Shown here one piece after another: positions 1-64,000 of a stretch of DNA of 64,000 bases; within the stretch, counting starts at the first letter, position 1; every line of letters starts with the position of its first letter. Source of the DNA: Sphingomonadaceae bacterium (GTDB lineage: Bacteria; Pseudomonadota; Alphaproteobacteria; Sphingomonadales; Sphingomonadaceae); contig JAKFUU010000005.1 of assembly GCA_021732525.1 (NCBI GenBank), positions 1-64,000 of the forward strand. The letters are read 5' to 3'. Made by a program: the position numbers and the translations under genes. Below the pieces are notes generated by a model. The model made no database searches, was not told the DNA's origin, and saw nothing but the letters and a program-made list of their open reading frames with translations.

Positions 1-2
1 CG

Positions 3-497
3 TCGCTCGACGGCAAAATCGCGTTGGCAGATGGCAGCAGCCGCTGGATAACCGGCGAAGCCGCACGCCGCCATGGCCACCTTGAACGCGCCCGGCATCC
101 GGCGATTTTGGTCGGCGCGGGAACGGTTCGCGCGGATCACCCATCGCTCGATGTGCGCCTTGCCGGTTTGGAAGGCCGCAGCCCGGTGCGCATCATGCTG
201 GGGCGCGGGCCAGCTCCGGGTGGTTGGCTGTCCCTCCAATCGCCGCAGGAGATCGCTTCGCTGGCTTTCAACAGCCTGATGGTCGAGGGCGGCACCGCGG
301 CGGCTTCGGCTTTCCTTAAAGCGGGGCTGGTCGACCGCATATTGCTATATCGCGCGCCAATTTGGATCGGGGAAGGCAAATCGGCGCTCGGCGACATCGG
401 TCTTGCCCAATTGGCCGACGCGCACGGCCAATGGGTGCTTGCGGACAGCCGCATGCTTGGTAAAGACCGGATGGAAATTTACGAGCGGGCAGATTAA
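3..497 (+). CDS. ribD: RibD, C-terminal reductase domain (5' truncated by window edge)
   Basis: Reductase half of the bifunctional riboflavin enzyme RibD (pyrimidine deaminase/reductase), which acts before lumazine formation. The window opens inside the gene: the frame is open from base 3, and the zinc-binding deaminase domain must lie upstream of the window. Visible signatures are SLDGKIALADGSSRWI at the start of the reductase fold, then ILVGAGTVRADHPSLDVR, LMVEGG and VDRILLYRAP. The stretch between LGRG and LMVEGG is shorter than in E. coli RibD; from memory this short form is usual in sphingomonads. It is followed 17 bp later by ribE on the same strand, so the two are probably co-transcribed. 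The first TTG at base 24 is not the true start. Confidence 0.93.
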   Translation, partial: SLDGKIALADGSSRWITGEAARRHGHLERARHPAILVGAGTVRADHPSLDVRLAGLEGRSPVRIMLGRGPAPGGWLSLQSPQEIASLAFNSLMVEGGTAAASAFLKAGLVDRILLYRAPIWIGEGKSALGDIGLAQLADAHGQWVLADSRMLGKDRMEIYERAD

Positions 498-514
498 ATT
501 TAAGGACCGAGCAT

Positions 515-1138
515 ATGTTCACCGGCATTATAACCGACATTGGCACCATTGAAAGCGTGCAGCAGCAAGGCGACCTGCGCGTGGTCATCGCCTGCGGTTA
601 TGACATGCGCGGCGTTGATATCGGCGCGTCGATTGCCTGTTCGGGCGTTTGCTTGACGGTGGTGGATAAAGGTCATCGACCGGATAGCGTGGGTTGGTTC
701 GCGGTTGATGTTTCGAATGAAACGGCCGGTTGCACCGCCGCTGGCCAATGGACGGCGGGCCGCAAATTGAACCTAGAACGCGCATTAAAAGTGGGCGATG
801 AGCTGGGCGGGCATATTGTCACCGGCCATGTCGATGGCGTAGGCGAAGTGACGCAGTGGCAGGTTGAGGGCGGCTCGCACCATTTGGAGGTAAAAGTTCC
901 GGCCAGCATCGCCGCATTCGTCGCGGCAAAGGGTTCGGTCACCATCGACGGTGTATCCTTGACGGTAAACACGGTGGAGGACGCCGGCGGCATTACGACG
1001 ATGGGCCTAAACATCATCCCGCACACGGCCGCAGTGACCACGCTCGGCGCGCTTCAACCCGGCCTCTCAGTCAATCTGGAAATTGACGTGCTGGCGCGTT
1101 ATTTAAAGCGGATGGACGATTTGCGCGGTGCGGTTTAA
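515..1138 (+). CDS. ribE: Riboflavin synthase, alpha chain
   Basis: Catalyses dismutation of two 6,7-dimethyl-8-ribityllumazine molecules to riboflavin, the last step of the pathway, in the cytoplasm as a trimer. The 207-residue length is normal. It has the two tandem lumazine-binding barrels: the first opens with MFTGIITDIGTIESV, the second with LGGHIVTGHVDGVGEV, and ISLTVN-like strands (GVCLTVVD, GVSLTVNTV) occur once in each half, as expected for a duplicated fold. The start is supported by AAGGA about 10 bases upstream. It lies 17 bp after ribD, giving a rib operon. It converges on eipA, 16 bp away. Confidence 0.97.
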   Translation: MFTGIITDIGTIESVQQQGDLRVVIACGYDMRGVDIGASIACSGVCLTVVDKGHRPDSVGWFAVDVSNETAGCTAAGQWTAGRKLNLERALKVGDELGGHIVTGHVDGVGEVTQWQVEGGSHHLEVKVPASIAAFVAAKGSVTIDGVSLTVNTVEDAGGITTMGLNIIPHTAAVTTLGALQPGLSVNLEIDVLARYLKRMDDLRGAV

Positions 1139-1154
1139 CCCACCATTCGGGCCA

Positions 1155-1907
1155 TCAAAAGGGCAACCAACGCTGTTTCCTGGAAAATTTCATATAGCCG
1201 ACATTGGCACCCAGCCTTAATCCAGCGCCAACACGGATGGGGATCAGCACCACATCGCCGCGCCGCAGATAACTGGCGTTGAAACCGCCGACCAGATAGG
1301 CCACGCCCTCAGCCGAAGGAAATCGTTTGTATAAATCTTCGCTGTCGTAAAGATTATAAACCAGCACAAAGGTGCTGCCTGCATTTCCGCCCGCATCAAA
1401 GCCAATCGACGGTCCGGTCCAATAAGCTTTCTTCTCGCCCTCAATCTTGTGATACATCGTGCCGCTGCCATAACGCAGCCCGACGACAAACGCGCCGCCG
1501 CCTTCGCGCCCGACAATATAAGCATTGGGCTGGCCCTGTTTTTTCAAAATATCTTCGATAATTCCGGCAAGCCCCGCCGCGCCTTTGCCAAACACACCCT
1601 CTGCTGCGCCGATCAGATCGTCTTTTTGAAAAGTCTGAGCCGGATTTTGGGGTGCCGATCCGCCCGGTCCAGCGGCGGCAGGCGCTGTATTTTCGGCGGG
1701 TAGGCCATCGGTTGGAATGCCATCTTGGATCGTCTTGGTTCCCGCTTCGGAAACGGGCCCCTGCGGCGGCTGCCCTAAATCAGAATTGATGGCGTCGTTC
1801 GGATCCACCGTAGCAATCTGCGCAGCGACCGGCACTATAGTTAACATTAAAGCGGCCACCGCCATCATAGCGCGCGGCAAAATTGGCGAAATGAATGTTC
1901 TAAACAT
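1155..1907 (-). CDS. eipA: DUF1134 / EipA-family periplasmic envelope protein
   Basis: Member of the DUF1134 family, whose Brucella and Caulobacter members (EipA) are small periplasmic beta-barrel-like proteins needed for envelope integrity. The 250-residue product has an N-terminal signal peptide (hydrophobic residues about 12-28, ending VAAQ), a Pro/Gly/Ala-rich linker to about residue 95, and then the conserved domain. Family signatures in order are GEGGGAFVVGLRYGSGTMYH-type strands, YWTGPSIGFDAGGNAGS, FVLVYNLYDSEDLYKRFP, EGVAYLVGGFNASY and GAGLRLGANVGYMKF. It is monocistronic and convergent with ribE. The symbol is assigned from family recognition only; the molecular function in this organism is unknown. 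Confidence 0.85.
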   Translation of the reverse strand: MFRTFISPILPRAMMAVAALMLTIVPVAAQIATVDPNDAINSDLGQPPQGPVSEAGTKTIQDGIPTDGLPAENTAPAAAGPGGSAPQNPAQTFQKDDLIGAAEGVFGKGAAGLAGIIEDILKKQGQPNAYIVGREGGGAFVVGLRYGSGTMYHKIEGEKKAYWTGPSIGFDAGGNAGSTFVLVYNLYDSEDLYKRFPSAEGVAYLVGGFNASYLRRGDVVLIPIRVGAGLRLGANVGYMKFSRKQRWLPF

Positions 1908-2092
1908 CGGCAGGCTCCCAAATTTAAATCAGATATTGAGCCAGCCGATAGGCCTTACACAATGAACCGGCGATGACCCGAGTCTTATTTGCGTCAGAGC
2001 GAGTCGTTACCCGCCCGGCAAAGCGTCAACAAGCCGCGCCAGCCCGGTGGACGGCGATATCGCGCGATATTTCAAAAGGGCGGTAAAAGACA

Positions 2093-2121
2093 TTGCAGCA
2101 ACGATGCCGCCTCGCTATAGC
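2093..2121 (+). promoter_or_regulatory. Possible promoter of tRNA-Ser
   Basis: TTGCAG at 2093-2098 and TATAGC at 2116-2121 are separated by 17 bp and end about 23 bp before the tRNA. The -35 match is weak (3 of 6) and the -10 is better (4 of 6). The position is right for a tRNA gene with a short leader, but this is a pattern match only. Confidence 0.35.
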
Positions 2122-2144
2122 GCCATCTTCAAGGCCAGCCAGAC

Positions 2145-2236
2145 GGACACGTGGGTGAGTGGCTGAAACCACCTCCCTGCTAAGGAGGCGAGCTCCTATC
2201 GGGGCTCCGTGGGTTCAAATCCCACCGTGTCCGCCA
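2145..2236 (+). tRNA. tRNA-Ser (anticodon GCT)
   Basis: A 92-base type II tRNA read directly from the sequence. The acceptor stem GGACACG (2145-2151) pairs with CGTGTCC (2226-2232), followed by discriminator G and an encoded CCA (2234-2236). The anticodon stem CCTCC/GGAGG (2172-2176 and 2184-2188) encloses loop CTGCTAA with anticodon GCT at 2179-2181, which reads AGC and AGU. A long variable arm follows (GAGCTCCTATCGGGGCTC region), as expected for serine. The T-loop GTTCAAAT is intact. It stands alone between eipA and the glutamate-synthase-like gene. Confidence 0.97.
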
Positions 2237-2375
2237 TTTGATAATCATCATAAACTCGTCGCGGTCCATTTGCTTGGCCTTTGAGATCGGATAGGGTGTT
2301 TTTGCCGGCTGGCTAAATTCGTTACCTGTTAGTTATTCACACGGAAACTGCTAGAGTAAGTTGCAGTAATACGAA

Positions 2376-2460
2376 TCGTCATTGCGAAGAGCGATGCGAC
2401 GCTGCAATCTAGGGTTGTGCAGGATCGCCCTGGATTGCTTCGCTTTGCTCGCAATGACGA
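2376..2460. repeat. Dispersed palindromic repeat, CGTCATTGCGA family, copy 1
   Basis: An 85-bp imperfect palindrome whose ends are TCGTCATTGCGA and TCGCAATGACGA. Inner arms contain GCTGCAATC on the left and TGGATTGCTTCGC on the right. A second copy of the same family lies at 43568-43648. It sits between tRNA-Ser and the next CDS, and an artificial upstream extension of that CDS would read through it. It is probably a REP-like element; no mobility gene is linked. Confidence 0.8.
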
Positions 2461-2524
2461 ATGTTGCAGATTAAATGCAACAAGCTCTAGAGCTACCGAA
2501 TTAGGCCGGATGGAAGGAAAAGAC

Positions 2525-4051
2525 ATGGGCGACAGCATTTTAGGCATTTTGAGCACGCTGACTTATTTATTCGTTTTCGTGCTCGGCCTCATATGTTTGC
2601 TGATTGTCGCCGTGTTTATTTTGGATGTCACGCAAACCGGCGATGCGGTGCGTCGCAACTATCCGGTCATTGGCCGGTTCCGCGCCATATTTTCCGAGCT
2701 TGGCGAATTTTTCCGGCAATATTTCTTTGCGATGGACCGCGAAGAAATGCCGTTTAACCGGGCGGAGCGCGACTGGGTTTACCGCGCGGCCAAAGATATG
2801 GACGACACTATCGCTTTTGGTTCGACCAAGCATTTGACACCGCCCGGCACCCCGATTTTTGTCAATTGCCCCTTCCCCACGCTCGAAATAGACGCCGCAC
2901 CGACACAGCCGATGATCATCGGGCCTTTCGCGCGCATGCCCTATGCCGCGCCGTCCTTTTTCAATATTTCGGGGATGAGCTTTGGCGCATTATCTGCGCC
3001 CGCGATCCGGGCCTTGTCGCATGGCGCAAAAATGGCGGGCGTTTGGATGAATACGGGTGAAGGCGCGGTTTCGCCCTATCATTTGGAATCGGGCTGCGAC
3101 GTGATCTTTCAAATTGGCACCGCCAAATATGGCGTGCGCAATGATGATGGCAGCTTAAACGACGATAAACTGCGCGAAGTGGCTGCTTTTCCTCAGATCC
3201 GCATGATTGAAGTGAAAATGTCGCAGGGCGCTAAGCCTGGCAAGGGCGGTATCCTGCCCGGTGCCAAAGTGACCGAGGAGATCGCCGCCGTGCGCGGGAT
3301 TCCGCAAGGCAAGGATTCGATCTCCCCCAACCGCCATCCCGAGGTGAATGATATTGATGACTTGCTCGATTTCATCGGCCATGTCCGCGAGATATCAGGA
3401 AAGCCCACCGGGATTAAGGCGGTGATCGGCGATTATGACTGGATCGAAATTTTATGTCAGAAAATCCACCACCGCGGGCCGGAAAGCGCGCCGGATTTCT
3501 TCACATTGGATAGCGGCGATGGCGGCACGGGTGCTGCGCCGATGGCGTTGATGGATAATGTGGGCCTATGTCTGTCGGAAAGCCTGCCGGCGCTGTCCGA
3601 TATTTTTCATAAATATGGTCTGCGCGATCGCATTCGAATTATCGCATCGGGCAAGCGCATCACGCCGGCCGAGGTCGCTTGGGCGCTGTGTGCCGGTGCC
3701 GATTTCGTCAACAGCGCGCGCGGATTTATGTTCTCGCTGGGCTGTATTCAGGCATTGAAATGCAACAAAAATACCTGCCCAACGGGAATCACAACGCATG
3801 ACCCTAGGCTGCAAAAAGGATTGAACCCGGAAGACAAAAAGGTGAAAGTTGCCAATTATGCCCGAAATCTGATCCATCAGGTGGAGGTGATTGCCCATAG
3901 CTGCGGCGTCGATGAGCCGCGCAAATTACGCCGCAAGCATGTGCGGATTGTTCAGGATGACGGCCGGTCGGTGCCGCTCAATATTCTATATCCGCGCCCC
4001 GATATATTGCCCGAATATGCAGGGCGGGAATATAGGGTGCCTGCGGCATAA
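2525..4051 (+). CDS. FMN-binding glutamate synthase family protein (GltB-like, membrane anchored)
   Basis: A 508-residue protein with an N-terminal membrane segment (about residues 8-30, LTYLFVFVLGLICLLIVAVF) followed by the FMN-binding TIM barrel of the glutamate synthase large subunit. Recognisable elements are NISGMSFGALSAPAIRALSH, NTGEGAVSPYH, the long GAKPGKGGILPGAKV loop, the FFTLDSGDGGTGAAP loop and NKNTCPTGITTHDP, whose cysteine region corresponds to the 3Fe-4S loop of GltB. It lacks the amidotransferase domain, so it is not a complete glutamate synthase and its substrate is unknown. The start at 2525 is chosen because GGAAGGA sits about 6 bases upstream; the longer reading starting at 2417 runs through a repeat and is rejected. 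Monocistronic. Confidence 0.88.
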   Translation: MGDSILGILSTLTYLFVFVLGLICLLIVAVFILDVTQTGDAVRRNYPVIGRFRAIFSELGEFFRQYFFAMDREEMPFNRAERDWVYRAAKDMDDTIAFGSTKHLTPPGTPIFVNCPFPTLEIDAAPTQPMIIGPFARMPYAAPSFFNISGMSFGALSAPAIRALSHGAKMAGVWMNTGEGAVSPYHLESGCDVIFQIGTAKYGVRNDDGSLNDDKLREVAAFPQIRMIEVKMSQGAKPGKGGILPGAKVTEEIAAVRGIPQGKDSISPNRHPEVNDIDDLLDFIGHVREISGKPTGIKAVIGDYDWIEILCQKIHHRGPESAPDFFTLDSGDGGTGAAPMALMDNVGLCLSESLPALSDIFHKYGLRDRIRIIASGKRITPAEVAWALCAGADFVNSARGFMFSLGCIQALKCNKNTCPTGITTHDPRLQKGLNPEDKKVKVANYARNLIHQVEVIAHSCGVDEPRKLRRKHVRIVQDDGRSVPLNILYPRPDILPEYAGREYRVPAA

Positions 4052-4092
4052 TCACCTTGCGTGCGGCGCGGTGCTGCTCCAATTAAGCGCCT

Positions 4093-5226
4093 ATGAAACC
4101 ATCTGGCATGAAAATACTCAGTATATTTGGCACCCGCCCCGAAGCGATTAAGATGGCGCCCGTGGTGCTGAAACTGGCGGCCGATCCGCGATTTGATGCG
4201 CGGGTTTGCGTGACTGGGCAGCATGCCGAAATGCTCGAACAGGTGAATAGTTTATTTGGTATCGTCCCCGATATTGACCTGAAAATTATGAAGGCGGGGC
4301 AAGGCTTAACGCATATTACCACGGCGGTGCTCACTGGGCTGGAGCCTATTTTGGCCGAAATGAGGCCCGATTATGTGCTGGTTCATGGCGATACCACGAC
4401 ATCCACTGCGGCGGCGCTGGCGGCTTTTTATGCCGGCGTGAAGGTCGGCCATGTCGAGGCGGGCCTGCGCACGCGCAATCTAATGTCGCCCTGGCCCGAG
4501 GAAGCCAATCGGCAGATTACCGGGCGGCTGACCAATCTGCATTTCGCGCCGACGGTGCTGTCGCGCGCCAACCTGATCGAAGAAGCCGTGCCGGCGTCCA
4601 ACATCCATGTCACCGGCAACAGCGTCATCGATGCCCTGTTGATGGTGAAGGCCAAGATCGAAAATGATCGCGCGCTGAATGCCGAATTTGAAGCGGCTTT
4701 TCCGTATCTTGATCCGGCCAAGCGGTTGATTTTGGTTACCGGCCATCGCCGCGAAAATCACGATGGCGGGATCGAGCGGGTTTGCGAAGCGCTGGCTCAA
4801 ATCGCGCGCCGGGGCGATGTGCAGATTGTCTATCCGGTGCATTTGAACCCAAAGGTAAAAGATGCTGCCGGCAAGCTGTTATCGGGCGTCGATAATGTGT
4901 TTTTGGTCGCGCCGCAAAGCTATCTGCCTTTTGTCTGGCTGCTCGCTCGCTGCGCGCTGGTGATCACCGACAGCGGCGGCTTGCAAGAAGAAGCGCCCAG
5001 CTTTGGCAAGCCGGTTTTGGTAACCCGCGACACCACCGAACGTCCCGAGGCGGTGGAGGCCGGGACCGTCAAGCTGATCGGCACGGACACAGCCACGCTG
5101 ATCGCTGAGACCGGCCGCTTGCTCGATGACGACGCCGCTTATCAAGCGATGGCGCGCGCGCATAATCCTTATGGTGACGGCATGGCGGCGGGGCGGATCG
5201 CGGATATTCTCGCCCGGCAGATATAG
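4093..5226 (+). CDS. wecB: UDP-N-acetylglucosamine 2-epimerase (non-hydrolysing)
   Basis: Interconverts UDP-GlcNAc and UDP-ManNAc, supplying ManNAc units for surface polysaccharide. The 377 residues match the family length of about 375. It begins [20 protein letters not shown] after a five-residue lead (an alternative ATG is at 4108). Catalytic and binding signatures are FGTRPE near the N-terminus, [30 protein letters not shown], the [13 protein letters not shown] loop, VTGHRREN, and the C-terminal [22 protein letters not shown] motif that binds UDP. No polysaccharide cluster surrounds it, so it acts with genes elsewhere. It converges on ppc. Confidence 0.95.
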
Positions 5227-5246
5227 GCCCGCATTCGGCCCCTACT

Positions 5247-7928
5247 CTACCCGCTGTTGCGCAAAGCGGTCGCGATGGCGTTGATCGTTAGCTGGATGCC
5301 CTCCCCAATCCGCGCATCGTCTTCGCCCGCGCGGTGGCGTTTCATCAGCTCAATTTGCAATAGGTTGAGCGGCTCGATATACGGCAGGCGCAGCATGATC
5401 GAATTATACAGCGCCGGATTGGCCGCCAGCAAATGCGCCTGCCCGGTTGCATCCAGCAGGCCATCATGCGCCATGTTCCAACCATCTTTGATCTGTCCGA
5501 ACAATTGCTGCGACAAGGTGGTATCCTCGACCAGATCGGCATAATGCGCGGCAATGCCCATATCGCTTTTCGCGAGCACCATTTCCATATTAGCGAGGAT
5601 GGTTTGGAAATAACTCCATTCGCTGGCCATCGCGCGCAGCAGGCCCTTGTCCGCAAAGGAGCCCAGCGCCTGCCCGGTGCCATACCAGCCAGGTAGCATA
5701 ACCCGCGCCTGCGCCCAGCTAAATACCCACGGGATCGCGCGCAAATCTTCGATGGCATCGCTCGCCTTGCGGCTGGCGGGGCGCGAGCCGATCTTTAAGG
5801 TTGCGATCTCACTAATCGGAGTCATTTGCCGGAAAAATTGCCGAAAGCCATCTGTTTGATAAACCAAGCTGCGATAATTGGCGAAGGCCGCCGCCGATAA
5901 TTTGGCCATCGCCGTTTGGAACCGCGCTTCATCGGCATGGGCAATCGGATCGGGCGACAGCGTGGCCAACATCACCGCCGATGCCATTGTCTCCAGCGCA
6001 GCGGCGGCATTATCTACCGTGCCATATTTGGCGGCGATCACCTCGCCTTGTTCGGTTATACGGATGCGCCCTTGCACCGTGCCGCGCGGCTGCGCCTTGA
6101 TCGCGCCAAAGGCGGAGCCGCCGCCGCGCCCGACCGCGCCGCCGCGCCCATGAAATAGCTGCATCGCCACGCCGGCCTCAGCAAAGACCGATGCGAGGGC
6201 GCTGGAGGCACGGTATAGCTCCCAAGTGGAGGTGATATAGCCGCCATCCTTATTGCTGTCTGAATAGCCGATCATCACCTCCTGATGACCGCGCGCGACG
6301 GCCAGCGCCCGCATCGGTTGGAGCGCGAAAAATGCCTGCATTGTTTCGGGTGCCGCCTGCAAATCGGCGATGGTTTCAAACAGGGGAACCGACATGATCG
6401 CGGCGCTGGGCGTGCCATCTTCGGCAACCCGGTATAACCCCGCCTGCTTGATCAGCAGGTAAACTTCGAGCATATCGGAAAGGCTGGTCGTCTGACTGAT
6501 ATTATAGGTGGTGATTGCGCCTTTGCCAAAATGCGCCTGTGCCTTTGCGGCGGCGCGCAATATCGCCAGCTCTTTGGCGGTCTCCTCGCTATAGTCATGC
6601 CATTCATCGGCAAGCGGCCGGTTATGCGACAATTCGGCGAGCAACAGCGTGACCCGCGCGGCTTCATCCAGCGCCAGATAATCACCTTCAACCCCCGCCG
6701 CTTGCAAAAGTTCGGCGATAACGCGCTCATGCACCATGCTATTTTGCCGCAGATCGAGCGTGGCGAGATGGAATCCGAATATTTCAACCGCGCGGATCAA
6801 GCGCCCCAACGCGCCGCCCGAGGAAAGCGCCCCGCCGCCGCCCGCTGCCAATCCCGCAACCAGGCTTGCCAAATCCGCGCGCAATTCGTCGGGAGAGCGA
6901 TAGGCTTCGCCCGGCAAGGGGGATGGGCGCGGCGGATGATCGCCGATCAAATCCATATGGGTCTGGGCCAAGCGCGCGTAAATGCCCGATATCGCCCGGC
7001 GATAAGGCTCATCGGCGCGGCTCGGCGCATTATCGCCGCTGCACTCGGCCAATGCAATTACCGCATCAGGCGTGTCGCTGTTGCGGCTGGAGATAGAAAA
7101 TTCGGCGCCCAATAGGTGAATTTGCTCCAGATAAAAGCGGATCGCCGTGCCGCCATTGCGAGCAACCGCATAATGCAATGTTTCGGCATTGACGAAGGGG
7201 TTGCCGTCGCGGTCCCCGCCGATCCAGCTGCCCAGCTTGACAAATCCCGGGGGCCGGTGGCCCAGCGCCTTTTCCCAGCGCATATAAAGCTTGGGCAGCG
7301 CGGTTAGGAACACTTGCTGCATATAGCTGCGCGCATTTTCAATCTCATCGGTGACAAACAGTTTTTCACCGCGCAATGGGCGGGTTTGCCACAGCAAGGC
7401 GATCTGCCGGAAAATGGCTTGTTCAATTTCGTCGCCATCGGGCGTAATTTTTAAGCCCGCATCGCGCATCGTCATTAAATCAGCGATCCGGTTTTTATGA
7501 TCGATAATACTCTTGCGCCGCACCTCGGTGGGATGCGCGGTGAGCACCGGCACGATCAGGCTGTTAGCAAGAAGTTCCAAGATAATAGCGTCATCAACCC
7601 CCTGCTGCCGCAAATTGATCAGCGCTTCTTCAAAATTAGCGCCCTCTTCGCTCGCCAGCCCTTGCCGGTCCTCGGCCAGGTTGGCGAGCAAGGAAAATAG
7701 CATAAAGCCGCGCGCAAAATTGAGCGTATCATCGAGCGATAATGCGCCCAGCCCGCGGTCGCTGGCATCCGCGCCTTCCACCCCGCGATAGCGGTCGACA
7801 CTGGCCGAGCGGATATATTCGGTCTGCCGGAATAATTTCTCACCGCCATAGGCGCGGATCACATCGCCGAGCATCTTGCCAAGCAAACGCACATCGGGAT
7901 TTTGAGAAATAATCGACTTTCTTGGCAT
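5247..7928 (-). CDS. ppc: Phosphoenolpyruvate carboxylase
   Basis: Anaplerotic enzyme making oxaloacetate from PEP and bicarbonate; cytoplasmic homotetramer. About 893 residues from the preferred start (883 in E. coli). Active-site motifs are present in order: VLTAHPTEVRRKSI with the catalytic histidine, SWIGGDRDGNPFV, FGFHLATLDLRQNS, the GYSDSNKDGGYITSTWELY loop, FHGRGGAVGRGGG with its arginine/glycine loop, and the C-terminal TVNAIA-like end (LTINAIATALRNSG) typical of the family. The frame also opens at a GTG at 7961 and an ATG at 7937; the ATG at 7928 is preferred because AGGCGG lies at a workable distance. A Pro- and Gly-rich insert occurs near residues 335-370. Single gene. Confidence 0.97.
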   Translation of the reverse strand: MPRKSIISQNPDVRLLGKMLGDVIRAYGGEKLFRQTEYIRSASVDRYRGVEGADASDRGLGALSLDDTLNFARGFMLFSLLANLAEDRQGLASEEGANFEEALINLRQQGVDDAIILELLANSLIVPVLTAHPTEVRRKSIIDHKNRIADLMTMRDAGLKITPDGDEIEQAIFRQIALLWQTRPLRGEKLFVTDEIENARSYMQQVFLTALPKLYMRWEKALGHRPPGFVKLGSWIGGDRDGNPFVNAETLHYAVARNGGTAIRFYLEQIHLLGAEFSISSRNSDTPDAVIALAECSGDNAPSRADEPYRRAISGIYARLAQTHMDLIGDHPPRPSPLPGEAYRSPDELRADLASLVAGLAAGGGGALSSGGALGRLIRAVEIFGFHLATLDLRQNSMVHERVIAELLQAAGVEGDYLALDEAARVTLLLAELSHNRPLADEWHDYSEETAKELAILRAAAKAQAHFGKGAITTYNISQTTSLSDMLEVYLLIKQAGLYRVAEDGTPSAAIMSVPLFETIADLQAAPETMQAFFALQPMRALAVARGHQEVMIGYSDSNKDGGYITSTWELYRASSALASVFAEAGVAMQLFHGRGGAVGRGGGSAFGAIKAQPRGTVQGRIRITEQGEVIAAKYGTVDNAAAALETMASAVMLATLSPDPIAHADEARFQTAMAKLSAAAFANYRSLVYQTDGFRQFFRQMTPISEIATLKIGSRPASRKASDAIEDLRAIPWVFSWAQARVMLPGWYGTGQALGSFADKGLLRAMASEWSYFQTILANMEMVLAKSDMGIAAHYADLVEDTTLSQQLFGQIKDGWNMAHDGLLDATGQAHLLAANPALYNSIMLRLPYIEPLNLLQIELMKRHRAGEDDARIGEGIQLTINAIATALRNSG

Positions 7929-8004
7929 TTGCGGCATCCCGCCTAATTGCCATTGCGGCACCCAACGTCAAGCATATTGGAATATAGCGGCGAATATTAT
8001 CTTA

Positions 8005-8538
8005 TCAACGTCCGATAATGTCAGAAAGCCGTGAAATTTCCTGATTTTGTTGCTCAATATCGGACGCGATTTCGGCCTGCACCGGCTGAAGCAATGGCCC
8101 CATCGATGGACCTATTCCTTTAGAATCACTATCGCTTTGGGCTATGATCAGATCATCTATTTGCGCAAGGGTCGCGATGGAATCGCTCCGCGATTTGTCG
8201 AGCCGGCTAAGCATCAATTCGGCGTGAACCCAAGGCTCGCTGCCGATCATTGCCGAAACTGCGGCCTGCGCGGCGGACCGCGCGGCGGGTAGCAGCGCGG
8301 CAAAAGCTTTGGCGGCCGCTGCATGCTGGCGCTGTATCGCCGATAGCTGGATACGAGTGGCCTCGGGCAAATCGCTGGCGATAGGCGTTGGCGGCACGGC
8401 CGGCGCTGCTACAATAGCATTTTGTTCAAAGGGGCGCTGCGCGAGCGAAGGAAACTGTCCCTCCGGCGTGCTGCATCCGCAAAGCAGAGCAGCAGCCAGA
8501 AACGGGGCACAAATTAGCCAAAGCTTTGCATAATCCAT
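8005..8538 (-). CDS. Putative lipoprotein of unknown function
   Basis: A 177-residue product with a lipoprotein signal peptide: a short basic/aromatic N-terminus, a hydrophobic core and lipobox LLCGC with the modified cysteine near residue 22. The mature part is Ala- and Gln-rich and predicted mostly helical, with heptad-like stretches (residues about 60-110 and 150-177) suggesting a coiled coil. I recognise no domain; the Ser-Leu-Ala-Gln segment after the lipobox looks like other short sphingomonad lipoproteins, but that is memory rather than proof. It lies between ppc and the divergent rplU gene, with no operon partner. Confidence 0.7.
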   Translation of the reverse strand: MDYAKLWLICAPFLAAALLCGCSTPEGQFPSLAQRPFEQNAIVAAPAVPPTPIASDLPEATRIQLSAIQRQHAAAAKAFAALLPAARSAAQAAVSAMIGSEPWVHAELMLSRLDKSRSDSIATLAQIDDLIIAQSDSDSKGIGPSMGPLLQPVQAEIASDIEQQNQEISRLSDIIGR

Positions 8539-8636
8539 TTTTCACCATTTACGCAGCGGCAATGGCGCAAGCAAGCAACTTTACCAAATGCTCAAAAGAA
8601 ACCCGCTGCTAAATCCAGAAAAACCCCCAAAAGGCG

Positions 8637-8665
8637 TTGACAAAAGCGCGGCGACACACTAACTG
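8637..8665 (+). promoter_or_regulatory. Candidate promoter of rplU-rpmA
   Basis: A perfect -35 TTGACA at 8637-8642 is followed after 17 bp by TAACTG at 8660-8665, a partial -10. It would leave a leader of about 110 bases ahead of rplU, long enough for ribosomal-protein leader regulation, although I could not fold a recognised leader motif. Confidence 0.45.
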
Positions 8666-8784
8666 CCCGCTCTCCAACGGGCCAAGCAAGAACCTTGTTT
8701 TTGTTTGAGATCGTTGGTTTTCTGTGCTTTTTTCACGGCACAGAATCATATTGAACGCCAAATTTTGGAATGGATGAATTAGCC

Positions 8785-9273
8785 ATGTTCGCAATCGTGC
8801 GCACTGGCGGCAAGCAGTATCGCGTCGCCGCTGGAGATAAAATCGCAGTTGAAAAGCTGCCCGGTGTCGCTGGCGATAAATTGTCGCTCGATGATATTTT
8901 GCTGGCTGGCGAAGGCGGCGCGATTACCGACACCAACGGCCTATCGGTTTCCGCGGAGATTATCGCGCAAGAACGCGGCGAAAAGATTATCGTTTTCAAG
9001 AAAAAGCGCCGCCATAATTATCGGCGCAAACAAGGCCACCGCCAAAGCCTAACGTTGCTGCGCATTTTGGCCGTGGGCGCGGCGAAAGCCGCTGCCCCAG
9101 AAAAAGCCGCGGCGAAAGCCGCTGCCCCAGAAAAAGCCGCGGCGAAAGCCGCCGCACCAGAAAAAGCCGCCGCAAAGCCCGCCGCCGTGAAAGCGGAAGC
9201 CGCGCCTGAAAAAGTGACGGCATCAGTAAAGAAACCAGCGGCGAAAAAGCCCGCTGCCAAGAAAGCTGACTGA
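8785..9273 (+). CDS. rplU: 50S ribosomal protein L21 with Ala/Lys-rich tail
   Basis: Large-subunit protein L21. The core (about residues 1-100) begins [18 protein letters not shown] and includes [11 protein letters not shown] and [17 protein letters not shown], which contact 23S rRNA. The start at 8785 fits the universal MFAIV N-terminus; the ATG five codons upstream would add MDELA and is less likely. The last 60 or so residues are an Ala-Lys-Pro-Glu extension containing three copies of a ten-residue unit ([10 protein letters not shown]) and a PAAKK end. Such tails are seen in other sphingomonad L21 proteins. Followed 36 bp later by rpmA, the conserved L21-L27 pair. Confidence 0.96.
9079..9168 (+). 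repeat. Three tandem 30-bp units inside rplU
   Basis: Three in-frame copies of a 30-bp unit beginning GCGGCGAAAGCC (9079-9108, 9109-9138, 9139-9168). Copies 1 and 2 are identical and copy 3 differs at synonymous positions; a degenerate fourth follows. The unit encodes [10 protein letters not shown]. Confidence 0.95.
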
Positions 9274-9309
9274 GCCTAAACGCTCGGCGAATGAATAGGA
9301 GTTTAGACC

Positions 9310-9579
9310 ATGGCACATAAAAAAGCAGGTGGTTCGTCCCGTAACGGTCGCGATTCAGTCGGCCGGCGTTTGGGCGTTAAGAAATTTGGCGGCGAAGAAG
9401 TGATCGGCGGCAATATCATTATGCGCCAACGCGGCACCAAGGTCTATCCAGGTTCGAATGTTGGCCTGGGCCGCGATCACACTTTATTTGCGCTGCAAGC
9501 CGGCCGCGTGCGATTTCATGCGGGCAAACAAGGCCGCAAATATGTGTCGGTCGATATGGCAGCAGTGGCCGCCGAATAA
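9310..9579 (+). CDS. rpmA: 50S ribosomal protein L27
   Basis: Large-subunit protein whose N-terminal tail reaches the peptidyl-transferase centre. The 89 residues match the family, starting [20 protein letters not shown] and containing [20 protein letters not shown] and [15 protein letters not shown]. There is no Firmicutes-type cleaved leader. A strong AGGAG sits 9 bases before the ATG. It is second in the rplU-rpmA operon and is followed by a clear intrinsic terminator at 9655-9687. Confidence 0.98.
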
Positions 9580-9654
9580 TTTGGGCAATCGATAATGGGT
9601 TGTCCTAACGGATAACCCGGAAGCGGTCTGTAACACAGAAAGCTTCACCTGACA

Positions 9655-9687
9655 GGGAGACGGGTCATCCGGTCTCCCTTTCTTTTT
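9655..9687 (+). terminator. Intrinsic terminator of rplU-rpmA
   Basis: Seven-bp stem GGGAGAC (9655-9661) / GTCTCCC (9672-9678) with a 10-base loop, followed by TTTCTTTTT. It lies 75 bases beyond the rpmA stop codon. Confidence 0.85.
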
Positions 9688-9818
9688 GACCCATTGGTCG
9701 TTTGTCGCACTCTTCCTGTCATTCGCCCCGGTTAGGGGAGTATGTCGCGGGATTGTCACGTGTGGCGGGTAATCGCCCTCCAATAGTGACCATCGCGCGC
9801 GAAGATGGAGAGTCTAAT

Positions 9819-10403
9819 ATGTTTGCAAGAACCGAAAGATTGCTGCTCCGGCCAAGTTGGATCGAAGATGCGGAGGCTTTGCATTTTGCCGTTGCCGATG
9901 CAGATATCGTCCGCAATCTGGCGCAGGCGCCGTGGCCTTACACCATGGATGATGCGCGCGAATTTGCCGCAACGCCGCAAAGCGCAACGCATCCGCATTT
10001 CTTCCTGTTCCGGCGCACCGACGGCGCACCGCGATTGGTGGGCTGTGCTGGTTTGACCAAAGACGGGGATGAGACCGAGATTGGCTATTGGATTGCGCGG
10101 CCTTATTGGGGCCTCGGTTATGCCAGCGAAGCAGCGCGCGCCGTTATCGCTATTGCGCATGCGATTGGCCACCGGCAATTGATGGGCGCGCATTTCACCG
10201 ACAATCCAGCGTCCGCCCGCGTGCTGCAAAAGACCGGCTTTCGCAGCACCGGACATGTCAAAATGCGTCATAGCAAGGGCCGAGGACGCGCAGCACCATG
10301 CGTCATATATCATCGTTCTTTGGCGGATGATGATGCTGGGGAAAATAGTCGAGACATTATCCCCATGCGCATGCCTTATGATGCGCAGTTGATCGCTGCT
10401 TAG
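9819..10403 (+). CDS. GNAT-family N-acetyltransferase (RimJ/RimL type)
   Basis: Acetyl-CoA-dependent N-acyltransferase of the Acetyltransf_3 type, with 194 residues from the chosen start. It opens FARTERLLLRPSWIEDAEAL, the usual RimJ-like beginning. The acetyl-CoA pyrophosphate loop is in the segment GYWIARPYWGLGYASEAARA, and NPASARVLQKTGF is the conserved C-terminal motif B. The substrate (a ribosomal protein N-terminus, an antibiotic or a small molecule) cannot be told. The start at 9819 is preferred over the frame opening at 9702, because GGAG precedes it and the extra residues look non-protein-like. It stands alone between the rpmA terminator and a repeat. Confidence 0.87.
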   Translation: MFARTERLLLRPSWIEDAEALHFAVADADIVRNLAQAPWPYTMDDAREFAATPQSATHPHFFLFRRTDGAPRLVGCAGLTKDGDETEIGYWIARPYWGLGYASEAARAVIAIAHAIGHRQLMGAHFTDNPASARVLQKTGFRSTGHVKMRHSKGRGRAAPCVIYHRSLADDDAGENSRDIIPMRMPYDAQLIAA

Positions 10404-10434
10404 GCTGCGATCACAAACTTAGCAGCGCCGCTAT

Positions 10435-10540
10435 TAGAGCATCGCGCGAAAAAGTGGGCACCGGTTTTTCGCATAAAGCGATGCGACAACAAAGTGATAG
10501 AGCGGACAGTGTGATTCCTATTTCACGCTGTCCGCTCTAA
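10435..10540 (+). repeat. Composite TTAGAGC/GCTCTAA repeat, full copy 1
   Basis: A 106-bp element made of two palindromic modules. Module A runs GCATCGCGCGAAAAAG, then TGGGCACCGG, then TTTTTCGC and GCGATGC. Module B is the inverted repeat AGAGCGGACAGTGTGA ... TTTCACGCTGTCCGCTCT. The outer ends are TTAGAGC and GCTCTAA. It lies between the GNAT gene and tldD. Confidence 0.9.
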
Positions 10541-10582
10541 TCAGCGCTTTTCATCCACGTGGTGGTCGCTTATATAGCACAG

Positions 10583-12010
10583 ATGACTTATCTTGACGCT
10601 CGTTCTTATCTTTATCAACCCGGCCTGATTGATCCCGATGGTGCATTGCGCGTTACCAAAGACGCGCTGGCAAATTGCGACGATGGGGAATTATATCTGC
10701 AATATAGCGCGTCGGAAAGTTTCGGCTTTGACGACGGCCGTTTGAAACTGGCGGATTATTCCACCGGCGGCGGCTTTGGCCTGCGCGGGGTATCGGGCGA
10801 GATGACGGGGTTCAGCCACGCCAATGAGATTAGCGAAGCCGCCATCCGCCGCGCGGGCGAAACCTTGCGGTTGCTCGACCCGGCAAAGGGCCAGCCCGCG
10901 CCGCCGCCGCGGCAGAATAACCGGCATCTCTATACCGATGGCAATCCGCTGGAGCTGGTACCCTTTGCCGAAAAGGTTGCCTTATGCCAAAAAATCGACG
11001 CTGCCGCGCGCGCGCGCGATCCGCGTGTGGCACAGGTTAGCGTGTCTTTGGCAGGCAGCTGGAGCGTGGTGGAAATCATCCGAGCGGACGGTTTTGTTGC
11101 CACCGATATCCGCCCGCTTGTCCGGCTCAATATCAGCATTATTGCCGAAGAAAATGGCCGCCGCGAATCGGGGGCCTATGGCTTTGGTGGCCGCTATTTA
11201 TATGACCGTTTGTTTGACGATGCGCGAACGCAAGATGCCGTTGATAAGGCGCTGGCGCAGGCGCTGACCAATCTGCGCTCGGTCGATGCGCCTGCGGGCG
11301 AGATGACGGTGTTGCTCGGCCCCGGCTGGCCGGGCATATTGCTGCATGAGGCCGTGGGCCACGGCCTGGAAGGCGATTTCAACCGCAAGGGCAGCAGCGT
11401 ATTTAGCGGTAAAATTGGCGAGCGGGTTGCCGCACCCGGAGTCACCGTGGTTGATGATGGCACCATGCTTGATCGGCGCGGATCGCTATCGATCGATGAT
11501 GAAGGCACACCAACGCAGGAAAATGTGCTGATCGAAGACGGCATCCTCAAAAAATATATGCAGGACCGGATGAATGCCCGGTTGATGGGCGTGGAGCCCA
11601 CCGGCAATGGCCGCCGGCAAAGCTATGCCCATGCGCCGATGCCGCGCATGACCAACACTTTTATGCGCGGCGGCCATGATGATCCAGCCGAGCTACTGTC
11701 ACGCGTGAAAGACGGCATTTTTGCGAAAAGCTTCGGCGGCGGACAGGTCGATATCGTATCGGGAAAATTCGTCTTTAGCTGCACCGAGGCTTACCGCGTG
11801 AAGAATGGCAAGCTGGGCGATCCGATTAAGGGCGCAACATTGATTGGCGACGGTTTCACCGCGCTGAATAACGTTACCGGCATCGGCAATGACATGGCGC
11901 TGGATGAAGGCATCGGCATGTGCGGCAAAGCGGGACAAAGCCTTCCCGCCGGCGTCGGGCAGCCGACAACCTTGCTAAGCGCGCTAACCGTGGGCGGAAC
12001 GGCGGGATAA
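10583..12010 (+). CDS. tldD: TldD-family metalloprotease
   Basis: Zinc-dependent protease of the TldD/PmbA (peptidase U62) family; with TldE it trims peptide substrates and, in E. coli, microcin precursors and the CcdA antitoxin. The product has about 475 residues. The metal site HEAVGH is at residues 255-260 (family motif HExxxH). Other signatures are GPGWPGILLHEAVGHGLEGD, SIDDEGTPTQENVLIEDG, GVEPTGNGRRQSYAHAPMPRMTNTF split around the Arg-rich loop, and the C-terminal GQPTTLLSALTVGGTAG. The ATG at 10583 gives MTYLDARSYLY; the frame also opens at GTG 10559. The partner tldE/pmbA is not in this window. Its stop codon overlaps the next ATG by one base (TAATG), implying coupling. Confidence 0.95.
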   Translation: MTYLDARSYLYQPGLIDPDGALRVTKDALANCDDGELYLQYSASESFGFDDGRLKLADYSTGGGFGLRGVSGEMTGFSHANEISEAAIRRAGETLRLLDPAKGQPAPPPRQNNRHLYTDGNPLELVPFAEKVALCQKIDAAARARDPRVAQVSVSLAGSWSVVEIIRADGFVATDIRPLVRLNISIIAEENGRRESGAYGFGGRYLYDRLFDDARTQDAVDKALAQALTNLRSVDAPAGEMTVLLGPGWPGILLHEAVGHGLEGDFNRKGSSVFSGKIGERVAAPGVTVVDDGTMLDRRGSLSIDDEGTPTQENVLIEDGILKKYMQDRMNARLMGVEPTGNGRRQSYAHAPMPRMTNTFMRGGHDDPAELLSRVKDGIFAKSFGGGQVDIVSGKFVFSCTEAYRVKNGKLGDPIKGATLIGDGFTALNNVTGIGNDMALDEGIGMCGKAGQSLPAGVGQPTTLLSALTVGGTAG

Positions 12011-12582
12011 TGGCCGAGTTTTTTGATGCGCTGAATGATAAGCATGCCGAAATGATCGGCAAGCAGCCGATGTTTTTTGTCGCGACCGCCGCTGCCGATG
12101 GGCGGATCAATCTTTCGCCCAAGGGTTATGATGTTTTTCGCATATTGTCGCCAACACAAGTCGCCTATCTGGATTTGGGCGGTTCGGGCAATGAAACCCA
12201 TGCGCATTTGGCGGCGGAACAGGTTGATCCCGGCCGGATCACCATCATGTTCTGCAATTTTGACCGGCCCGCGCTCATCTTGCGGATTTATGGCCATGGG
12301 CGCGCTATCCTGCCGCAGGATGAGGAATGGAGTGATCTGGCCGCGCATTTCGATATGCTACCGGGCACACGCCAGATCTTCTTGATTAATGTGGGCAGCG
12401 TGCAGACCAGTTGCGGTTGGGGCGTGCCCTTTATGACGATGGAAAAGGAACGCGACAGCTTGCAAAAGGCGCATCGGCAATTTGAGCCAGCGGCATGGGT
12501 TGCCAAGATGCAAGCAAGCAATAGCAGCATCGACGGCCTGCCTGTGCGGCCAACCGACCGCTATTTTGGCGGCGAGGCATAA
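12010..12582 (+). CDS. Pyridoxamine 5'-phosphate oxidase-family protein
   Basis: A 190-residue split-barrel flavin-binding-type protein. It starts MAEFFDALNDKHAEMIGKQPMF-like, then FFVATAAADGRINLSPKGYD, LDLGGSGNETHAHL, ITIMFCNFDRPALILRIYG, and C-terminal VQTSCGWGVPFM. This is the cytoplasmic putative PNPOx-like family rather than PdxH itself, since the PdxH substrate residues and length are not matched. The real substrate is unknown. Translation is probably coupled to tldD through the overlapping TAATG. The longer frame from 11920 lies within tldD and is rejected. DUF2007 follows 2 bp later. Confidence 0.85.
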   Translation: MAEFFDALNDKHAEMIGKQPMFFVATAAADGRINLSPKGYDVFRILSPTQVAYLDLGGSGNETHAHLAAEQVDPGRITIMFCNFDRPALILRIYGHGRAILPQDEEWSDLAAHFDMLPGTRQIFLINVGSVQTSCGWGVPFMTMEKERDSLQKAHRQFEPAAWVAKMQASNSSIDGLPVRPTDRYFGGEA

Positions 12583-12584
12583 TA

Positions 12585-12797
12585 ATGTCGCTCGTCGAGC
12601 TGGCGCGTTACACATCGGCGATCAATGCCGAAGTGACCCGCGGGTTTCTTGAATCGCACGGCATCGGCTCGGTCGTGTTCGATGGCGGCATGAATGCAGC
12701 CGAGAGCGTGCCGATCACGATACCCGCGCGGGTGATGGTTCTGGACGAAGATCTGGACGAAGCGCGCAAGCTGTTGCAGCAAGCCGATATGATATGA
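12585..12797 (+). CDS. DUF2007 small protein
   Basis: A 70-residue cytoplasmic protein with the DUF2007 (putative signal-transducing) pattern: an N-terminal LVELARYTSAINAEVTRGFL helix, a central GIGSVVFDGGMN turn, and a C-terminal PARVMVLDEDLDEARKLL segment. The fold resembles a small ferredoxin-like domain, and the function is unknown. It starts 2 bp after the PNPOx-like gene, closing a three-gene tldD unit. A perfect AT-rich palindrome and a sigma-54 promoter follow before glnK. Confidence 0.8.
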   Translation: MSLVELARYTSAINAEVTRGFLESHGIGSVVFDGGMNAAESVPITIPARVMVLDEDLDEARKLLQQADMI

Positions 12798-12849
12798 GCC
12801 GTCACGCCGGTGCACGCGTCATTCGAACCCAATCTTAAACGGCGTGACT

Positions 12850-12893
12850 GCTTAAATATTAATCAGCAAAATTTCGTTGCTTAATATTTAAGC
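12850..12893. promoter_or_regulatory. AT-rich 13-bp inverted repeat upstream of glnK
   Basis: GCTTAAATATTAA (12850-12862) and its exact reverse complement TTAATATTTAAGC (12881-12893) flank an 18-base centre that itself holds GCAA/TTGC. It lies 66-109 bp upstream of the sigma-54 -24 element, where enhancer-binding proteins usually bind. It does not match the enteric NtrC consensus. Confidence 0.5.
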
Positions 12894-12958
12894 AAGATTA
12901 AGTAAATTACTTGCTGCGCCGCAACAAAAACCCCCTCAAAACCCGCCATTCGAGATTC

Positions 12959-12974
12959 TGGCACGCGCTTTGCT
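12959..12974 (+). promoter_or_regulatory. Sigma-54 (RpoN) promoter of glnK-amtB
   Basis: TGGCACG at 12959-12965, a 4-base spacer, and TTGCT at 12970-12974 reproduce the -24/-12 consensus TGGCACGNNNNTTGCW exactly. It lies 37 bp before the glnK start codon, leaving a short leader with AGGGGC as ribosome site. A sigma-54 promoter is the classical control for glnK-amtB. Confidence 0.88.
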
Positions 12975-13011
12975 CTGAAAGCTGTCGGGACATAATAATT
13001 AGGGGCAGCGC

Positions 13012-13350
13012 ATGAAATATATCATCGCCATTATCAAACCGCACAAGCTGGATGAGGTGCGCGAAGCACTCACCGCCATCGGCGTGGCCGGGATGACCGT
13101 TAGCGAAGTGAAGGGTTTTGGGCGGCAGAAAGGCCAAACCGAAAATTATCGCGGCGCGGAATATAGCACCAATATGGTGCCTAAGGTGAAAATTGAAGTC
13201 GCTTGCGGATTAAGCGAAGCGCCGGCCATTATCGAAGCCATTCAAGCCGCAGCGGCCACAGGAACCATTGGTGACGGCAAAATTTTCGAGCTGGATTTGA
13301 GCGGAGCAACACGCATTCGCACGGGCGATACCGGCGATATGGCGCTTTAG
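13012..13350 (+). CDS. glnK: Nitrogen regulatory protein P-II
   Basis: Trimeric PII signal protein that senses 2-oxoglutarate, ATP/ADP and glutamine and controls AmtB and GlnE. The 112 residues match the family. The T-loop carries RGAEYSTNMVPKVK with the uridylylation tyrosine at position 51, and the B-loop is TGTIGDGKIF (residues 83-92). The C-terminal ATRIRTGDTGDMAL provides the nucleotide-binding arginines. Position 85, Lys in E. coli GlnB, is Thr here. It is transcribed from a sigma-54 promoter at 12959 and is followed 45 bp later by amtB, so GlnK is a better name than GlnB. Confidence 0.95.
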   Translation: MKYIIAIIKPHKLDEVREALTAIGVAGMTVSEVKGFGRQKGQTENYRGAEYSTNMVPKVKIEVACGLSEAPAIIEAIQAAAATGTIGDGKIFELDLSGATRIRTGDTGDMAL

Positions 13351-13395
13351 GGCGGGACACGCAGCATCACAGATAAAATTAGGGATGAAACATTC

Positions 13396-14739
13396 ATGTT
13401 AGAAGCAATGAAAAATATCGGCCAATATGGGGGCGCGCTAGGTTTGGCAGCATTTGCCAGCCTTCCGGCCTTTGCCCAAACCGCCGCACCGGTGGTTGAC
13501 AAGGGCGACACCGCTTGGATGATGACCGCGACGGTGCTGGTTATGGCGATGATCGTGCCCGGTTTGGCGCTATTTTACGGCGGCCTGGTTCGCACCAAAA
13601 ATATGCTGTCGGTGCTCACACACATAATCGCCGTGTCATCGCTCGCGATGATCATCTGGGTGATCTATGGCTATGGCTTGGCCTTCGGCGGCGATGCCAA
13701 CCAATTTGTCTCAACCGGCAAATGGTTCCTGGCGGGGGTTACGCCGGATTCGCAAGCCGCGACTTTCAGCGATGGTTTCAAAATTCCCGAATATGTCTTC
13801 ATCGCCTTTCAAATGACTTTTGCCGCGATCACCGTATCGCTGGTCGTTGGCGGGCTTGTCGAGCGGATGAAATTTTCGGCCCTGATGATCTTCGCTGCAA
13901 TCTGGCTCACCATCGTTTATTTCCCCATCGCGCATATGGTTTGGTATGCGGGCGCTGATGAAGCCAGCACGGGTTTGATCTTTGGCTGGGGCGCGCTTGA
14001 TTTTGCCGGCGGCACCGTTGTCCATATCAACGCAGGTATTTCCGCGCTGGTCGGCTGTATCATTTTGGGCAAACGCATCGGTTATCAAAAAGAAATTATG
14101 GCACCGCATAGCCTAACCATGACCTTGATTGGCACGGGTCTTCTCTGGGTGGGCTGGTTCGGCTTTAACGCAGGCTCCGCGCTCGAAGCCAATGGTTCGG
14201 CGGCGCTGGCGATGATGAATACCTTTGCGGCCACTGCGGGCGGGGTACTTTTCTGGATGCTCACCGAAAAAGCGCTTGGCCATAAAGGCTCCATGCTCGG
14301 TGCCTGTTCTGGCGCGATTGCGGGCCTAGTGGCGATCACGCCCGCTGCGGGCAATGCGGGGCCCGCAGGGGCGATCCTGCTCGGCGCGGTGGCGGCCATC
14401 CTATGCTGCTATTTTGTGATGAAATTGAAGGCGAAGCTTGGCTTTGATGATAGCTTGGATGCCTTCGGCATTCACGGTATCGGCGGCATTATCGGATCGA
14501 TCGGAGTTGCCATCGTCAACCTGCCCGCGCTCGGCGGTCAGGCGGGTGATGATTATAACGTTGGCAGCCAGCTTGGCATTCAGGTCGCGGCGGTGCTCGT
14601 TGCCATCGCATGGGCTGCCGTTGGTTCGGCCATCGCCTTTTCCATCGCAAAAGCGATCACCGGGCTGCGCGTAAGCGAAGAAGTAGAACGCGAGGGTTTA
14701 GACCTCGGCGAACATGGGGAGCGCGCATATAATTATTGA
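13396..14739 (+). CDS. amtB: Ammonium transporter AmtB
   Basis: Inner-membrane trimeric ammonium channel. The 447 residues include a cleavable signal peptide (residues about 1-28, ending LPAFAQT) and 11 membrane helices. The pore histidines are in FPIAHMVWYAG and AFGIHGIGGIIG. Other signatures are FYGGLVRTKNMLSVL, FGFNAGSALEANG and DFAGGTVVHINAGISALV. The C-terminal cytoplasmic tail ends YNY and would engage the GlnK T-loop. Co-transcribed with glnK. Its stop codon is followed 10 bp later by a hairpin with a repeat-like core and then by a candidate sRNA. Confidence 0.97.
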   Translation: MLEAMKNIGQYGGALGLAAFASLPAFAQTAAPVVDKGDTAWMMTATVLVMAMIVPGLALFYGGLVRTKNMLSVLTHIIAVSSLAMIIWVIYGYGLAFGGDANQFVSTGKWFLAGVTPDSQAATFSDGFKIPEYVFIAFQMTFAAITVSLVVGGLVERMKFSALMIFAAIWLTIVYFPIAHMVWYAGADEASTGLIFGWGALDFAGGTVVHINAGISALVGCIILGKRIGYQKEIMAPHSLTMTLIGTGLLWVGWFGFNAGSALEANGSAALAMMNTFAATAGGVLFWMLTEKALGHKGSMLGACSGAIAGLVAITPAAGNAGPAGAILLGAVAAILCCYFVMKLKAKLGFDDSLDAFGIHGIGGIIGSIGVAIVNLPALGGQAGDDYNVGSQLGIQVAAVLVAIAWAAVGSAIAFSIAKAITGLRVSEEVEREGLDLGEHGERAYNY

Positions 14740-14749
14740 CCCCGTGGAA

Positions 14750-14792
14750 GTGCGGCAAAAAGAGTGGGAACCGGTTTTTCGCTTTGCCGCAC
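14750..14792 (+). repeat. Hairpin with module A core downstream of amtB
   Basis: Arms GTGCGGCAAA (14750-14759) and TTTGCCGCAC (14783-14792) are exact complements. The centre holds AGTGGGAACCGGTTTTTCGC, the conserved core of module A of the composite repeat. The outer arms differ from the other copies, so this is a variant or half element. Confidence 0.75.
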
Positions 14793-14811
14793 GGCCCCGC
14801 AAGCAAATCCG

Positions 14812-14921
14812 TTTGGCGGCGGAGCCTTTACCTCCTCCTTCTAAAGGCTTCGCCGCCTCAGCTTGTTCCTCCCGCGAACAACCAACTAAAGCCCCAGCCT
14901 CAATTGGCTCGGGGCTTTTTT
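14812..14921 (+). ncRNA. Candidate trans-acting sRNA with two anti-SD loops and a terminator
   Basis: Three consecutive stem-loops lie on one strand. Stem 1 is 16 bp with one mismatch, 14815-14830 with 14842-14857, loop CCTCCTCCTTC. Stem 2 is TTGTTC/GAACAA at 14863-14868 and 14876-14881, loop CTCCCGC. Stem 3 is a terminator at 14888-14921. CU-rich CCTCC loops complementary to Shine-Dalgarno sequences plus a terminator are the hallmark of the alphaproteobacterial alpha-r14/NfeR1 and CcsR-like sRNAs. I see no convincing promoter, so it may be processed from the amtB 3' end. The 5' end is approximate. No search was run. Confidence 0.6.
14888..14921 (+). terminator. Intrinsic terminator (glnK-amtB / candidate sRNA)
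   Basis: AAAGCCCC (14888-14895) pairs with GGGGCTTT (14911-14918). An inner AGCC/GGCT pair extends the stem past a one-base bulge, and the T-run ends at 14921. Confidence 0.85.
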
Positions 14922-15084
14922 GGCTGCAAATGACCGGAAAGAAACAAGCGCGCTTATTGCCATAAACGCGCTTGCTTGCTCCTTTCGAGAGCGTTTTCAT
15001 TTACCCGCTGATATCGGCCCCGTCACCCTTTCGTATATTTCACGAAGAAAGGGAGCGATCCAATCTGGGATAAACGCAGTCAGC
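14922..15084. other. Gene-free stretch with two small inverted repeats
   Basis: No coding signal. It holds AAGCGCG/CGCGCTT around 14946-14973 and CCCTTTC/GAAAGGG around 15027-15054. Either could affect termination of the leftward DUF2282 gene, but neither has a T-run in the right place. I see nothing else. Confidence 0.4.
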
Positions 15085-15405
15085 TTAAGCTGGATTATCG
15101 CGGGTTAAAGGCTCCAACGATGCCTTGCGTCCGCCCGGCAATTGTGCGCCGGTGCATTCATCAGCATTTGCCTTATAAGTCCAAGCGTTGCCTTGATAAT
15201 CAACCGTAGATGTCCCTGCACAGCTTGTGCCCGGGCCAGCGGCGCAATCATTTCCTGCTTTCAGCGACACGCCGTAGCATTTTACTTTTTCAGCCTTTGC
15301 TTCTGCTGTTTTTTCTCCACCCGCAGCAGACGTGTCTGCTCCTCCACAAGCGGCAAGCATCGCCGCACCGGCCAAAGCCGCAGCCAATCCAGTTAATTTA
15401 TTCAT
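15085..15405 (-). CDS. DUF2282 / BufA-type (bufferin metallophore-like) lipoprotein, orphan
   Basis: A 106-residue product. Residues 1-20 form a signal peptide ending in a lipobox-like LAAC (Cys20). After a short Ala/Glu/Lys linker comes the DUF2282 core with four cysteines at 43, 54, 62 and 84 in [32 protein letters not shown] and [13 protein letters not shown]. In this family, bufferin precursors are modified on cysteines by a DUF692 (MNIO) enzyme with a DUF2063 partner and then bind copper. No such partner is nearby, and the lipobox is unusual. The start at 15405 is preferred because GGAAGG lies 8 bases upstream; the frame also opens 21 bases earlier. The function as a metal-binding lipoprotein is inferred. 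Confidence 0.75.
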
Positions 15406-15454
15406 AATAGCTTCCTTCCCGTTCACGGTAGAATGACAGAATATTCAGGCATAA

Positions 15455-16663
<1,209 letters not shown>

Positions 16664-19387
16664 ATGACGGGCGAAGCCGCCATCGCTGCTGCCATCACCC
16701 GCGCGCAAGCCAACAGCCACTTCCTTGCGGGCCTGATCGAACGCAACTCCGATCTTATGTCACCGATTGAAGTGGGCTATTTTGACGCAGCTCTAGCCAG
16801 CGCGCTCGCCCGAACCTCGGACAGCACTGGCACCATGCTGCGCCAACAGCGGCAAGGGGTAGCGCTCGTCACGGCAATCGCCGATCTTTCAGGCCTATGG
16901 GATCTTACCAAAGTCACCCGCGTCCTGTCCGATTTTGCCGATGATGCATTGGGAATTGCGATTAAAGCCGCAATAGAAGAGCGCGTTCCGGGCGCGCCCA
17001 TTCAAGGTTTCGCCGTTATCGCGCTGGGCAAACATGGCGGGCGTGAGCTGAATTACAGCTCCGATATTGATCCGATATTCCTCTTCGATCCCAAGACCCT
17101 GCCTTGCCGTGACGGCGATGATCCTCAGGAAAGCGCGATCCGCATTGGCAAGCGCGTGATCGAACTGCTCGATAAGGTCGATGAAAATGGCTATGTTTTC
17201 CGCGTCGATATGCGGCTGCGGCCCTCGCCTGAGGTTAGCCCGGTCGCCCTGCCCGTGGAGGCCGCCATTGGCTATTATGAATCGAGCGCGCTCGCCTGGG
17301 AACAAGCCGCCTTCATCCGCGCCCGCGCCGCCGCCGGAGACAAAAAGCTGGGGGCTTATTTCCTAAGGAGCATCGGGCCTTTCGTGTGGCGGCGCTCGCT
17401 GGATTTTGGCCAGCTTAAAAATATTCAAAAAATGAGCGCGCAAATTCGCGATCATTATTCGCGCGGGCAGTTATTTGGCCCCGGCTATGATTTGAAACGC
17501 GGGCGCGGCGGCATTCGCGAATGCGAATTTTTCGCGCAGGCGCATCAGCTGATCCATGGCGGGCGCGATCCAGCCTTGCGCATCGCCGATACCCGGGATG
17601 CGTTGGCCGCATTAGCGGCGGCGGGCTGGATTGATCCCAGCGACGCGGCGGCTCTATCCGAAAGCTACGAATATCTGCGCGTTATCGAACATCGGCTGCA
17701 GATGGTCAGCGACCGGCAAACGCATAGCTTGCCCGAAAATTCCGAACGCTGCGACGGCGTTGCGCGGCTGCATGGGTTGGCCGATGGTGCGGCGTTGATG
17801 GCCATACTGCGCCTGCATATCGGCCGCGTGTGCGCCATTTATGATGAGCTGACCAAGGATGAAACCCGCGGCGCATCGGCGGCACTGCCGGATGACGCCC
17901 TGATTTTATCCGGCCAGCTGACCGCGATGGGCTTTGCCGAACCGGCGCCCGTGGTGCAGCGTATCGCCCGCTGGCGATCGGGCAAGCTGCGCGCAATCCG
18001 CAGCCCCGCTGCACGCGATGCGTTTGAGGCGGTGCTGCCCGCGATGATGGAGAGTTTTGCCGGATCGCCCGATCCGGGCCGCGCCTTGGCCCGCTTTGAT
18101 AATATTCTCGACGCGCTGCCCAGCGCGGTTAATTTCTTCCTACTGCTCGAAGCGCGGCCCAAATTGCGCGAATTGATGGGCAATATATTAAGCTACGCGC
18201 CGACGCTGGCCGAGGCGCTCGGCCAGCGCGCGGAGCTGCTTGATGGTTTGATCGATGCCCGCATGCTAGATTTGCCCGATGATGCCGCCGCGCTGACCGA
18301 TGCGATCCGCGCCAAAACGCACGGCAGCGATTATCAGATGCTGCTCGATCAGATACGTATTTTTGTCGGCGAACATCGCTTTATGCTGGGCGTGCAGTTG
18401 ATCGAGGGGCGGCATGATCCGCTGCGGATCGCACGCGGCTATGCGCATTTGGCCGAAGCCGCGCTGACTGTGCTGACCGATGCGGCGGTTGCCGAATTTG
18501 AAGGCGCGCATGGCAAAGTACCCGGCGGTGAATTGGCGATCCTGGCGCTCGGCCGGCTCGGCGGAGAAAGCCAAACGCATGCCTCCGATCTCGATCTGAT
18601 ATTGCTCTTCACCGGCAGTTTTGAAACCGAATCGGATGGCGCAAAGCCATTGAGCGCGACGCAATATTTCAATCGCTTGGCCCAGCGCGTGGTGGCTGCC
18701 TTGAGCGTGCCGACCGCATCGGGCGCGCTTTATGAGGTGGACACCAGGCTGCGGCCGTCGGGCGAAAAAGGCTTGCTCTGCGTTTCGCTCGATAGTTTTG
18801 CGCGTTATCAGCGCGAAGAGGCATGGACATGGGAACATATGGCGCTCACCCGCGCCCGGCCGGTTTACGGCTCCGCAACCGCCAAACGGGCCGCGCAACA
18901 CATTATCGACGAGGTGCTGTCGCAGCCCCGCGATCTAAAGAAACTGCGCGCCGATATCGATAAAATGCGCCGTGATATGGACGCGCATAAGCCGCCCAAA
19001 GGCGCGCTAGATTTCAAATTGCTACCCGGCGGATTGGTTGATTCTGAATTTGTCATCCATATGCTGCAGCTATCGGGTGCAGCAAAGCCCGTGCCGCAAT
19101 TGGGGCAAGCGATCGCGCTGCTTACCGAGGCAGGCGCCCTGCCCGATGGCTACAATCCCGCCGATGCGTTCCTCTCACGCTTCCTGATAATTTTGCGCCT
19201 CGTCGCGCCCGATTGCCATGTGCCGAGCGAGCCAACCCAAAAATTGATCGCGCAAATTTTGAAGCATGATGACTGGCCGTCGTTGATGGCGGCTGTTGCA
19301 AAGGCGCGCGGCATCATATTGGATGCGTGGAATGAATATCTCCCCCAGCGCGATTCGCGTCAAAATCGCCGTAACGAAGGAAAATAG
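16664..19387 (+). CDS. glnE: Bifunctional glutamine synthetase adenylyltransferase/deadenylase
   Basis: Switches glutamine synthetase off and on by adding or removing AMP, under PII control. The 907 residues (946 in E. coli) show two nucleotidyltransferase domains. The N-terminal deadenylase domain has GKHGGRELNYSSDID near residue 121; the C-terminal adenylylase domain has GRLGGESQTHASDLD near residue 630. GYDLKRGRGGIRECEFFAQ and LLPGGLVDSEFVIHMLQL are the conserved partner motifs of each half. The ATG directly abuts the tgt stop, so the two are co-translated. The gene continues the nitrogen-control theme of glnK-amtB. A GAAGGA near its 3' end serves as the ribosome site of bcp. Confidence 0.96.
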   Translation: MTGEAAIAAAITRAQANSHFLAGLIERNSDLMSPIEVGYFDAALASALARTSDSTGTMLRQQRQGVALVTAIADLSGLWDLTKVTRVLSDFADDALGIAIKAAIEERVPGAPIQGFAVIALGKHGGRELNYSSDIDPIFLFDPKTLPCRDGDDPQESAIRIGKRVIELLDKVDENGYVFRVDMRLRPSPEVSPVALPVEAAIGYYESSALAWEQAAFIRARAAAGDKKLGAYFLRSIGPFVWRRSLDFGQLKNIQKMSAQIRDHYSRGQLFGPGYDLKRGRGGIRECEFFAQAHQLIHGGRDPALRIADTRDALAALAAAGWIDPSDAAALSESYEYLRVIEHRLQMVSDRQTHSLPENSERCDGVARLHGLADGAALMAILRLHIGRVCAIYDELTKDETRGASAALPDDALILSGQLTAMGFAEPAPVVQRIARWRSGKLRAIRSPAARDAFEAVLPAMMESFAGSPDPGRALARFDNILDALPSAVNFFLLLEARPKLRELMGNILSYAPTLAEALGQRAELLDGLIDARMLDLPDDAAALTDAIRAKTHGSDYQMLLDQIRIFVGEHRFMLGVQLIEGRHDPLRIARGYAHLAEAALTVLTDAAVAEFEGAHGKVPGGELAILALGRLGGESQTHASDLDLILLFTGSFETESDGAKPLSATQYFNRLAQRVVAALSVPTASGALYEVDTRLRPSGEKGLLCVSLDSFARYQREEAWTWEHMALTRARPVYGSATAKRAAQHIIDEVLSQPRDLKKLRADIDKMRRDMDAHKPPKGALDFKLLPGGLVDSEFVIHMLQLSGAAKPVPQLGQAIALLTEAGALPDGYNPADAFLSRFLIILRLVAPDCHVPSEPTQKLIAQILKHDDWPSLMAAVAKARGIILDAWNEYLPQRDSRQNRRNEGK

Positions 19388-19388
19388 C

Positions 19389-19847
19389 ATGACTGATATT
19401 GGCGGCACACTCCCCTCGGTGATGATCAAAGACAGTGGCAACAACGATCTTAATCTGGCCGAATTGCCCACGCCCTTTGTGCTTTATTATTATCCCAAGG
19501 CCGATACACCGGGATGCACCAATGAAGGCAAGGATTTTTCCGCGTTGAAGCCCGCTTTTGATAAGCTGGGCGTAGCGGTTTACGGAATATCAAAGGATAA
19601 GCCCGCGAAGCTGGTCAAATTTGCGGCGAAATATGATTTCACGGTGAATTTGCTTTCGGACGAGCTCTCCGATGCCACCGAGCAAATGGGCCTTTGGGTG
19701 GAAAAAAGCATGTATGGCAAAAAATATATGGGTATCGAACGCGCGACTTTTTTGGTGGGCAAGGACGGCAACGTTACGCATGTCTGGCATAATGTGAAGG
19801 TTAAAGGCCATGCCGATGCGGTATTGGCCGCCGCCCAGGCGCTCTAA
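19389..19847 (+). CDS. bcp: Thioredoxin-dependent peroxiredoxin, BCP/PrxQ type with a single cysteine
   Basis: Reduces hydrogen peroxide and organic peroxides. The 152 residues have the PrxQ signature YYYPKADTPGCTNEGKDF, giving the peroxidatic Cys in the TPGCT motif, followed by the usual GISKDKPAKLVKFAAKY and IERATFLVGKDG segments. The resolving cysteine five residues downstream in E. coli Bcp is Lys here, and I see no second cysteine anywhere in the protein, so it should work as a 1-Cys enzyme with an external reductant. The start at 19389 follows one base after the glnE stop, with GAAGGA as ribosome site. Third gene of tgt-glnE-bcp. Confidence 0.93.
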   Translation: MTDIGGTLPSVMIKDSGNNDLNLAELPTPFVLYYYPKADTPGCTNEGKDFSALKPAFDKLGVAVYGISKDKPAKLVKFAAKYDFTVNLLSDELSDATEQMGLWVEKSMYGKKYMGIERATFLVGKDGNVTHVWHNVKVKGHADAVLAAAQAL

Positions 19848-20145
19848 CCGTCTCGCAAAACGCGCTTAACCAACCGTGCAGCAAACAAGATTTCGCCGCG
19901 CATAAAATACCATATAAATATGGGAAAGCCTTGCCGCACATCGCTTCACCAGCGGCCCGGCGGGTTCAATTAAACGACTCAGCGCGTTATGAAGCCGGTT
20001 GAACGATAGATTACGGCACTTCTATTGCATTTATCTGCCGAAAAATTTTACAGCATTATTAACGATAAGGGGATGGCAAATAATTGCCAAACATAATCAA
20101 GGCTGCGTTTTAACGCGCGGGTCGCAACAAAGGTTAATCAAGTCT
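19848..20145. other. Intergenic stretch ahead of the M23 peptidase
   Basis: About 300 bp with AT-rich patches (for example TACCATATAAATATGG near 19907) that could hold a promoter. An open frame runs through its 3' part into the peptidase gene but has no ribosome site and looks non-coding. No repeat of the families seen elsewhere. Confidence 0.4.
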
Positions 20146-20877
20146 ATGAAACGCAGCGATTTGGCTACGAGCCTTACACTCGTTCAAAAATTGGCGACAA
20201 AATCGACTGTTGCGATTATCATTGCCGTTGGTCTTTCGGCAATGGCTTCGCCCGCTGCGGCTTCATCGGCGACGGTAGCGTCCGATAATTTCAGAATTAA
20301 CCCCGAAGATGTAAAGGCAAATGAAACGCCGCTGGGCGTTTCCGACCCGGATTTCCGCGCATTGCATGGCAATTGGGGGAAAATCAACGGTCTTAGCGTG
20401 CCAAAAATCGATGTTTCGGTGCCTTCGATGGATCCCGTCGAATCGATGACGCTGTCGAGTGGTTTTGGCCCGCGCCGGGCACCAATCCGGGGTGCGAGCC
20501 GCAACCATAAGGGCATTGATATTCCCGGCCCCGTCGGCACACCTATCTTCGCAACCGCCGATGCGATTGTCGCCAAATCGGAATGGGTGCGCGGCTATGG
20601 TAAATATGTCGAACTGTCGCATGGGAATGAAATTGAAACCCGCTACGGGCATTTATCTTCCTTTAATGTCGTTCCGGGGCAGCGCGTCAAGATGGGCGAT
20701 GTCATCGGCTATATGGGATCAACGGGCAATTCCACCGGCAGCCATCTGCATTATGAAGTGCGGATTTCGGGCCTCGCGGTGAACCCTTCCGCTTTCTTGT
20801 CAGCATCGGTCCCATCAAATAGCTTGATCGCCGCAAATGAAGCTGATAGCCAATCTATAGGCGGCCCGGCTGAATAA
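20146..20877 (+). CDS. M23 (LytM) family metallopeptidase
   Basis: Periplasmic zinc endopeptidase likely to cut peptidoglycan cross-links. 243 residues from the chosen start, with a signal peptide (basic MKRS..., hydrophobic to about residue 41, ending SPAAAS). The LytM domain occupies roughly residues 100-225. All zinc ligands are visible: NHKGIDIPG (HxxxD) and the GSHLHYEV HxH motif, plus the catalytic histidine in RYGHLSS. Because the site is intact, this is an active hydrolase rather than an EnvC/NlpD-type activator. The frame opens 49 codons earlier, but only the internal ATG gives a proper signal peptide. Single gene. Confidence 0.92.
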   Translation: MKRSDLATSLTLVQKLATKSTVAIIIAVGLSAMASPAAASSATVASDNFRINPEDVKANETPLGVSDPDFRALHGNWGKINGLSVPKIDVSVPSMDPVESMTLSSGFGPRRAPIRGASRNHKGIDIPGPVGTPIFATADAIVAKSEWVRGYGKYVELSHGNEIETRYGHLSSFNVVPGQRVKMGDVIGYMGSTGNSTGSHLHYEVRISGLAVNPSAFLSASVPSNSLIAANEADSQSIGGPAE

Positions 20878-20971
20878 GCCGAATCGCAAACGCATCACCT
20901 TTGGGAGAGGGTGTAAATCTGGGGGCTGATGAGGGTGATACCTTGTCGCCCCTTTTGTTTATCCCTATATC

Positions 20972-21304
20972 ATGATCATGGCAGAAATGATTTTAACCGA
21001 CAACGCCGCGCGCCGTGTCGCCGAAATTGCCGAAAAACTCGGCAAAGACGCCATTTTGCGTCTTTCGGTGGACGGCGGCGGCTGTTCGGGTTTCCAATAT
21101 CGTTTCGGGCTGGCCGACATGGTGGATTCGGATGACCATCTGGTCGAAGCGGCGGGCGCAAAATTGGTGGTGGATTCGATTAGCCTCGATCTGGTGCGCG
21201 GTAGCGCGGTTGATTTCGTCGAATCATTGGGCGGGAAAAGCTTCCAAGTCACCAACCCCAATGCAACCGCCGGATGCGGATGCGGCTCCAGTTTCTCGGT
21301 ATAG
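20972..21304 (+). CDS. erpA: Iron-sulfur cluster insertion protein ErpA (A-type carrier)
   Basis: A-type carrier delivering 4Fe-4S clusters to apo-proteins. About 110 residues. The three ligand cysteines are present: one in GGGCSGFQYRF and two in TAGCGCGSSFSV at the C-terminus. AVDFVESLGGKSFQVTNPNA is the conserved approach to the second motif. The start may be this ATG or the one two codons on (20978). It belongs to the IscA/ErpA/HesB family; ErpA is the usual call for a stand-alone alphaproteobacterial copy. A nucleotidyltransferase-like gene follows 9 bp later. Confidence 0.92.
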   Translation: MIMAEMILTDNAARRVAEIAEKLGKDAILRLSVDGGGCSGFQYRFGLADMVDSDDHLVEAAGAKLVVDSISLDLVRGSAVDFVESLGGKSFQVTNPNATAGCGCGSSFSV

Positions 21305-21313
21305 CGGGCGCTA

Positions 21314-21781
21314 TTGGCTCTAAATGCCGCTCTGATCTCCGCTTTGGGCGAACTTCCTGCGTTGCTGCGATATTGCCAGGATGATTATTGGATCATCTCC
21401 AGCGCGGCCGTGGCGCTCCACATTCAGCAGGATATTGGGGCCGCCGACATCGATCTTTTGGTCAGCCGGGCTGATGGCCACAAATTGATGCAGCAATATC
21501 GCCTGACCAACCAAGCGGACCAGCGCCATGCCTTGTTCCGCTCATCCTTGTTGCTGCAATATCATGAATTCGCTCTGCCAGTGGAAATTATGGCTGAATT
21601 GACGGTGAAAAGCGGCAGCGGGTGGCAGCCAATCCGTCCCCAATCGCGACAACAGATCAAGACCGGTGCCAATTTCTTTTTCCTGCCGGACCGCGAAGAA
21701 TTGGCGAAGATGCTGGCCTGTTTCGGCCGGCCCAAAGATTTGGAACGACTGGACCTGCTCGCTGCTTACCGGCCGTTTTAG
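21314..21781 (+). CDS. Nucleotidyltransferase-like protein of unknown role
   Basis: A 155-residue protein I cannot name. The N-terminal part contains YWIISSAAVALHIQQDIG and AADIDLLVSRADGHKLM, a helix followed by an acidic strand resembling the GS...DxD region of minimal nucleotidyltransferases. The usual Gly-Ser pair is replaced by Ser-Ala, so catalysis is doubtful. The C-terminal half includes FFLPDREELAKMLACFGRPKDLERLDLL, as seen in NTase-type family members that handle whole-protein substrates. The first start is TTG at 21314; the true start is uncertain. It lies 9 bp after erpA and is likely co-transcribed. Confidence 0.55.
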   Translation: MALNAALISALGELPALLRYCQDDYWIISSAAVALHIQQDIGAADIDLLVSRADGHKLMQQYRLTNQADQRHALFRSSLLLQYHEFALPVEIMAELTVKSGSGWQPIRPQSRQQIKTGANFFFLPDREELAKMLACFGRPKDLERLDLLAAYRPF

Positions 21782-21791
21782 CGCGTGGAGA

Positions 21792-22208
21792 TCATCGCGC
21801 GAAGATCATTGCATCATCGGCAAAGGCCTTAAATTCAAGCGCGTTGCCCGATGGATCGCAAAAAAACATCGTCGCCTGCTCGCCGGCAAGCCCGGCAAAG
21901 CGAATGGTCGGCGAAATCAGAAATTCGACCTTACCCTGCACCCGTAGGGCCAGCGCATGCCAAGCATCCATTGTCAGCACGACGCCATAATGCGGCAGCG
22001 GAACATCGTGATAATCGACGGAATTATGCGCGGCCGGCACCAATTTATGCTCATCAAGATGAACGACAAATTGGTGGCCGAAAAGATCAAAATCAATCCA
22101 GCGCGCGTCCGATCGGCCCTCACCGCAGCCCAGCAAATCCCCGTAAAATTTGCGCGCCGCCGCCAAATCATTAACCGTCACCGCCAAATGAAAGGGCCGT
22201 AGACTCAT
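21792..22208 (-). CDS. VOC superfamily (glyoxalase/bleomycin-resistance fold) protein
   Basis: A 138-residue protein of two paired beta-alpha-beta-beta-beta modules. It begins [21 protein letters not shown] and ends with [18 protein letters not shown], the two classical VOC motifs that carry metal ligands (His near the start, Glu in ALEFKAF). The middle has [12 protein letters not shown], another ligand-bearing strand. The substrate is unknown; similar proteins are often annotated as dioxygenase-like. The ATG at 22208 overlaps the stop of the upstream gene as ATGA, so translation is coupled. The longer frame from 22307 lies in that upstream gene. Confidence 0.85.
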
Positions 22209-22663
22209 TGTGCCGGCTCCGGCGGGTTCGCGGTAACATTGCCAGTCTGCTCGCCCGGCACGGCCGGAGGTTGCTCGGGTATCACCGCATTCAGCAGCGG
22301 CAGGCAATCCGCCATCAAACCGCCCAATATATCAGTGGGATCTTTTCCCTGATCGGATGCAGCCACCGCCAACCGCTGCCTTTCCTCCACCGCGCGGCGG
22401 ATCGCAAGCCCAATAACCGCAACCGGTTGCCCGGTTTCAAAAACCACCCGGTCGCCGACAATGCCCGCATATTTCCGGCCGCGCGCGGTGACATCGGGAA
22501 ACCGGCGCGACGCGGCAATACCGCGGCGTTGATCATCGGCGAGCAAACCCAACGTCGCAACGCAGCCAATGTCGCGAATATGCTGATCGGTCAGCGGCTT
22601 GGGCAACGGAGCGGAGGACGGCCCCGCAGCGACTTGCAGCGTCATCCATAAAGTCAGTATCAT
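22205..22663 (-). CDS. Conserved exported protein of unknown function
   Basis: A 152-residue product with an N-terminal hydrophobic segment (residues about 1-18) resembling a signal peptide, two cysteines (in DIGCVATLG and MADCLPLL) that could form a disulfide, and a Pro-rich C-terminus. No domain recognised. It overlaps the VOC gene by 4 bp (ATGA) and is divergent from lnt, 52 bp away. The coupling suggests a shared transcript, not necessarily a shared function. Confidence 0.65.
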
Positions 22664-22715
22664 TCGCCATTCTTAAATTGCAATCGCCGCCGCATCAAGG
22701 CAATGATGCGCCGCG

Positions 22716-24350
22716 ATGGAAACAGCCAACAACTTTATCAAACGGCACCGGTTCTGGTTGGCCCCCATCGCCGGAACAATTTCCGCCACGGGCTTTGCGC
22801 CCTATAATCTATGGCCGCTTACCATTGCCGCTTTCGCGCTGTTGATTCACTGGGTGGCGGGCGCGCCCAACCGAAAATCGGTATTTTTGATCGGCTGGTT
22901 ATTTGGCGTGGGTCACTTTACCCTGGGCAATGATTGGATAGCGGTCGCATTCACTTTTCAGGCAAAGATGCCGGTTTGGCTGGGTTATTTCGCGGTCCTT
23001 GCGCTGGCACTTTATCTTGCGATATTTCCAGCGCTGGCGATGCTGGGCGGTTGGAGCGTGGGGAATTGGACCCGGCGGCGCGGCGGCAATGCGACCATCC
23101 CCTTCGTCATCGCGATCAGCGCCATGTGGATCATCACCGAATGGATGCGCAGCTGGGTCTTTTCCGGCTTTGCCTGGAACCCGCTGTCGGCTATCAGCTT
23201 ATCGGCCTTTGGCGGCGGGGCGACGCGTAGCATTGGCAGCTACGGTCTATCCGGATTTGTCCTTCTCTATGCTGCAATTTGCTGGGGATTATTCGCGGCG
23301 TTGCTGAATAAAAGCGAGGGGAAAATCAATTTTAAGGCAATCTTCGCGCGCCTGCTTGATCTGACGCTTTTGTCCTTGCTCACCGTTTTTTTGAGCTGGA
23401 TCGGTAGCGGATCACCCATGCCGCAAAGGGGCCAGCCGCAAGCCATTACCATCGCGCAGCCCAATATCAGCCAAGCCGAAAAACATCGGCCCAGCTATAA
23501 TGTCATCAGCTATCGGCGGCTGGCGGAAAATAGCCAGGTCGCCGGCAATCGAGGCCCACGCTTGATCCTCTGGCCCGAGGCCGCCGTCCCCGATTTTCTG
23601 GAATCGGGCTATCCCTATCGCTTTTATCAATTTCAAACCGGCGAAAATGCGGAAACGGCGCGCAGGCGCCTCGCAAGCCTGTTAAGTGACGGCGATATAT
23701 TGATAACCGGCGGCAGCAAACTCGAAATCGACAAACAAGGCCAGCTGGTTGGCGCACGCAACAGCATGATCGCGATCAATGATGGGGGCGCGATCATCGG
23801 CAGCTATGATAAGTCTCACCTGGTGCCTTATGGTGAATATTTGCCGGTGCCTTGGTTGCTACGGCCACTGGGCCTTGCCCGGCTCGTGCCCGGTGACCTT
23901 GATTTCTGGCCAGGTCCGGGGGCGCAAACATTGAAACTGGGCAGCGGCAGGCCCAATGTCGGCTTTCAAATATGCTATGAGATTATATTTTCCGGGCGCG
24001 TGACCGACCGCAGCAATCGGCCCGATTTTATTTTCAACGGCTCAAACGACGCCTGGTTCGGCCCATCCGGTCCGCCGCAGCATCTGATCCAAGCGCGGAT
24101 GCGCGCGGTTGAGGAAGGCTTGCCCGTGCTGCGCGCCACACCAACGGGGATCAGCGCAGTGATCGATGCCAATGGCGCGGTTCTAAAAAGCCTGCCCATG
24201 GGCGTGGCGGGGCAGATCGACGCCACGCTTCCGCCTGCGCATAGCGAAACGATATTTGCCCGGTTTGGCAATATCATTCCGGTCGGCATGGCGATTTTGA
24301 TGCTGGCTTTTGCATTGTTGCCTGTTGTCATGCGCCGCGCTTCGCGCTAA
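22716..24350 (+). CDS. lnt: Apolipoprotein N-acyltransferase
   Basis: Inner-membrane enzyme adding the third acyl chain to lipoproteins before Lol export. The 544 residues comprise an N-terminal bundle of about six to seven helices, a periplasmic nitrilase domain (about 245-510) and a last membrane helix. The catalytic triad is visible: Glu288 in [12 protein letters not shown], Lys366 in [15 protein letters not shown] and Cys420 in [10 protein letters not shown]. The N-terminal signature [11 protein letters not shown] is present. Several lipoprotein genes in this window would be substrates. metK follows 50 bp downstream. Confidence 0.96.
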
Positions 24351-24400
24351 GAGCGATCCTAAATCACATAAAGCTTTCTTTATATCATATAGGATTTTGC

Positions 24401-25624
24401 ATGCGCTCCAGCTTTCTCTTCACATCGGAATCGGTTTCCGAAGGCCATCCTGACAAAGTGTCCGATCAAATTTCAGACGCGGTCGTTGACCTGTTTCTAT
24501 CCAAAGACCCCGAAGCGCGCGTCGCTTGTGAGACCTTGACCACCACCAACCGTGTGGTTCTTGCCGGCGAAATCCGCTGCAAAGGCATTTATGAAAATGG
24601 CGCATGGGCGGCAGGCGCATTGGAAGAAATTGAATCGACCGTGCGTGGTGTGGTGAGAGATATTGGCTATGAACAGGATGGTTTCCATTGGGAAACACTG
24701 TCCTTTGAAAATCACCTGCACGGCCAATCGGCGCATATTGCACAAGGCGTTGATGCCGCCGGGAACAAGGATGAAGGCGCGGGCGATCAAGGCATTATGT
24801 TCGGCTATGCCTCCGATGAAACCCCCGATTTGATGCCCGCGACGCTGGATTACAGCCACAAGATATTGGCACAAATGGCCGCCGACCGGAAATCGCGCAA
24901 AGTGCCTTTTTTGGAACCCGATGCGAAAAGCCAGGTAACCTTGCGTTATGAAAATGAAAAGCCCGTTGCGGCAACCGCATTGGTGGTTTCAACGCAGCAT
25001 GCACCGGGCTATTTTTTCCACAATGGCGAAGGCGACGCGGCAAAATATGGTGAGCTACGCGCTTATGTCATGGATGTTTTCCATAGCGTCCTTCCCGATG
25101 GTTTCATCACCGCCGAAACCGAAATTCACGTCAACCCAACCGGCCGTTTCGAAATTGGCGGGCCGGACGGCGACGCCGGATTAACCGGGCGCAAGATCAT
25201 TGTTGATACCTACGGCGGCGCCAGCCCGCATGGCGGCGGCGCATTTTCGGGCAAAGACCCCACCAAGGTCGATCGTTCTGCGGCTTATGTCACCCGCTAT
25301 CTGGCCAAAAATATCGTCGCCGCTGGTCTCGCCCGGCGCTGCACCATTCAAGTCAGCTATGCCATTGGGGTTGCGCATCCGCTGTCGATCTATGTCGATC
25401 TTCACGACACCGGGGCTGCTGGGATCAGCGAAGATGCTGTTGAGAAAGCGATTCCCACGCTGATCAATCTTACCCCGCGCGGCATTCGCGAACATTTGGG
25501 GCTGAACAAACCCATTTACCGCAAAAGCGCCGCCTATGGCCATTTTGGCCGGAAAGCCGAGGGCGATTTTTTCCCCTGGGAAAAAACCGACCTGGTGGAC
25601 CGATTGCGCGCCGCCTTGCTTTAA
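24401..25624 (+). CDS. metK: S-adenosylmethionine synthetase
   Basis: Makes SAM from methionine and ATP. The 407 residues contain [20 protein letters not shown] at the N-terminus, the hexapeptide-type [12 protein letters not shown] and the phosphate loop [19 protein letters not shown]. The C-terminus ends in [17 protein letters not shown]. Only 50 bases separate it from lnt. I looked there for a SAM riboswitch (SAM-II or SAM/SAH type) and found none. The stop codon is within CTTTAAAGC, which resembles the ends of the repeats elsewhere in this window. Confidence 0.97.
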
Positions 25625-25813
25625 AGCGGGATGCATCAGACCAAACCCTATCACGCCCTTCATCCATTTGAGCTCTAATTTCACGCTGCCCATGCGAAAC
25701 GACCGAAACCGAGAGCGACCATGGCCCACTCAGCCCAATTTCATTGACAATATGCGGCTGGCAAACTACGCGTCCCCAAATTCCCTAACAATTATCAAGA
25801 ATCAGGAGCCACC

Positions 25814-26158
25814 ATGGCGCGCGTTACCGTTGAAGATTGTGTCGATAAAGTATCCAACCGTTTTGATCTTGTGTTGCTGGCCGCCGAACGCGCGCGCGAA
25901 ATTGCCGGGGGCGGTGAATTGACGATTGACCGGGACCGGGACAAAAATCCTGTCGTTGCGCTGCGCGAAATCGCCGAAGCCACGATCAATCCCGACGATC
26001 TTCAAGAAGGGCTGACGCAGAGCCTGCAAAAAATGCAGATTGACGAAGATGAAGCGGCGGACGATATCGGCTCGATCAGCTTGTCTGCCGAAGCGCTGCG
26101 GTTAACCGCAGCGGCCCCCGCGCGCGGCGGCAATGCAACGCGGGATTACGACCGCTAG
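25814..26158 (+). CDS. rpoZ: RNA polymerase omega subunit
   Basis: Small subunit that helps assemble the beta-prime subunit. 114 residues. The conserved N-terminus [20 protein letters not shown], then [13 protein letters not shown] and [13 protein letters not shown], are diagnostic. The acidic tail is longer than in E. coli (91 residues), as usual in alphaproteobacteria. AGGAG precedes the ATG by 7 bases. A relA/spoT gene often follows rpoZ but does not here. An intrinsic terminator lies at 26305-26333. Confidence 0.95.
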
Positions 26159-26304
26159 GCCGCGCAGGCATTCGGCTTCCTGTTCTTAATAGAACGCTCG
26201 TTATTCCCGCATAGTCGGGGATCCGGCACCCCTACGAGTGGTTGATTGTCAGCATTAAAAATAAACTGCAACAGCCGCCAAATTATCGAAAATATTGTGA
26301 AATG

Positions 26305-26333
26305 GAGGTCGGATTTCCGGCCTCTTTCTTTTT
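26305..26333 (+). terminator. Intrinsic terminator after rpoZ
   Basis: GAGGTCGG (26305-26312) pairs with CCGGCCTC (26317-26324) with one G-U pair and a 4-base loop, followed by TTTCTTTTT. It lies about 145 bases past the rpoZ stop. Confidence 0.8.
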
Positions 26334-26417
26334 GCAGGAATGACTGTAAATTGATGAATGATTTTGCTTAAGCGTCAGATAATTCTATCGGACAGGAAAT
26401 CGCTCTAGGAGCGCCTT

Positions 26418-27074
26418 ATGTTCATCGGCCATTATGCACCGGCTTTGATTGCCGCTGCCCATCCCAAAGCGCCGCGTCTGGGGTTGCTATTCATCGCCGC
26501 GCAATTGGTTGATATCGCATTTTTTGCATTCGTCATTTTTGGCGCGGAAAATATGCGGATCACACCGGGGATAACGGCGATGAATGCCATGGATCTCTAC
26601 CATATGCCTTACACGCATAGTTTGGGGGGTGGGTTGATATTCGCTGCGGCCTTGGCCTGGGCAATCTATTATTTTTCGCGTAGCGCAGCGGCGGCTTTGA
26701 TTGCTGCGGGCGTCGCCTTATCGCATTGGTTTGCCGATCTGCTTGTTCATGCGCCCGATCTGACATTATTGGGTTCACCGCCAAAGCTGGGGCTGGGCCT
26801 GTGGAATTATCCATTGATCGAAATGCCGTTGGAACTCGGCATAACGGGGACGGCCTTCGGATATTATCTTACCCGCCGCAAGGCAAAAAAGGGCGCGCCT
26901 TCCGAACCGGTTTATACGTTGATTGGCGTGATGCTCGCGCTACAGCTTTATAACTGGCTCGCACCGCAGCCCGAGAAGTTTGATTTGTCATTGCCGCTTT
27001 TGGCTTTGGCCGCCTTTGCCATTTTCACATGGCTGGCTTACCGGTTGGATCGAACGCGCTCACCCGCCAATTAA
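26418..27074 (+). CDS. Integral membrane protein, YdjM-like (putative metal-dependent hydrolase fold)
   Basis: A 218-residue protein with about six membrane helices. Conserved histidines and acids sit at helix ends: FIGHYAPALIAA at the N-terminus, DLYHMPYTHSLGGG, and ALSHWFADLLVHAPD. This arrangement resembles the YdjM/DUF457 group of membrane-bound putative metal-dependent hydrolases. The reaction is unknown. The ATG is preceded by AGGAG 8 bases upstream. It stands alone between rpoZ and purL. Confidence 0.75.
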   Translation: MFIGHYAPALIAAAHPKAPRLGLLFIAAQLVDIAFFAFVIFGAENMRITPGITAMNAMDLYHMPYTHSLGGGLIFAAALAWAIYYFSRSAAAALIAAGVALSHWFADLLVHAPDLTLLGSPPKLGLGLWNYPLIEMPLELGITGTAFGYYLTRRKAKKGAPSEPVYTLIGVMLALQLYNWLAPQPEKFDLSLPLLALAAFAIFTWLAYRLDRTRSPAN

Positions 27075-27136
27075 CCGCACGGCTGCCCCCAATTTCGCGC
27101 TAGGCCGGAGCGCTATTGCCCGCTAAAGGCGGTGCT

Positions 27137-29395
27137 ATGACCGAAATCACCCCCCAGATTATCGCCGAACATGGCCTGAATGACGCCGAATATGCCCGGA
27201 TATTGGCCGCCATGGGCCGCGCGCCGAATTTGGTGGAACTGGGTATATTTTCGGTCATGTGGTCCGAACATTGCAGTTACAAAAGCTCGCGTATTCATCT
27301 GGCACAATTGCCCACCAGCGCGCCTTGGGTCATTTGCGGTCCCGGCGAAAATGCCGGGGTCATCGATATCGGCGAAGGTCCGAATGGCACAAAGCTGGCC
27401 GCGATTTTCAAGATGGAAAGCCATAATCACCCGAGCTATATCGAACCTTATCAGGGCGCAGCAACCGGGGTGGGCGGTATTTTGCGCGATGTGTTCACCA
27501 TGGGCGCCCGCCCGGTGGCTAACCTGAATGCACTGCGTTTTGGCCGGCCCGATCACCCCAGGATGAAGCATCTGGTGCAGGGCGTGGTCGCCGGGATTGG
27601 CGGCTATGGCAATAGCGTTGGCGTGCCGACCGTGGGCGGAGAGACCAATTTTCATGCCGCATATGACGGCAATATCTTGGTCAACGCGATGACCGTGGGC
27701 GTCGCCGATCAGGACAAGATTTTCTATTCCGCAGCCACCGGCGTGGGCAATAGCATCGTGTATGTCGGCAGCAAAACCGGGCGCGATGGCATCCACGGCG
27801 CGACGATGGCGTCGGCGGATTTTTCCGATGATGCCGATGACAAACGCCCGACGGTGCAGGTGGGTGATCCCTTCACTGAAAAGCTGCTGATCGAGGCATG
27901 CCTGGAGCTGATGGCGACCGACGCGATCGTGGCGATACAGGATATGGGCGCGGCGGGGCTGACGTCGTCGAGCGTCGAAATGGCGACCAATGGCAGGGTT
28001 GGCATACGGCTTGATATGAATGCGGTGCCGCAGCGCGAGGCGGGCATGACACCTTATGAAATGATGTTGAGCGAATCGCAGGAACGCATGTTGATGGTGC
28101 TCAAGCCCGGACGTGAAGCCGAGGCTGAGGCGATCTTCCACAAATGGGAACTTGATTTTGCGGTGATTGGCGAAGTCACCGATACGCAGCATATGGTCCT
28201 CGAATGGAATGGCGAGGTGGTTTGCGATATTCCTCTTGAGCCGCTTGCCCATGATGCGCCAAAATATGACCGGCCGGCGATGTCCAAAGAAGAATATAAG
28301 GCATGGGCGGGCGTGAAGCCGCTGGGCGATGTTCCCGAAAGCACCGACATAGCCGCCGATCTGCTCAAGCTGATGGCTTGCCCAGACCTCGCATCGCGGC
28401 GCTGGATTTATGAGCAATATGACGCGCAAGTGGGCGGCGATACCGCGCAGCTTTCGGGCGGAGATGCGGCGGTGGTGCGGGTGCATGGCACTAACAAGGG
28501 TCTCGCCATGACCACCGATTGCACTCCGCGTTATTGCTATGCCGACCCGTATAAAGGCGGCAAACAGGCGGTGGCCGAGGCATATCGCAATCTGTGTGCT
28601 GTGGGCGCAAAGCCGCTGGCGATTACCAATTGCCTCAATTTTGGCAATCCGCAGCGGCCCGAAATTATGGCGCAATTTGTGGGATGTTTAGAAGGCATGG
28701 CCGACGCGTGCCGGGCGCTCGATATGCCCATCGTAAGCGGGAATGTGAGCTTGTATAATGAAAGCAAGGCGACAGGCGGTGGCAGCGCGATTTTGCCAAC
28801 GCCCGCGATCGGCGGCGTGGGTGTGCTCGAAGATGTCAGCAAGATGGCGACGATTGGGTTTAAGGCAGAGGGGGAGCTGATTGTTATAGTTGGCGAAACA
28901 AGTGGGCATTTGGGTCAATCCCTCTGGCTACGTGAAATCCTTGGCTTCGAAGGCGGTGCTGCACCTCCAATCAATCTCGATAACGAACGAAAGAATGCGG
29001 AATTTGTTCGGAGCATCATTCAATCAGGGCTTGCCTCGTCTGTTCATGATGTTTCCGACGGCGGCGTGCTTGTCGCTGTAGCGGAAATGGCGCTGGCATC
29101 CGGAATTGGGGCCTCGTTAGAAGTTAATTTTGACAGTGCGGCGGATACACTCGCGGCTTCGCTATTTGGAGAAGACCAAGGCCGTTATGTCGTTAGCATC
29201 AATCGCGATTCAAATGAACTCATCATCGAAATGGCCAAGAAAGCGACCGTCCATATTCGCTTTATTGGCGACACTGGAGGTAGCGATCTAAACATTGGGG
29301 ATGCGCCTGGATACTCAGGACACGTCGGAAACGTCCCTCTCACCGAACTTCGCGCCGCGAACGAAAGCTTCTTTAAGGACTGGATGGAAAATTGA
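27137..29395 (+). CDS. purL: Phosphoribosylformylglycinamidine synthase subunit PurL
   Basis: ATP-dependent FGAM synthase of the small (PurLQS) type. 752 residues from ATG 27137; a TTG seven codons earlier is less likely. Signatures are [72 protein letters not shown] and [18 protein letters not shown], so both AIRS-like halves are complete. PurQ and PurS must be elsewhere. From about 28,860 to the stop, the base and codon usage shifts to lower GC (see findings) while the frame stays intact, hinting at a recombined 3' end. Confidence 0.95.
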
Positions 29396-29442
29396 TGCTG
29401 CGTAAGGCGAATGGCTCACGCAATATCAGTTAAGCACCCACA

Positions 29443-30222
29443 TCAAAAATTATATTGCAACCCGCCGAAAAAGTTGAAGCTTTCAAACCGTCCGGTAACG
29501 CTGGAATTAAATGCATTATTGCCGCCGGCGATGAAACGCCGCTCGAAATCTAATCCGCGAATGCGTTGATACCGAACCCGGGCTTGCAATTCTATTCTGT
29601 CGGTTAAAACAAACCGCAAACCCGCATTGCTTTGCAGCGTGACCGCGGTTTCACTGCCCAGCACGCCAAAGGTGGGGCTGGTCGCAACGCCGTTATTTGG
29701 AAAATAGCGAATATTCGATTCCACATCGGCAATACCAACGCCGCCGCCCAAAAATGGAATAACCCGCTGTCCATTGGACCAGCGAATATCGGATTGGTAA
29801 TTTAACGAATAACTGTCCACATCAAAATCGCCGCCAAAGCTTTGATTGCCCGCGTTAAATGCACCGCTGGAAACCGAGGCGCTGACAGAGTTATATTCCA
29901 GCTCAATGCTCGGTTGAAATAGGCCAAAAAAACGTCTGGGAATGCGGTATCCGATCGCACCTTGAGCGGTAAAATCGCTGCCATAATCAACGACAATATT
30001 GGCCGGCGCACCGGGCATACCGGGCGATGGTAAAATCGGGGCCTGAATGCCGTTAAATTCACCGTCATTGGGTAGGCTGATACCAGCCGCCGCAGATATA
30101 TATAGACCGCCTTTGGCTTTAAATTCCTCTCGATCCTGCGCCGCAGCGGGCGCGGTGTAAAGCAGGATCGTTATCATGGTTAATGAGCCAGTTGCAGAGG
30201 CTTTTCCAAATTGGCGGGTCAT
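29443..30222 (-). CDS. Outer-membrane beta-barrel protein
   Basis: A 259-residue product with a signal peptide (hydrophobic ITILLYTAPAAA, cleavage before QDREE) followed by alternating amphipathic strands. Barrel features are GGLYISAAAGISLP at the start, QGAIGYRIPRRFFGLFQPSIELEY, IPFLGGGVGIADVE and the terminal GRFESFNFFGGLQYNF, whose last residue is the Phe recognised by the BAM complex. It resembles the 8-stranded OmpA/opacity-like porins common in alphaproteobacteria. Ligand unknown. The start is supported by AAGGGA about 9 bases upstream. Monocistronic, 116 bp from panC on the same strand. Confidence 0.82.
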   Translation of the reverse strand: MTRQFGKASATGSLTMITILLYTAPAAAQDREEFKAKGGLYISAAAGISLPNDGEFNGIQAPILPSPGMPGAPANIVVDYGSDFTAQGAIGYRIPRRFFGLFQPSIELEYNSVSASVSSGAFNAGNQSFGGDFDVDSYSLNYQSDIRWSNGQRVIPFLGGGVGIADVESNIRYFPNNGVATSPTFGVLGSETAVTLQSNAGLRFVLTDRIELQARVRYQRIRGLDFERRFIAGGNNAFNSSVTGRFESFNFFGGLQYNF

Positions 30223-30338
30223 AATATTGGTCCCTTGTTGGCGCAGGCGGTTTCCAATATCTTATTCGGAAATGCTGGCGATCGGTTACTTTTGCGAATG
30301 TTATATTCATCAGCCTGTGCACTTTTTCGCGCGATGCG

Positions 30339-31178
30339 CTAAACCGCGAGATTATCGATCAATCGCGTTTTGCCGATTTTTGCGGCGGCGAGAATTCGTG
30401 CGGGGCGATCATCAAGCGCCGTTAATATTTGCAAATTTTCTGCATCGACCAGCGAGACATAATCGACCCGGGTAAAGCCAGCGGCCATAATCTGCGCTTC
30501 GGCGGCTGCTAATGTTGCCGCCGCATCATCGCCGGACCGGATAGATTTGACTGCCTTATCCAGCGCCGCTGGCAAAGCGGCGGCGGCGCGGCGATCGGCG
30601 GGGCTTAAATAGGCGTTGCGCGACGATAGCGCCAGTCCATCGGGATCCCGCATGATCGGTACTGCGACAATTTTTACGTCAAAATCCAAATCACGCACCA
30701 ATTGCCGAATGACCGCCAATTGCTGAAAATCTTTCTCTCCAAAAATCGCGTGGGTTGGCTTTATTTGATTGAAAAGTTTCGCCACCACCAAAGCCACGCC
30801 GTCAAAATGACCGGGCCGCGCGGCGCCGCAATGACCCTCGCTTGGACCGATGACTTGCACGCGGGTGCCGAAATTTGCTGGGTAAATTTCGGATGGCGGG
30901 GGTGCCCATAATATATCCACATTCGCGGCCCGCAGCATCGCCGAATCCTTTTCCAGACTGCGCGGATAGGCGTCAAGATCTTCGCCCACACCAAATTGCG
31001 CGGGATTAACGAAAATGGATACGGCCACCTTATCCGCGCATTCCTTCGCGCGCTTGACCAATTCCATATGGCCGGCATGCAGCGCGCCCATGGTTGGCAC
31101 CAATGCCAGCGTTGCGCCGGATTGCCGCAGCTTCACAAGATTGTCTCGTAATGACGCTAATCGATTGATCGTTTGCAT
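30339..31178 (-). CDS. panC: Pantothenate synthetase
   Basis: Joins pantoate and beta-alanine using ATP to make vitamin B5. The 279 residues match the family. The nucleotidyltransferase HIGH-type motif is [14 protein letters not shown], the pantoate site includes [11 protein letters not shown], and the C-terminal [16 protein letters not shown] is the KMSKS-equivalent loop. [16 protein letters not shown] is also diagnostic. It is divergent from mipZ, with about 120 bp between them. panB and panD are not in the window. Confidence 0.97.
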
Positions 31179-31299
31179 GCTTTGCTGACCTTGTTTATGG
31201 GCGGCGGGCGAGGTAAATACCGGTTATATGCCGGACGGAACCGGACGGTTTCAAGGCAAATCTGCCGCAGGGCGACGAATAGGGGCAGACAAGAATTAT

Positions 31300-32112
31300 A
31301 TGGCAGATGCGCATCATATCGTTTTCGCAAATGAAAAAGGCGGCACGGGCAAATCAACCACCGCGGTACATGTGGCGATTGCGCTTGCCGCACGCGGTGC
31401 CAAAGTGGCCTGCATCGATCTGGATAACCGCCAACGCACGCTCTATCGCTATTTGGAAAATCGGCGGGAAACAATCCGCCGCCGCAATATCGAAATTCCC
31501 ACGCCCGATTTCGACGTGTTTGAACATGATTCGCTGGCCCGGCTCGAACGATTGATCGATTCCTACCATGAAAATCACCATTTTCTGCTGTTTGACACAC
31601 CGGGCCGCGATGACAAATATGCGCGTTTTGTTACAACGCGCGCGAATACGCTGGTCACCCCTATCAACGACAGCTTTGTTGATTTTGACCTGATCGGGCA
31701 AGTTGATCCCGAAAGTTTCAAGGTCAAGCGGCTGAGCTTTTACGCCGAATTAATCTGGGAAGCGCGCAAGGAGCGGGCAAAATCGGACGGCGTGACCATC
31801 GACTGGATCGTTGTGCGCAACCGGCTGCAGAATATGGAAGCACGCAATCAGCAAAGGATGAGCGATGCGATTGCCGAGCTTTCGAAACGCATTGGTTTCC
31901 GGTCTTTGCCGGGGTTGAATGAGCGCGTGATTTACCGCGAATTATTCCCCTCGGGCCTAACCTTAATTGACAAAGGGCATTTGGGGCAGCTTGCCACCGC
32001 GCATATTGTCGCGCGGCAGGAGCTGCGGGAATTGGTGACGGGTTTGGCGCTTCCCGTCAATCACACCGACCATCATCATAACGCCAACGGTTTGGCGGAA
32101 AGCTTGCTTTAA
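31300..32112 (+). CDS. mipZ: MipZ, division-plane positioning ATPase
   Basis: ParA/MinD-superfamily ATPase that forms polar gradients by binding ParB and blocks FtsZ assembly away from midcell in alphaproteobacteria. 270 residues from ATG 31300. The deviant Walker A motif is FANEKGGTGKSTTAVHVA. Other MipZ-specific segments are CIDLDNRQRTLYRYLENRR, FLLFDTPGRDDKYARF, LVTPINDSFVDFDLIGQVDP, WIVVRNRLQNMEARNQQR and RVIYRELFPSGLTLID. The frame opens earlier at 31228, without support. The stop overlaps the next ATG by one base (TAATG), coupling it to a membrane J-domain protein. Confidence 0.94.
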   Translation: MADAHHIVFANEKGGTGKSTTAVHVAIALAARGAKVACIDLDNRQRTLYRYLENRRETIRRRNIEIPTPDFDVFEHDSLARLERLIDSYHENHHFLLFDTPGRDDKYARFVTTRANTLVTPINDSFVDFDLIGQVDPESFKVKRLSFYAELIWEARKERAKSDGVTIDWIVVRNRLQNMEARNQQRMSDAIAELSKRIGFRSLPGLNERVIYRELFPSGLTLIDKGHLGQLATAHIVARQELRELVTGLALPVNHTDHHHNANGLAESLL

Positions 32113-32522
32113 TGCCTATTTTTCTCGCACTAATTGCTGCTATTTTGGGTTGGGCGCTTTGGACGAAGCGGATAAGCCGCACGCAATTGCTGCCGATTAT
32201 CGTAATGATCGCCGGTGCGGGCATCACTGCAAAGGGTCAGTTTCTGGGTGGTATCGGGGTGTTGGTTATCGGCCTTGCCTGGTTTGCGGGTGTTCGCCAG
32301 TCAGGCAAAAATATTCCCGACCAAAGCCGCCAAAATGCCCTTGAAAAGGCGCGCATTTTGCTGGGTGTTTCGGCCCGCGACGACGCGGAAACCATCCGTG
32401 CACGGCACCGGCGATTGATTGCGGATAATCATCCGGATACCGGCGGCAATGACGAACATGCTGCGCGGTTGAACGAGGCGCGCGACCTGCTATTGGCGCA
32501 GCTGGAAAAACCCTCAAGCTAA
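32112..32522 (+). CDS. Membrane-anchored J-domain protein
   Basis: A 136-residue protein with two N-terminal membrane segments (about residues 2-18 and 25-58) followed by a short C-terminal J-domain: [36 protein letters not shown] and [15 protein letters not shown]. The HPD tripeptide that stimulates DnaK is intact (about residues 107-109). The layout resembles the TIM14/DjlA-like class, so it probably recruits DnaK at the inner membrane. Its ATG overlaps the mipZ stop (TAATG), which makes coupled translation likely. A phosphohexomutase follows 23 bp later. Confidence 0.88.
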
Positions 32523-32545
32523 TTTTCCATAGGAGCACCCGCCGC

Positions 32546-33943
32546 ATGACTAAACCCACATCGCATATCTTCCACCCCACATCGCTGCGTGAATATGACA
32601 TTCGCGGGATTATTGGCCAAACGCTGGGCCCCGATGATGCCTATGCGATCGGCAGGGGATTTGGCACATTGCTGGGCCGTGCGGGGAGAAAAACCGTCGC
32701 GGTGGGATATGATGGCCGGCTTAGCTCACCCATGCTTGAAGAAGCGCTGGTCAACGGCTTGAATGATAGCGGGATGGATGCATTGCGCATCGGCATGGGG
32801 CCAACCCCGATGTTATATTATACGGAAAGCGCGCTCGATCACGTCGATGGCGGAATAGAGATAACCGGCAGCCATAATCCCCCCGATTATAATGGCTTCA
32901 AGATGGTATTTCAGGGACGACCGTTTTTTGGAGCCGATATCCAGACGCTGGGTTCGATGGCCGCAGCGGGCGATTGGGACAGCGGATCGGGCACATCGTC
33001 GGCCTATGATATAATGGATCAATATGTCGATCGCCTCCTGATGGGATTGCCCGATTGTGCCTTTCGGATCGGCTGGGACGCGGGCAACGGTGCGGCGGGA
33101 CCGGTGATTGAAAAACTGGTCAAGAAGATGCCGGGTGAGCATCATCTTTTGTTTGTGGATGTGGATGGACAGTTTCCCAATCATCACCCCGATCCCACCG
33201 ACGAGACGACGCTTACGGCATTAAAAGCGCTTGTCGCGGATAAGCAGCTCGATTTTGGAGTGGCTTTTGATGGCGATGGGGACCGCATTGGCGCCATTGA
33301 CAGCAAGGGCAATGTGATCTGGGGCGACCAACTGCTTCAAATTTATGCCGAAGATGTCCTGAAATCGTTACCAGGGGCGCAGATTATCGCCGATGTCAAA
33401 GCGTCGCAGGCCTTGTATGACCGGGTTGCGGAATTGGGCGGCAAGCCGCTGATGTGGAAAACCGGCCATAGCCTAATCAAATCCAAAATGAAGGAAACGG
33501 GCAGTCCGCTGGCAGGCGAAATGAGCGGGCATATATTCTTCAAACATGATTATTACGGCTTTGATGATGCGATTTATGCCGCGCTCCGTTTGATTCGGGC
33601 CTCGGCCAATCTGGGCAAAAATGTAACCCAAATGCGCGCCGAGATGGCGGAAATGATCAACACGCCCGAAATGCGTTTTCAGGTGGATGAGGCGCGTAAA
33701 TTTACGGTGATTGATGAAGTGCTGGCGCGGTTAAAGGCCGAAAATGCCGACGTGAATGACACCGACGGCGCACGGGTGAACACTGCCGATGGCTGGTGGC
33801 TGCTGCGCGCGTCGAATACGCAGGATGTGTTGGTGGCGCGCGCCGAGGCAAGCAGTGAAGACGGGCTGGCCCGGCTGATGGCGCAGATTGACGCACAGTT
33901 GGCCGCAAGCGGCCTGAAACGCGGTGCACAAGCAGGGCATTGA
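32546..33943 (+). CDS. Phosphomannomutase/phosphoglucomutase
   Basis: Alpha-D-phosphohexomutase converting glucose-6-P or mannose-6-P to the 1-phosphates for polysaccharide precursors. The 465 residues match AlgC/PgmG-type enzymes. The phosphoserine loop is [16 protein letters not shown] (Ser near residue 108), the metal loop is [13 protein letters not shown], the sugar loop is GEMSGHIFF, and the C-terminal phosphate loop is [17 protein letters not shown]. Sphingomonads use one such enzyme (PgmG) for sphingan and LPS sugars, so dual specificity is likely. AGGAG lies 11 bases before the ATG. Third in the mipZ-J-domain run. Confidence 0.94.
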
Positions 33944-33972
33944 TAGCCGCGCGCGTTAAATAGATAGCGGGT

Positions 33973-34422
33973 TTAAAAAGCCTGCATGATTTTTTGGCGC
34001 AGGCGAATAGGTTCGGGCAGCGGGCGATAGCGTGAGCGTAATCCTTCGTTGAGCCGTTGCAAACGGTAATAGAGATCTTCGCTGGCCTGAATAATTTCCT
34101 GTGCTTCGCCGGGAAATTGATCTGCGAGAAAATGATCGCTGGCGGGGGCATAGCCCAGGCCGCAGGAATCGTTCGCCAAATCGGCTGCGGAAATCTCCCC
34201 AGCACGCAACGCTTTTTGATTCAGCAACCACGCGATGGAATGCATCAAACGGGTCGTAACCTTTAACGATTCGCAGGAAAAAGCCACCGCGGCTGCGGGT
34301 GCAAGCCCGCCGGTAATCGGATCCCGGTCAAAATAAGAACGCGCCTCATCGGCCAAAATCATGGCTTCGACATATAGCGCGTCAAGCAATTTCGGGGTTA
34401 TTTCATATTGAACGACATCCAT
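33973..34422 (-). CDS. DUF1465 family protein (RcdA-like ClpXP adaptor)
   Basis: A 149-residue, mostly helical cytoplasmic protein. The DUF1465 signature includes LYVEAMILADEARSYFD, VAFSCESLKVTTRLMHSIAWLL and SEDLYYRLQRLNEGL. The characterised family member is Caulobacter RcdA, which with CpdR and PopA delivers CtrA and other substrates to ClpXP during the cell cycle. Whether this protein has that role is inference from family membership, though mipZ nearby fits a cell-cycle setting. Transcribed toward the convergent phosphohexomutase, 29 bp away. Confidence 0.82.
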   Translation of the reverse strand: MDVVQYEITPKLLDALYVEAMILADEARSYFDRDPITGGLAPAAAVAFSCESLKVTTRLMHSIAWLLNQKALRAGEISAADLANDSCGLGYAPASDHFLADQFPGEAQEIIQASEDLYYRLQRLNEGLRSRYRPLPEPIRLRQKIMQAF

Positions 34423-34570
34423 AACCCGGAGTATGGCAGCAGCTTTCCCAAATTGTTAGTATGTTTACCCTGTTTTGCACAGATATTTACACGCTGTATC
34501 GCGTTGATACGGTGCAAGGCAGACTGTTGAATATTTGCGGCGGGCGCCGCAGCAGCTTGGCCGAATTTCC

Positions 34571-34674
34571 AGAACGCGCTGCGTGAAATCTGGATCACAC
34601 CGCCCGCTCTATCGCTTTGTTATCGCATCGCTTATGCGAAAAACCGGTTCCCACTTTTTCGCGCGATGCTTTAA
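34571..34674 (-). repeat. Composite TTAGAGC/GCTCTAA repeat, full copy 2 (reverse)
   Basis: Reverse-oriented copy: a degenerate module B, then module A ending GCGCGATGCTTTAA. The TTA at 34671-34673 is the reverse complement of the TAA stop of the DUF465 gene that runs leftward, so the element tip is that gene's stop codon. Confidence 0.88.
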
Positions 34675-34868
34675 GCGATGATATCGGGGATCAACTGATC
34701 CTCCAACCGGCGGATATGATCCTTCAATATCAATTTTTTCTTTTTCATCCGGGCAATTTGCAATTGATCGACCACGGGCTGCGCCTGCAAAATTTCGATG
34801 GCATGGTCCAGATCGCGATGTTCCATCCGCAGCACCGCCAGCTGATGTTGATAGCCGTCATCATTCAT
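34671..34868 (-). CDS. DUF465 (YdcH-family) small helical protein
   Basis: 65 residues, a short helical hairpin: LAVLRMEHRDLDHAIEILQA and LQIARMKKKKLILKDHIRRL are the two DUF465 helices with the basic KKKKL centre. The family is very widespread and of unknown function. The stop codon is formed by the tip of a composite repeat at 34571-34674. A second DUF465 gene runs divergently at 35039-35206. Confidence 0.85.
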   Translation of the reverse strand: MNDDGYQHQLAVLRMEHRDLDHAIEILQAQPVVDQLQIARMKKKKLILKDHIRRLEDQLIPDIIA

Positions 34869-35038
34869 GCGCCTTGCTTACACGCGAAAGGCAAAGCAAG
34901 TCACCGTTAAAAATCGCCGTTAAAAATCATCGCTGCAACGAAAATGAAATATTTTAGACGAGACAAAAAAGCACTTTGGTGATTTAGTCGGTTTGCAATC
35001 GCGCCGAGTCTGTCGGCAACGCAGCAAAGGAGATGACC

Positions 35039-35206
35039 GTGAACAACAGCCATGTAGACGCATTACGCACCAAACATGCCAAATTGGACGCCAAGCTGGA
35101 ACGCGAGGGAAATCGGCCGTTCCCCGATGCCCGGTTGATCATCGACTTAAAAAAACAAAAGCTGCATATTAAAGATTCCATCGGGCAGGAATTATCCACC
35201 GGTTAG
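35039..35206 (+). CDS. Second DUF465 (YdcH-family) small protein
   Basis: A 55-residue protein too short for routine ORF lists. It reads NNSHVDALRTKHAKLDAKLE, then NRPFPDARLIIDLKKQKLHI and KDSIGQELSTG, the usual DUF465 hairpin. The start is taken as GTG 35039 because AAAGGAG (35026-35032) directly abuts the in-frame ATG at 35033, leaving no spacer, but gives a 6-base spacer to the GTG. It is divergent from the first DUF465 gene by 170 bp. Function unknown. Confidence 0.8.
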   Translation: MNNSHVDALRTKHAKLDAKLEREGNRPFPDARLIIDLKKQKLHIKDSIGQELSTG

Positions 35207-35210
35207 CATG

Positions 35211-35272
35211 GTTTGAAACGGGCAATGTTTGAAACGGGCAATGTGATTCAGATTTCACGCTGTCCGCTCTAA
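35211..35272 (+). repeat. Tandem 16-bp unit leading into a half module B
   Basis: GTTTGAAACGGGCAAT occurs twice in a row (35211-35226 and 35227-35242) and runs into GTGATTCAGATTTCACGC and TGTCCGCTCTAA, the right half of module B of the composite repeat. It looks like a decayed element whose left arm was tandemly duplicated. Confidence 0.75.
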
Positions 35273-35330
35273 TACCAAACGAGATACCGGCTATCGCCTT
35301 GACCGTTCGCCTGTGCTAGGCAAAAATCTT

Positions 35331-37595
35331 ATGGAAAATGCCTCCCAATCTGCCCGCAATATTCTAACCGGCTTGCACGAGATTATGGCTTCAAAGGGTC
35401 ATGCTCAAGCCAAGTTGAACCGGGTTGTCAATGTGATTGGCGGCGCATTGGCCAGCGAGGTTTGCTCGATTTATCTGCTGCGCGATGGTTCGCTTGAATT
35501 ATTCGCAACACGCGGGTTGAATGAAGCCGCCGTACATGTGACCCGGCTTGGCCTGGGTGAAGGCTTGGTTGGGACGATTGCCGATAATGTCGAAACGCTC
35601 AATCTGGATGAAGCGGCATCGCACCCCAATTTTCGTTATATGCCCGAAACCGGCGAAGAGCGCTTCCACAGCTTTGCCGGCGTGCCGATCATCCGTTCCG
35701 AAAAGGCCGTTGGCGTCGTGTGCGTTCAACATGCCGAACCGCGCAAATATCTCGAAGTTGAAATTGAGGCGCTGCAAACCGTCGCCATGGTCTTGGCCGA
35801 ATTGATCGCCAATGCCGATTTGATCGATCCCGCGTCGGTAACTGGAGTGATTAGCGATGCGACAACGGTGCTGACCGGATTGCCGCTGGTGAAGGGAATG
35901 GCGGCGGGCATCGCAATATTCCATAAGCCTACGATCCTTATCGAACATACCGTCGCCGAAGATATTGAGGCCGAGCGTCACCGGGTCTATTCGGCCTTTG
36001 ACAAAATGCGCGAACAGATCGACCGGATGACCAGCCAGGCCGATTTTGCCGCGGGCGGCGAACATGATGAAGTTTTGGCGACCTATAAAATGTTCGCTTA
36101 TGATGAGGGCTGGTCGCGGCGGATTAATGAGGCCATCGACAGCGGCCTGACCGCAGAGGCAGCGATCGAGCGCGTTCAACAACGCACGCGCATGCGGATG
36201 CGGCAGATTGACGATCCGCTGCTTGCCGAAAGAATGCATGATCTGGAGGATCTGTCGAACCGCTTATTGCGTATTGTTTCGGGGCAGATGTCTTCTGCGG
36301 CGCAGATGGGGCTGCGTCAGGATTCAATTTTGGTCGCGCGCAATATGGGCCCGGCCGAATTGCTCGAATATGATAAAAGGCGGCTGCGCGGGGTTGTGCT
36401 CGAAGAGGGATCACTCACTGCACATGTGATCATTGTCGCCCGCGCGATGGGCATTCCGGTGCTGGGGCGCGTGGCCGGGGTGCGCCATCAGATTCGCGAT
36501 GGCGACATGCTGCTTCTCAATGCCGATGAAAAAAGTTTAATTGTCCGCCCAAGCGAGGGTGCGATCGACGCCTTCCAAGATGCTTTGGCCGATCAACAGA
36601 AAAAAAGGGCGCGCTATGCGGCGCTGCGTGATGAAAAGCCAGTAACCAAGGATGGCGAGCGGATTGTCGTGATGGTCAATGCCGGGCTGCGCGATGATGT
36701 GGCCGCGATTGCCTCCACCGGCGCGGATGGCATCGGCCTGTTTCGCACCGAATTTCAGTTTCTAATCTCCGCAACCTTGCCGCAGCGCGAAAAACAGCAA
36801 CGTTTTTACCGCGACGTGCTGGATGCAGCCGGCGAAAAACCGGTGATTTTCCGCACGATCGATGTCGGCGGTGACAAGGCCCTGCCCTATATGCGCGCGG
36901 GGCAGATTGAGGAAGAAAATCCGGCGCTGGGCTGGCGCGCGGTGCGGTTGTCGCTGGATAACGAAGGCCTGATGAAGGCGCAGGCCCGCGCCTTGTTAGA
37001 GGCGTCGGCGGGGCGGACGTTGAATGTGATGTTCCCGATGCTGTCGGAGCCGTGGGAGTTTGATGCCTCAAAATCGATTTTTGAGGCGCAGTTGGCTTTC
37101 CTGACCAAGCGTAAAAAACTGTTGCCCAATCGCATTCGATATGGCGCAATGCTGGAGGTACCGGCGCTTGCCGACATGCTGGATATTTTGCTGCCGAAGA
37201 TTGATTTCCTCTCGATTGGCACCAATGATTTGACCCAGTTTCTGTTTGCGGCCGACCGGGCCGACCCCAGGCTTGCCGAACGCTATGATTGGCTAAGTCC
37301 GGCGATATTGCGCTTCATTCGCCGTGTTGTAAGAGAAAATGAAGCGCATAATGTCGATATCGCCGTTTGCGGAGAGATGGGCGGACGCGCGTTGGAGGCG
37401 CTCGCTTTGATTGGCATTGGGATCAAACGCTTGTCGATAACTCCCGCTGCGGTTGGCCCGATTAAAGCGATGATCCGGTCAATGGACCGGGCGGCGGCAA
37501 TGCAGCAGCTCGAAGATATGCTCGCAACCCCGCCTGCGAATTTTCGCGGCGAATTGGCTCAATGGGCAAAAGCGCAAGGCATTGAAATTGGCTAA
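35331..37595 (+). CDS. ptsP: Phosphoenolpyruvate-protein phosphotransferase PtsP (EI-Ntr)
   Basis: First enzyme of the nitrogen PTS; autophosphorylates with PEP and passes phosphate to NPr. 754 residues from ATG 35331 (a GTG at 35313 is possible). Domains in order: an N-terminal GAF domain (about 15-165) that senses glutamine in other species, PEP-utiliser N domain, the phosphohistidine loop LTAHVIIVARAMGIPVL with His365, and the C-terminal TIM barrel with GADGIGLFRTEFQFL, NVMFPMLSEPWEF, FLSIGTNDLTQFLFAADR and VCGEMGG. The TAA stop is the tip of a composite repeat (37593-37698). Confidence 0.95.
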   Translation: MENASQSARNILTGLHEIMASKGHAQAKLNRVVNVIGGALASEVCSIYLLRDGSLELFATRGLNEAAVHVTRLGLGEGLVGTIADNVETLNLDEAASHPNFRYMPETGEERFHSFAGVPIIRSEKAVGVVCVQHAEPRKYLEVEIEALQTVAMVLAELIANADLIDPASVTGVISDATTVLTGLPLVKGMAAGIAIFHKPTILIEHTVAEDIEAERHRVYSAFDKMREQIDRMTSQADFAAGGEHDEVLATYKMFAYDEGWSRRINEAIDSGLTAEAAIERVQQRTRMRMRQIDDPLLAERMHDLEDLSNRLLRIVSGQMSSAAQMGLRQDSILVARNMGPAELLEYDKRRLRGVVLEEGSLTAHVIIVARAMGIPVLGRVAGVRHQIRDGDMLLLNADEKSLIVRPSEGAIDAFQDALADQQKKRARYAALRDEKPVTKDGERIVVMVNAGLRDDVAAIASTGADGIGLFRTEFQFLISATLPQREKQQRFYRDVLDAAGEKPVIFRTIDVGGDKALPYMRAGQIEEENPALGWRAVRLSLDNEGLMKAQARALLEASAGRTLNVMFPMLSEPWEFDASKSIFEAQLAFLTKRKKLLPNRIRYGAMLEVPALADMLDILLPKIDFLSIGTNDLTQFLFAADRADPRLAERYDWLSPAILRFIRRVVRENEAHNVDIAVCGEMGGRALEALALIGIGIKRLSITPAAVGPIKAMIRSMDRAAAMQQLEDMLATPPANFRGELAQWAKAQGIEIG

Positions 37596-37698
37596 AGCAT
37601 CGCGCGAAAATATGGGCACCGGTTTTTCGCATAAAGCGATGCGACAACACATATATAGAGCGGGCGGTGTGATTCATATTTCACGCTGTCCGCTCTAA
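37593..37698 (+). repeat. Composite TTAGAGC/GCTCTAA repeat, full copy 3
   Basis: Module A (TAAAGCATCGCGCGAAAA ... GGCACCGG ... TTTTTCGC) followed by module B (AGAGCGGGCGGTGTGA ... TTTCACGCTGTCCGCTC) ending TCTAA. The first three bases are the ptsP stop codon. Confidence 0.9.
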
Positions 37699-37826
37699 AA
37701 CCGAACGCCAAAAAACAACGCCAAAAACCCCGTAACTCAGCCCGATTGGCATTGACATTCCGGTGAGCGATGCCATTGTCCGCCCACGCTCGGGAGAAGC
37801 GAATATAATCGGGTTTGGAGATTGCA

Positions 37827-38642
37827 GTGGACGATGGTGAAGGGTCCGTGAATGAGGAGTTGGCGCTTTACACGGCTGGTGAAAAGTTGAAGGCCGCCCG
37901 CGAAGAGCAAAATTTCACCTTGGAAGATGTGGCAAAAGAAACCCGCATTCCAATGAGGCATTTGGAATCGATCGAAAAATCCGAATTTTCGAAAATGCCC
38001 GGCAACACTTATACCATTGGATTCACCCGGTCCTACGCCAAAATGATGGGGTTAAACACCGATAAGATCATTCAGCAGCAACGTGATGAAATGATTGATG
38101 CCGGGCATAGCCGTCATAATGCACCATCGCAGGATTATGAACCGACCGATCCGACCAGCGTGCCGCCCAAGATATTGGCATGGACGGCGGCGATCATCGG
38201 TCTGTTGATCCTGACCGGATATTTTATTTGGCGAAGCGTTATTTTGGACGGCTCTACCGCCGAAACAGAAATCACCACAAAAACCGCGCAGAGGCAGCGG
38301 GCTCCGGTTCCTGAACCAGGCCGACCAAAGGTATCCGATATCGATCCAAATGGGCAGGTTGTGGTAACCGCCACCGGCGCTGTATGGATGAAAATCTATG
38401 ACGCGGACAATAAACGGCTTTTTGAAGCGGAAATGAAGCCGGGTGAAAGTTACAATGTTCCGCAGGATGCGAATAAGCCGATGATCGTCACCGGCAGGCC
38501 GGATAAGATAAAAATCACCGTTTCCGGTAAGATAATCCCGCCTTTGGGGGATGGATCAAGCACGATAGCCGATGTCGGCATCAGCGCAGCAGATATTGCG
38601 GCCCGAGCAACGGAAAATGCCGCGCCTCCGGCGGCGCAATAG
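37827..38642 (+). CDS. RodZ-like helix-turn-helix membrane protein
   Basis: About 271 residues: an N-terminal Xre-type HTH_25 domain (GEKLKAAREEQNFTLEDVAK, ETRIPMRHLESIEKSEF, NTYTIGFTRSYAKMMGL), one membrane helix (about residues 118-140), a Pro-rich linker and a periplasmic DUF4115 domain with VVVTATGAVWMKIYDADNKR. This is the domain order of RodZ, which links MreB to the elongation machinery. GTG 37827 is preferred because GGAG lies 6 bases upstream; TTG 37815 and GTG 37848 are alternatives. cpoB-tilS-ftsH follow on the same strand. Confidence 0.86.
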   Translation: MDDGEGSVNEELALYTAGEKLKAAREEQNFTLEDVAKETRIPMRHLESIEKSEFSKMPGNTYTIGFTRSYAKMMGLNTDKIIQQQRDEMIDAGHSRHNAPSQDYEPTDPTSVPPKILAWTAAIIGLLILTGYFIWRSVILDGSTAETEITTKTAQRQRAPVPEPGRPKVSDIDPNGQVVVTATGAVWMKIYDADNKRLFEAEMKPGESYNVPQDANKPMIVTGRPDKIKITVSGKIIPPLGDGSSTIADVGISAADIAARATENAAPPAAQ

Positions 38643-38678
38643 TAAATTCATCTGACAGCGCTTTATCCCGGTAGCATT

Positions 38679-38702
38679 GTGATCTATAGCGTGATCTATA
38701 GC
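38679..38702 (+). repeat. Tandem 12-bp duplication before cpoB
   Basis: GTGATCTATAGC occurs twice in succession (38679-38690 and 38691-38702), 34 bp upstream of the cpoB start. Each unit contains TATAGC, so the duplication could double a -10-like element. Confidence 0.85.
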
Positions 38703-38735
38703 GCAATGAAACAAGGCACTATCGGGAGAAAGACG

Positions 38736-39716
38736 ATGAAGCTTCGGTATCTGTATCTTGCCACGGGCGCCTGGCTGTTCGCGGCGGCAACGCCGCTTGT
38801 GGCGCAAGATGCCAATGTCGAAGGCCGGGTTAAGAAATTGGAAAAAGAAATGCAGGCGGTGCAGCGGCAAGTATTTCCCAATGGCGCAGGCAAATTTTTC
38901 GAACCCGAAATTAAAAGCGAAACGGCCGCTCCTACAAATGCCAACGCTTCTTCTTCGAGCGCGACCAGCGATTTGATAGCCCGCGTCGATGCCATCGAAG
39001 CGCAGTTGGCAAGCCTGACGGGGCAAGTCGAGCAACAAAGCAATAGCATGCGGTTAATGGAGCAGCGGTTGCAGGCCGTTGAGGCTGGTTTGAAAAAGCA
39101 GCAAGCGGATATTGCAGCGGCGGCCGCAGCGAAAGCGGTGGATGATGCGCCGACAGCCCAGACTATTAAACCCGCGACAATATCCGCCGCAACGCCAGTG
39201 GTTAAAAGTCCATCCGCAACCAAAAGCCCGCCAGCCAAAAGCCCACCTGCAAAAAACCCGGCGACTACAACCGCGAGCGCAGCCCGTGTTCAAGCGGTCG
39301 CCGCGATTGCCAAGCCGAGCAGCGGAGACGCATTTGAAGATGGCTACAGCTATGGATACCGTTTATGGGAAGCAAAATTCTATCCCGAGGCACGGGCGCA
39401 GTTGACGGACACAGTTAAGAAATTTCCCAAACATCCACGCGCAAGCTATGCACGCAATTTGCTGGGCCGGACGTGGCTCGATGACAAGAAACCGGCAAGC
39501 GCGGTCAAGATATTATACGATAATTATAAAGAAGATCCGCGCGGCGACCGGGCACCCGAAAGCCTCTATTTCCTGGGTGTAGCGTTAACCGATTTGGGAA
39601 AAGCAGCCGAAGCATGCGAGGCATTTGGCCAGCTGAAAACCGCCTATCCCGATGTCGCGGCGGGGCGGCTGGCGAGCGGGTTGACATCGGCCCGGACGCG
39701 GGCAAAATGTAAATAG
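38736..39716 (+). CDS. cpoB: CpoB (YbgF)-like cell-division coordinator
   Basis: Periplasmic protein that links Tol-Pal constriction with peptidoglycan synthesis. 326 residues: signal peptide (residues about 1-21, ending PLVAQ), a coiled-coil trimerisation region (VEGRVKKLEKEMQAVQRQVF, then IARVDAIEAQLASLTGQVEQ), a low-complexity Ala/Pro/Lys linker (about 130-195), and three C-terminal TPR units (FEDGYSYGYRLWEAKFYPEA, HPRASYARNLLGRTWLDDKK, APESLYFLGVALTDLGKAAE). ATG 38736 has GGGAGAA upstream. tol-pal genes are not adjacent. It leads into tilS with a 6-bp gap. Confidence 0.9.
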   Translation: MKLRYLYLATGAWLFAAATPLVAQDANVEGRVKKLEKEMQAVQRQVFPNGAGKFFEPEIKSETAAPTNANASSSSATSDLIARVDAIEAQLASLTGQVEQQSNSMRLMEQRLQAVEAGLKKQQADIAAAAAAKAVDDAPTAQTIKPATISAATPVVKSPSATKSPPAKSPPAKNPATTTASAARVQAVAAIAKPSSGDAFEDGYSYGYRLWEAKFYPEARAQLTDTVKKFPKHPRASYARNLLGRTWLDDKKPASAVKILYDNYKEDPRGDRAPESLYFLGVALTDLGKAAEACEAFGQLKTAYPDVAAGRLASGLTSARTRAKCK

Positions 39717-39722
39717 CATGAT

Positions 39723-40673
39723 GTGAATAACGGCCTGCAGGACCGATTTCTAACCGCCGTATCCACCTTGACCGGATGCGCGGTTGCCAGGGATATTCCG
39801 CATGTTGGTCTGGCCGTATCGGGCGGACCGGATAGCGTTGCGCTGCTATTGCTGGCCGAGCGCAGCCTGCCGGGGAAAATCTCCGTTGCCACTGTCGATC
39901 ATGGCCTGCGACCCGACGCAGCAAGCGAGGCGGACTATGTCGCAAAGCTGTGCGCCGCACGCGGTATCTCTCATCAGATTTTGCGGCCGTCAAACCCGAT
40001 TGCGGGGAATTTACAATCTGCCGCGCGAAAGGCCCGTTATGCATTGCTCCATCAATGGGCCGATGAAAGGCGGCTCGACTGGATCGCCACCGCCCATCAT
40101 GCCGATGATCAGTTGGAGACGGTGCTGATGCGGCTTGCCCGCGGCAGCGGGGTCAGCGGTCTTTCGGGAATAAGGAAAAAAAATGGCCGGATTATTCGCC
40201 CCTTGCTGCAATTTACCAAGGCCGAATTGATCGATATTTGCGCCGCCGCTGGCGTGCGGGCCATCGCCGATCCCAGCAACGACAATGCGGATTTTGACCG
40301 GGTGCGGATGCGGCAATGGCTGGCCAGCGGCGGCCATCCGCTCGATCCGATTGCCGCCGTAAACAGCGCCGCCGCGCTTGCCGAAGCCGCCGCAGCGCTT
40401 GATTGGATGGCCGCAAATTTGGCAGGCGAACGGATGACGAGAACCGGAGATGCCATAATCATCGATCCGGCGGATTTACCCGCGGAGTTGGCACGGCGGT
40501 TGATCGTTGCCGCTGCGGTGTCTTTGTCACCCGGCTATCGCCCGCGCGGACCCGCCGTCAGCCGCTTGCACGCTAAGTTGCTGGCCGGTGAAAAAGCGAT
40601 GATCGGCGATATTTTATGCGCGGGAGGCAAATTATGGCGGTTCTGCCTTGCACCACCGCGGCAAAAGCGGTGA
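39723..40673 (+). CDS. tilS: tRNA(Ile)-lysidine synthetase
   Basis: Modifies C34 of tRNA-Ile2 to lysidine so that it reads AUA. The 316 residues start at GTG 39723. The PP-loop is GLAVSGGPDSVALLLLAE; VDHGLRPDAASEADYV, ATAHHADDQLETVLMRLARG and RPLLQFTKAEL are also diagnostic. The C-terminal domain is shorter than in E. coli (432 residues), as in many alphaproteobacteria. It lies between cpoB and ftsH, the usual order in related genomes. Confidence 0.95.
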   Translation: MNNGLQDRFLTAVSTLTGCAVARDIPHVGLAVSGGPDSVALLLLAERSLPGKISVATVDHGLRPDAASEADYVAKLCAARGISHQILRPSNPIAGNLQSAARKARYALLHQWADERRLDWIATAHHADDQLETVLMRLARGSGVSGLSGIRKKNGRIIRPLLQFTKAELIDICAAAGVRAIADPSNDNADFDRVRMRQWLASGGHPLDPIAAVNSAAALAEAAAALDWMAANLAGERMTRTGDAIIIDPADLPAELARRLIVAAAVSLSPGYRPRGPAVSRLHAKLLAGEKAMIGDILCAGGKLWRFCLAPPRQKR

Positions 40674-40759
40674 AATATTTATCCGATCATATTGCCATTC
40701 GCGCATTCGGGCTTACATGATACCGACAAGAAACGCATGGAACCGGCAGAGTTGACGCT

Positions 40760-42712
40760 ATGAATGATGAACAAGAACCGCGAGGGTCCAATCCCTTGAT
40801 GAAAAATATGGCGATATGGGCAGCGATCATCGTCGCCTTTCTGGTGATAGCGTCCATGTTTAGCGCGGGCGGCGATACCAGCAAAGGGATCAGCTATTCT
40901 TCTTTCCGCGAAAAAGTGGCTGCGGGCCAAGTCGAATCGGTTGCAATCGCTCCCGACAAAATCACCGGAAAGCTCAAGAATAATGAGACTTTTGCGACGG
41001 TGCCGGTGAATAGCGATGGTTCGCTCTATCAATTGCTCGAGGAAAAAGGCGTCGATGTTCAGGGTAAACAACTCGAATCGCCAGGTTTATTAACTTATAT
41101 TTTGATCAACGCGCTGCCGTTTCTTTTGATTTTGGGTGTTGCTTTTTTCCTGATGCGGCAAATGCAAAAAGGCAGCGGCTCGGGCGCGATGGGCTTTGGC
41201 AAATCCAAGGCGAAATTGCTCACCGAAAAACACGGCAAGGTAACCTTCGAAGATGTCGCCGGCATTGACGAGGCGCGCGAAGAATTACAGGAAATTGTCG
41301 AATTTCTAAAAGACCCGCATAAATTTTCCCGGCTGGGCGGCAAAATCCCCAAGGGCGCTTTGCTGGTCGGATCGCCGGGCACCGGCAAAACGCTACTCGC
41401 CCGCGCAATTGCGGGGGAAGCTGGCGTTCCCTTTTTCTCAATCTCGGGTTCGGATTTTGTCGAAATGTTCGTCGGCGTTGGCGCAAGCCGGGTGCGCGAC
41501 ATGTTCGAACAAGCCAAGAAAAATGCGCCCTGCATTGTGTTTATCGACGAAATTGATGCGGTCGGGCGCAGCCGCGGCGGCGGCATCGGCAATCAAAATG
41601 ACGAACGCGAGCAGACGTTGAACCAATTGCTCGTCGAAATGGACGGGTTTGAAGCCAATGAAGGCATCATCATCGTTGCCGCCACCAACCGCCCCGATGT
41701 GCTCGACCCTGCCTTGCTGCGTCCAGGGCGCTTTGACCGGCAAGTGACCGTGCCGCTGCCCGATATCGTCGGCCGCGAAAAAATCCTGGGCGTGCATATC
41801 AAAAAAGTGCCGCTGGCGCCCGATGTTGATATACTTTCGATCGCACGCGGCACACCGGGTTTCAGCGGTGCAGAGCTTGCCAATATCGTCAATGAGGCGG
41901 CTTTGCTGGCGGCACGGCGCGGCAAACGGGCCGTGGCGATGAAGGAGTTTGAAGATTCCAAAGATAAAGTGATGATGGGCACCGAATGGAAATCGCTCAG
42001 CATGACCGATGCCGAAAAGAAAATGACCGCTTATCATGAGGCAGGTCATGCCATCGTTTCGATGTTCGAACCCGCATCCGACCCCATCCATAAAGCGACG
42101 ATTATCCCGCGCGGCCGGGCGCTGGGCATGGTGGTGCGCCTGCCCGAACGCGATAGCTACAGCTATCACCGTGATGCCATGTATGCCAATTTATCGATCG
42201 CCATGGGCGGCCGGGTCGCCGAAGAGCTGATTTTCGGCCATGATAAAGTATCATCGGGGGCAAGCGGCGATATTCAGCAAGCAACGAAACTGGCGCGGTC
42301 CATGGTGACGCAATGGGGCATGTCCGATGCGCTTGGCCCCATCCAATATGAAGAACAGCAGGAAAGCTATTTGGGCTATGGCGGGCCGCAGCGCCGGGCG
42401 ACATCGGGCGAAACCGCAAAATTGATCGATGCGGAAATTCGCAAGCTGGTCGATGGCGGCTATGACAAGGCAAAGATGCTACTTAAGAAACATATCAAGC
42501 ATCTGCATGCGCTGGCGGGCGCTTTGCTTGAATTTGAAACCTTGACCGGCGATGAAATTAAACAATTGATTGAAAAAGGCAAATTTGACCGCGACGATGG
42601 TAAAGTAAACCCATCATCGGCCATGCCACAACTGGGTTCCGCGATTCCTAAAGCGGGTTCCAAAACAGGCGGTAGAAAGCCGATCGGCGGGCCATCACCG
42701 CAGGGCGCATAA
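40760..42712 (+). CDS. ftsH: ATP-dependent zinc metalloprotease FtsH
   Basis: Membrane-bound AAA protease for quality control and regulated turnover. 650 residues: two N-terminal membrane helices (about 16-36 and 112-130) flanking a periplasmic domain; the AAA domain has Walker [21 protein letters not shown], Walker [12 protein letters not shown] and the second region of homology [19 protein letters not shown]. The zinc site is HEAGH at residues 426-430. Walker A reads GSPGTGKT rather than the commoner GPPGTGKT. The C-terminal tail is Pro/Gly-rich. The gene is 86 bp beyond tilS. Confidence 0.97.
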
Positions 42713-42825
42713 CGCCGTGGTTAAGACCGGGGCAAAGCGGCATAATATTCATGGGAAATTCATCCTAATTTTGTGATTTGCAACCTCAATATTTGCGAAT
42801 TTTGAAGTTTTTAGGAGGGATAGTT

Positions 42826-43194
42826 ATGGTGCGTTTGATAGGGATCGCGGCGGCATTGATATTGAGCAACCTGCCTGTCGCGGCGCAGGCGATGGATGCG
42901 CAGAGCTTTTATACGCAAAGTTTGGTGCTCAAAAAAAAGGGCGTGGCAGCGCTGGCCTCTCCCGAGCTGAAGCCGTTGGTGGCGGAAATGCGTCTTGCGA
43001 GACAGGCGGTAAGGGCGGAGAATGAAAAGGCCAAGCTTGCCGGAAAGCCGTTATATTGCCCGCCAGCCACGCGCAATATGACCGCCGATGAATTGCTTAC
43101 AGAATTTGGCCGAATCCCCAAACCCCGCCGATCAAAAATTTCCGTAACCCAGGCTTTTCGGGAAATATTGATCCGCAAATATCCGTGCGGATAA
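42826..43194 (+). CDS. Small exported protein, possibly Rap1a/Tai-immunity-domain-like
   Basis: 122 residues with a signal peptide (MVRLIGIAAALILSNLPVAA) and a mature part whose C-terminal half, PLYCPPATRNMTADELLTEF then SVTQAFREILIRKYPCG, has the two cysteines and spacing of the Rap1a/Tai family (small periplasmic proteins, some of them immunity proteins to type VI amidases). The match is from memory and partial. No effector or secretion gene is nearby, so an immunity role is not supported by context. The start at 42826 has a strong AGGAGG 7 bases upstream. It follows ftsH; a repeat island follows it. Confidence 0.6.
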   Translation: MVRLIGIAAALILSNLPVAAQAMDAQSFYTQSLVLKKKGVAALASPELKPLVAEMRLARQAVRAENEKAKLAGKPLYCPPATRNMTADELLTEFGRIPKPRRSKISVTQAFREILIRKYPCG

Positions 43195-43263
43195 GGCGGA
43201 CAGCGCGGCAATTATGAATGACAGCCATTATAGCGGAAGATCCTGCGGCCTATCCGGTCTGAC

Positions 43264-43369
43264 TTAGAGCGGACAGCGTGAAATATGAATCACACCGCCC
43301 GCTCTATCTATTTGCTGTCGCATCGCTTTATGCAAAAACCGGTTTCCACTTTTTCGCGCGATGCTTTAA
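43264..43369 (-). repeat. Composite TTAGAGC/GCTCTAA repeat, full copy 4 (reverse)
   Basis: Reverse-oriented: module B (TTAGAGCGGACAGCGTGAAA ... CACCGCCCGCTCT) then module A (CGCATCGC ... ACCGG ... TTTTTCGCGCGATGCTTTAA). It forms the left part of the 43.2-43.7 kb repeat island. Confidence 0.9.
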
Positions 43370-43385
43370 ATGCGGATCGCTCAAA

Positions 43386-43510
43386 TCCTCCCCGGAAGCG
43401 GGGAGGTGCCCGCAGGGCGGAGGGGTTCCAGGTTGGGTAAAGGGCAATGCAGGCGGGGAGCCTGGCCCCCGCCGCCGGCTTCGCCGCCACCTCCCCGCTT
43501 CCGGGGAGGA
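43386..43510. repeat. 23-bp perfect inverted repeat (TCCTCCCCGGAAGCGGGGAGG type)
   Basis: TCCTCCCCGGAAGCGGGG plus AGGTG (43386-43408) and its exact complement (43488-43510) enclose 79 bp containing a GCGGAGGGG motif and a GC-rich core. Each arm is itself partly palindromic. No coding signal. It looks like a different family of intergenic element. Confidence 0.85.
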
Positions 43511-43567
43511 TTGATACAGATCTATCGCAAAACGCTCTAAATCACGATGAAGTTAAATTGATTCTCC

Positions 43568-43648
43568 TCGTCATTGCGAGCGAAGCGCGGCAATCCAGCG
43601 TCACCAGCATATAGGCTGGATTGTTCCGCTCCGCTCGCGGGAATGACA
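43568..43648. repeat. CGTCATTGCGA-family palindromic repeat, copy 2
   Basis: TCGTCATTGCGAGCGAAGCG on the left and CGCTCGCGGGAATGACA on the right, with an inner GGCAATCCAGC / GCTGGATTG pair. Same family as 2376-2460. Confidence 0.82.
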
Positions 43649-43702
43649 TGGGCGTTCTTCGAAAACCAGACCCTGAATATCAACCCTATCTGAATTTAGA
43701 GG

Positions 43703-44131
43703 TCAATTGCCTTTGCAGGTCTGCGCGCCTTTGCCGGGCAATTTAACATTGATCTGTTTGCCGCTGCCCGACAGCAGAGTTTCGCCATCGGCGGATTTTA
43801 AAGGACCAGCGGATGCTGCCTCAGCGGCGGGTGCTGCTCCCGCGGCAGGAGCGGTTGGCGCGGCGGCACTCACCCGAATCGCTGCGGCGGTTTTATCGGT
43901 GACGCGGATGTCGGCGGCAACATTGGCACCCAGAAAATCAACATATAAAATGGTGTTATCGGCGCAGCGGTAAGTCGCCGAGGCCGTGATCGATGGCGGC
44001 AATTCGGCGGGTATAGCCGCCTGCGTTGCTGCCGCTGGATCGGCCTCTCCCTCTTTGGGTGTTTCAGACTTGTTGCATGCCGCTAACGCCAGCATCGCAA
44101 CGGGGGCGAGGAAAAGGATTGGTTTTTTCAT
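43703..44131 (-). CDS. Putative MliC-like lipoprotein with an Ala/Pro insert
   Basis: 142 residues. Lipoprotein signal peptide MKKPILFLAPVAMLALAAC with Cys19. The mature part has YRCADNTILYVDFLGANVAA and, later, DGETLLSGSGKQINVKLPGK ending AQTCKGN, reminiscent of the MliC family (lysozyme-inhibitor lipoproteins: YxC start, short barrel, C-terminal Cys). An Ala/Pro-rich insert of roughly 25 residues interrupts the domain. The MliC assignment is a pattern judgement. The start at 44131 is chosen for the signal peptide; I see no good ribosome site. Divergent from xseB. Confidence 0.6.
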   Translation of the reverse strand: MKKPILFLAPVAMLALAACNKSETPKEGEADPAAATQAAIPAELPPSITASATYRCADNTILYVDFLGANVAADIRVTDKTAAAIRVSAAAPTAPAAGAAPAAEAASAGPLKSADGETLLSGSGKQINVKLPGKGAQTCKGN

Positions 44132-44266
44132 AATGATTCGCTTTTGCCGCAGCGACACGGCAAATTAAAGCAATTTTTTTTGAGACACGGATTTTTTTAC
44201 CTCCGCAAATGCAACGCGCCGCGAAAGGCTTGACCCATGCCGCCGACCAAGCCAAAGCTTTGCGCT

Positions 44267-44521
44267 ATGACCAACCCGGCTGATCTTTCCGAACAAGCAT
44301 TGAATTTTGAAGATGCGCTTAAGGCGCTCGAAGCCATTGTGCACCGGCTCGAAAGCGGCGATGCGCCGCTCGACGAATCTATCGCATTATATGAACAGGG
44401 CAATCAGCTGCGATCGCTTTGCCAGCATAGGCTGGACGCCGCAAAGGCCAGGATTGAAGCGATCAGTCTGGACAGCGACGGCGTGCCCAATAGCACAGTT
44501 TCTTTCGACGCGGGATCTTAA
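44267..44521 (+). CDS. xseB: Exodeoxyribonuclease VII small subunit
   Basis: Small subunit of the ssDNA exonuclease ExoVII. 84 residues from ATG 44267, with LNFEDALKALEAIVHRLESG, LDESIALYEQGNQLRSLCQ and RLDAAKARIEAI, the diagnostic helical hairpin. An upstream ATG at 44237 would add ten residues and is less likely. ispA starts 3 bp after its stop, the classic xseB-ispA pairing. xseA is not in the window. Confidence 0.95.
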   Translation: MTNPADLSEQALNFEDALKALEAIVHRLESGDAPLDESIALYEQGNQLRSLCQHRLDAAKARIEAISLDSDGVPNSTVSFDAGS

Positions 44522-44524
44522 CCA

Positions 44525-45430
44525 ATGGAGACGGTTTTTTCAGCAGTGGGTTTGGAATCCGCAATGAAACAGATTGCGGACGAAATTGACGCAGAGTTTG
44601 ACCTTTTACTATCCATCCCCGATGATCCGCGCGCACGGCTGTACCAAGCGATGCGTCACGCCGCCATTGGCGGGGGAAAGCGCCTGCGCCCGTTATTACT
44701 GATCGCCACCGCCAAACTGTTTCATGTTGATCGTGATATTGCCCTGCGCGCCGGAGCGGCGGTGGAAGCCCTCCATGTCTATTCGTTGATCCATGACGAT
44801 CTGCCCTGCATGGATGACGATGCGATGCGCCGCGGCAAGCCCACGGTTCATAAGGCATTTGACGAAGCAACAGCGGTTTTAGCCGGGGATTCGTTGCATG
44901 CACTGGCTTTCGAAATATTGGCCGATACCAAAACCCATGGCGATCCATTTGTCCGGTCCGAACTGATCGCTTGCCTGGCCATGGCCAGCGGGTCGGATGG
45001 GATGGCGGGCGGACAAATGATGGATTTGGAAGCCGAAAAAATGACATTCGACCTGCCCACCGTTACCCGGTTGCAAGCGCTGAAAACCGGCGCATTAATC
45101 TCGGCGAGCGTGGAAATGGGCGCGATATTGGGCCGAATCCCGCCCGATAGCCGCGCCCCATTGCGCGGCTATGCGCGCGATATCGGCCTGGCCTTTCAAA
45201 TTGCCGATGACATTATGGATGTGGAGGGCGATGAGCAATTGGCGGGCAAGGCCCTGAATAAAGACGCCAGAGCGGGTAAGGCCACTTTCCTGTCGTTGAT
45301 GGGGCTGGAACGGGCGCGCGAACAGGCAGCGATGCTGGTTGAGCAAGCGATCGGTTATCTGTCGGCTTATGGCAAGGAGGCGGATTTGCTGCGCGCCCTT
45401 GCCCGTTACGTGCTGGAAAGGGATCGTTAA
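44525..45430 (+). CDS. ispA: Farnesyl diphosphate synthase
   Basis: Head-to-tail prenyltransferase making FPP for quinones, undecaprenyl phosphate and carotenoids. 301 residues. The first Asp-rich motif is SLIHDDLPCMDDDAMRRG (about residues 87-104), the second is IADDIMDVEGDEQLAGK. GGGKRLRPLLL and GGQMMDLEAE are further family marks. The spacing in the first motif (DDLPCMDDD, with a two-residue insert) is the bacterial FPP-synthase type. It sits 3 bp after xseB and one base before coaD. Confidence 0.95.
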   Translation: METVFSAVGLESAMKQIADEIDAEFDLLLSIPDDPRARLYQAMRHAAIGGGKRLRPLLLIATAKLFHVDRDIALRAGAAVEALHVYSLIHDDLPCMDDDAMRRGKPTVHKAFDEATAVLAGDSLHALAFEILADTKTHGDPFVRSELIACLAMASGSDGMAGGQMMDLEAEKMTFDLPTVTRLQALKTGALISASVEMGAILGRIPPDSRAPLRGYARDIGLAFQIADDIMDVEGDEQLAGKALNKDARAGKATFLSLMGLERAREQAAMLVEQAIGYLSAYGKEADLLRALARYVLERDR

Positions 45431-45431
45431 A

Positions 45432-45941
45432 ATGACGGCGCATATTGGCGTGTATCCCGGCACCTTTGACCCAATCACCTTGGGCCATATGGATATCATC
45501 CGGCGCGGGGCTATGCTGGCCGACCGGCTGGTAATCGGGGTGACCACCAATATCAGCAAGTCGCCGATGTTTTCGGACGACGAACGGATCGCCATGGTGC
45601 GGCGCGAAGTTGCCGCGCTCGCCAATCCCAACATCACCGTGGTCGGTTTCAATTCGTTGCTGATGGATTTTGCCGACGCCCAAGGCGCGGGCATTATCAT
45701 TCGCGGCATTCGCGGCGTGACCGATTTTGAATATGAATATCAACTGACCGGCATGAACCGGCAGTTGAATGACCGCGTCGAAACGGTGTTTTTGATGGCG
45801 GATGTGGCGCTGCAACCCATCGCCAGCCGCTTGGTCAAGGAAATTGCTTTCTATGGCGGCGATATCCATAAATTTGTGACGCCGGCGGTGCAAGCCGATG
45901 TCGCCGCGCGCGTGGACAAGATCGGCCGGAAAGACGGCTAA
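45432..45941 (+). CDS. coaD: Phosphopantetheine adenylyltransferase
   Basis: Fourth step of coenzyme A synthesis, joining phosphopantetheine and ATP. 169 residues. The nucleotidyltransferase motif is IGVYPGTFDPITLGHMDIIR (TLGH at residues 16-19); GFNSLLMDFADAQGAGIIIRG, FEYEYQLTGMNRQLN and SRLVKEIAFYGGD follow in family order. It begins one base after the ispA stop. panC, earlier on the same route, is at 30.3 kb. Confidence 0.97.
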   Translation: MTAHIGVYPGTFDPITLGHMDIIRRGAMLADRLVIGVTTNISKSPMFSDDERIAMVRREVAALANPNITVVGFNSLLMDFADAQGAGIIIRGIRGVTDFEYEYQLTGMNRQLNDRVETVFLMADVALQPIASRLVKEIAFYGGDIHKFVTPAVQADVAARVDKIGRKDG

Positions 45942-45960
45942 ACCAAAAACGGAGCAAGAC

Positions 45961-46830
<870 letters not shown>

Positions 46831-47187
46831 GCCGCCGCAGCGTCAGGTGCCGCCGCTTTGGCTTCGATCTGCGTTGTCAAATTCAGGCCGATCGCGCCAA
46901 TCGCGATCAATCCTATGCAAGCAATTTGCACAATGCTAAGATTTTGCTTGAACAAAATCAGCCCGATCACCGCAATCGCGACAATGCCCACGCCCGACCA
47001 TATCGCATAGGCAACGCCCACCGGTATCGTCTTGATCGCCACCGCCAAAAAACCGAAACATATCCAATAGCAAGCGATCGACGCCATCCCCAGGCCCCAG
47101 CGCGCAAAGCCGTCGGACGCCTTTAGCAAGCTGGTGCCGATCACTTCAAACAGGATCGCAATCCCAAGCAATATCCATGCATTCATT

Positions 47188-48033
47188 TTAACTTTGTCCT
47201 TCCCGATTGGTATGTTCGCCCCAATATTCCGGGGCCAGCGGTGCGATCTTCCCCCCGCTCGCCAACCGCGCGGCGGTCGCCAGTTTCATGAAATCCCATA
47301 CCTGTTTGTCAAATCCGGGGTCGGGCTGACCAGCGCCGCTGCCCGCCCATTCGTCCATTCTATCATACAGCCGCACGGCCCCATTCCACATTTCGGGCGA
47401 ATAAACCTGCGCCATGGGTTTGAGCAGGTCATACCATCTACCGACAAAAGCCTGCGCCGCATCGCTATCGGCGGATAACGGCAATGCAGCCTTTATCTCA
47501 TCGCCCAATTTTTTCCATTCCGCGCCATAAGCTTCAAAGTCAAAATCGCTGGGCATTGCGGCCATTTTTTCGGCCCACTGGGCTTTTTCTGCGGGCGTAA
47601 AGTAACGATTGGTCACTTCGGCCCATTCTTTTGGTTCCTGGTTCATCATCTTGTCTCCGCTTTCGATCAACTGACAAAAAACTTCCATATCAACCGGGTC
47701 ACTGCCGGCGCGCGATAATGTATAATGGATCAGGCTTTGGGCCTTCGCGTTGCGCGCGGCTTCTTCCTCCAGCATCTTGAGCTGCGCCGAAAGCATTGCG
47801 GAAAAATCAATTGGCTTGCCGTCCAACAGATTTTTTATCTGCGCCAGGCTGATCCCTGCTGATTTCAGCACCACAATCTGATGCAACCGCAACAATTCGG
47901 CCGGACCAAACATCCGCCGCCCCGCATAAGTGCGCAGCGGTGCAATTAACCCTTTTGCCTCATAAAAGCGCAAAGCCCGGCTCGATAAGCCGGTGCGGCG
48001 TACAACATCCTTGATATCCATCGAATCGCTCAT
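47188..48033 (-). CDS. MerR-family regulator with TipAS drug-binding domain
   Basis: 281 residues. An N-terminal MerR winged helix (IKDVVRRTGLSSRALRFYEA, KGLIAPLRTYAGRRMFG, LHQIVVLKSAGISLAQIK), a dimerising coiled coil to about residue 120, and a C-terminal TipAS antibiotic-recognition domain (WAEVTNRYFTPAEKAQWAE and following). TipA-type regulators activate drug-resistance genes on binding a ligand. The start at 48033 (MSDSMDIKDV) has AAGGG upstream; the earlier ATG at 48048 abuts the operator. It is followed by an SMR pump with one base between. Confidence 0.92.
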   Translation of the reverse strand: MSDSMDIKDVVRRTGLSSRALRFYEAKGLIAPLRTYAGRRMFGPAELLRLHQIVVLKSAGISLAQIKNLLDGKPIDFSAMLSAQLKMLEEEAARNAKAQSLIHYTLSRAGSDPVDMEVFCQLIESGDKMMNQEPKEWAEVTNRYFTPAEKAQWAEKMAAMPSDFDFEAYGAEWKKLGDEIKAALPLSADSDAAQAFVGRWYDLLKPMAQVYSPEMWNGAVRLYDRMDEWAGSGAGQPDPGFDKQVWDFMKLATAARLASGGKIAPLAPEYWGEHTNREGQS

Positions 48034-48049
48034 GCTGCCCTTATGCATC

Positions 48050-48064
48050 TTGACGCAACGTCAA
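48050..48064. promoter_or_regulatory. MerR/TipA-type operator
   Basis: TTGACG-CAA-CGTCAA, a perfect 6-3-6 inverted repeat. On the minus strand it reads TTGACGTTGCGTCAA, the form bound by TipA/SkgA-like MerR regulators. It is 17 bp upstream of the MerR start, so autoregulation is likely. It also lies at the head of the divergent ABC gene. Confidence 0.75.
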
Positions 48065-48150
48065 CATCAAGCCTTTTTGTAAGTGGTGGACTTGGCGCCC
48101 TATTCGCGGCATGCCATAGCCATGAATATTCACCAGCCGAGATATTCCGA

Positions 48151-49077
48151 TTGACCATATTGCCGCTGATCTTGCGCCGCTTGCTCACCGCGATTCCCAC
48201 TTTGCTGGGGATTATCATATTGTCTTTCCTGCTGATGCGATTTGCGCCCGGCGGACCGTTTGATGGTGAGCGGCCATTGGCCCCCGAAACCCGCGCGGCG
48301 TTGGAGGCGGCCTATGGTCTTAATAAGGGCTTGGGAACGCAGATATGGCTCTATCTCAGCCGGCTGGCGCAGGGCGATTTTGGTCCCAGCCTGATCTACC
48401 GCGATTTCACCGTAACCGAATTGATTGCGCAGAGCCTACCTATATCCTTGCTGATCGGCGGGTTGGCGCTTTTGCTGGCAAGTGTGCTGGGGATAAGCGC
48501 GGGCCTGTTCGCCGCTGCGCGCGCCGGGATGTGGCAGGATCAAGCCTTGATGCTGACCGCAACCCTGCTGACCGCGTTGCCGACATTTGTTACCGGGCCA
48601 TTGCTCGCGCTGATCTTCGGATTATGGCTCGGCTGGCTGCCGGTATCGGGGCAAGGTGGCGGCGGCGCATGGCTCCTCCTGCCGGTCATCGCCTTGGCGC
48701 TTCCGGTGGCGGGCGCGGTTGCCAAACTTGCCCGCGCGGGGCTAGCGGAGATATTGGGGCAGGATCATATCCGCGCCGCGCGCGCGCGCGGGGTCGCGCC
48801 GCTCACCATCCTGCGCCGCCATGCGCTGCGCCCCGCGCTGGTTCCGGTGGCCAGCTATCTGGGGCCGGCGGCGGCGGGATTGCTAACCGGCGCGGTGGTA
48901 ATCGAAACGGTGTTTGGCCTGCCCGGATTGGGCCGCTATTTTGTCCAAGGCGCGCTCAACCGTGATTATCCGCTCGTTCTCGGCGTGGTGACGCTTTACG
49001 CCGCGCTCATCATCCTCTTCAACCTGATCGCCGACCTGATTTACGGCTGGCTCGATCCGCGGATGCGGGATGTGTGA
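48151..49077 (+). CDS. ABC transporter permease, OppB/DppB/YejB type
   Basis: First inner-membrane subunit of a peptide/nickel-class importer. About 308 residues; six helices, with IPTLLGIIILSFLLMRFAPG at the N-terminus and the EAA loop (GLAEILGQDHIRAARARGVA) before the last helices. VIETVFGLPGLGRYFVQGAL is typical of OppB. Start uncertain: TTG 48151 or TTG 48160 give a family-like N-terminus; the frame opens at 48043, but those first residues are not OppB-like. Its partner permease is 565 bp downstream, separated by a GxxExxY cassette. Confidence 0.88.
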   Translation: MTILPLILRRLLTAIPTLLGIIILSFLLMRFAPGGPFDGERPLAPETRAALEAAYGLNKGLGTQIWLYLSRLAQGDFGPSLIYRDFTVTELIAQSLPISLLIGGLALLLASVLGISAGLFAAARAGMWQDQALMLTATLLTALPTFVTGPLLALIFGLWLGWLPVSGQGGGGAWLLLPVIALALPVAGAVAKLARAGLAEILGQDHIRAARARGVAPLTILRRHALRPALVPVASYLGPAAAGLLTGAVVIETVFGLPGLGRYFVQGALNRDYPLVLGVVTLYAALIILFNLIADLIYGWLDPRMRDV

Positions 49078-49099
49078 TTATAGCGGGCAGTGCGCATTA

Positions 49100-49571
49100 T
49101 TTCATGCAAAGATAAGAAGAAAAAGAAGGTAATAAGCTTGGTGTTATCGGAAGAAATCGAACGATTGGCCAGCACCGCCATTGATTGCGGGTTGAAAATC
49201 CACATTGAACTCGGCCCCGGATTGATGGAATCGGTCTATGAAGCGGTTCTTGAGAACCGCTTGAGAAAAATAAATATGAAGGTAGACCGGCAAAAGCCAA
49301 TCAAGATTATGGTTGATGGCCTTAGTTTGCCGGACGCCTTTCGCTGCGACTTGCTGATTGAGGACAAGCTACTCATTGAATTGAAATCGGTAACCATGCT
49401 TGCAAATCTGCATCAAATGCAGACGCTCACTTATCTGCGTCTTATGAATTTGCCATTGGGCCTACTGCTCAACTTTGGCAGGGAAACCTTCAAACAGGGT
49501 ATCAAACGGATCGTCAATAATCATGCCGCCTAAACTTTTGATCTTCTTTATCTTCTTATCTTTGCGTGAAA
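49100..49571. mobile_element. Putative GxxExxY cassette bounded by inverted repeats
   Basis: The 29-bp arms 49100-49128 and 49543-49571 are inverted copies that agree at 27 of 29 positions (left arm begins TTTCATGCAAAGATAAGAAG; the complement of the right begins TTTCACGCAAAGATAAGAAG). They enclose a single GxxExxY gene. The unit splits an otherwise compact ABC operon. No transposase is present, so it is either non-autonomous or not mobile. The classification is inference. Confidence 0.6.
49141..49533 (+). CDS. GxxExxY protein (PDDEXK_3 nuclease-superfamily fold)
   Basis: About 130 residues. The name-giving motif is GPGLMESVYEAVLE (G-x-x-E-x-x-Y). The later AFRCDLLIEDKLLIELKSV provides an Asp and an E-x-K, matching the PD-(D/E)xK core, and the C-terminus has the usual PLGLLLNFG. 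The biochemical role of the family is not established. GTG 49141 is preferred; the frame opens at GTG 49090 within the left inverted repeat, which gives a lysine-rich leader unlike the family. Codon use is more AT-rich than in the neighbouring permeases. It is flanked by 29-bp inverted repeats. Confidence 0.87.
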   Translation: MLSEEIERLASTAIDCGLKIHIELGPGLMESVYEAVLENRLRKINMKVDRQKPIKIMVDGLSLPDAFRCDLLIEDKLLIELKSVTMLANLHQMQTLTYLRLMNLPLGLLLNFGRETFKQGIKRIVNNHAA

Positions 49572-49641
49572 TTTTTGGCGCTACCCTCCGCATATTGCTA
49601 TAGCGTCTTTGCGTGAACCAAATTTACGACCCGAAAAGCTG

Positions 49642-50436
49642 ATGCGTATTCCCCTCATCATCACCGCGATTATCGCTTTCGCTGCATTTTTGTTGCCTCT
49701 CGTCCTGCCATGGGGGCATGCGGCGATTGATTGGGATAGCGTCAATGCAGGCCTTTTTCACGAGGGGCATATTCTGGGCACCGACGATCTGGGACGCGAC
49801 CGGCTCGCCCGGCTGCTGGTGGGCACGCGCACGACGATTTTCGTCGCGCTGGCGGCGGCGATGGTGGCGCTGATTATCGGCACCATCTGGGGCGCGGCCG
49901 CTGGCTGGATCGGGGGACGAACCGATGAGATGATGATGCGGATTGTCGACGGGCTTTATGCGCTGCCCTTCATGTTCGTCGTCATTTTGCTGATGGTGGT
50001 TTTTGGCCGGTCGATCTTGCTCGTCTTTATCGGCATTGGCATGGTCGAATGGCTGACGATGGCGCGGGTGGTGCGCGGGCAAGTTTTGGCGCTCAAAAAC
50101 CGGCCCTTTGTCTTGGCTGCTGAAGCTGCCGGATCGCCGGGGTATGCCATATTGCTGCGCCATATATTACCCAATGTCGCGGGCGTTGCCGCCGCCTATC
50201 TGATGCTCACGGTGCCGCAAGTGGTGATGGTGGAGAGTTTTCTTTCCTTTCTCGGACTGGGCGTGCAGGAACCACTGACCTCGCTCGGTATTTTGGTGAA
50301 TGAGGGCGCCGATGAGATGGATTTGATTCCCGCCGCCCTGCTGCTACCCGGCGGCATGCTGGTGACCATTATCATCTGCCTGACGCTCGCAGGGGAGAAA
50401 TATCGCGACCGGATGGCGGCGGAGGCGCGCGCGTGA
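49642..50436 (+). CDS. ABC transporter permease, OppC/DppC/YejE type
   Basis: Second permease of the importer, 264 residues. HILGTDDLGRDRLARLLVGT is the OppC-type start of the membrane domain; LALKNRPFVLAAEAAGSPGY is its EAA loop, and TVPQVVMVESFLSFLGLGVQ follows. ATG 49642 is preferred over the earlier GTG-type opening at 49609, which overlaps a copy of the cassette tip. Its TGA overlaps the GTG start of the fused ATPase by 4 bases. Confidence 0.9.
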   Translation: MRIPLIITAIIAFAAFLLPLVLPWGHAAIDWDSVNAGLFHEGHILGTDDLGRDRLARLLVGTRTTIFVALAAAMVALIIGTIWGAAAGWIGGRTDEMMMRIVDGLYALPFMFVVILLMVVFGRSILLVFIGIGMVEWLTMARVVRGQVLALKNRPFVLAAEAAGSPGYAILLRHILPNVAGVAAAYLMLTVPQVVMVESFLSFLGLGVQEPLTSLGILVNEGADEMDLIPAALLLPGGMLVTIIICLTLAGEKYRDRMAAEARA

Positions 50437-52001
50437 CACCGCTTTATCAGGCCAGCCATCTCTGCATTGATATTGGCGGTAAGCGGATCGCGGATAATAT
50501 CAGTTTTGCGATTGCGCCCGGTGAAATTGTCGCGCTCGCGGGCGCATCGGGCGCGGGCAAGAGCATGAGCGCCATGACCCCTTTTGGCTTGACCCATGCC
50601 ATCGCCAGCGGATCGGCAATGCTGGCGGGGCAGCAGCTAATCGGTATGGCAGAGAAGGATCTGCGCTCCATTCGTGCGGCGCAATTGGGTTTCATATTTC
50701 AGCAGCCGTTAACCGCGCTGACCCCGCACCGCACCGTTGCGGCGCATTTGACCGAAGCGGCATGCCAAGCGGGCGGCGCGCGGCCTTCGCACAAGGATAT
50801 GGCGGCGATGCTGGCCAATGTGGGCTTGTCGCGGCCCGAAGAACGTTTGGCGCAATATCCGCACCGATTGTCGGGCGGGGAGCGGCAACGGGTGCTGATT
50901 GCGGCGGCATTGGCGCATGGGCCAAGCCTGTTGATCGCGGATGAGCCGGTGAGCGCGCTCGATGCGGCGCTGCGCCGCGATGTGATGGCGATGCTGACGG
51001 GGCTGTGCCGGGATCGCGGTATGGCGATGCTGCTGGTCAGCCACGATCTGGCCGGGATCGAGCAATATGCCGACCGGCTGTTATTGTTACAGGATGGCAG
51101 GTTGATCGAAAGCGGCGCGGCGGCGGTGATCGTGCAAAAACCCCGGTCCGATTACGGCAAAGCTTTGATGGCGGCGACGCCCCGGCTGGACGAAGCCTTG
51201 CCCCCTTTGCTCGCCCCCGGCGCAATATTGCTGGAGGCGCGCAATATTTCGGTGCATTTCCCGAAGGCCGGATGGCGGGGTGGCTGGCGCGGCGAAAATC
51301 TACAAGCCGTGGATAATGTCAGCTTGACGCTGGCCAAGGGCGAGACTTTGGCGCTGGTTGGCGGGTCTGGTTCGGGCAAATCGACGCTCGGGCGCGCCAT
51401 CGCCGGGCTGGGGCCGATGCAAGCGGGCACGGTGATTTGGCAAGGAAAGCCGCTGCCGCCGCGTGCGCGCCGCACCGCCGAACATCGCCGGTTGATCCAG
51501 CCGGTATTTCAAGATCCGCTGGCCAGCCTTGATCCGCGCTGGAGCGTTGCGCAAACCATTGCTGAACCGCTGCGCTGGCTTTTGCCCGCTGCGGAGCGCG
51601 GAACGATGGGCGGAGCGCTGGTCACAAAGCTGCTCGAAGAAGTCGATCTGCCCGCCGAATTTGCGACACGCAAACCTGCCGCGTTGTCGGGCGGTCAAGC
51701 GCAGCGCGTGGCGATCGCGCGGGCGCTCGCCGCCGATCCGCAGATGCTGCTGCTCGATGAAGCGACATCGGCGCTCGACCCATTGGTGGCGGGCGGGGTG
51801 ACGGCTTTGCTGGGCCGGTTGCAAAAGGAGCGCGGGCTTTCAGTCCTGTTTATCACGCATGACCTCGCCTTGGCGCGGCGCGTGGCACACCGGATCGCGG
51901 TGATGGAAAATGGCCATATTGTGGAAACAGCGCCGCGCGATACGATATTTTCCGCCCCGCAAGCCGAAGCAACCCGCCGCTTGATCGCGGCCAGCCATTA
52001 A
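50433..52001 (+). CDS. Fused dual-ATPase subunit of peptide-type ABC transporter (OppD-OppF/YejF-like)
   Basis: 522 residues containing two full nucleotide-binding domains in one chain. NBD1 (about 1-250): Walker A GASGAGKSMS, signature LSGGERQRVLIAAALA, Walker B LLIADEPVSALD. NBD2 (about 270-520): Walker A GGSGSGKSTLG, signature LSGGQAQRVAIARALA, Walker B LLLDEATSALDP. It starts with GTG overlapping the permease stop (GTGA). No substrate-binding protein gene lies in the cluster, so the binding component is elsewhere. Substrate (oligopeptide, microcin-like or nickel) not predictable. Confidence 0.92.
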   Translation: MTPLYQASHLCIDIGGKRIADNISFAIAPGEIVALAGASGAGKSMSAMTPFGLTHAIASGSAMLAGQQLIGMAEKDLRSIRAAQLGFIFQQPLTALTPHRTVAAHLTEAACQAGGARPSHKDMAAMLANVGLSRPEERLAQYPHRLSGGERQRVLIAAALAHGPSLLIADEPVSALDAALRRDVMAMLTGLCRDRGMAMLLVSHDLAGIEQYADRLLLLQDGRLIESGAAAVIVQKPRSDYGKALMAATPRLDEALPPLLAPGAILLEARNISVHFPKAGWRGGWRGENLQAVDNVSLTLAKGETLALVGGSGSGKSTLGRAIAGLGPMQAGTVIWQGKPLPPRARRTAEHRRLIQPVFQDPLASLDPRWSVAQTIAEPLRWLLPAAERGTMGGALVTKLLEEVDLPAEFATRKPAALSGGQAQRVAIARALAADPQMLLLDEATSALDPLVAGGVTALLGRLQKERGLSVLFITHDLALARRVAHRIAVMENGHIVETAPRDTIFSAPQAEATRRLIAASH

Positions 52002-52009
52002 CATTGCCC

Positions 52010-53206
52010 TTATCCGATAGGGCGGGCGGCGCCGAATGCCTGGCTTAAATCGGCGATCAGATCATCGGTGTCTTCAAGCCCAATTTGCAGGCGGATAACG
52101 CCATTTTCGGCGGGCCAGTGTGTGGCACTGCGGAATTTTTCGGGATGGACGGGCAGCGCAAGGCTTTCGAAACCACCCCAGCTATAGCCAATGCCGAACA
52201 GCTCCAGCGCGTCGACGATGGCCGCCGCTTTGGCTTTGCTTCCGTTCAGTATGAAGGAAAATAAACCCGAAGAACCCGTGAAATCGCGCCGCCAAAATTC
52301 ATGACCAGGGCAGCTGGGCAAGGCAGGATGGAGCACGCGCGCGACGCCATCCAATGATTCCAACCAACGCGCGATTTTTAGCGCCGACGCCTCATGCTGG
52401 CGCAATCGCACCGCCATAGTCCGCAATCCGCGCGCCGCAAGATAGGCATCATCGGGCGACAGCACTTGCCCCAATGCGCGCGCGGTTTGCCCGATCCGGT
52501 TCCAATATTTCTTATTTGCCGTCACGCTGCCGATCATCGCATCGCTATGCCCGACGATATATTTGGTCGCCGCCAATATTGAGATATCGACGCCTTTTTC
52601 CAGAGCGGTGAAAAAATATGGCGTCGCCCAGGTGTTGTCGAGCAAGCAGCAAATATCGCGCGCCTTTGCCGCCGCGCAGATGGCGGGAATATCCTGCACC
52701 TCAAAAGTCAGGCTGCCGGGGCTTTCGAGCAGAATAGCGCGCGTTTTATCGCAAAAATATTGGGCAATATCCGCGCCCGCCACCGGGTCATAATAGCGCG
52801 TTTCAATGCCGTATTTTTTGAGGAAACCATCGGCAAAGCTGCGGCTGGGATCATAAGCGCTGTCGGCCATCAACAGCACATCACCGGGCCGCAGCACCGC
52901 CAGCAACGCGCAGGCAATGGCGGCGACGCCCGACGGATAGAGCATCGTGCCCTCCGCCCCCGGCTCCAGATCGGTCAACGCATCGGCGAGCGCCCATTGC
53001 GTCGGCCCGCCGCGCCGGCCGTAAAAAAATGCGCGGGCATCGGCGCTCTGATTTTTGGAGGCCTCCAATGCGGCGACATTGTCATATAAATGTGTGCTGG
53101 CGCGCCAGACGGGCGGGTTGACCGCCGGGCCCGTCAACGCCTTGCTGCGCCCGCCTGTGATAAGCTTGGTTTCCAGCTTTTGCGGCCTGTCGCCATCCTT
53201 GCTCAA
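52010..53206 (-). CDS. metC: Cystathionine beta-lyase (PLP-dependent, MetC type)
   Basis: Cleaves cystathionine to homocysteine, pyruvate and ammonia, or a related gamma-family reaction. About 398 residues. The PLP-binding lysine is in ILAATKYIVGHSDAM; LYPSGVAAIACALLAVL, LLDNTWATPYFFTALEKGVD and the C-terminal SWGGFESLALPVHPEK are diagnostic, the last typical of MetC. The frame opens at 53251, but TTG 53206 is preferred: GGGGGAGG sits 4 bases upstream and the TTG overlaps the sseA stop, giving coupled translation of two sulfur genes. Confidence 0.9.
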   Translation of the reverse strand: MSKDGDRPQKLETKLITGGRSKALTGPAVNPPVWRASTHLYDNVAALEASKNQSADARAFFYGRRGGPTQWALADALTDLEPGAEGTMLYPSGVAAIACALLAVLRPGDVLLMADSAYDPSRSFADGFLKKYGIETRYYDPVAGADIAQYFCDKTRAILLESPGSLTFEVQDIPAICAAAKARDICCLLDNTWATPYFFTALEKGVDISILAATKYIVGHSDAMIGSVTANKKYWNRIGQTARALGQVLSPDDAYLAARGLRTMAVRLRQHEASALKIARWLESLDGVARVLHPALPSCPGHEFWRRDFTGSSGLFSFILNGSKAKAAAIVDALELFGIGYSWGGFESLALPVHPEKFRSATHWPAENGVIRLQIGLEDTDDLIADLSQAFGAARPIG

Positions 53207-54048
53207 TGCGCCTCCCCCAATTGCTTTGGCGTGTCCGCATCCATGCCCCATTCGGCCCAGCTGCCGTCATAGAGCGCAACGTCCTCTTTCCCGAGCAGCT
53301 TAGCACCGAACAGCAGCACTGCCGCAGTCATTCCTGAACCGCAACTTGTCACCAATGGCCGGTTCAAATCGACACCCGCTTGTTCAAAAACCCGGCGCAG
53401 CGCGTCCCTCTGTTTCCAGGTTCCATCGGCATTGAAAAGCTGCCCATGCGGCAAATTTCGGCTGCCCGGAATATGCCCGGCGGCCATCCCGGCGCGCGGT
53501 TCGGGCTCGTCACCGGCAAAGCGCGCGGCGGGGCGGGCATCGACAATCTGTTCGGCCTTGCTGTCTAGATTGGCGAGCATATCGGCCTTTGACCGGACAT
53601 TCTTCATATCGGCCCACACGGTGAAATGGCGGTGGCGCAGCGTTGTTGTTCCCGATTCCAGTGCGCGCCCCTCGGCCTTCCATTTAGCCAGGCCGCCGTC
53701 CAATATCGCCACATCATGCGCGCCAAATAAGCGGAGCATGAACCAGGCGCGCGCGGAACTTTTCAACGGGCTGTCATCATATAGCACGATCCGGCTGCCA
53801 TCGCCGAGGCCGAGCGACTGCATCCGGCTGGCGAATTTTTCGGGCGGCGGCAGGGTATTTTCAATGACCGCATTGCTATCGATCAAATCGGCGAGATCCA
53901 TGAAAATCGCGGTTGGAATATGCCCCGCTTCATATGCGGCGCGCGCATCGCGCTGCATATCGGGCAGGAATTTTGTGGCATCAACAATGCGCAGGTCCGA
54001 CGCGCCAATCTCCTTCGCGAGCCACTGCGTGGTCACCAGATGTTCCAT
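53203..54048 (-). CDS. sseA: 3-mercaptopyruvate sulfurtransferase
   Basis: Two-domain rhodanese-fold enzyme moving sulfur from 3-mercaptopyruvate to thiol acceptors. 281 residues. Domain 1 (about 1-125) is non-catalytic (DLRIVDATKFLPDMQRDARA); domain 2 carries the active-site loop PLVTSCGSGMTAAVLLFG, whose CGSGMT is the MST type (CG[SA]GVT) rather than the CRKGV of thiosulfate rhodanese. GHIPGSRNLPHGQLFN precedes it. Its stop overlaps the metC start. Divergent from queF with about 120 bp between. Confidence 0.93.
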   Translation of the reverse strand: MEHLVTTQWLAKEIGASDLRIVDATKFLPDMQRDARAAYEAGHIPTAIFMDLADLIDSNAVIENTLPPPEKFASRMQSLGLGDGSRIVLYDDSPLKSSARAWFMLRLFGAHDVAILDGGLAKWKAEGRALESGTTTLRHRHFTVWADMKNVRSKADMLANLDSKAEQIVDARPAARFAGDEPEPRAGMAAGHIPGSRNLPHGQLFNADGTWKQRDALRRVFEQAGVDLNRPLVTSCGSGMTAAVLLFGAKLLGKEDVALYDGSWAEWGMDADTPKQLGEAH

Positions 54049-54170
54049 AACTTCCCCGCCGAACCATGATTCTATTTATCATGTCACAATATGCTGCGTC
54101 GCAACGCTAGTCGAGCCTTTATCGAGTCGTGGTTGGTGACAAAGCGGCTTTGCTCGGTTAAACGCAAGAA

Positions 54171-54629
54171 ATGACCGAACAATCAAATCCCATCTTTTTA
54201 GGAAAGACCAGCCCGCTACCCCAAAATCCGCAAGAGGCGATGCTCGATTATGTGCCCAATCCGCGCGCCGGTGCGCTGTATCTGGTCCGCTTTGCCGCGC
54301 CCGAATTTACCTCGCTTTGCCCGGTAACGGCGCAGCCCGATTTCGCGCATCTGGTGATCGACTATGCGCCGGATAAGACCATTGTGGAGAGCAAATCGCT
54401 CAAGCTTTTTTTGGGCAGCTTTCGGGATCATGCGGCGTTTCATGAAGATTGCACGGTTGGCATTGGCCAGCGGCTTTTCGCCGAAATGGCACCGCGCTGG
54501 CTGCGTATTGGCGGCTATTGGTATCCGCGCGGCGGCATTCCGATCGATGTCTTTTGGCAATCGGGCGAACCGCCCACCGGCCTATGGCTCCCCGATCAAG
54601 GCGTTGCGAGCTATCGCGGCCGGGGTTGA
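54171..54629 (+). CDS. queF: NADPH-dependent 7-cyano-7-deazaguanine reductase
   Basis: Reduces preQ0 to preQ1 for queuosine. 152 residues, the short unimodular form. Catalytic Cys50 and Asp57 lie in [20 protein letters not shown]; the NADPH motif is [13 protein letters not shown] (residues 73-85). The product feeds tgt at 15.5 kb. No preQ1 riboswitch was recognised in the 120-bp divergent region upstream. It converges on the HerA-like gene, with one base between the stops. Confidence 0.96.
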
Positions 54630-54630
54630 C

Positions 54631-56229
54631 TTACCGCATCAATCCGCCGATTAAATTTCGCGCAAAGCGGCCCAGCCCTGGCATGCCAAAGGATTTGCCC
54701 AATTCGGTCGCAACCGTTCCGGCGACCGCGCTTGCTGCCGATGCCTTGGGGTTGGCGCGTGATTTTTTGCCGAGCATCGCATTGGCCGCCATTGTGCCCG
54801 CCGAAGACAGCGCCGCACCCGCCGCCACCGAGGCAACCTTGCCCCATAAGGAGGTGCTTTTGCGCTCGCGCCTGCCCACTTCTTCCTCGCCTTGCGCTTC
54901 GACTTCTACGGCGGTTTGCGCGGCATCGATGGCCTTTTGCGCGAGCACTTCGGCGGCGCTATCGCGGTCCACCGCCGTGTCATATTTGCCGTCAAACGGG
55001 CTGATCGATTGGATGATCGCGCGCTCCTTTTTATCAAGCGGGCCAACACGTGAACGCGGCGGTTTAATCAAGGTTCGCTCGACGATGGATGGCGCGCCAT
55101 CCTCCATCAAGGTGGAGACCAAAGCCTCACCCACTTTCAGCTCGGTAATCGCCTGCGCCACATCCAAATCGGGGTTGATCCGGAAAGTTTCTGCCGCGGC
55201 CTTGATCGCTTTTTGATCGCGCGGGGTGAAGGCGCGCAAGGCATGTTGCACCCGGTTGCCCAATTGGCCGGCGACTTTTTCGGGGATATCGATCGGATTT
55301 TGCGTGACGAAATAAACGCCCACACCTTTCGACCGGATGAGCCGAACGACCTGCTCCACCTTCAACAGCAAGGCATCTGGCGCATCTTCGAACAATAAAT
55401 GCGCTTCATCAAAAAAGAACACCAGCTTTGGCTTATCGGGATCGCCCACCTCGGGCAAAGTTTCGAATAATTCGGCGAGCAGCCAAAGCAGGAAAGTGGC
55501 GTAAAGCTTGGGGCTCATCATCAACTTATCCGCCGCCAATATATTCACCTGACCCCGGCCCTTATCATCAAGCTGAATAAAGTCGGTAATTTCCAGCGCG
55601 GGTTCACCGAAAAATTTCGCGCCGCCTTGATCTTCAAGGCTGAGCAATTGCCGCTGGATCGTGCCCACCGACGCCTTGGTGACATTGCCATATTGGCCTG
55701 CGATCACGCCGGTATTTTCGCTGCACCAAACCAGCATCGCCTGCAAATCTTCCAGATCGAGCAGCAACATGCCCTGATCATCGGCGATGCGAAAGGCGAT
55801 ATTAAGCACGCCTTCCTGCGTCTCATTCAAACCCAATATCCGGGCGAGCAACAACGGCCCCATTTCCGATATTGTGGTGCGAATGGGATGGCCTTGTTCG
55901 CCATAGAGATCCCAAAAAACAACCGGATTATCGGCATAGCTATAGCCCGCATAACCAATTTTTTCGGCGCGCTGGGTGAAGGGCTCGTGCATTTTATGCG
56001 TGGGCGATCCGGCCATCGCGATCCCGCCCAGATCGCCCTTCACATCGGATAGGAAGACCGGAACCCCCGCGGCGGAGAGGCTATCGACCAGCCCTTGCAG
56101 CGTAACCGTCTTGCCGGTGCCGGTTGCACCCGCGATCAAACCATGCCGGTTGGCGCGTTTCAGGTTCAAAAACTGCGGCTTTTTCGTGCCCTCGGTTCCG
56201 CCGATGAAGATACCTTGATCGTTATCCAT
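54631..56229 (-). CDS. HerA-like ATPase, DUF853 (YjgR) family
   Basis: 532 residues. FtsK-HerA-class ATPase with Walker [21 protein letters not shown] near residue 35 and Walker [14 protein letters not shown] near residue 275. [34 protein letters not shown]-like ([20 protein letters not shown]) and [15 protein letters not shown] are DUF853 marks. The C-terminal 90 residues are Ala-rich with a glycine-hinged hydrophobic end, of unclear role. Its cellular function is not established. A composite repeat lies 22 bp upstream of its start. Confidence 0.88.
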
Positions 56230-56251
56230 TTTGCTCGCTCCTGCGCCGATA

Positions 56252-56358
56252 TTAGAGCAGGCAGCGTGAAATAGGAATCACACTGCCCGCTCTATCTATT
56301 TGTTGTCGCATCGCTTGATGCGAAAAACCGGTGCCCACTTTTTCGCGCGATGCTCTAG
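56252..56358 (-). repeat. Composite TTAGAGC/GCTCTAA repeat, full copy 5 (reverse)
   Basis: Module B (TTAGAGCAGGCAGCGTGAAA ... CACTGCCCGCTCT) then module A (CGCATCGCTTGATGCGAAAA ... ACCGGTGCCCAC ... TTTTTCGCGCGATGC), ending TCTAG. It lies just upstream of the leftward HerA-like gene and within the intergenic block before bla. Confidence 0.9.
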
Positions 56359-56516
56359 CATTGTCTTCGTGAACAATGATGGCAACGTAAGGTCAAGTTA
56401 AATTATGCAACTAGGCCATATCTTCATTTCGTCGATTTTTAAGAATCGTTCATCGTAAACCTACGTCACACCGGTTTCATTCGCAAAATTAGATGGCTAA
56501 TATCAAATGCTGTTCA
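56359..56516. other. AT-rich spacer between two repeats upstream of the beta-lactamase
   Basis: About 160 bp, AT-rich, with a small inverted repeat CGATTTTTAAGAATCG near 56434. No coding signal. A promoter for the rightward bla-like gene could lie here, but I cannot place it with confidence. Confidence 0.35.
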
Positions 56517-56623
56517 TTAGAGCATGATGCGATTAGATAAAATCGCATCATGCTCCTTATCTCTTTGTGGTCGCGTGATTTTGAACGATTAACCGGTGCC
56601 CACTTAATCGCATCACGCTCTAG
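56517..56623. repeat. Composite repeat, diverged subfamily copy 6
   Basis: Ends TTAGAGC and GCTCTAG as in the other copies, but the inner arms are different: GAGCATGATGCGATT / AATCGCATCATGCTC form the first palindrome and GCGTGATT ... AATCGCATCACGC the second. The core ACCGGTGCCCACTT is retained. It ends only a few bases before the AGGAG of the bla-like gene. Confidence 0.8.
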
Positions 56624-56637
56624 TTAGGAGTTTATTC

Positions 56638-57801
56638 TTGTTCGCCGCTTGCTCAGATTTATCTCCTCATAAGAAAATTCCTTTGATGATAGGTTTGGCT
56701 GTCCTGCTCAACGCTTGTGTTTCATCCGGCAGCGCTCACAGCATATCGCAGCAAACGGCCCCGCCGCCACGTGATCGGCCCGTGCAAGCGCCGAGCGGAT
56801 CACCAATCGCGCAAACATTCCCGGCGCCGCGCGAAGCGGCCGCAAATAATCCGGCGCGCGGTTGGCCAGCGATGGCACCCATATTGCAAAATATTATCGA
56901 TGAAGAATGGCGGTTATTTCCTGGAAAGACCGGTGTTGCTGTAATCCGCATCGATGACGGCGGCGGCATTGTCGGCAAAAGGTTGCAAGATCTATTCCCG
57001 CAGCAAAGCGTTTCAAAAACATGGGTGGCACTCACCCTGCTCGATCAAATCGATCAAGGCAGGCTGCAGCTCGGTCAAAATATACGGATCACCGCGAATG
57101 ACGTGGCGGTATTTTATCAACCGCTTGGCGACCGGGTAACGCGCGAAGGCGCAGTGAATGAAACCGTCGGGCGATTGCTGGAGCTTGCAATTACCACCAG
57201 CGACAATACCGCGAATGACAATCTGCTGCGGATCGCGGGAGGGCCAGAGGCGGTGCGCGGCTTTATCGCCAAACATGGGCTGGGGCCAATCCGCTTTGGC
57301 CCCGGCGAAAGATTGCTGCAAAGCGGGATTGCCGGGCTGGAATGGCGGCAGGAATATTCAGTGGGCAGGCGATTTTATGAAGCCCGCTCCGCGCTGCCCT
57401 ATGAAACACGCAAGGCTGCGTTGAATCGCTATCTTGCCGATCCGGTCGATGGCGCAAGCCCCGAAGCGATCGCAAAGGCATTGAGCCGATTGGTTAAGGG
57501 GGAGTTGCTATCCACGCGCTCGACGCAATTGATGCTTGACCTGATGGCGCGGACCAAGAGCGGACCCAACCGCTTAAAAGCAGGTGTGCCTTCTGGATGG
57601 GGTTTTCTGCATAAAACCGGCACAGGCCAAACGCTCGATCCGGTTTCAACAGGCTATAATGATATCGGAATTATGACCGCGCCCGACGGCACGCGTTATG
57701 CGGTTGTGGTGATGATGTCAGACACCACCGCATCGGTGCCCGAACGGATGCGCTTCATGCAGGCTGTATCACGCGCGGTCGGCGCGCATCACCGGCCATA
57801 A
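56638..57801 (+). CDS. Class A beta-lactamase-like serine hydrolase (lipoprotein)
   Basis: 387 residues. Lipoprotein signal: GLAVLLNAC with Cys27, followed by a Pro/Ala-rich linker to about residue 75. Active-site elements of class A enzymes are present: SVSK at 124-127 (SxxK), SDN at 188-190 and KTG at 326-328. A clear omega-loop ExxLN was not found by eye, so it may be a penicillin-binding-like hydrolase rather than a true beta-lactamase. The TTG start is supported by AGGAG 7 bases upstream, directly after a repeat. No regulator is adjacent. Confidence 0.85.
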   Translation: MFAACSDLSPHKKIPLMIGLAVLLNACVSSGSAHSISQQTAPPPRDRPVQAPSGSPIAQTFPAPREAAANNPARGWPAMAPILQNIIDEEWRLFPGKTGVAVIRIDDGGGIVGKRLQDLFPQQSVSKTWVALTLLDQIDQGRLQLGQNIRITANDVAVFYQPLGDRVTREGAVNETVGRLLELAITTSDNTANDNLLRIAGGPEAVRGFIAKHGLGPIRFGPGERLLQSGIAGLEWRQEYSVGRRFYEARSALPYETRKAALNRYLADPVDGASPEAIAKALSRLVKGELLSTRSTQLMLDLMARTKSGPNRLKAGVPSGWGFLHKTGTGQTLDPVSTGYNDIGIMTAPDGTRYAVVVMMSDTTASVPERMRFMQAVSRAVGAHHRP

Positions 57802-57828
57802 ATAACCAGAATTTATGAGGCAAGCTGC

Positions 57829-57876
57829 AGCATGATGCGATGAACCCGCACCCACTTTTTCCCGCGATGCTTTAAA
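57829..57876 (-). repeat. Partial module A of the composite repeat, copy 7
   Basis: GCATGATGCGATGAACCCGC ... CCCACTTTTTCCCGCGATGC then TTTAA, between convergent genes. The TTA at 57872-57874 is the reverse complement of the TAA stop of the leftward aspartyl protease gene. Confidence 0.8.
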
Positions 57877-58888
57877 GCCGCGATTGTAAGCCGCGCCGCT
57901 GCGTCTTGGGTAACAAAAAGCTAACACGGTTGTTCACAAAATCGATCACCACCTTATCAAACAATCGGAGCGCATCCATGCCGAGAAATATGGCGGGGCG
58001 ATTTTCCAAGCCCAAAACTTTGGCCGCATAATTTTCTGAAAATACAATGGGCATATCTTGGATTCTGACACCGCCCAGTTCAATCTCGCGAATTTGTGTC
58101 AAATTACCCTCCAATTTCGTGCCGACAACGCTGCTCATTTCTATCGGGACGAAATCACTACCGCGATTGCGGCGGAGCAATTTATCGCGCAGCGCGTAAT
58201 TGCCAAGGCTGGATTGCGCGCCTGTGTCGATGACAATATCAACATGCATGCCGTTCAAGCTTGCGTTGGAAATCACCAAACGGCCGGCCTTGCGCCGCGC
58301 GGTCACTACGATCATGCCGCTTTCAAGCTTGGTCAGACCGCGTTTTTTGGGGGACGGCAGCACCTCCATTTTGGGCGCGCGAAAATCCAGAAACAGCTTG
58401 TTGTCTTGCAAACTGTCGATACCCAGCAACCCAAATGCACCCAGATTGGTTCGCTCCAACCCCGGCGCTTCCACCGCATCCAGGCTTAAGGTCGATGTCG
58501 TCAAGCTATCAATCAGGAAGGACGGAACCGTCGCGGGCCCCGATACCGTGGCCAGCCGCAACATCCGACCATTTTCTAACCCTAGCGACCGCGCCAGATC
58601 GGTCGCAATGACCGTGCGCTCCGATCCGGTATCAACGATGAAAGGAAACGGTTTGCTGCCATTAATTTGGACCGGCACGATCATCCGCCGGGTTGCATCG
58701 ATGGTAAATTCCTGCAACAGCAAGGTTTCAATTGGCAATGGCAATGGTCCGACGGGTTGGATCAGCCCTGGGTTGATATTGGGCGGATCAACCGCAACTT
58801 CCGCCCGCGCCGTCCAAGATAAAGTGATTGTGGCGAGTAAGGCCGTTTTGACAAACCCCGCAGCCGCAAAGCTCTTGATTTTGCCCAT
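57872..58888 (-). CDS. Exported aspartyl (retropepsin-fold) protease with two DTG motifs
   Basis: 338 residues with a signal peptide (hydrophobic about 14-28, ending WTARA). Two retropepsin-like halves are visible: PFIVDTGSERTVIATDLAR with Asp86, and DIVIDTGAQSSLGNYALR with Asp221, each followed later by the hydrophobic-hydrophobic-Gly (LLGID, FLGMD) element. One chain therefore carries both catalytic aspartates, as in pepsins, rather than needing a homodimer. Substrate unknown; periplasmic location inferred. Its stop codon is the tip of a composite-repeat fragment. Confidence 0.84.
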   Translation of the reverse strand: MGKIKSFAAAGFVKTALLATITLSWTARAEVAVDPPNINPGLIQPVGPLPLPIETLLLQEFTIDATRRMIVPVQINGSKPFPFIVDTGSERTVIATDLARSLGLENGRMLRLATVSGPATVPSFLIDSLTTSTLSLDAVEAPGLERTNLGAFGLLGIDSLQDNKLFLDFRAPKMEVLPSPKKRGLTKLESGMIVVTARRKAGRLVISNASLNGMHVDIVIDTGAQSSLGNYALRDKLLRRNRGSDFVPIEMSSVVGTKLEGNLTQIREIELGGVRIQDMPIVFSENYAAKVLGLENRPAIFLGMDALRLFDKVVIDFVNNRVSFLLPKTQRRGLQSRL

Positions 58889-59021
58889 CGCGCATTCTCC
58901 TGAACATTCGTAACAAATGCCTCCGGCCGCTATTCTATGTCATATTGGAATTTACGCAAGCGCGTTGATCAAAGCCCTTGTGCGCTCAGGAAAAAACAAG
59001 TGTCCTGCGATAAATATGCTT

Positions 59022-59053
59022 AAAAAAAGGCGGCTTAATAGCCGCCCTTTTTT
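59022..59053 (-). terminator. Bidirectional-type terminator, probably of tonB-exbB-exbD-exbD
   Basis: GGCGGC (59029-59034) / GCCGCC (59041-59046) with a 6-base loop, an A-run before and a T-run after. Because the aspartyl protease starts to the left of it and runs leftward, the transcript ending here is the leftward exb operon. Confidence 0.75.
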
Positions 59054-59134
59054 CTTATCACGTTTTTTGCGAGCATTTTAACGCATGCTGGATTTGACCA
59101 AATCTACATCAGCGCTCGCGCGCGGATCAGCGAA

Positions 59135-59249
59135 ATCGAAACCTAGACCCTGTTCGTTTTTGATTGAATCAAAAACCGGGTCTAGTTTCCCTGTTTTCCG
59201 CGATTTTCGAGCCGTTCGGTGTTTCCACCTCACTCGAAATCGCTCTAGT
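59135..59249 (-). repeat. Second TARAGC-ended repeat class downstream of exbD
   Basis: Read leftward it begins TAGAGCGATTTCGAG and contains GCGATTTCGAG ... CTCGAAAATCGC, then AACTAGACCCGG and the pair TTTTTGATT / AATCAAAAA, ending in GGGTCTAGG. Two nested stem-loops result. Its first three bases (59247-59245) are the TAG stop of exbD. The remainder of 58889-59244 outside this and the terminator holds nothing recognisable. Confidence 0.75.
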
Positions 59250-59697
59250 TAGGATCCCGGGCCGCTTTCCCAAATACCCGATATTGTTCGTTGCCGACAA
59301 AGCCAAATTTGGTGATGCCGCTGCTCTTAACCTTGGCCAACGCCCGATCAACCGTGTCATAAACCGCATTGGGTGCCGGTTGAAACTGCAGCTCTGGCTC
59401 CGGGTTTATCGCGGTCGTCTGACGCAAAAACTGCTCCATTTGATCGAGCGAAACCGGCGTTCCATTCCAAAGAATGCTGTTATCCGGCATAATCACGATC
59501 TTGTTAATAACCGGATCAATCAGCGGTTGATCCGGTTGATTGGGATCTTGAATCGGCAAATCGATATTGATCGCATGCGTGATCGGGGGGATGGTAATGA
59601 TGAACATGATGAGCAAAACAAGCATAACGTCTATCAACGGCGTTGTGTTCATTTCCATCATCGGTTGGCCATCATCTTTGCCGCCACTCATCGCCAT
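59245..59697 (-). CDS. exbD: ExbD-family energy transducer (first copy)
   Basis: 150 residues. One N-terminal membrane helix with the proton-path aspartate Asp23 in MNTTPLIDVMLVLLIMFIIT, then a periplasmic domain. With ExbB it uses the proton gradient to drive TonB. The C-terminal half (VDRALAKVKSSGITKFGFVG) is the usual ExbD alpha/beta domain. It is the last gene of tonB-exbB-exbD-exbD, and its TAG stop is the tip of a repeat element. Confidence 0.94.
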   Translation of the reverse strand: MAMSGGKDDGQPMMEMNTTPLIDVMLVLLIMFIITIPPITHAINIDLPIQDPNQPDQPLIDPVINKIVIMPDNSILWNGTPVSLDQMEQFLRQTTAINPEPELQFQPAPNAVYDTVDRALAKVKSSGITKFGFVGNEQYRVFGKAARDPN

Positions 59698-59721
59698 AAT
59701 ATTTACTCCTGAATAAGTGGG

Positions 59722-60270
59722 TTATTTAACCGCGGAGGTCGACAAATCGGTCGGTGAGGAAATAAATCCGACCTTTGCAAAACCGGCAAGCTGCATCGAA
59801 TAAACTGCGCCGCCAATGCAGCGCCAGGGTGTATTCACATCGCCGCGAATATGCGCTTCGGGCAAGTCTTCAATCGCAACTTGACCTGCATCGATCGCGG
59901 CTTGGCCGCCGAGCACTTCAATCTGCTGTTTTAACCGCTCGACGGCCTTTTCAACCAACTCATTCGAATCGATAGGGGATACATTTAAATAAACACGGCA
60001 TTCACCGCTGGGATTGACCCCATCATAATCGGGATCGCCAGGGTCTCGTCCAGCCGAGTCGGTTGTGCTAACGGCGAGCAAAATATTCTCCGCCTTCGCT
60101 TTGGTCGGTTCGAAGGGAACGACCGGCAATTCCATTTCAACGGTTTGAATAACAACCGGAATGGCAATAAGGAAGATAATGAGCAGAACCAACATAACGT
60201 CCACCAAAGGGGTTGTGTTGATTTCGGACATTGGCTTATCCGCGCCGCCGCCTCCAGTACTGATAGCCAT
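59722..60270 (-). CDS. exbD: ExbD-family energy transducer (second, longer copy)
   Basis: 182 residues. Asp24 in INTTPLVDVMLVLLIIFLIA marks the proton channel. The periplasmic part has an insert with DPGDPDYDGVNPSGECRVYL absent from the shorter copy and two cysteines (in GECRVYL and WRCIGG) that could pair. Paired exbD genes of different length are usual in sphingomonad and xanthomonad tonB operons. It lies 24 bp upstream of the other exbD. Confidence 0.93.
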   Translation of the reverse strand: MAISTGGGGADKPMSEINTTPLVDVMLVLLIIFLIAIPVVIQTVEMELPVVPFEPTKAKAENILLAVSTTDSAGRDPGDPDYDGVNPSGECRVYLNVSPIDSNELVEKAVERLKQQIEVLGGQAAIDAGQVAIEDLPEAHIRGDVNTPWRCIGGAVYSMQLAGFAKVGFISSPTDLSTSAVK

Positions 60271-60360
60271 TGGCTAATCCTCTCTAAATAACGGGTTGAA
60301 ACAACCGTCGGTTAAAACCGACTGGCGAGCCGCACCAAACGCGCGGCCCACCACCCATTT

Positions 60361-61119
60361 TTAATTTTTCATTGGTGCCGCAGCCGCCATTGGCTTGGCC
60401 GGCGCGGTGGCAGCAACCATCGGCTTGACCTTGCCGTCCGACGAGATGTAACCCAGCACGTCATTCGAAAAAGCCGAAAGGCTGCGTTGAATGGACTTAT
60501 TGCGCGCTTGCAACCAGTTATAGGCAAGCACCGCCGGAACCGCAACAAACAGACCGATGGCGGTCATGATCAGCGCTTCGCCAACCGGACCAGCCACAGC
60601 GTCGATCGACGCTTGTCCTGCAATACCAATTTTGATCAACGCCGAATAGATACCGATAACCGTGCCGAGCAAGCCGACGAAGGGTGAAACCGCACCAACC
60701 GATGCAAGGAACGACAATCCGCCATTCAACTTATTGTTGATCGATTCTTCCGAACGGGTCATCGCGCCATGCAACCAGTCATGCGCCTCGACAGGATCGG
60801 TTAGCAGACCATGCTGCATTTGAGCTTCGATGCCATCATCCACCAATTGGCGATAAGCGCTATTTTTATCGAGCTTGGCAGCGCCTTCTTTCAAGCTGTT
60901 TGCACGCCAGAAACCGGCACGCACTTGCTTGGCTTGGTTCATCACTTTATTTTGCTCGAATAATTTGGTGAACAAAATATAAAAAGAGCCGATCGACATG
61001 ATCACCAAGACAATAAAAATCGACCATGATATCGGTCCACCTTCGTTCAATGCTTCGATGAGGCCGAACTTATTTTTAGGTGCTTCTGCTGCAGCCTGAG
61101 CCAAAATTGCTAACGACAT
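60361..61119 (-). CDS. exbB: ExbB-family proton-channel protein
   Basis: 252 residues with three membrane helices: ISWSIFIVLVIMSIGSFYIL, then, after a cytoplasmic loop, LASVGAVSPFVGLLGTVIGI and ALIMTAIGLFVAVPAVLAYN. The last two line the pore around ExbD; the conserved Thr/Ser positions are present. An Ala/Pro/Met-rich tail ends in KN. An N-terminal stretch MSLAILAQAAAEA looks like a short leader. It lies 90 bp upstream of exbD2. Confidence 0.94.
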   Translation of the reverse strand: MSLAILAQAAAEAPKNKFGLIEALNEGGPISWSIFIVLVIMSIGSFYILFTKLFEQNKVMNQAKQVRAGFWRANSLKEGAAKLDKNSAYRQLVDDGIEAQMQHGLLTDPVEAHDWLHGAMTRSEESINNKLNGGLSFLASVGAVSPFVGLLGTVIGIYSALIKIGIAGQASIDAVAGPVGEALIMTAIGLFVAVPAVLAYNWLQARNKSIQRSLSAFSNDVLGYISSDGKVKPMVAATAPAKPMAAAAPMKN

Positions 61120-61185
61120 TTTACTTTCCTCTCAGAAAAAATTTGTTTTTTTGCCTAACGCAAGACCCCTTGCGCTGGCCATGAA

Positions 61186-61863
61186 TTATTTCGGGATTTG
61201 CCAGCGAACCCGGCTTGCCCATGAACCAGATGTCGGATTTCCTTGACTATCGAGCGCCGGATCAAAGCGGCCACGGCGCGTCACGTTCTTGCAGGTGGCA
61301 TCATCCAAATCCTGATGTCCGCTCGACGATGTAATCGAACAAGCAGATACCCTACCATCCGGCCCCACCGTAACGCGAAAACCGGTCGTGCCTTCACGTT
61401 CTTGTTGAAGCGCACGATTGGGATAATCATTTGAATTGGCCCAATTGCCGGGATTTCCTTTTGGAGATGGGTTGGGACGCTTGGCAACCGGTGGAGGTGG
61501 CGGCGGCGGCGGCGGTGGCGGAGCAGATGGCGCTGGCGGCGCAGCGCGTGGCACAACCGGCGCGGCCGGCGGCGGTGTATCCACTGTCCGAATTGTTGGC
61601 GGCGGCGTAACCGTGCGCACGATAGGCGGCGGCGATACAACCGGCGGCTCAATCTGCTTTTCTGGCTCTGGTGGCGGCTCTTCCTCTTCGGGTGGTTCTT
61701 CTTCCTTGACGTCGACGACGTTCAATCTTTCATTCACCTTCTTTACCGCCTCAAAAGCAAGACCGGTGATGAAAGCGTAACCCAGAAAAACATGCAGAAG
61801 AACGACGATAACAATCGAAACAATTCGACTGGTACTCATTTCTTGTTGGTCAGCATATGCCAT
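61186..61863 (-). CDS. tonB: TonB energy-transducing protein
   Basis: 225 residues. One N-terminal membrane helix (about 14-36, IVSIVIVVLLHVFLGYAFIT, with the His of the conserved SxxxH pattern), a long Pro/Glu-rich spanning segment (about 50-130, including a run of ten or more prolines), and a C-terminal TonB domain with TTGFRVTVGPDGRVSACSIT and ATCKNVTRRGRFDPALD. It opens the tonB-exbB-exbD-exbD operon and would serve TonB-dependent receptors encoded elsewhere. Confidence 0.93.
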   Translation of the reverse strand: MAYADQQEMSTSRIVSIVIVVLLHVFLGYAFITGLAFEAVKKVNERLNVVDVKEEEPPEEEEPPPEPEKQIEPPVVSPPPIVRTVTPPPTIRTVDTPPPAAPVVPRAAPPAPSAPPPPPPPPPPPVAKRPNPSPKGNPGNWANSNDYPNRALQQEREGTTGFRVTVGPDGRVSACSITSSSGHQDLDDATCKNVTRRGRFDPALDSQGNPTSGSWASRVRWQIPK

Positions 61864-62114
61864 ACGGAAACGACTCTCCTAACTTCCCATATTAAGCGAG
61901 TGAACCAATTGGATTTAACCCCTATCGATACCACTTCGATTGATCGAATTTCTTTTTTGCTTCGATTCCCAAATGCTTTAGCCGCCGAAAAACCGGCACG
62001 CAATCCGATTTCGAAGATTCATGTGCAATTCATATCACAATCTTTCATATACCGCGCCCACCGCGTCGCAAAATAAGGCGGGGAAATATACGCGCTTAGA
62101 CAGAGGAAAAGCAA

Positions 62115-62957
62115 ATGCGGATGATGTTTAAAATCTTATTAAGCGCTTCATTATCAATGATTTTATTTGAACCTAGCGCAACCATAGCGCAGAATGGTTT
62201 CGCGATTCCAGCCGATATGGCGCGCTATTCCGACGTTGCCGATCTGGTTACAATTTCCCCTGTTATCCTAGACGTACGTATCATCAAGATACAGAAACTT
62301 CCGCCCGAACAAACGATCGGTGTAGACGTGAATATTCAACGCACCGTCATAAATGCGGATGTCCTCGCCTTGATTCGAGGGGAAAAAGAGGCCGCAGCGA
62401 AGGTTCGATTTGTGCTCGATATCCCCAAAGATGCCAAGGGCAAGATTCCCAAATTAAACAAGCAGCGCTTTTTCCTTTTGGGCAAGGCGGTCGACAAAAG
62501 ACCGGATTTAATCCAGCTTGCGCGGCCCGATGCAATGATCGCTTACAGCTTGGCGAACGATGCTTTGTTGCGCGCGGTCATTAAAGAGGTGGTTCAGCTT
62601 GATGCTCCGCCGCCGATCACCGGCATTGCCAGCGCCTTTTACAGCCCCGGCACGGTCATTGGCGAGGGTAATACGCAGATATTCTTGCGCGCGCAGAATA
62701 ATCAGCCCTTTTCCATCTCGGTTGTCAGCCGGCCTGGCCGGCCAAAGCAATGGACCGTGTCGACCAGCGAATTGATCGAAGAATCCGCCGCCACGCCGCA
62801 AACCAACACGTTAATGTGGTATCGTTTGGCTTGCGAATTGCCGCGCGAGTTGCCCGCCCGGCTGATCGAATCGGGCGGCGGCGACAATATCGTTCGGGCG
62901 CAGGCCGATTATAAATATGTCATCGATGCACTGGGCCCATGTGGGCGGACGCGATAA
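62115..62957 (+). CDS. Exported protein of unknown function
   Basis: 280 residues with a signal peptide (MRMMFKILLSASLSMILF..., cleavage after TIAQ). The mature part is rich in beta strands: DVRIIKIQKLPPEQTIGVDV, DVLALIRGEKEAAAKVRFVL, QRFFLLGKAVDKRPDLIQL. Two cysteines (WYRLACELP and LGPCGRTR) near the end could pair. I recall similar uncharacterised sphingomonad proteins but no named domain. ATG 62115 has GAGGAAA upstream. Divergent from tonB by 250 bp. A hairpin cluster follows it. Confidence 0.7.
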   Translation: MRMMFKILLSASLSMILFEPSATIAQNGFAIPADMARYSDVADLVTISPVILDVRIIKIQKLPPEQTIGVDVNIQRTVINADVLALIRGEKEAAAKVRFVLDIPKDAKGKIPKLNKQRFFLLGKAVDKRPDLIQLARPDAMIAYSLANDALLRAVIKEVVQLDAPPPITGIASAFYSPGTVIGEGNTQIFLRAQNNQPFSISVVSRPGRPKQWTVSTSELIEESAATPQTNTLMWYRLACELPRELPARLIESGGGDNIVRAQADYKYVIDALGPCGRTR

Positions 62958-62976
62958 CGAAGAGGGTCTTGAGTCT

Positions 62977-62995
62977 GTTTCAGTTACACTGAAAC
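62977..62995. repeat. 8-bp inverted repeat near the end of the exported-protein gene
   Basis: GTTTCAGT (62977-62984) and ACTGAAAC (62988-62995) with a 3-base loop. It lies just before the 32-bp inverted repeat. Confidence 0.8.
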
Positions 62996-63000
62996 ATTGA

Positions 63001-63080
63001 CGGCACCAGCCCACTCCCCCACCCGGCCACCCGGTCAGGATATGCTATGGGTGGCCGGGTGGGGGAGTGGGCTGGTGCCG
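63001..63080. repeat. Perfect 32-bp GC-rich inverted repeat
   Basis: The left arm 63001-63032 begins CGGCACCAGCCCACTCCCCC and the right arm 63049-63080 is its exact reverse complement, with a 16-base loop (63033-63048). No T-run follows on either strand. It lies between convergent genes (exported protein and cobalamin adenosyltransferase), so it may still stop or stabilise transcripts. Confidence 0.95.
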
Positions 63081-63103
63081 CTTCCACGTAAGTGGAAAAA
63101 ACT

Positions 63104-63685
63104 CTAGCGCGACGCGCCCGGCACCCATAGAATATCGCCGCCCCGATCGCTGTTGATCAAACGGCACAGCGTAAAAAGATAATCCGACAGCCGGTTGAGA
63201 TAGTTTAGCGCCAGCGGATTAATCAGAACCACGGCAGCGGCGGCCACCAATGCTCGTTCGGCGCGCCGGGTGATCGCACGGGCAAGATGCATATGCGCCG
63301 CCGCGTGGCTGCCGCCGGGCAAAATAAAGCTGGTCAACGGGGCAAGCCGTTCATTTGCGGTATCAATCGCCGCTTCCAACCAGTCAATCTGCGCTGCGAC
63401 AATCCGCAAAGCCATCGGTGACGGCGTGAAATCGTCCCCCGGCGTCGCGATATCGGCACCCAGATCAAACAGATCATTTTGAATGCGGAGCAATCCAGCG
63501 ATCCCGTCTTGATCAAAGCCGTCATGCACCAATGCAGCGATGGCAACGCCAAGCGCGCTATTGGCCTCATCCACCTCGCCAATGGCATGCATTCTAGGAT
63601 CCGCTTTGGATAGCCGCGAGCCATCGACCAACCCGCTGGTGCCATCATCACCGGTTCGGGTGTATATTTTGTTGAGCTTTACCAT
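63104..63685 (-). CDS. ATP:cob(I)alamin adenosyltransferase, PduO type
   Basis: Transfers the adenosyl group from ATP to cobalamin to make coenzyme B12. 193 residues. The ATP motif is KIYTRTGDDGTSGLVDGSR near the N-terminus; the second site is ITRRAERALVAAA, and NYLNRLSDYLFTLCRLIN completes the PduO/MMAB signature. A trimeric helical bundle. No other cob genes are adjacent, so it probably supports salvage or a B12 enzyme such as methylmalonyl-CoA mutase encoded elsewhere. It lies 20 bp beyond the small membrane-protein gene on the same strand. Confidence 0.94.
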   Translation of the reverse strand: MVKLNKIYTRTGDDGTSGLVDGSRLSKADPRMHAIGEVDEANSALGVAIAALVHDGFDQDGIAGLLRIQNDLFDLGADIATPGDDFTPSPMALRIVAAQIDWLEAAIDTANERLAPLTSFILPGGSHAAAHMHLARAITRRAERALVAAAAVVLINPLALNYLNRLSDYLFTLCRLINSDRGGDILWVPGASR

Positions 63686-63705
63686 CTTATGGGGGCTTAT
63701 CCGGC

Positions 63706-63933
63706 TTATGCTGTCTGGCTAAGCAGCAGCAAGGCGGCGACCAAGGCGATGGCGATGGCCTGCCATTTTACGCGGGCGAACATGGCTTTATTCTGAACCT
63801 TCAAGGATAAGGGCACGCCATTTTCATCGACTTTATCGGGTTCAAGATTGGCAAAGGCGTGCAGGCCTTTGATCACCGCAAACACGACCGCGCCCATCGC
63901 CGCGATCAACAAAATAATTAACACAGGGCCCAT
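63706..63933 (-). CDS. Small twin-transmembrane protein (HIG1-like)
   Basis: 75 residues with two membrane helices: MGPVLIILLIAAMGAVVFAV, and WQAIAIALVAALLLL near the end, joined by a polar loop NLEPDKVDENGVPLSLKVQN. This is the twin-transmembrane/HIG1-like layout seen beside pduO-type genes in sphingomonads. Function unknown (HIG1 proteins assist cytochrome oxidase elsewhere). ATG 63933 is preferred since AAGGA lies 7 bases upstream; the frame opens 33 bases earlier. Confidence 0.78.
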   Translation of the reverse strand: MGPVLIILLIAAMGAVVFAVIKGLHAFANLEPDKVDENGVPLSLKVQNKAMFARVKWQAIAIALVAALLLLSQTA

Positions 63934-64000
63934 TGGTATGTCCTTATAATCTGCACCTACTGCCATAGGATACGTGCGCCAATTTGGCTGGCTTTCTTCC

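Follow-up and report, generated by a model that had tools for sequence, protein, structure and literature searches.

The 472-bp unit at positions 49100-49571 of the window (the whole 64,000-nt stretch of Sphingomonadaceae DNA that was analysed) is on balance probably a copy of a widespread selfish cassette that acts at the DNA level, in which a GxxExxY gene lies between arms built of ~7-mer units that its protein is predicted to recognise. This reading is favoured because it fits the clean loss of the unit, its inversion in place, the absence of a target duplication, the concerted change of its two arms and the strict maintenance of its protein.

The unit between oppB and oppC

The unit sits between oppB-like and oppC-like permease genes, and its gene is intact. 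The left arm has a 29-nt core of purine-rich short tandem units (49100-49128, forward strand), TTTCATGCAAAGATAAGAAGAAAAAGAAG, and the right arm holds the inverted copy (49543-49571, reverse strand), whose reverse complement is TTTCACGCAAAGATAAGAAGATAAAGAAG. The cores are identical at 27 of 29 positions, counted by eye, and a repeat search extends the arms to 49085-49139 and 49532-49586 (55 nt, 78% match). The unit has an inverted-repeat (IR) score of 26, and the highest score among 303 control window pairs in loci of the genus is 13.5. Folded as single-stranded DNA, the unit forms the hairpin that its arms predict (z = -4.7), and 100 shuffled sequences all folded less well. The ORF list and the Pfam and NCBIfam scans show only the GxxExxY gene between the arms and no transposase gene. 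The sequence-only reading had described the 27/29 arms, the gene between oppB and oppC and the missing transposase, and all three are confirmed.

The GxxExxY/PDDEXK_3 gene (49138-49533, forward strand) encodes 131 aa from a TTG at 49138, with the GTG at 49141 as another possible start. The TTG was chosen as most likely because a probable Shine-Dalgarno sequence, AAGAAGG, lies at 49123-49129 on the forward strand, at the inner end of the left arm. The oppB-like ORF (48043-49077, forward strand) probably has its true start near 48154, and its TGA stop is 22 nt upstream of the left arm core. The oppC-like gene (49642-50436, forward strand) is read from the ATG at 49642, although its ORF opens at a TTG at 49609. 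Both flanking genes are BPD_transp_1 permeases with OppB (upstream) and OppC (downstream) as the best NCBIfam models, and both score below the equivalog cut-offs of these models. The operon is otherwise tight, as had been noted from the sequence, with a 4-bp overlap (50433-50436) between the OppC and ATPase reading frames. The gap between OppB and OppC also contains, once, the outer end that is usual in the family, TTTGGTTCACGCAAAGAC (49605-49622, reverse strand; 0 mismatches to the pattern). It is the sole match at up to 3 mismatches in the 64 kb, where 0.89 is expected by chance, and is possibly what is left of another unit at this junction.

The window protein scores 119.1 bits against PF13366 (cut-off 22), its only Pfam match, and 122.3 bits against the GxxExxY model TIGR04256 (cut-off 35). 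D71, E81 and K83 are invariant in an alignment of 22 of the 33 sequences at hand (the window protein and 21 of the 32 from the scan of named genomes). The AlphaFold (AF2) model has a mean pLDDT of 94.3, and its best fold match in the PDB is a weak one to Cas4 SSO0001 (E 4.4e-3, probability 0.99-1.00; none at E<=1e-3), followed by matches that include lambda-exonuclease types. Judging from the model, the protein is a minimal Cas4/lambda-exonuclease-like PD-(D/E)XK fold with intact D, E and K residues. A sequence search of solved structures with the family profile gave no match up to E 1. PADLOC has no match for the window protein and one weak partial match for a Bacteroides protein, and PHROGs has none for either.

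The dN/dS ratio is 0.035-0.23 in 7 of 11 protein pairs, the remaining four having saturated dS, and by these ratios the GxxExxY gene is under purifying selection. The gene occurs in 19 of 45 genomes of the genus, the window's own included, and in 57 of 299 genomes of the phylum. The genome of the window has four GxxExxY genes, all four with inverted arms. A search at E 1e-5 with the window protein matched none of 50,697 phage records and 3 of 72,556 plasmid records, and the gene settings of all three plasmid records look chromosomal.

Arms, their motif and the protein they accompany

Arms were scored at GxxExxY loci in general by a fixed scan of 200 nt on each side of the gene, with an IR score of at least 14 taken as strong. 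The genus set comprises all 43 loci of the genus search (L001-L043), two of which contain a broken gene. Strong inverted arms are present at 39 of them and at 0 of 303 controls elsewhere in the same loci, and 158 of 1806 pairings with swapped left and right partners reach a score of 14. The four loci without strong arms are L007, L008, L025 and L039. The further set of 65 loci, with a few near-duplicates, was drawn from three plasmid records, the scan of named genomes (32 loci) and the 299 genomes of the phylum (30 loci, part of the places found there). Here 54 loci have strong arms and 11 do not, against 6 of 1036 controls, the highest of which scores 16.5. The expectation that GxxExxY genes share such arms is thus borne out for most loci of both sets. 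Going by record title, taxa with passing loci are, among others, Bacteroides, Chloroflexota, Verrucomicrobiales, Lentisphaerae, Phycisphaeraceae, Latescibacterota and Gammaproteobacteria. A locus from Cyanobacteria with a broken gene is at the limit (IR score 14.0), and the single Chlorobi locus (L071) fails the scan. At another GxxExxY locus, L126, two arm-like halves make up a 72-nt palindrome, and the scan takes this stretch as the best arm pair.

A typical arm has a T-rich outer end followed by tandem C-R-C-R-R-A-K units with a period of 8, 9 or 10 nt, as in the Bacteroides example TTCACCACAGAGGACGCAGAGGACACGGAG. The strict two-unit motif has 14 matches at up to 2 mismatches in the window where 14.2 are expected, so the window's own arms are off-consensus, a purine-rich variant. 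In several units (L015, L013 and L063) the reading frame continues across the right arm, which thereby codes for the protein tail (..SSRLRVNQ).

The arms vary from copy to copy, yet left and right match inside each copy. When copies at the same site in different species are compared, an arm scores a mean of 22.95 with its own partner and 16.2 with the swapped partner. The own partner is better in 35 of 45 same-site pairs, equal in 8 and worse in 2 (Wilcoxon p = 3e-7, the pairs being non-independent). A cruder identity count agrees (33 of 40) and is biased upward, the arms having been picked by match. Since arms are more alike to their own partner than to their orthologues, left and right appear to change in concert; arms merely ageing since insertion would not be closer to each other than to orthologues. 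Either the match is needed, or strand switching at the palindrome rewrites one arm from the other.

The size and plan of the unit equal those of the 23S rRNA intervening sequence, described for Coxiella in PMC4990558 as 428 nt with 28-bp inverted termini, one ORF and cleavage by RNase III. The GxxExxY arms could likewise pair in the operon transcript, with RNase III cutting the stem, the unit leaving the mRNA harmlessly and host machinery doing the moving. The placement of the units agrees with this. Among 89 units examined with a crude longest-ORF caller, 81 have both neighbours, and these are mostly co-directional: 60 are (+,+), 9 (+,-), 8 (-,+) and 4 (-,-). Of the 72 units that our filter retained as having close neighbours, 62 follow a + gene, and 47 of these 62 start -6 to +15 nt from its stop codon. 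However, the gene-less copies described below (18 units with short flanks) are not tightly placed behind stop codons, so it is the gene-bearing unit that seems to depend on host transcription. The mismatches in 91 arm pairs also speak against upkeep of an RNA stem, since those that would pair in sense RNA (G.U, U.G) number 76 and those that would not (A.C, C.A) number 97, with no excess of the former (p = 0.13). Selection on an RNA stem is therefore not the preferred explanation, and a unit whose arms matter as RNA is unlikely. Rfam gave nothing near gathering scores on 16 loci, and no match on L003, the locus holding the window unit.

The cassette plan is that of these S23 intervening sequences (PF05635), the closest known kind; the element of PMC4990558 is alike in size, inverted termini, one small ORF, sporadic distribution and conserved insertion sites. 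That paper also notes a former proposal that the ORF is required for mobility. The differences lie in the protein (PD-(D/E)XK fold, unrelated to 23S_rRNA_IVP), the arm motif, the setting (junctions of protein genes instead of rRNA) and the RNA, where the GxxExxY units give no sign of selection for pairing. The window unit has no PF05635 gene and lies between permease genes rather than in rRNA.

PF05635 itself, the rRNA intervening-sequence protein, was found in 51 of the 299 genomes of the phylum, and the same query had no match in the 45 genomes of the genus, in a run whose control gave none either. Strong arms are present at 18 of 30 PF05635 loci (L238-L267), and in a smaller run at 16 of 26 against 1 of 202 controls. 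No rRNA was found when it was looked for in the 30 loci, and of the 18 PF05635 units that have both neighbours 12 are co-directional with them. Here too the arms are inverted and consist of ~7-nt units in tandem, but the motifs are different ones (AGTAGGC, GTGAGTA, GTGAGGA and GGCGAAT). CRCRRAK occurs at least twice in both arms at 71 of 108 GxxExxY loci and 0 of 30 PF05635 loci, whereas the PF05635 motif set, chosen after inspection, is found at 17 of 30 PF05635 and 3 of 108 GxxExxY loci. Some genomes have both families, each with its own motif (G204 with L115 and L265, G256 with L103 and L247). By these contrasts, which hold even in the same genomes, the arm motif goes with the protein and not with the host. 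Within GxxExxY, arm and protein likeness are correlated between units at different sites (r = 0.40; 37 units, 622 pairs; 0 of 2000 permutations as high), which again links arm type to protein type. This correlation could also be mere co-inheritance, which would count against a cassette whose protein reads its arms.

Full, decayed and empty junctions and gene-less copies

By flank similarity, the 43 units of the genus fall into about 11 recurrent junctions and a few single ones. For oppB|oppC, matches were found in 17 of 45 genomes at 19 places, and after removal of the paralogues L060-L062 the junctions of 16 orthologues were read by eye. Three are full (the window, G009 and G030), one has lost the gene, 11 are empty and one is unclear. 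The gene-deleted junction (G023) measures 172 nt and retains the two arms but nothing of the gene except its last codons. G018 has a 46-nt gap with no arms visible. In the 11 empty junctions the stop and start codons overlap or are a few bases apart. The window and G009 proteins are sisters in the GxxExxY tree (99/95) and the G030 protein belongs to another lineage, so this junction has probably been used twice. On the oppB tree the full sites are scattered and need four changes. A close comparison is that of G008 (empty) with G009 (full), where the two flanks are 98.9% and 97.6% identical. The G008 junction, GGGTGAGGCCC, is the sequence that results when both ends of the G009 insert are joined at the TGA, and it has a GTG start where other close empty sites have ATG. 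It may be an excision scar, an ancestral GTG being the alternative.

The fabD|fabG junction has the same states. A strong fabG match was found in 42 of 45 genomes, and of 30 junctions fetched two are full, 27 are clean-empty, with one base between stop and start, and one was unreadable by script. Three further full junctions (the window's genome, G030 and G033) are known from the first genus search, and Sphingomonas parapaucimobilis uses this junction too. At a third junction, site G, 42 of 45 genomes matched and 30 were fetched: four are full, three are relics, two hold other inserts, three are unreadable and 18 are clean-empty, with flanks at most 40 nt apart. The relics are an internal deletion in G006 that keeps the first 21 codons (by eye), gene-less arms in G011 and a single arm in the window's genome. 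G010 and G017 are another close pair that includes an empty relative, with a right flank 96% identical. The two other inserts at site G are L230 (G020, 516 bp) and L231 (G003, 629 bp), and this junction may be a general hot spot.

Comparison of the same junctions thus shows that arms and gene form one inserted unit, which can be present, internally deleted, reduced to an arm or cleanly absent. The inserted cassette proposed by the sequence-only reading is upheld by empty orthologous junctions at all three sites. The outcomes that it had named as refuting did not occur: there are relatives without the insert, and its arms have kin at other GxxExxY loci. The same reading had proposed to look for any target duplication at the junction. 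This finds no support, as direct repeats at the unit ends equal the control across 90 units. TGA repeats at oppB|oppC and a ~12-nt likeness at fabD|fabG (L002) are suggestive only, and may reflect selection on stop codons and ribosome sites.

These states are also what would be expected if the protein cut the empty junction and recombination copied the unit in, giving a cycle of gain, decay and clean loss. In keeping with such homing, the same site is occupied in scattered species (the four changes on the oppB tree), full, decayed and empty states coexist at one site (oppB|oppC, site G), and full sites have close empty relatives (G008 with G009, G010 with G017). Homing endonuclease genes are likewise small, encode a nuclease fold and occur at conserved sites that can be empty, full or decayed, and I-Ssp6803I is a homing endonuclease of the PD-(D/E)XK type. 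However, homing genes need no matching arms, and they would not account for arm motifs common to phyla whose junctions differ, or for gene-less copies with cognate arms at other sites. The GxxExxY units, with inverted unit arms and differing junctions, also lie in no intron or intein. A homing-like cycle is therefore an unlikely explanation.

At site K, the G006 unit (L033) is inverted in place relative to L025 and L042: the gene aligns forward and the flanks in reverse, with break points in or at the arms. Moves to new sites are rare among sphingomonads, since close proteins mostly have their site in common. Many protein pairs from Chloroflexota are 80-92% identical without similarity of their flanks as DNA, and other pairs share flanks. 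L081 and L091, for instance, have proteins 92% identical and no flank likeness as DNA or among the flanking ORFs, and the arms of L081 have an IR score of only 12.5. Nine pairs were compared by their flanking ORFs, including six Chloroflexota pairs picked for absent DNA similarity. Likeness was absent in these six and in L037/L038, and present in L081/L083 and, in reverse, in L025/L033. By these comparisons, some close copies in Chloroflexota are at unrelated sites. The overall pattern could in part be vertical inheritance and loss, as close sphingomonad copies and several from Chloroflexota share junctions.

Arms also occur without the gene. The two-unit motif is found in 40 of 45 genomes of the genus, with 663 matches in all against about 61 for the reversed pattern, overlapping units being counted more than once, and many of the matches listed form +/- pairs some 100 bp apart. 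When 14 gene-less pairs were compared with all strong arms of the genus, six (four in G006, two in G007) were nearest to L030 of G007, scoring 25-31 of 36 points, with the next best at 16-22. Others are nearest to L033, L034 or L042, and L033 is in G006, as is one of these copies. Two gene-less copies, L168 and L169, have another repeat inside (ACCCTGAACTTGTTTCAGGGTC type), by eye a case of nested repeats. Separately, L174, L175, L177 and G001:C67:18417 are recurring tight palindromes in the opposite order, a right-type and then a left-type end about 40 bp apart; they may represent a different small element, or places where the ends of two adjacent units meet.

The gene-less copies would also be explained if the arms belonged to a miniature element of the ordinary kind, mobilised by a transposase that escaped notice, with GxxExxY as captured cargo, and arm motifs do occur without the gene, even in genomes without a GxxExxY match. 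G009, on the other side, has the gene and no exact motif. But gene-bearing genomes have more motifs (median 18 for 19 genomes, against 2.5 for the 26 without the gene; one-sided p = 0.0019), although the gene's own arms add to the former. Such arms flank most GxxExxY genes of distant phyla, and the motifs at PF05635 genes are different ones, even in the same genomes (G204, G256). A passenger role for the gene is accordingly improbable. Least probable of all is that GxxExxY is a useful repair or defence nuclease of the host with arms as a regulatory or termination structure: the low dN/dS would agree, but the gene is in a minority of genomes of the genus and phylum, many junctions are clean-empty, the window protein has no PADLOC or PHROGs match and arms occur without the gene.

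A putative DNA-level mechanism and its relatives

In the favoured reading of a DNA-level cassette, the GxxExxY protein would recognise the 7-mer units of its own arms, act on the hairpin or cruciform that these form as DNA and nick at the arm ends. Rejoining would give clean excision or inversion, and a rare insertion elsewhere would create a new site and duplicate no target sequence. Copies that have these arms but lack the gene would be derivatives that may be moved in trans. The sequence-only reading had offered a non-autonomous cassette as one option for the gene-bearing unit; the term fits the gene-less copies better. Units may persist just after co-directional stop codons because the host operon transcribes them there and neither neighbour is harmed.

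Several results count against this cassette. Strong arms are lacking at the 4 and 11 loci given above, genomes without the gene still hold some arm motifs, and the absence of a target duplication leaves no classical transposition footprint. According to PMC4990558, Coxiella apparently does not produce its S23 protein in vivo. A separate point concerns the nuclease fold. The PF05635 protein is a four-helix bundle, and to our knowledge PF05635 proteins are not nucleases. Since they have the same layout, the mobility step need not be PD-(D/E)XK activity.

The unit also resembles other mobile DNA. Like insertion sequences and MITEs, the GxxExxY units have inverted ends, short gene-less derivatives with cognate ends and scattered sites. 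Unlike insertion sequences, they have no transposase gene and no target-site duplication above control, and their end sequence varies between copies while being matched within each copy. In REP/RAYT systems, a Y1 transposase gene lies near inverted short repeats that form single hairpins, and gene-less repeats occur elsewhere. The GxxExxY units are similar in having one gene near inverted short repeats and gene-less repeats elsewhere, and differ in their PD-(D/E)XK protein and in tandem 7-mers instead of single hairpins. A search of literature available without subscription found no paper describing a GxxExxY cassette.

It is possible, with the chances somewhat against it, that a single undescribed lifestyle of mobile DNA has two branches, the GxxExxY cassettes and those of PF05635. 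A small protein, with a nuclease fold or a helical bundle, would read its own tandem-unit arms and, with the unit in the form of a DNA hairpin or cruciform, move or excise it and leave no target duplication. Strand switching would keep the arms alike, insertion would be just behind the stop codons of host operons, and the rRNA intervening sequences would be the first-noticed members.

If the cassette reading is true, many genes of the GxxExxY family, which occurs in several phyla and has no assigned function, would share one explanation with their gene-less relics and many tandem 7-mer palindromes. Two families could then be compared to test how S23 intervening sequences move. There would be practical interest, too, in a one-gene unit of ~470 bp able to pass cleanly into and out of tight operon junctions.
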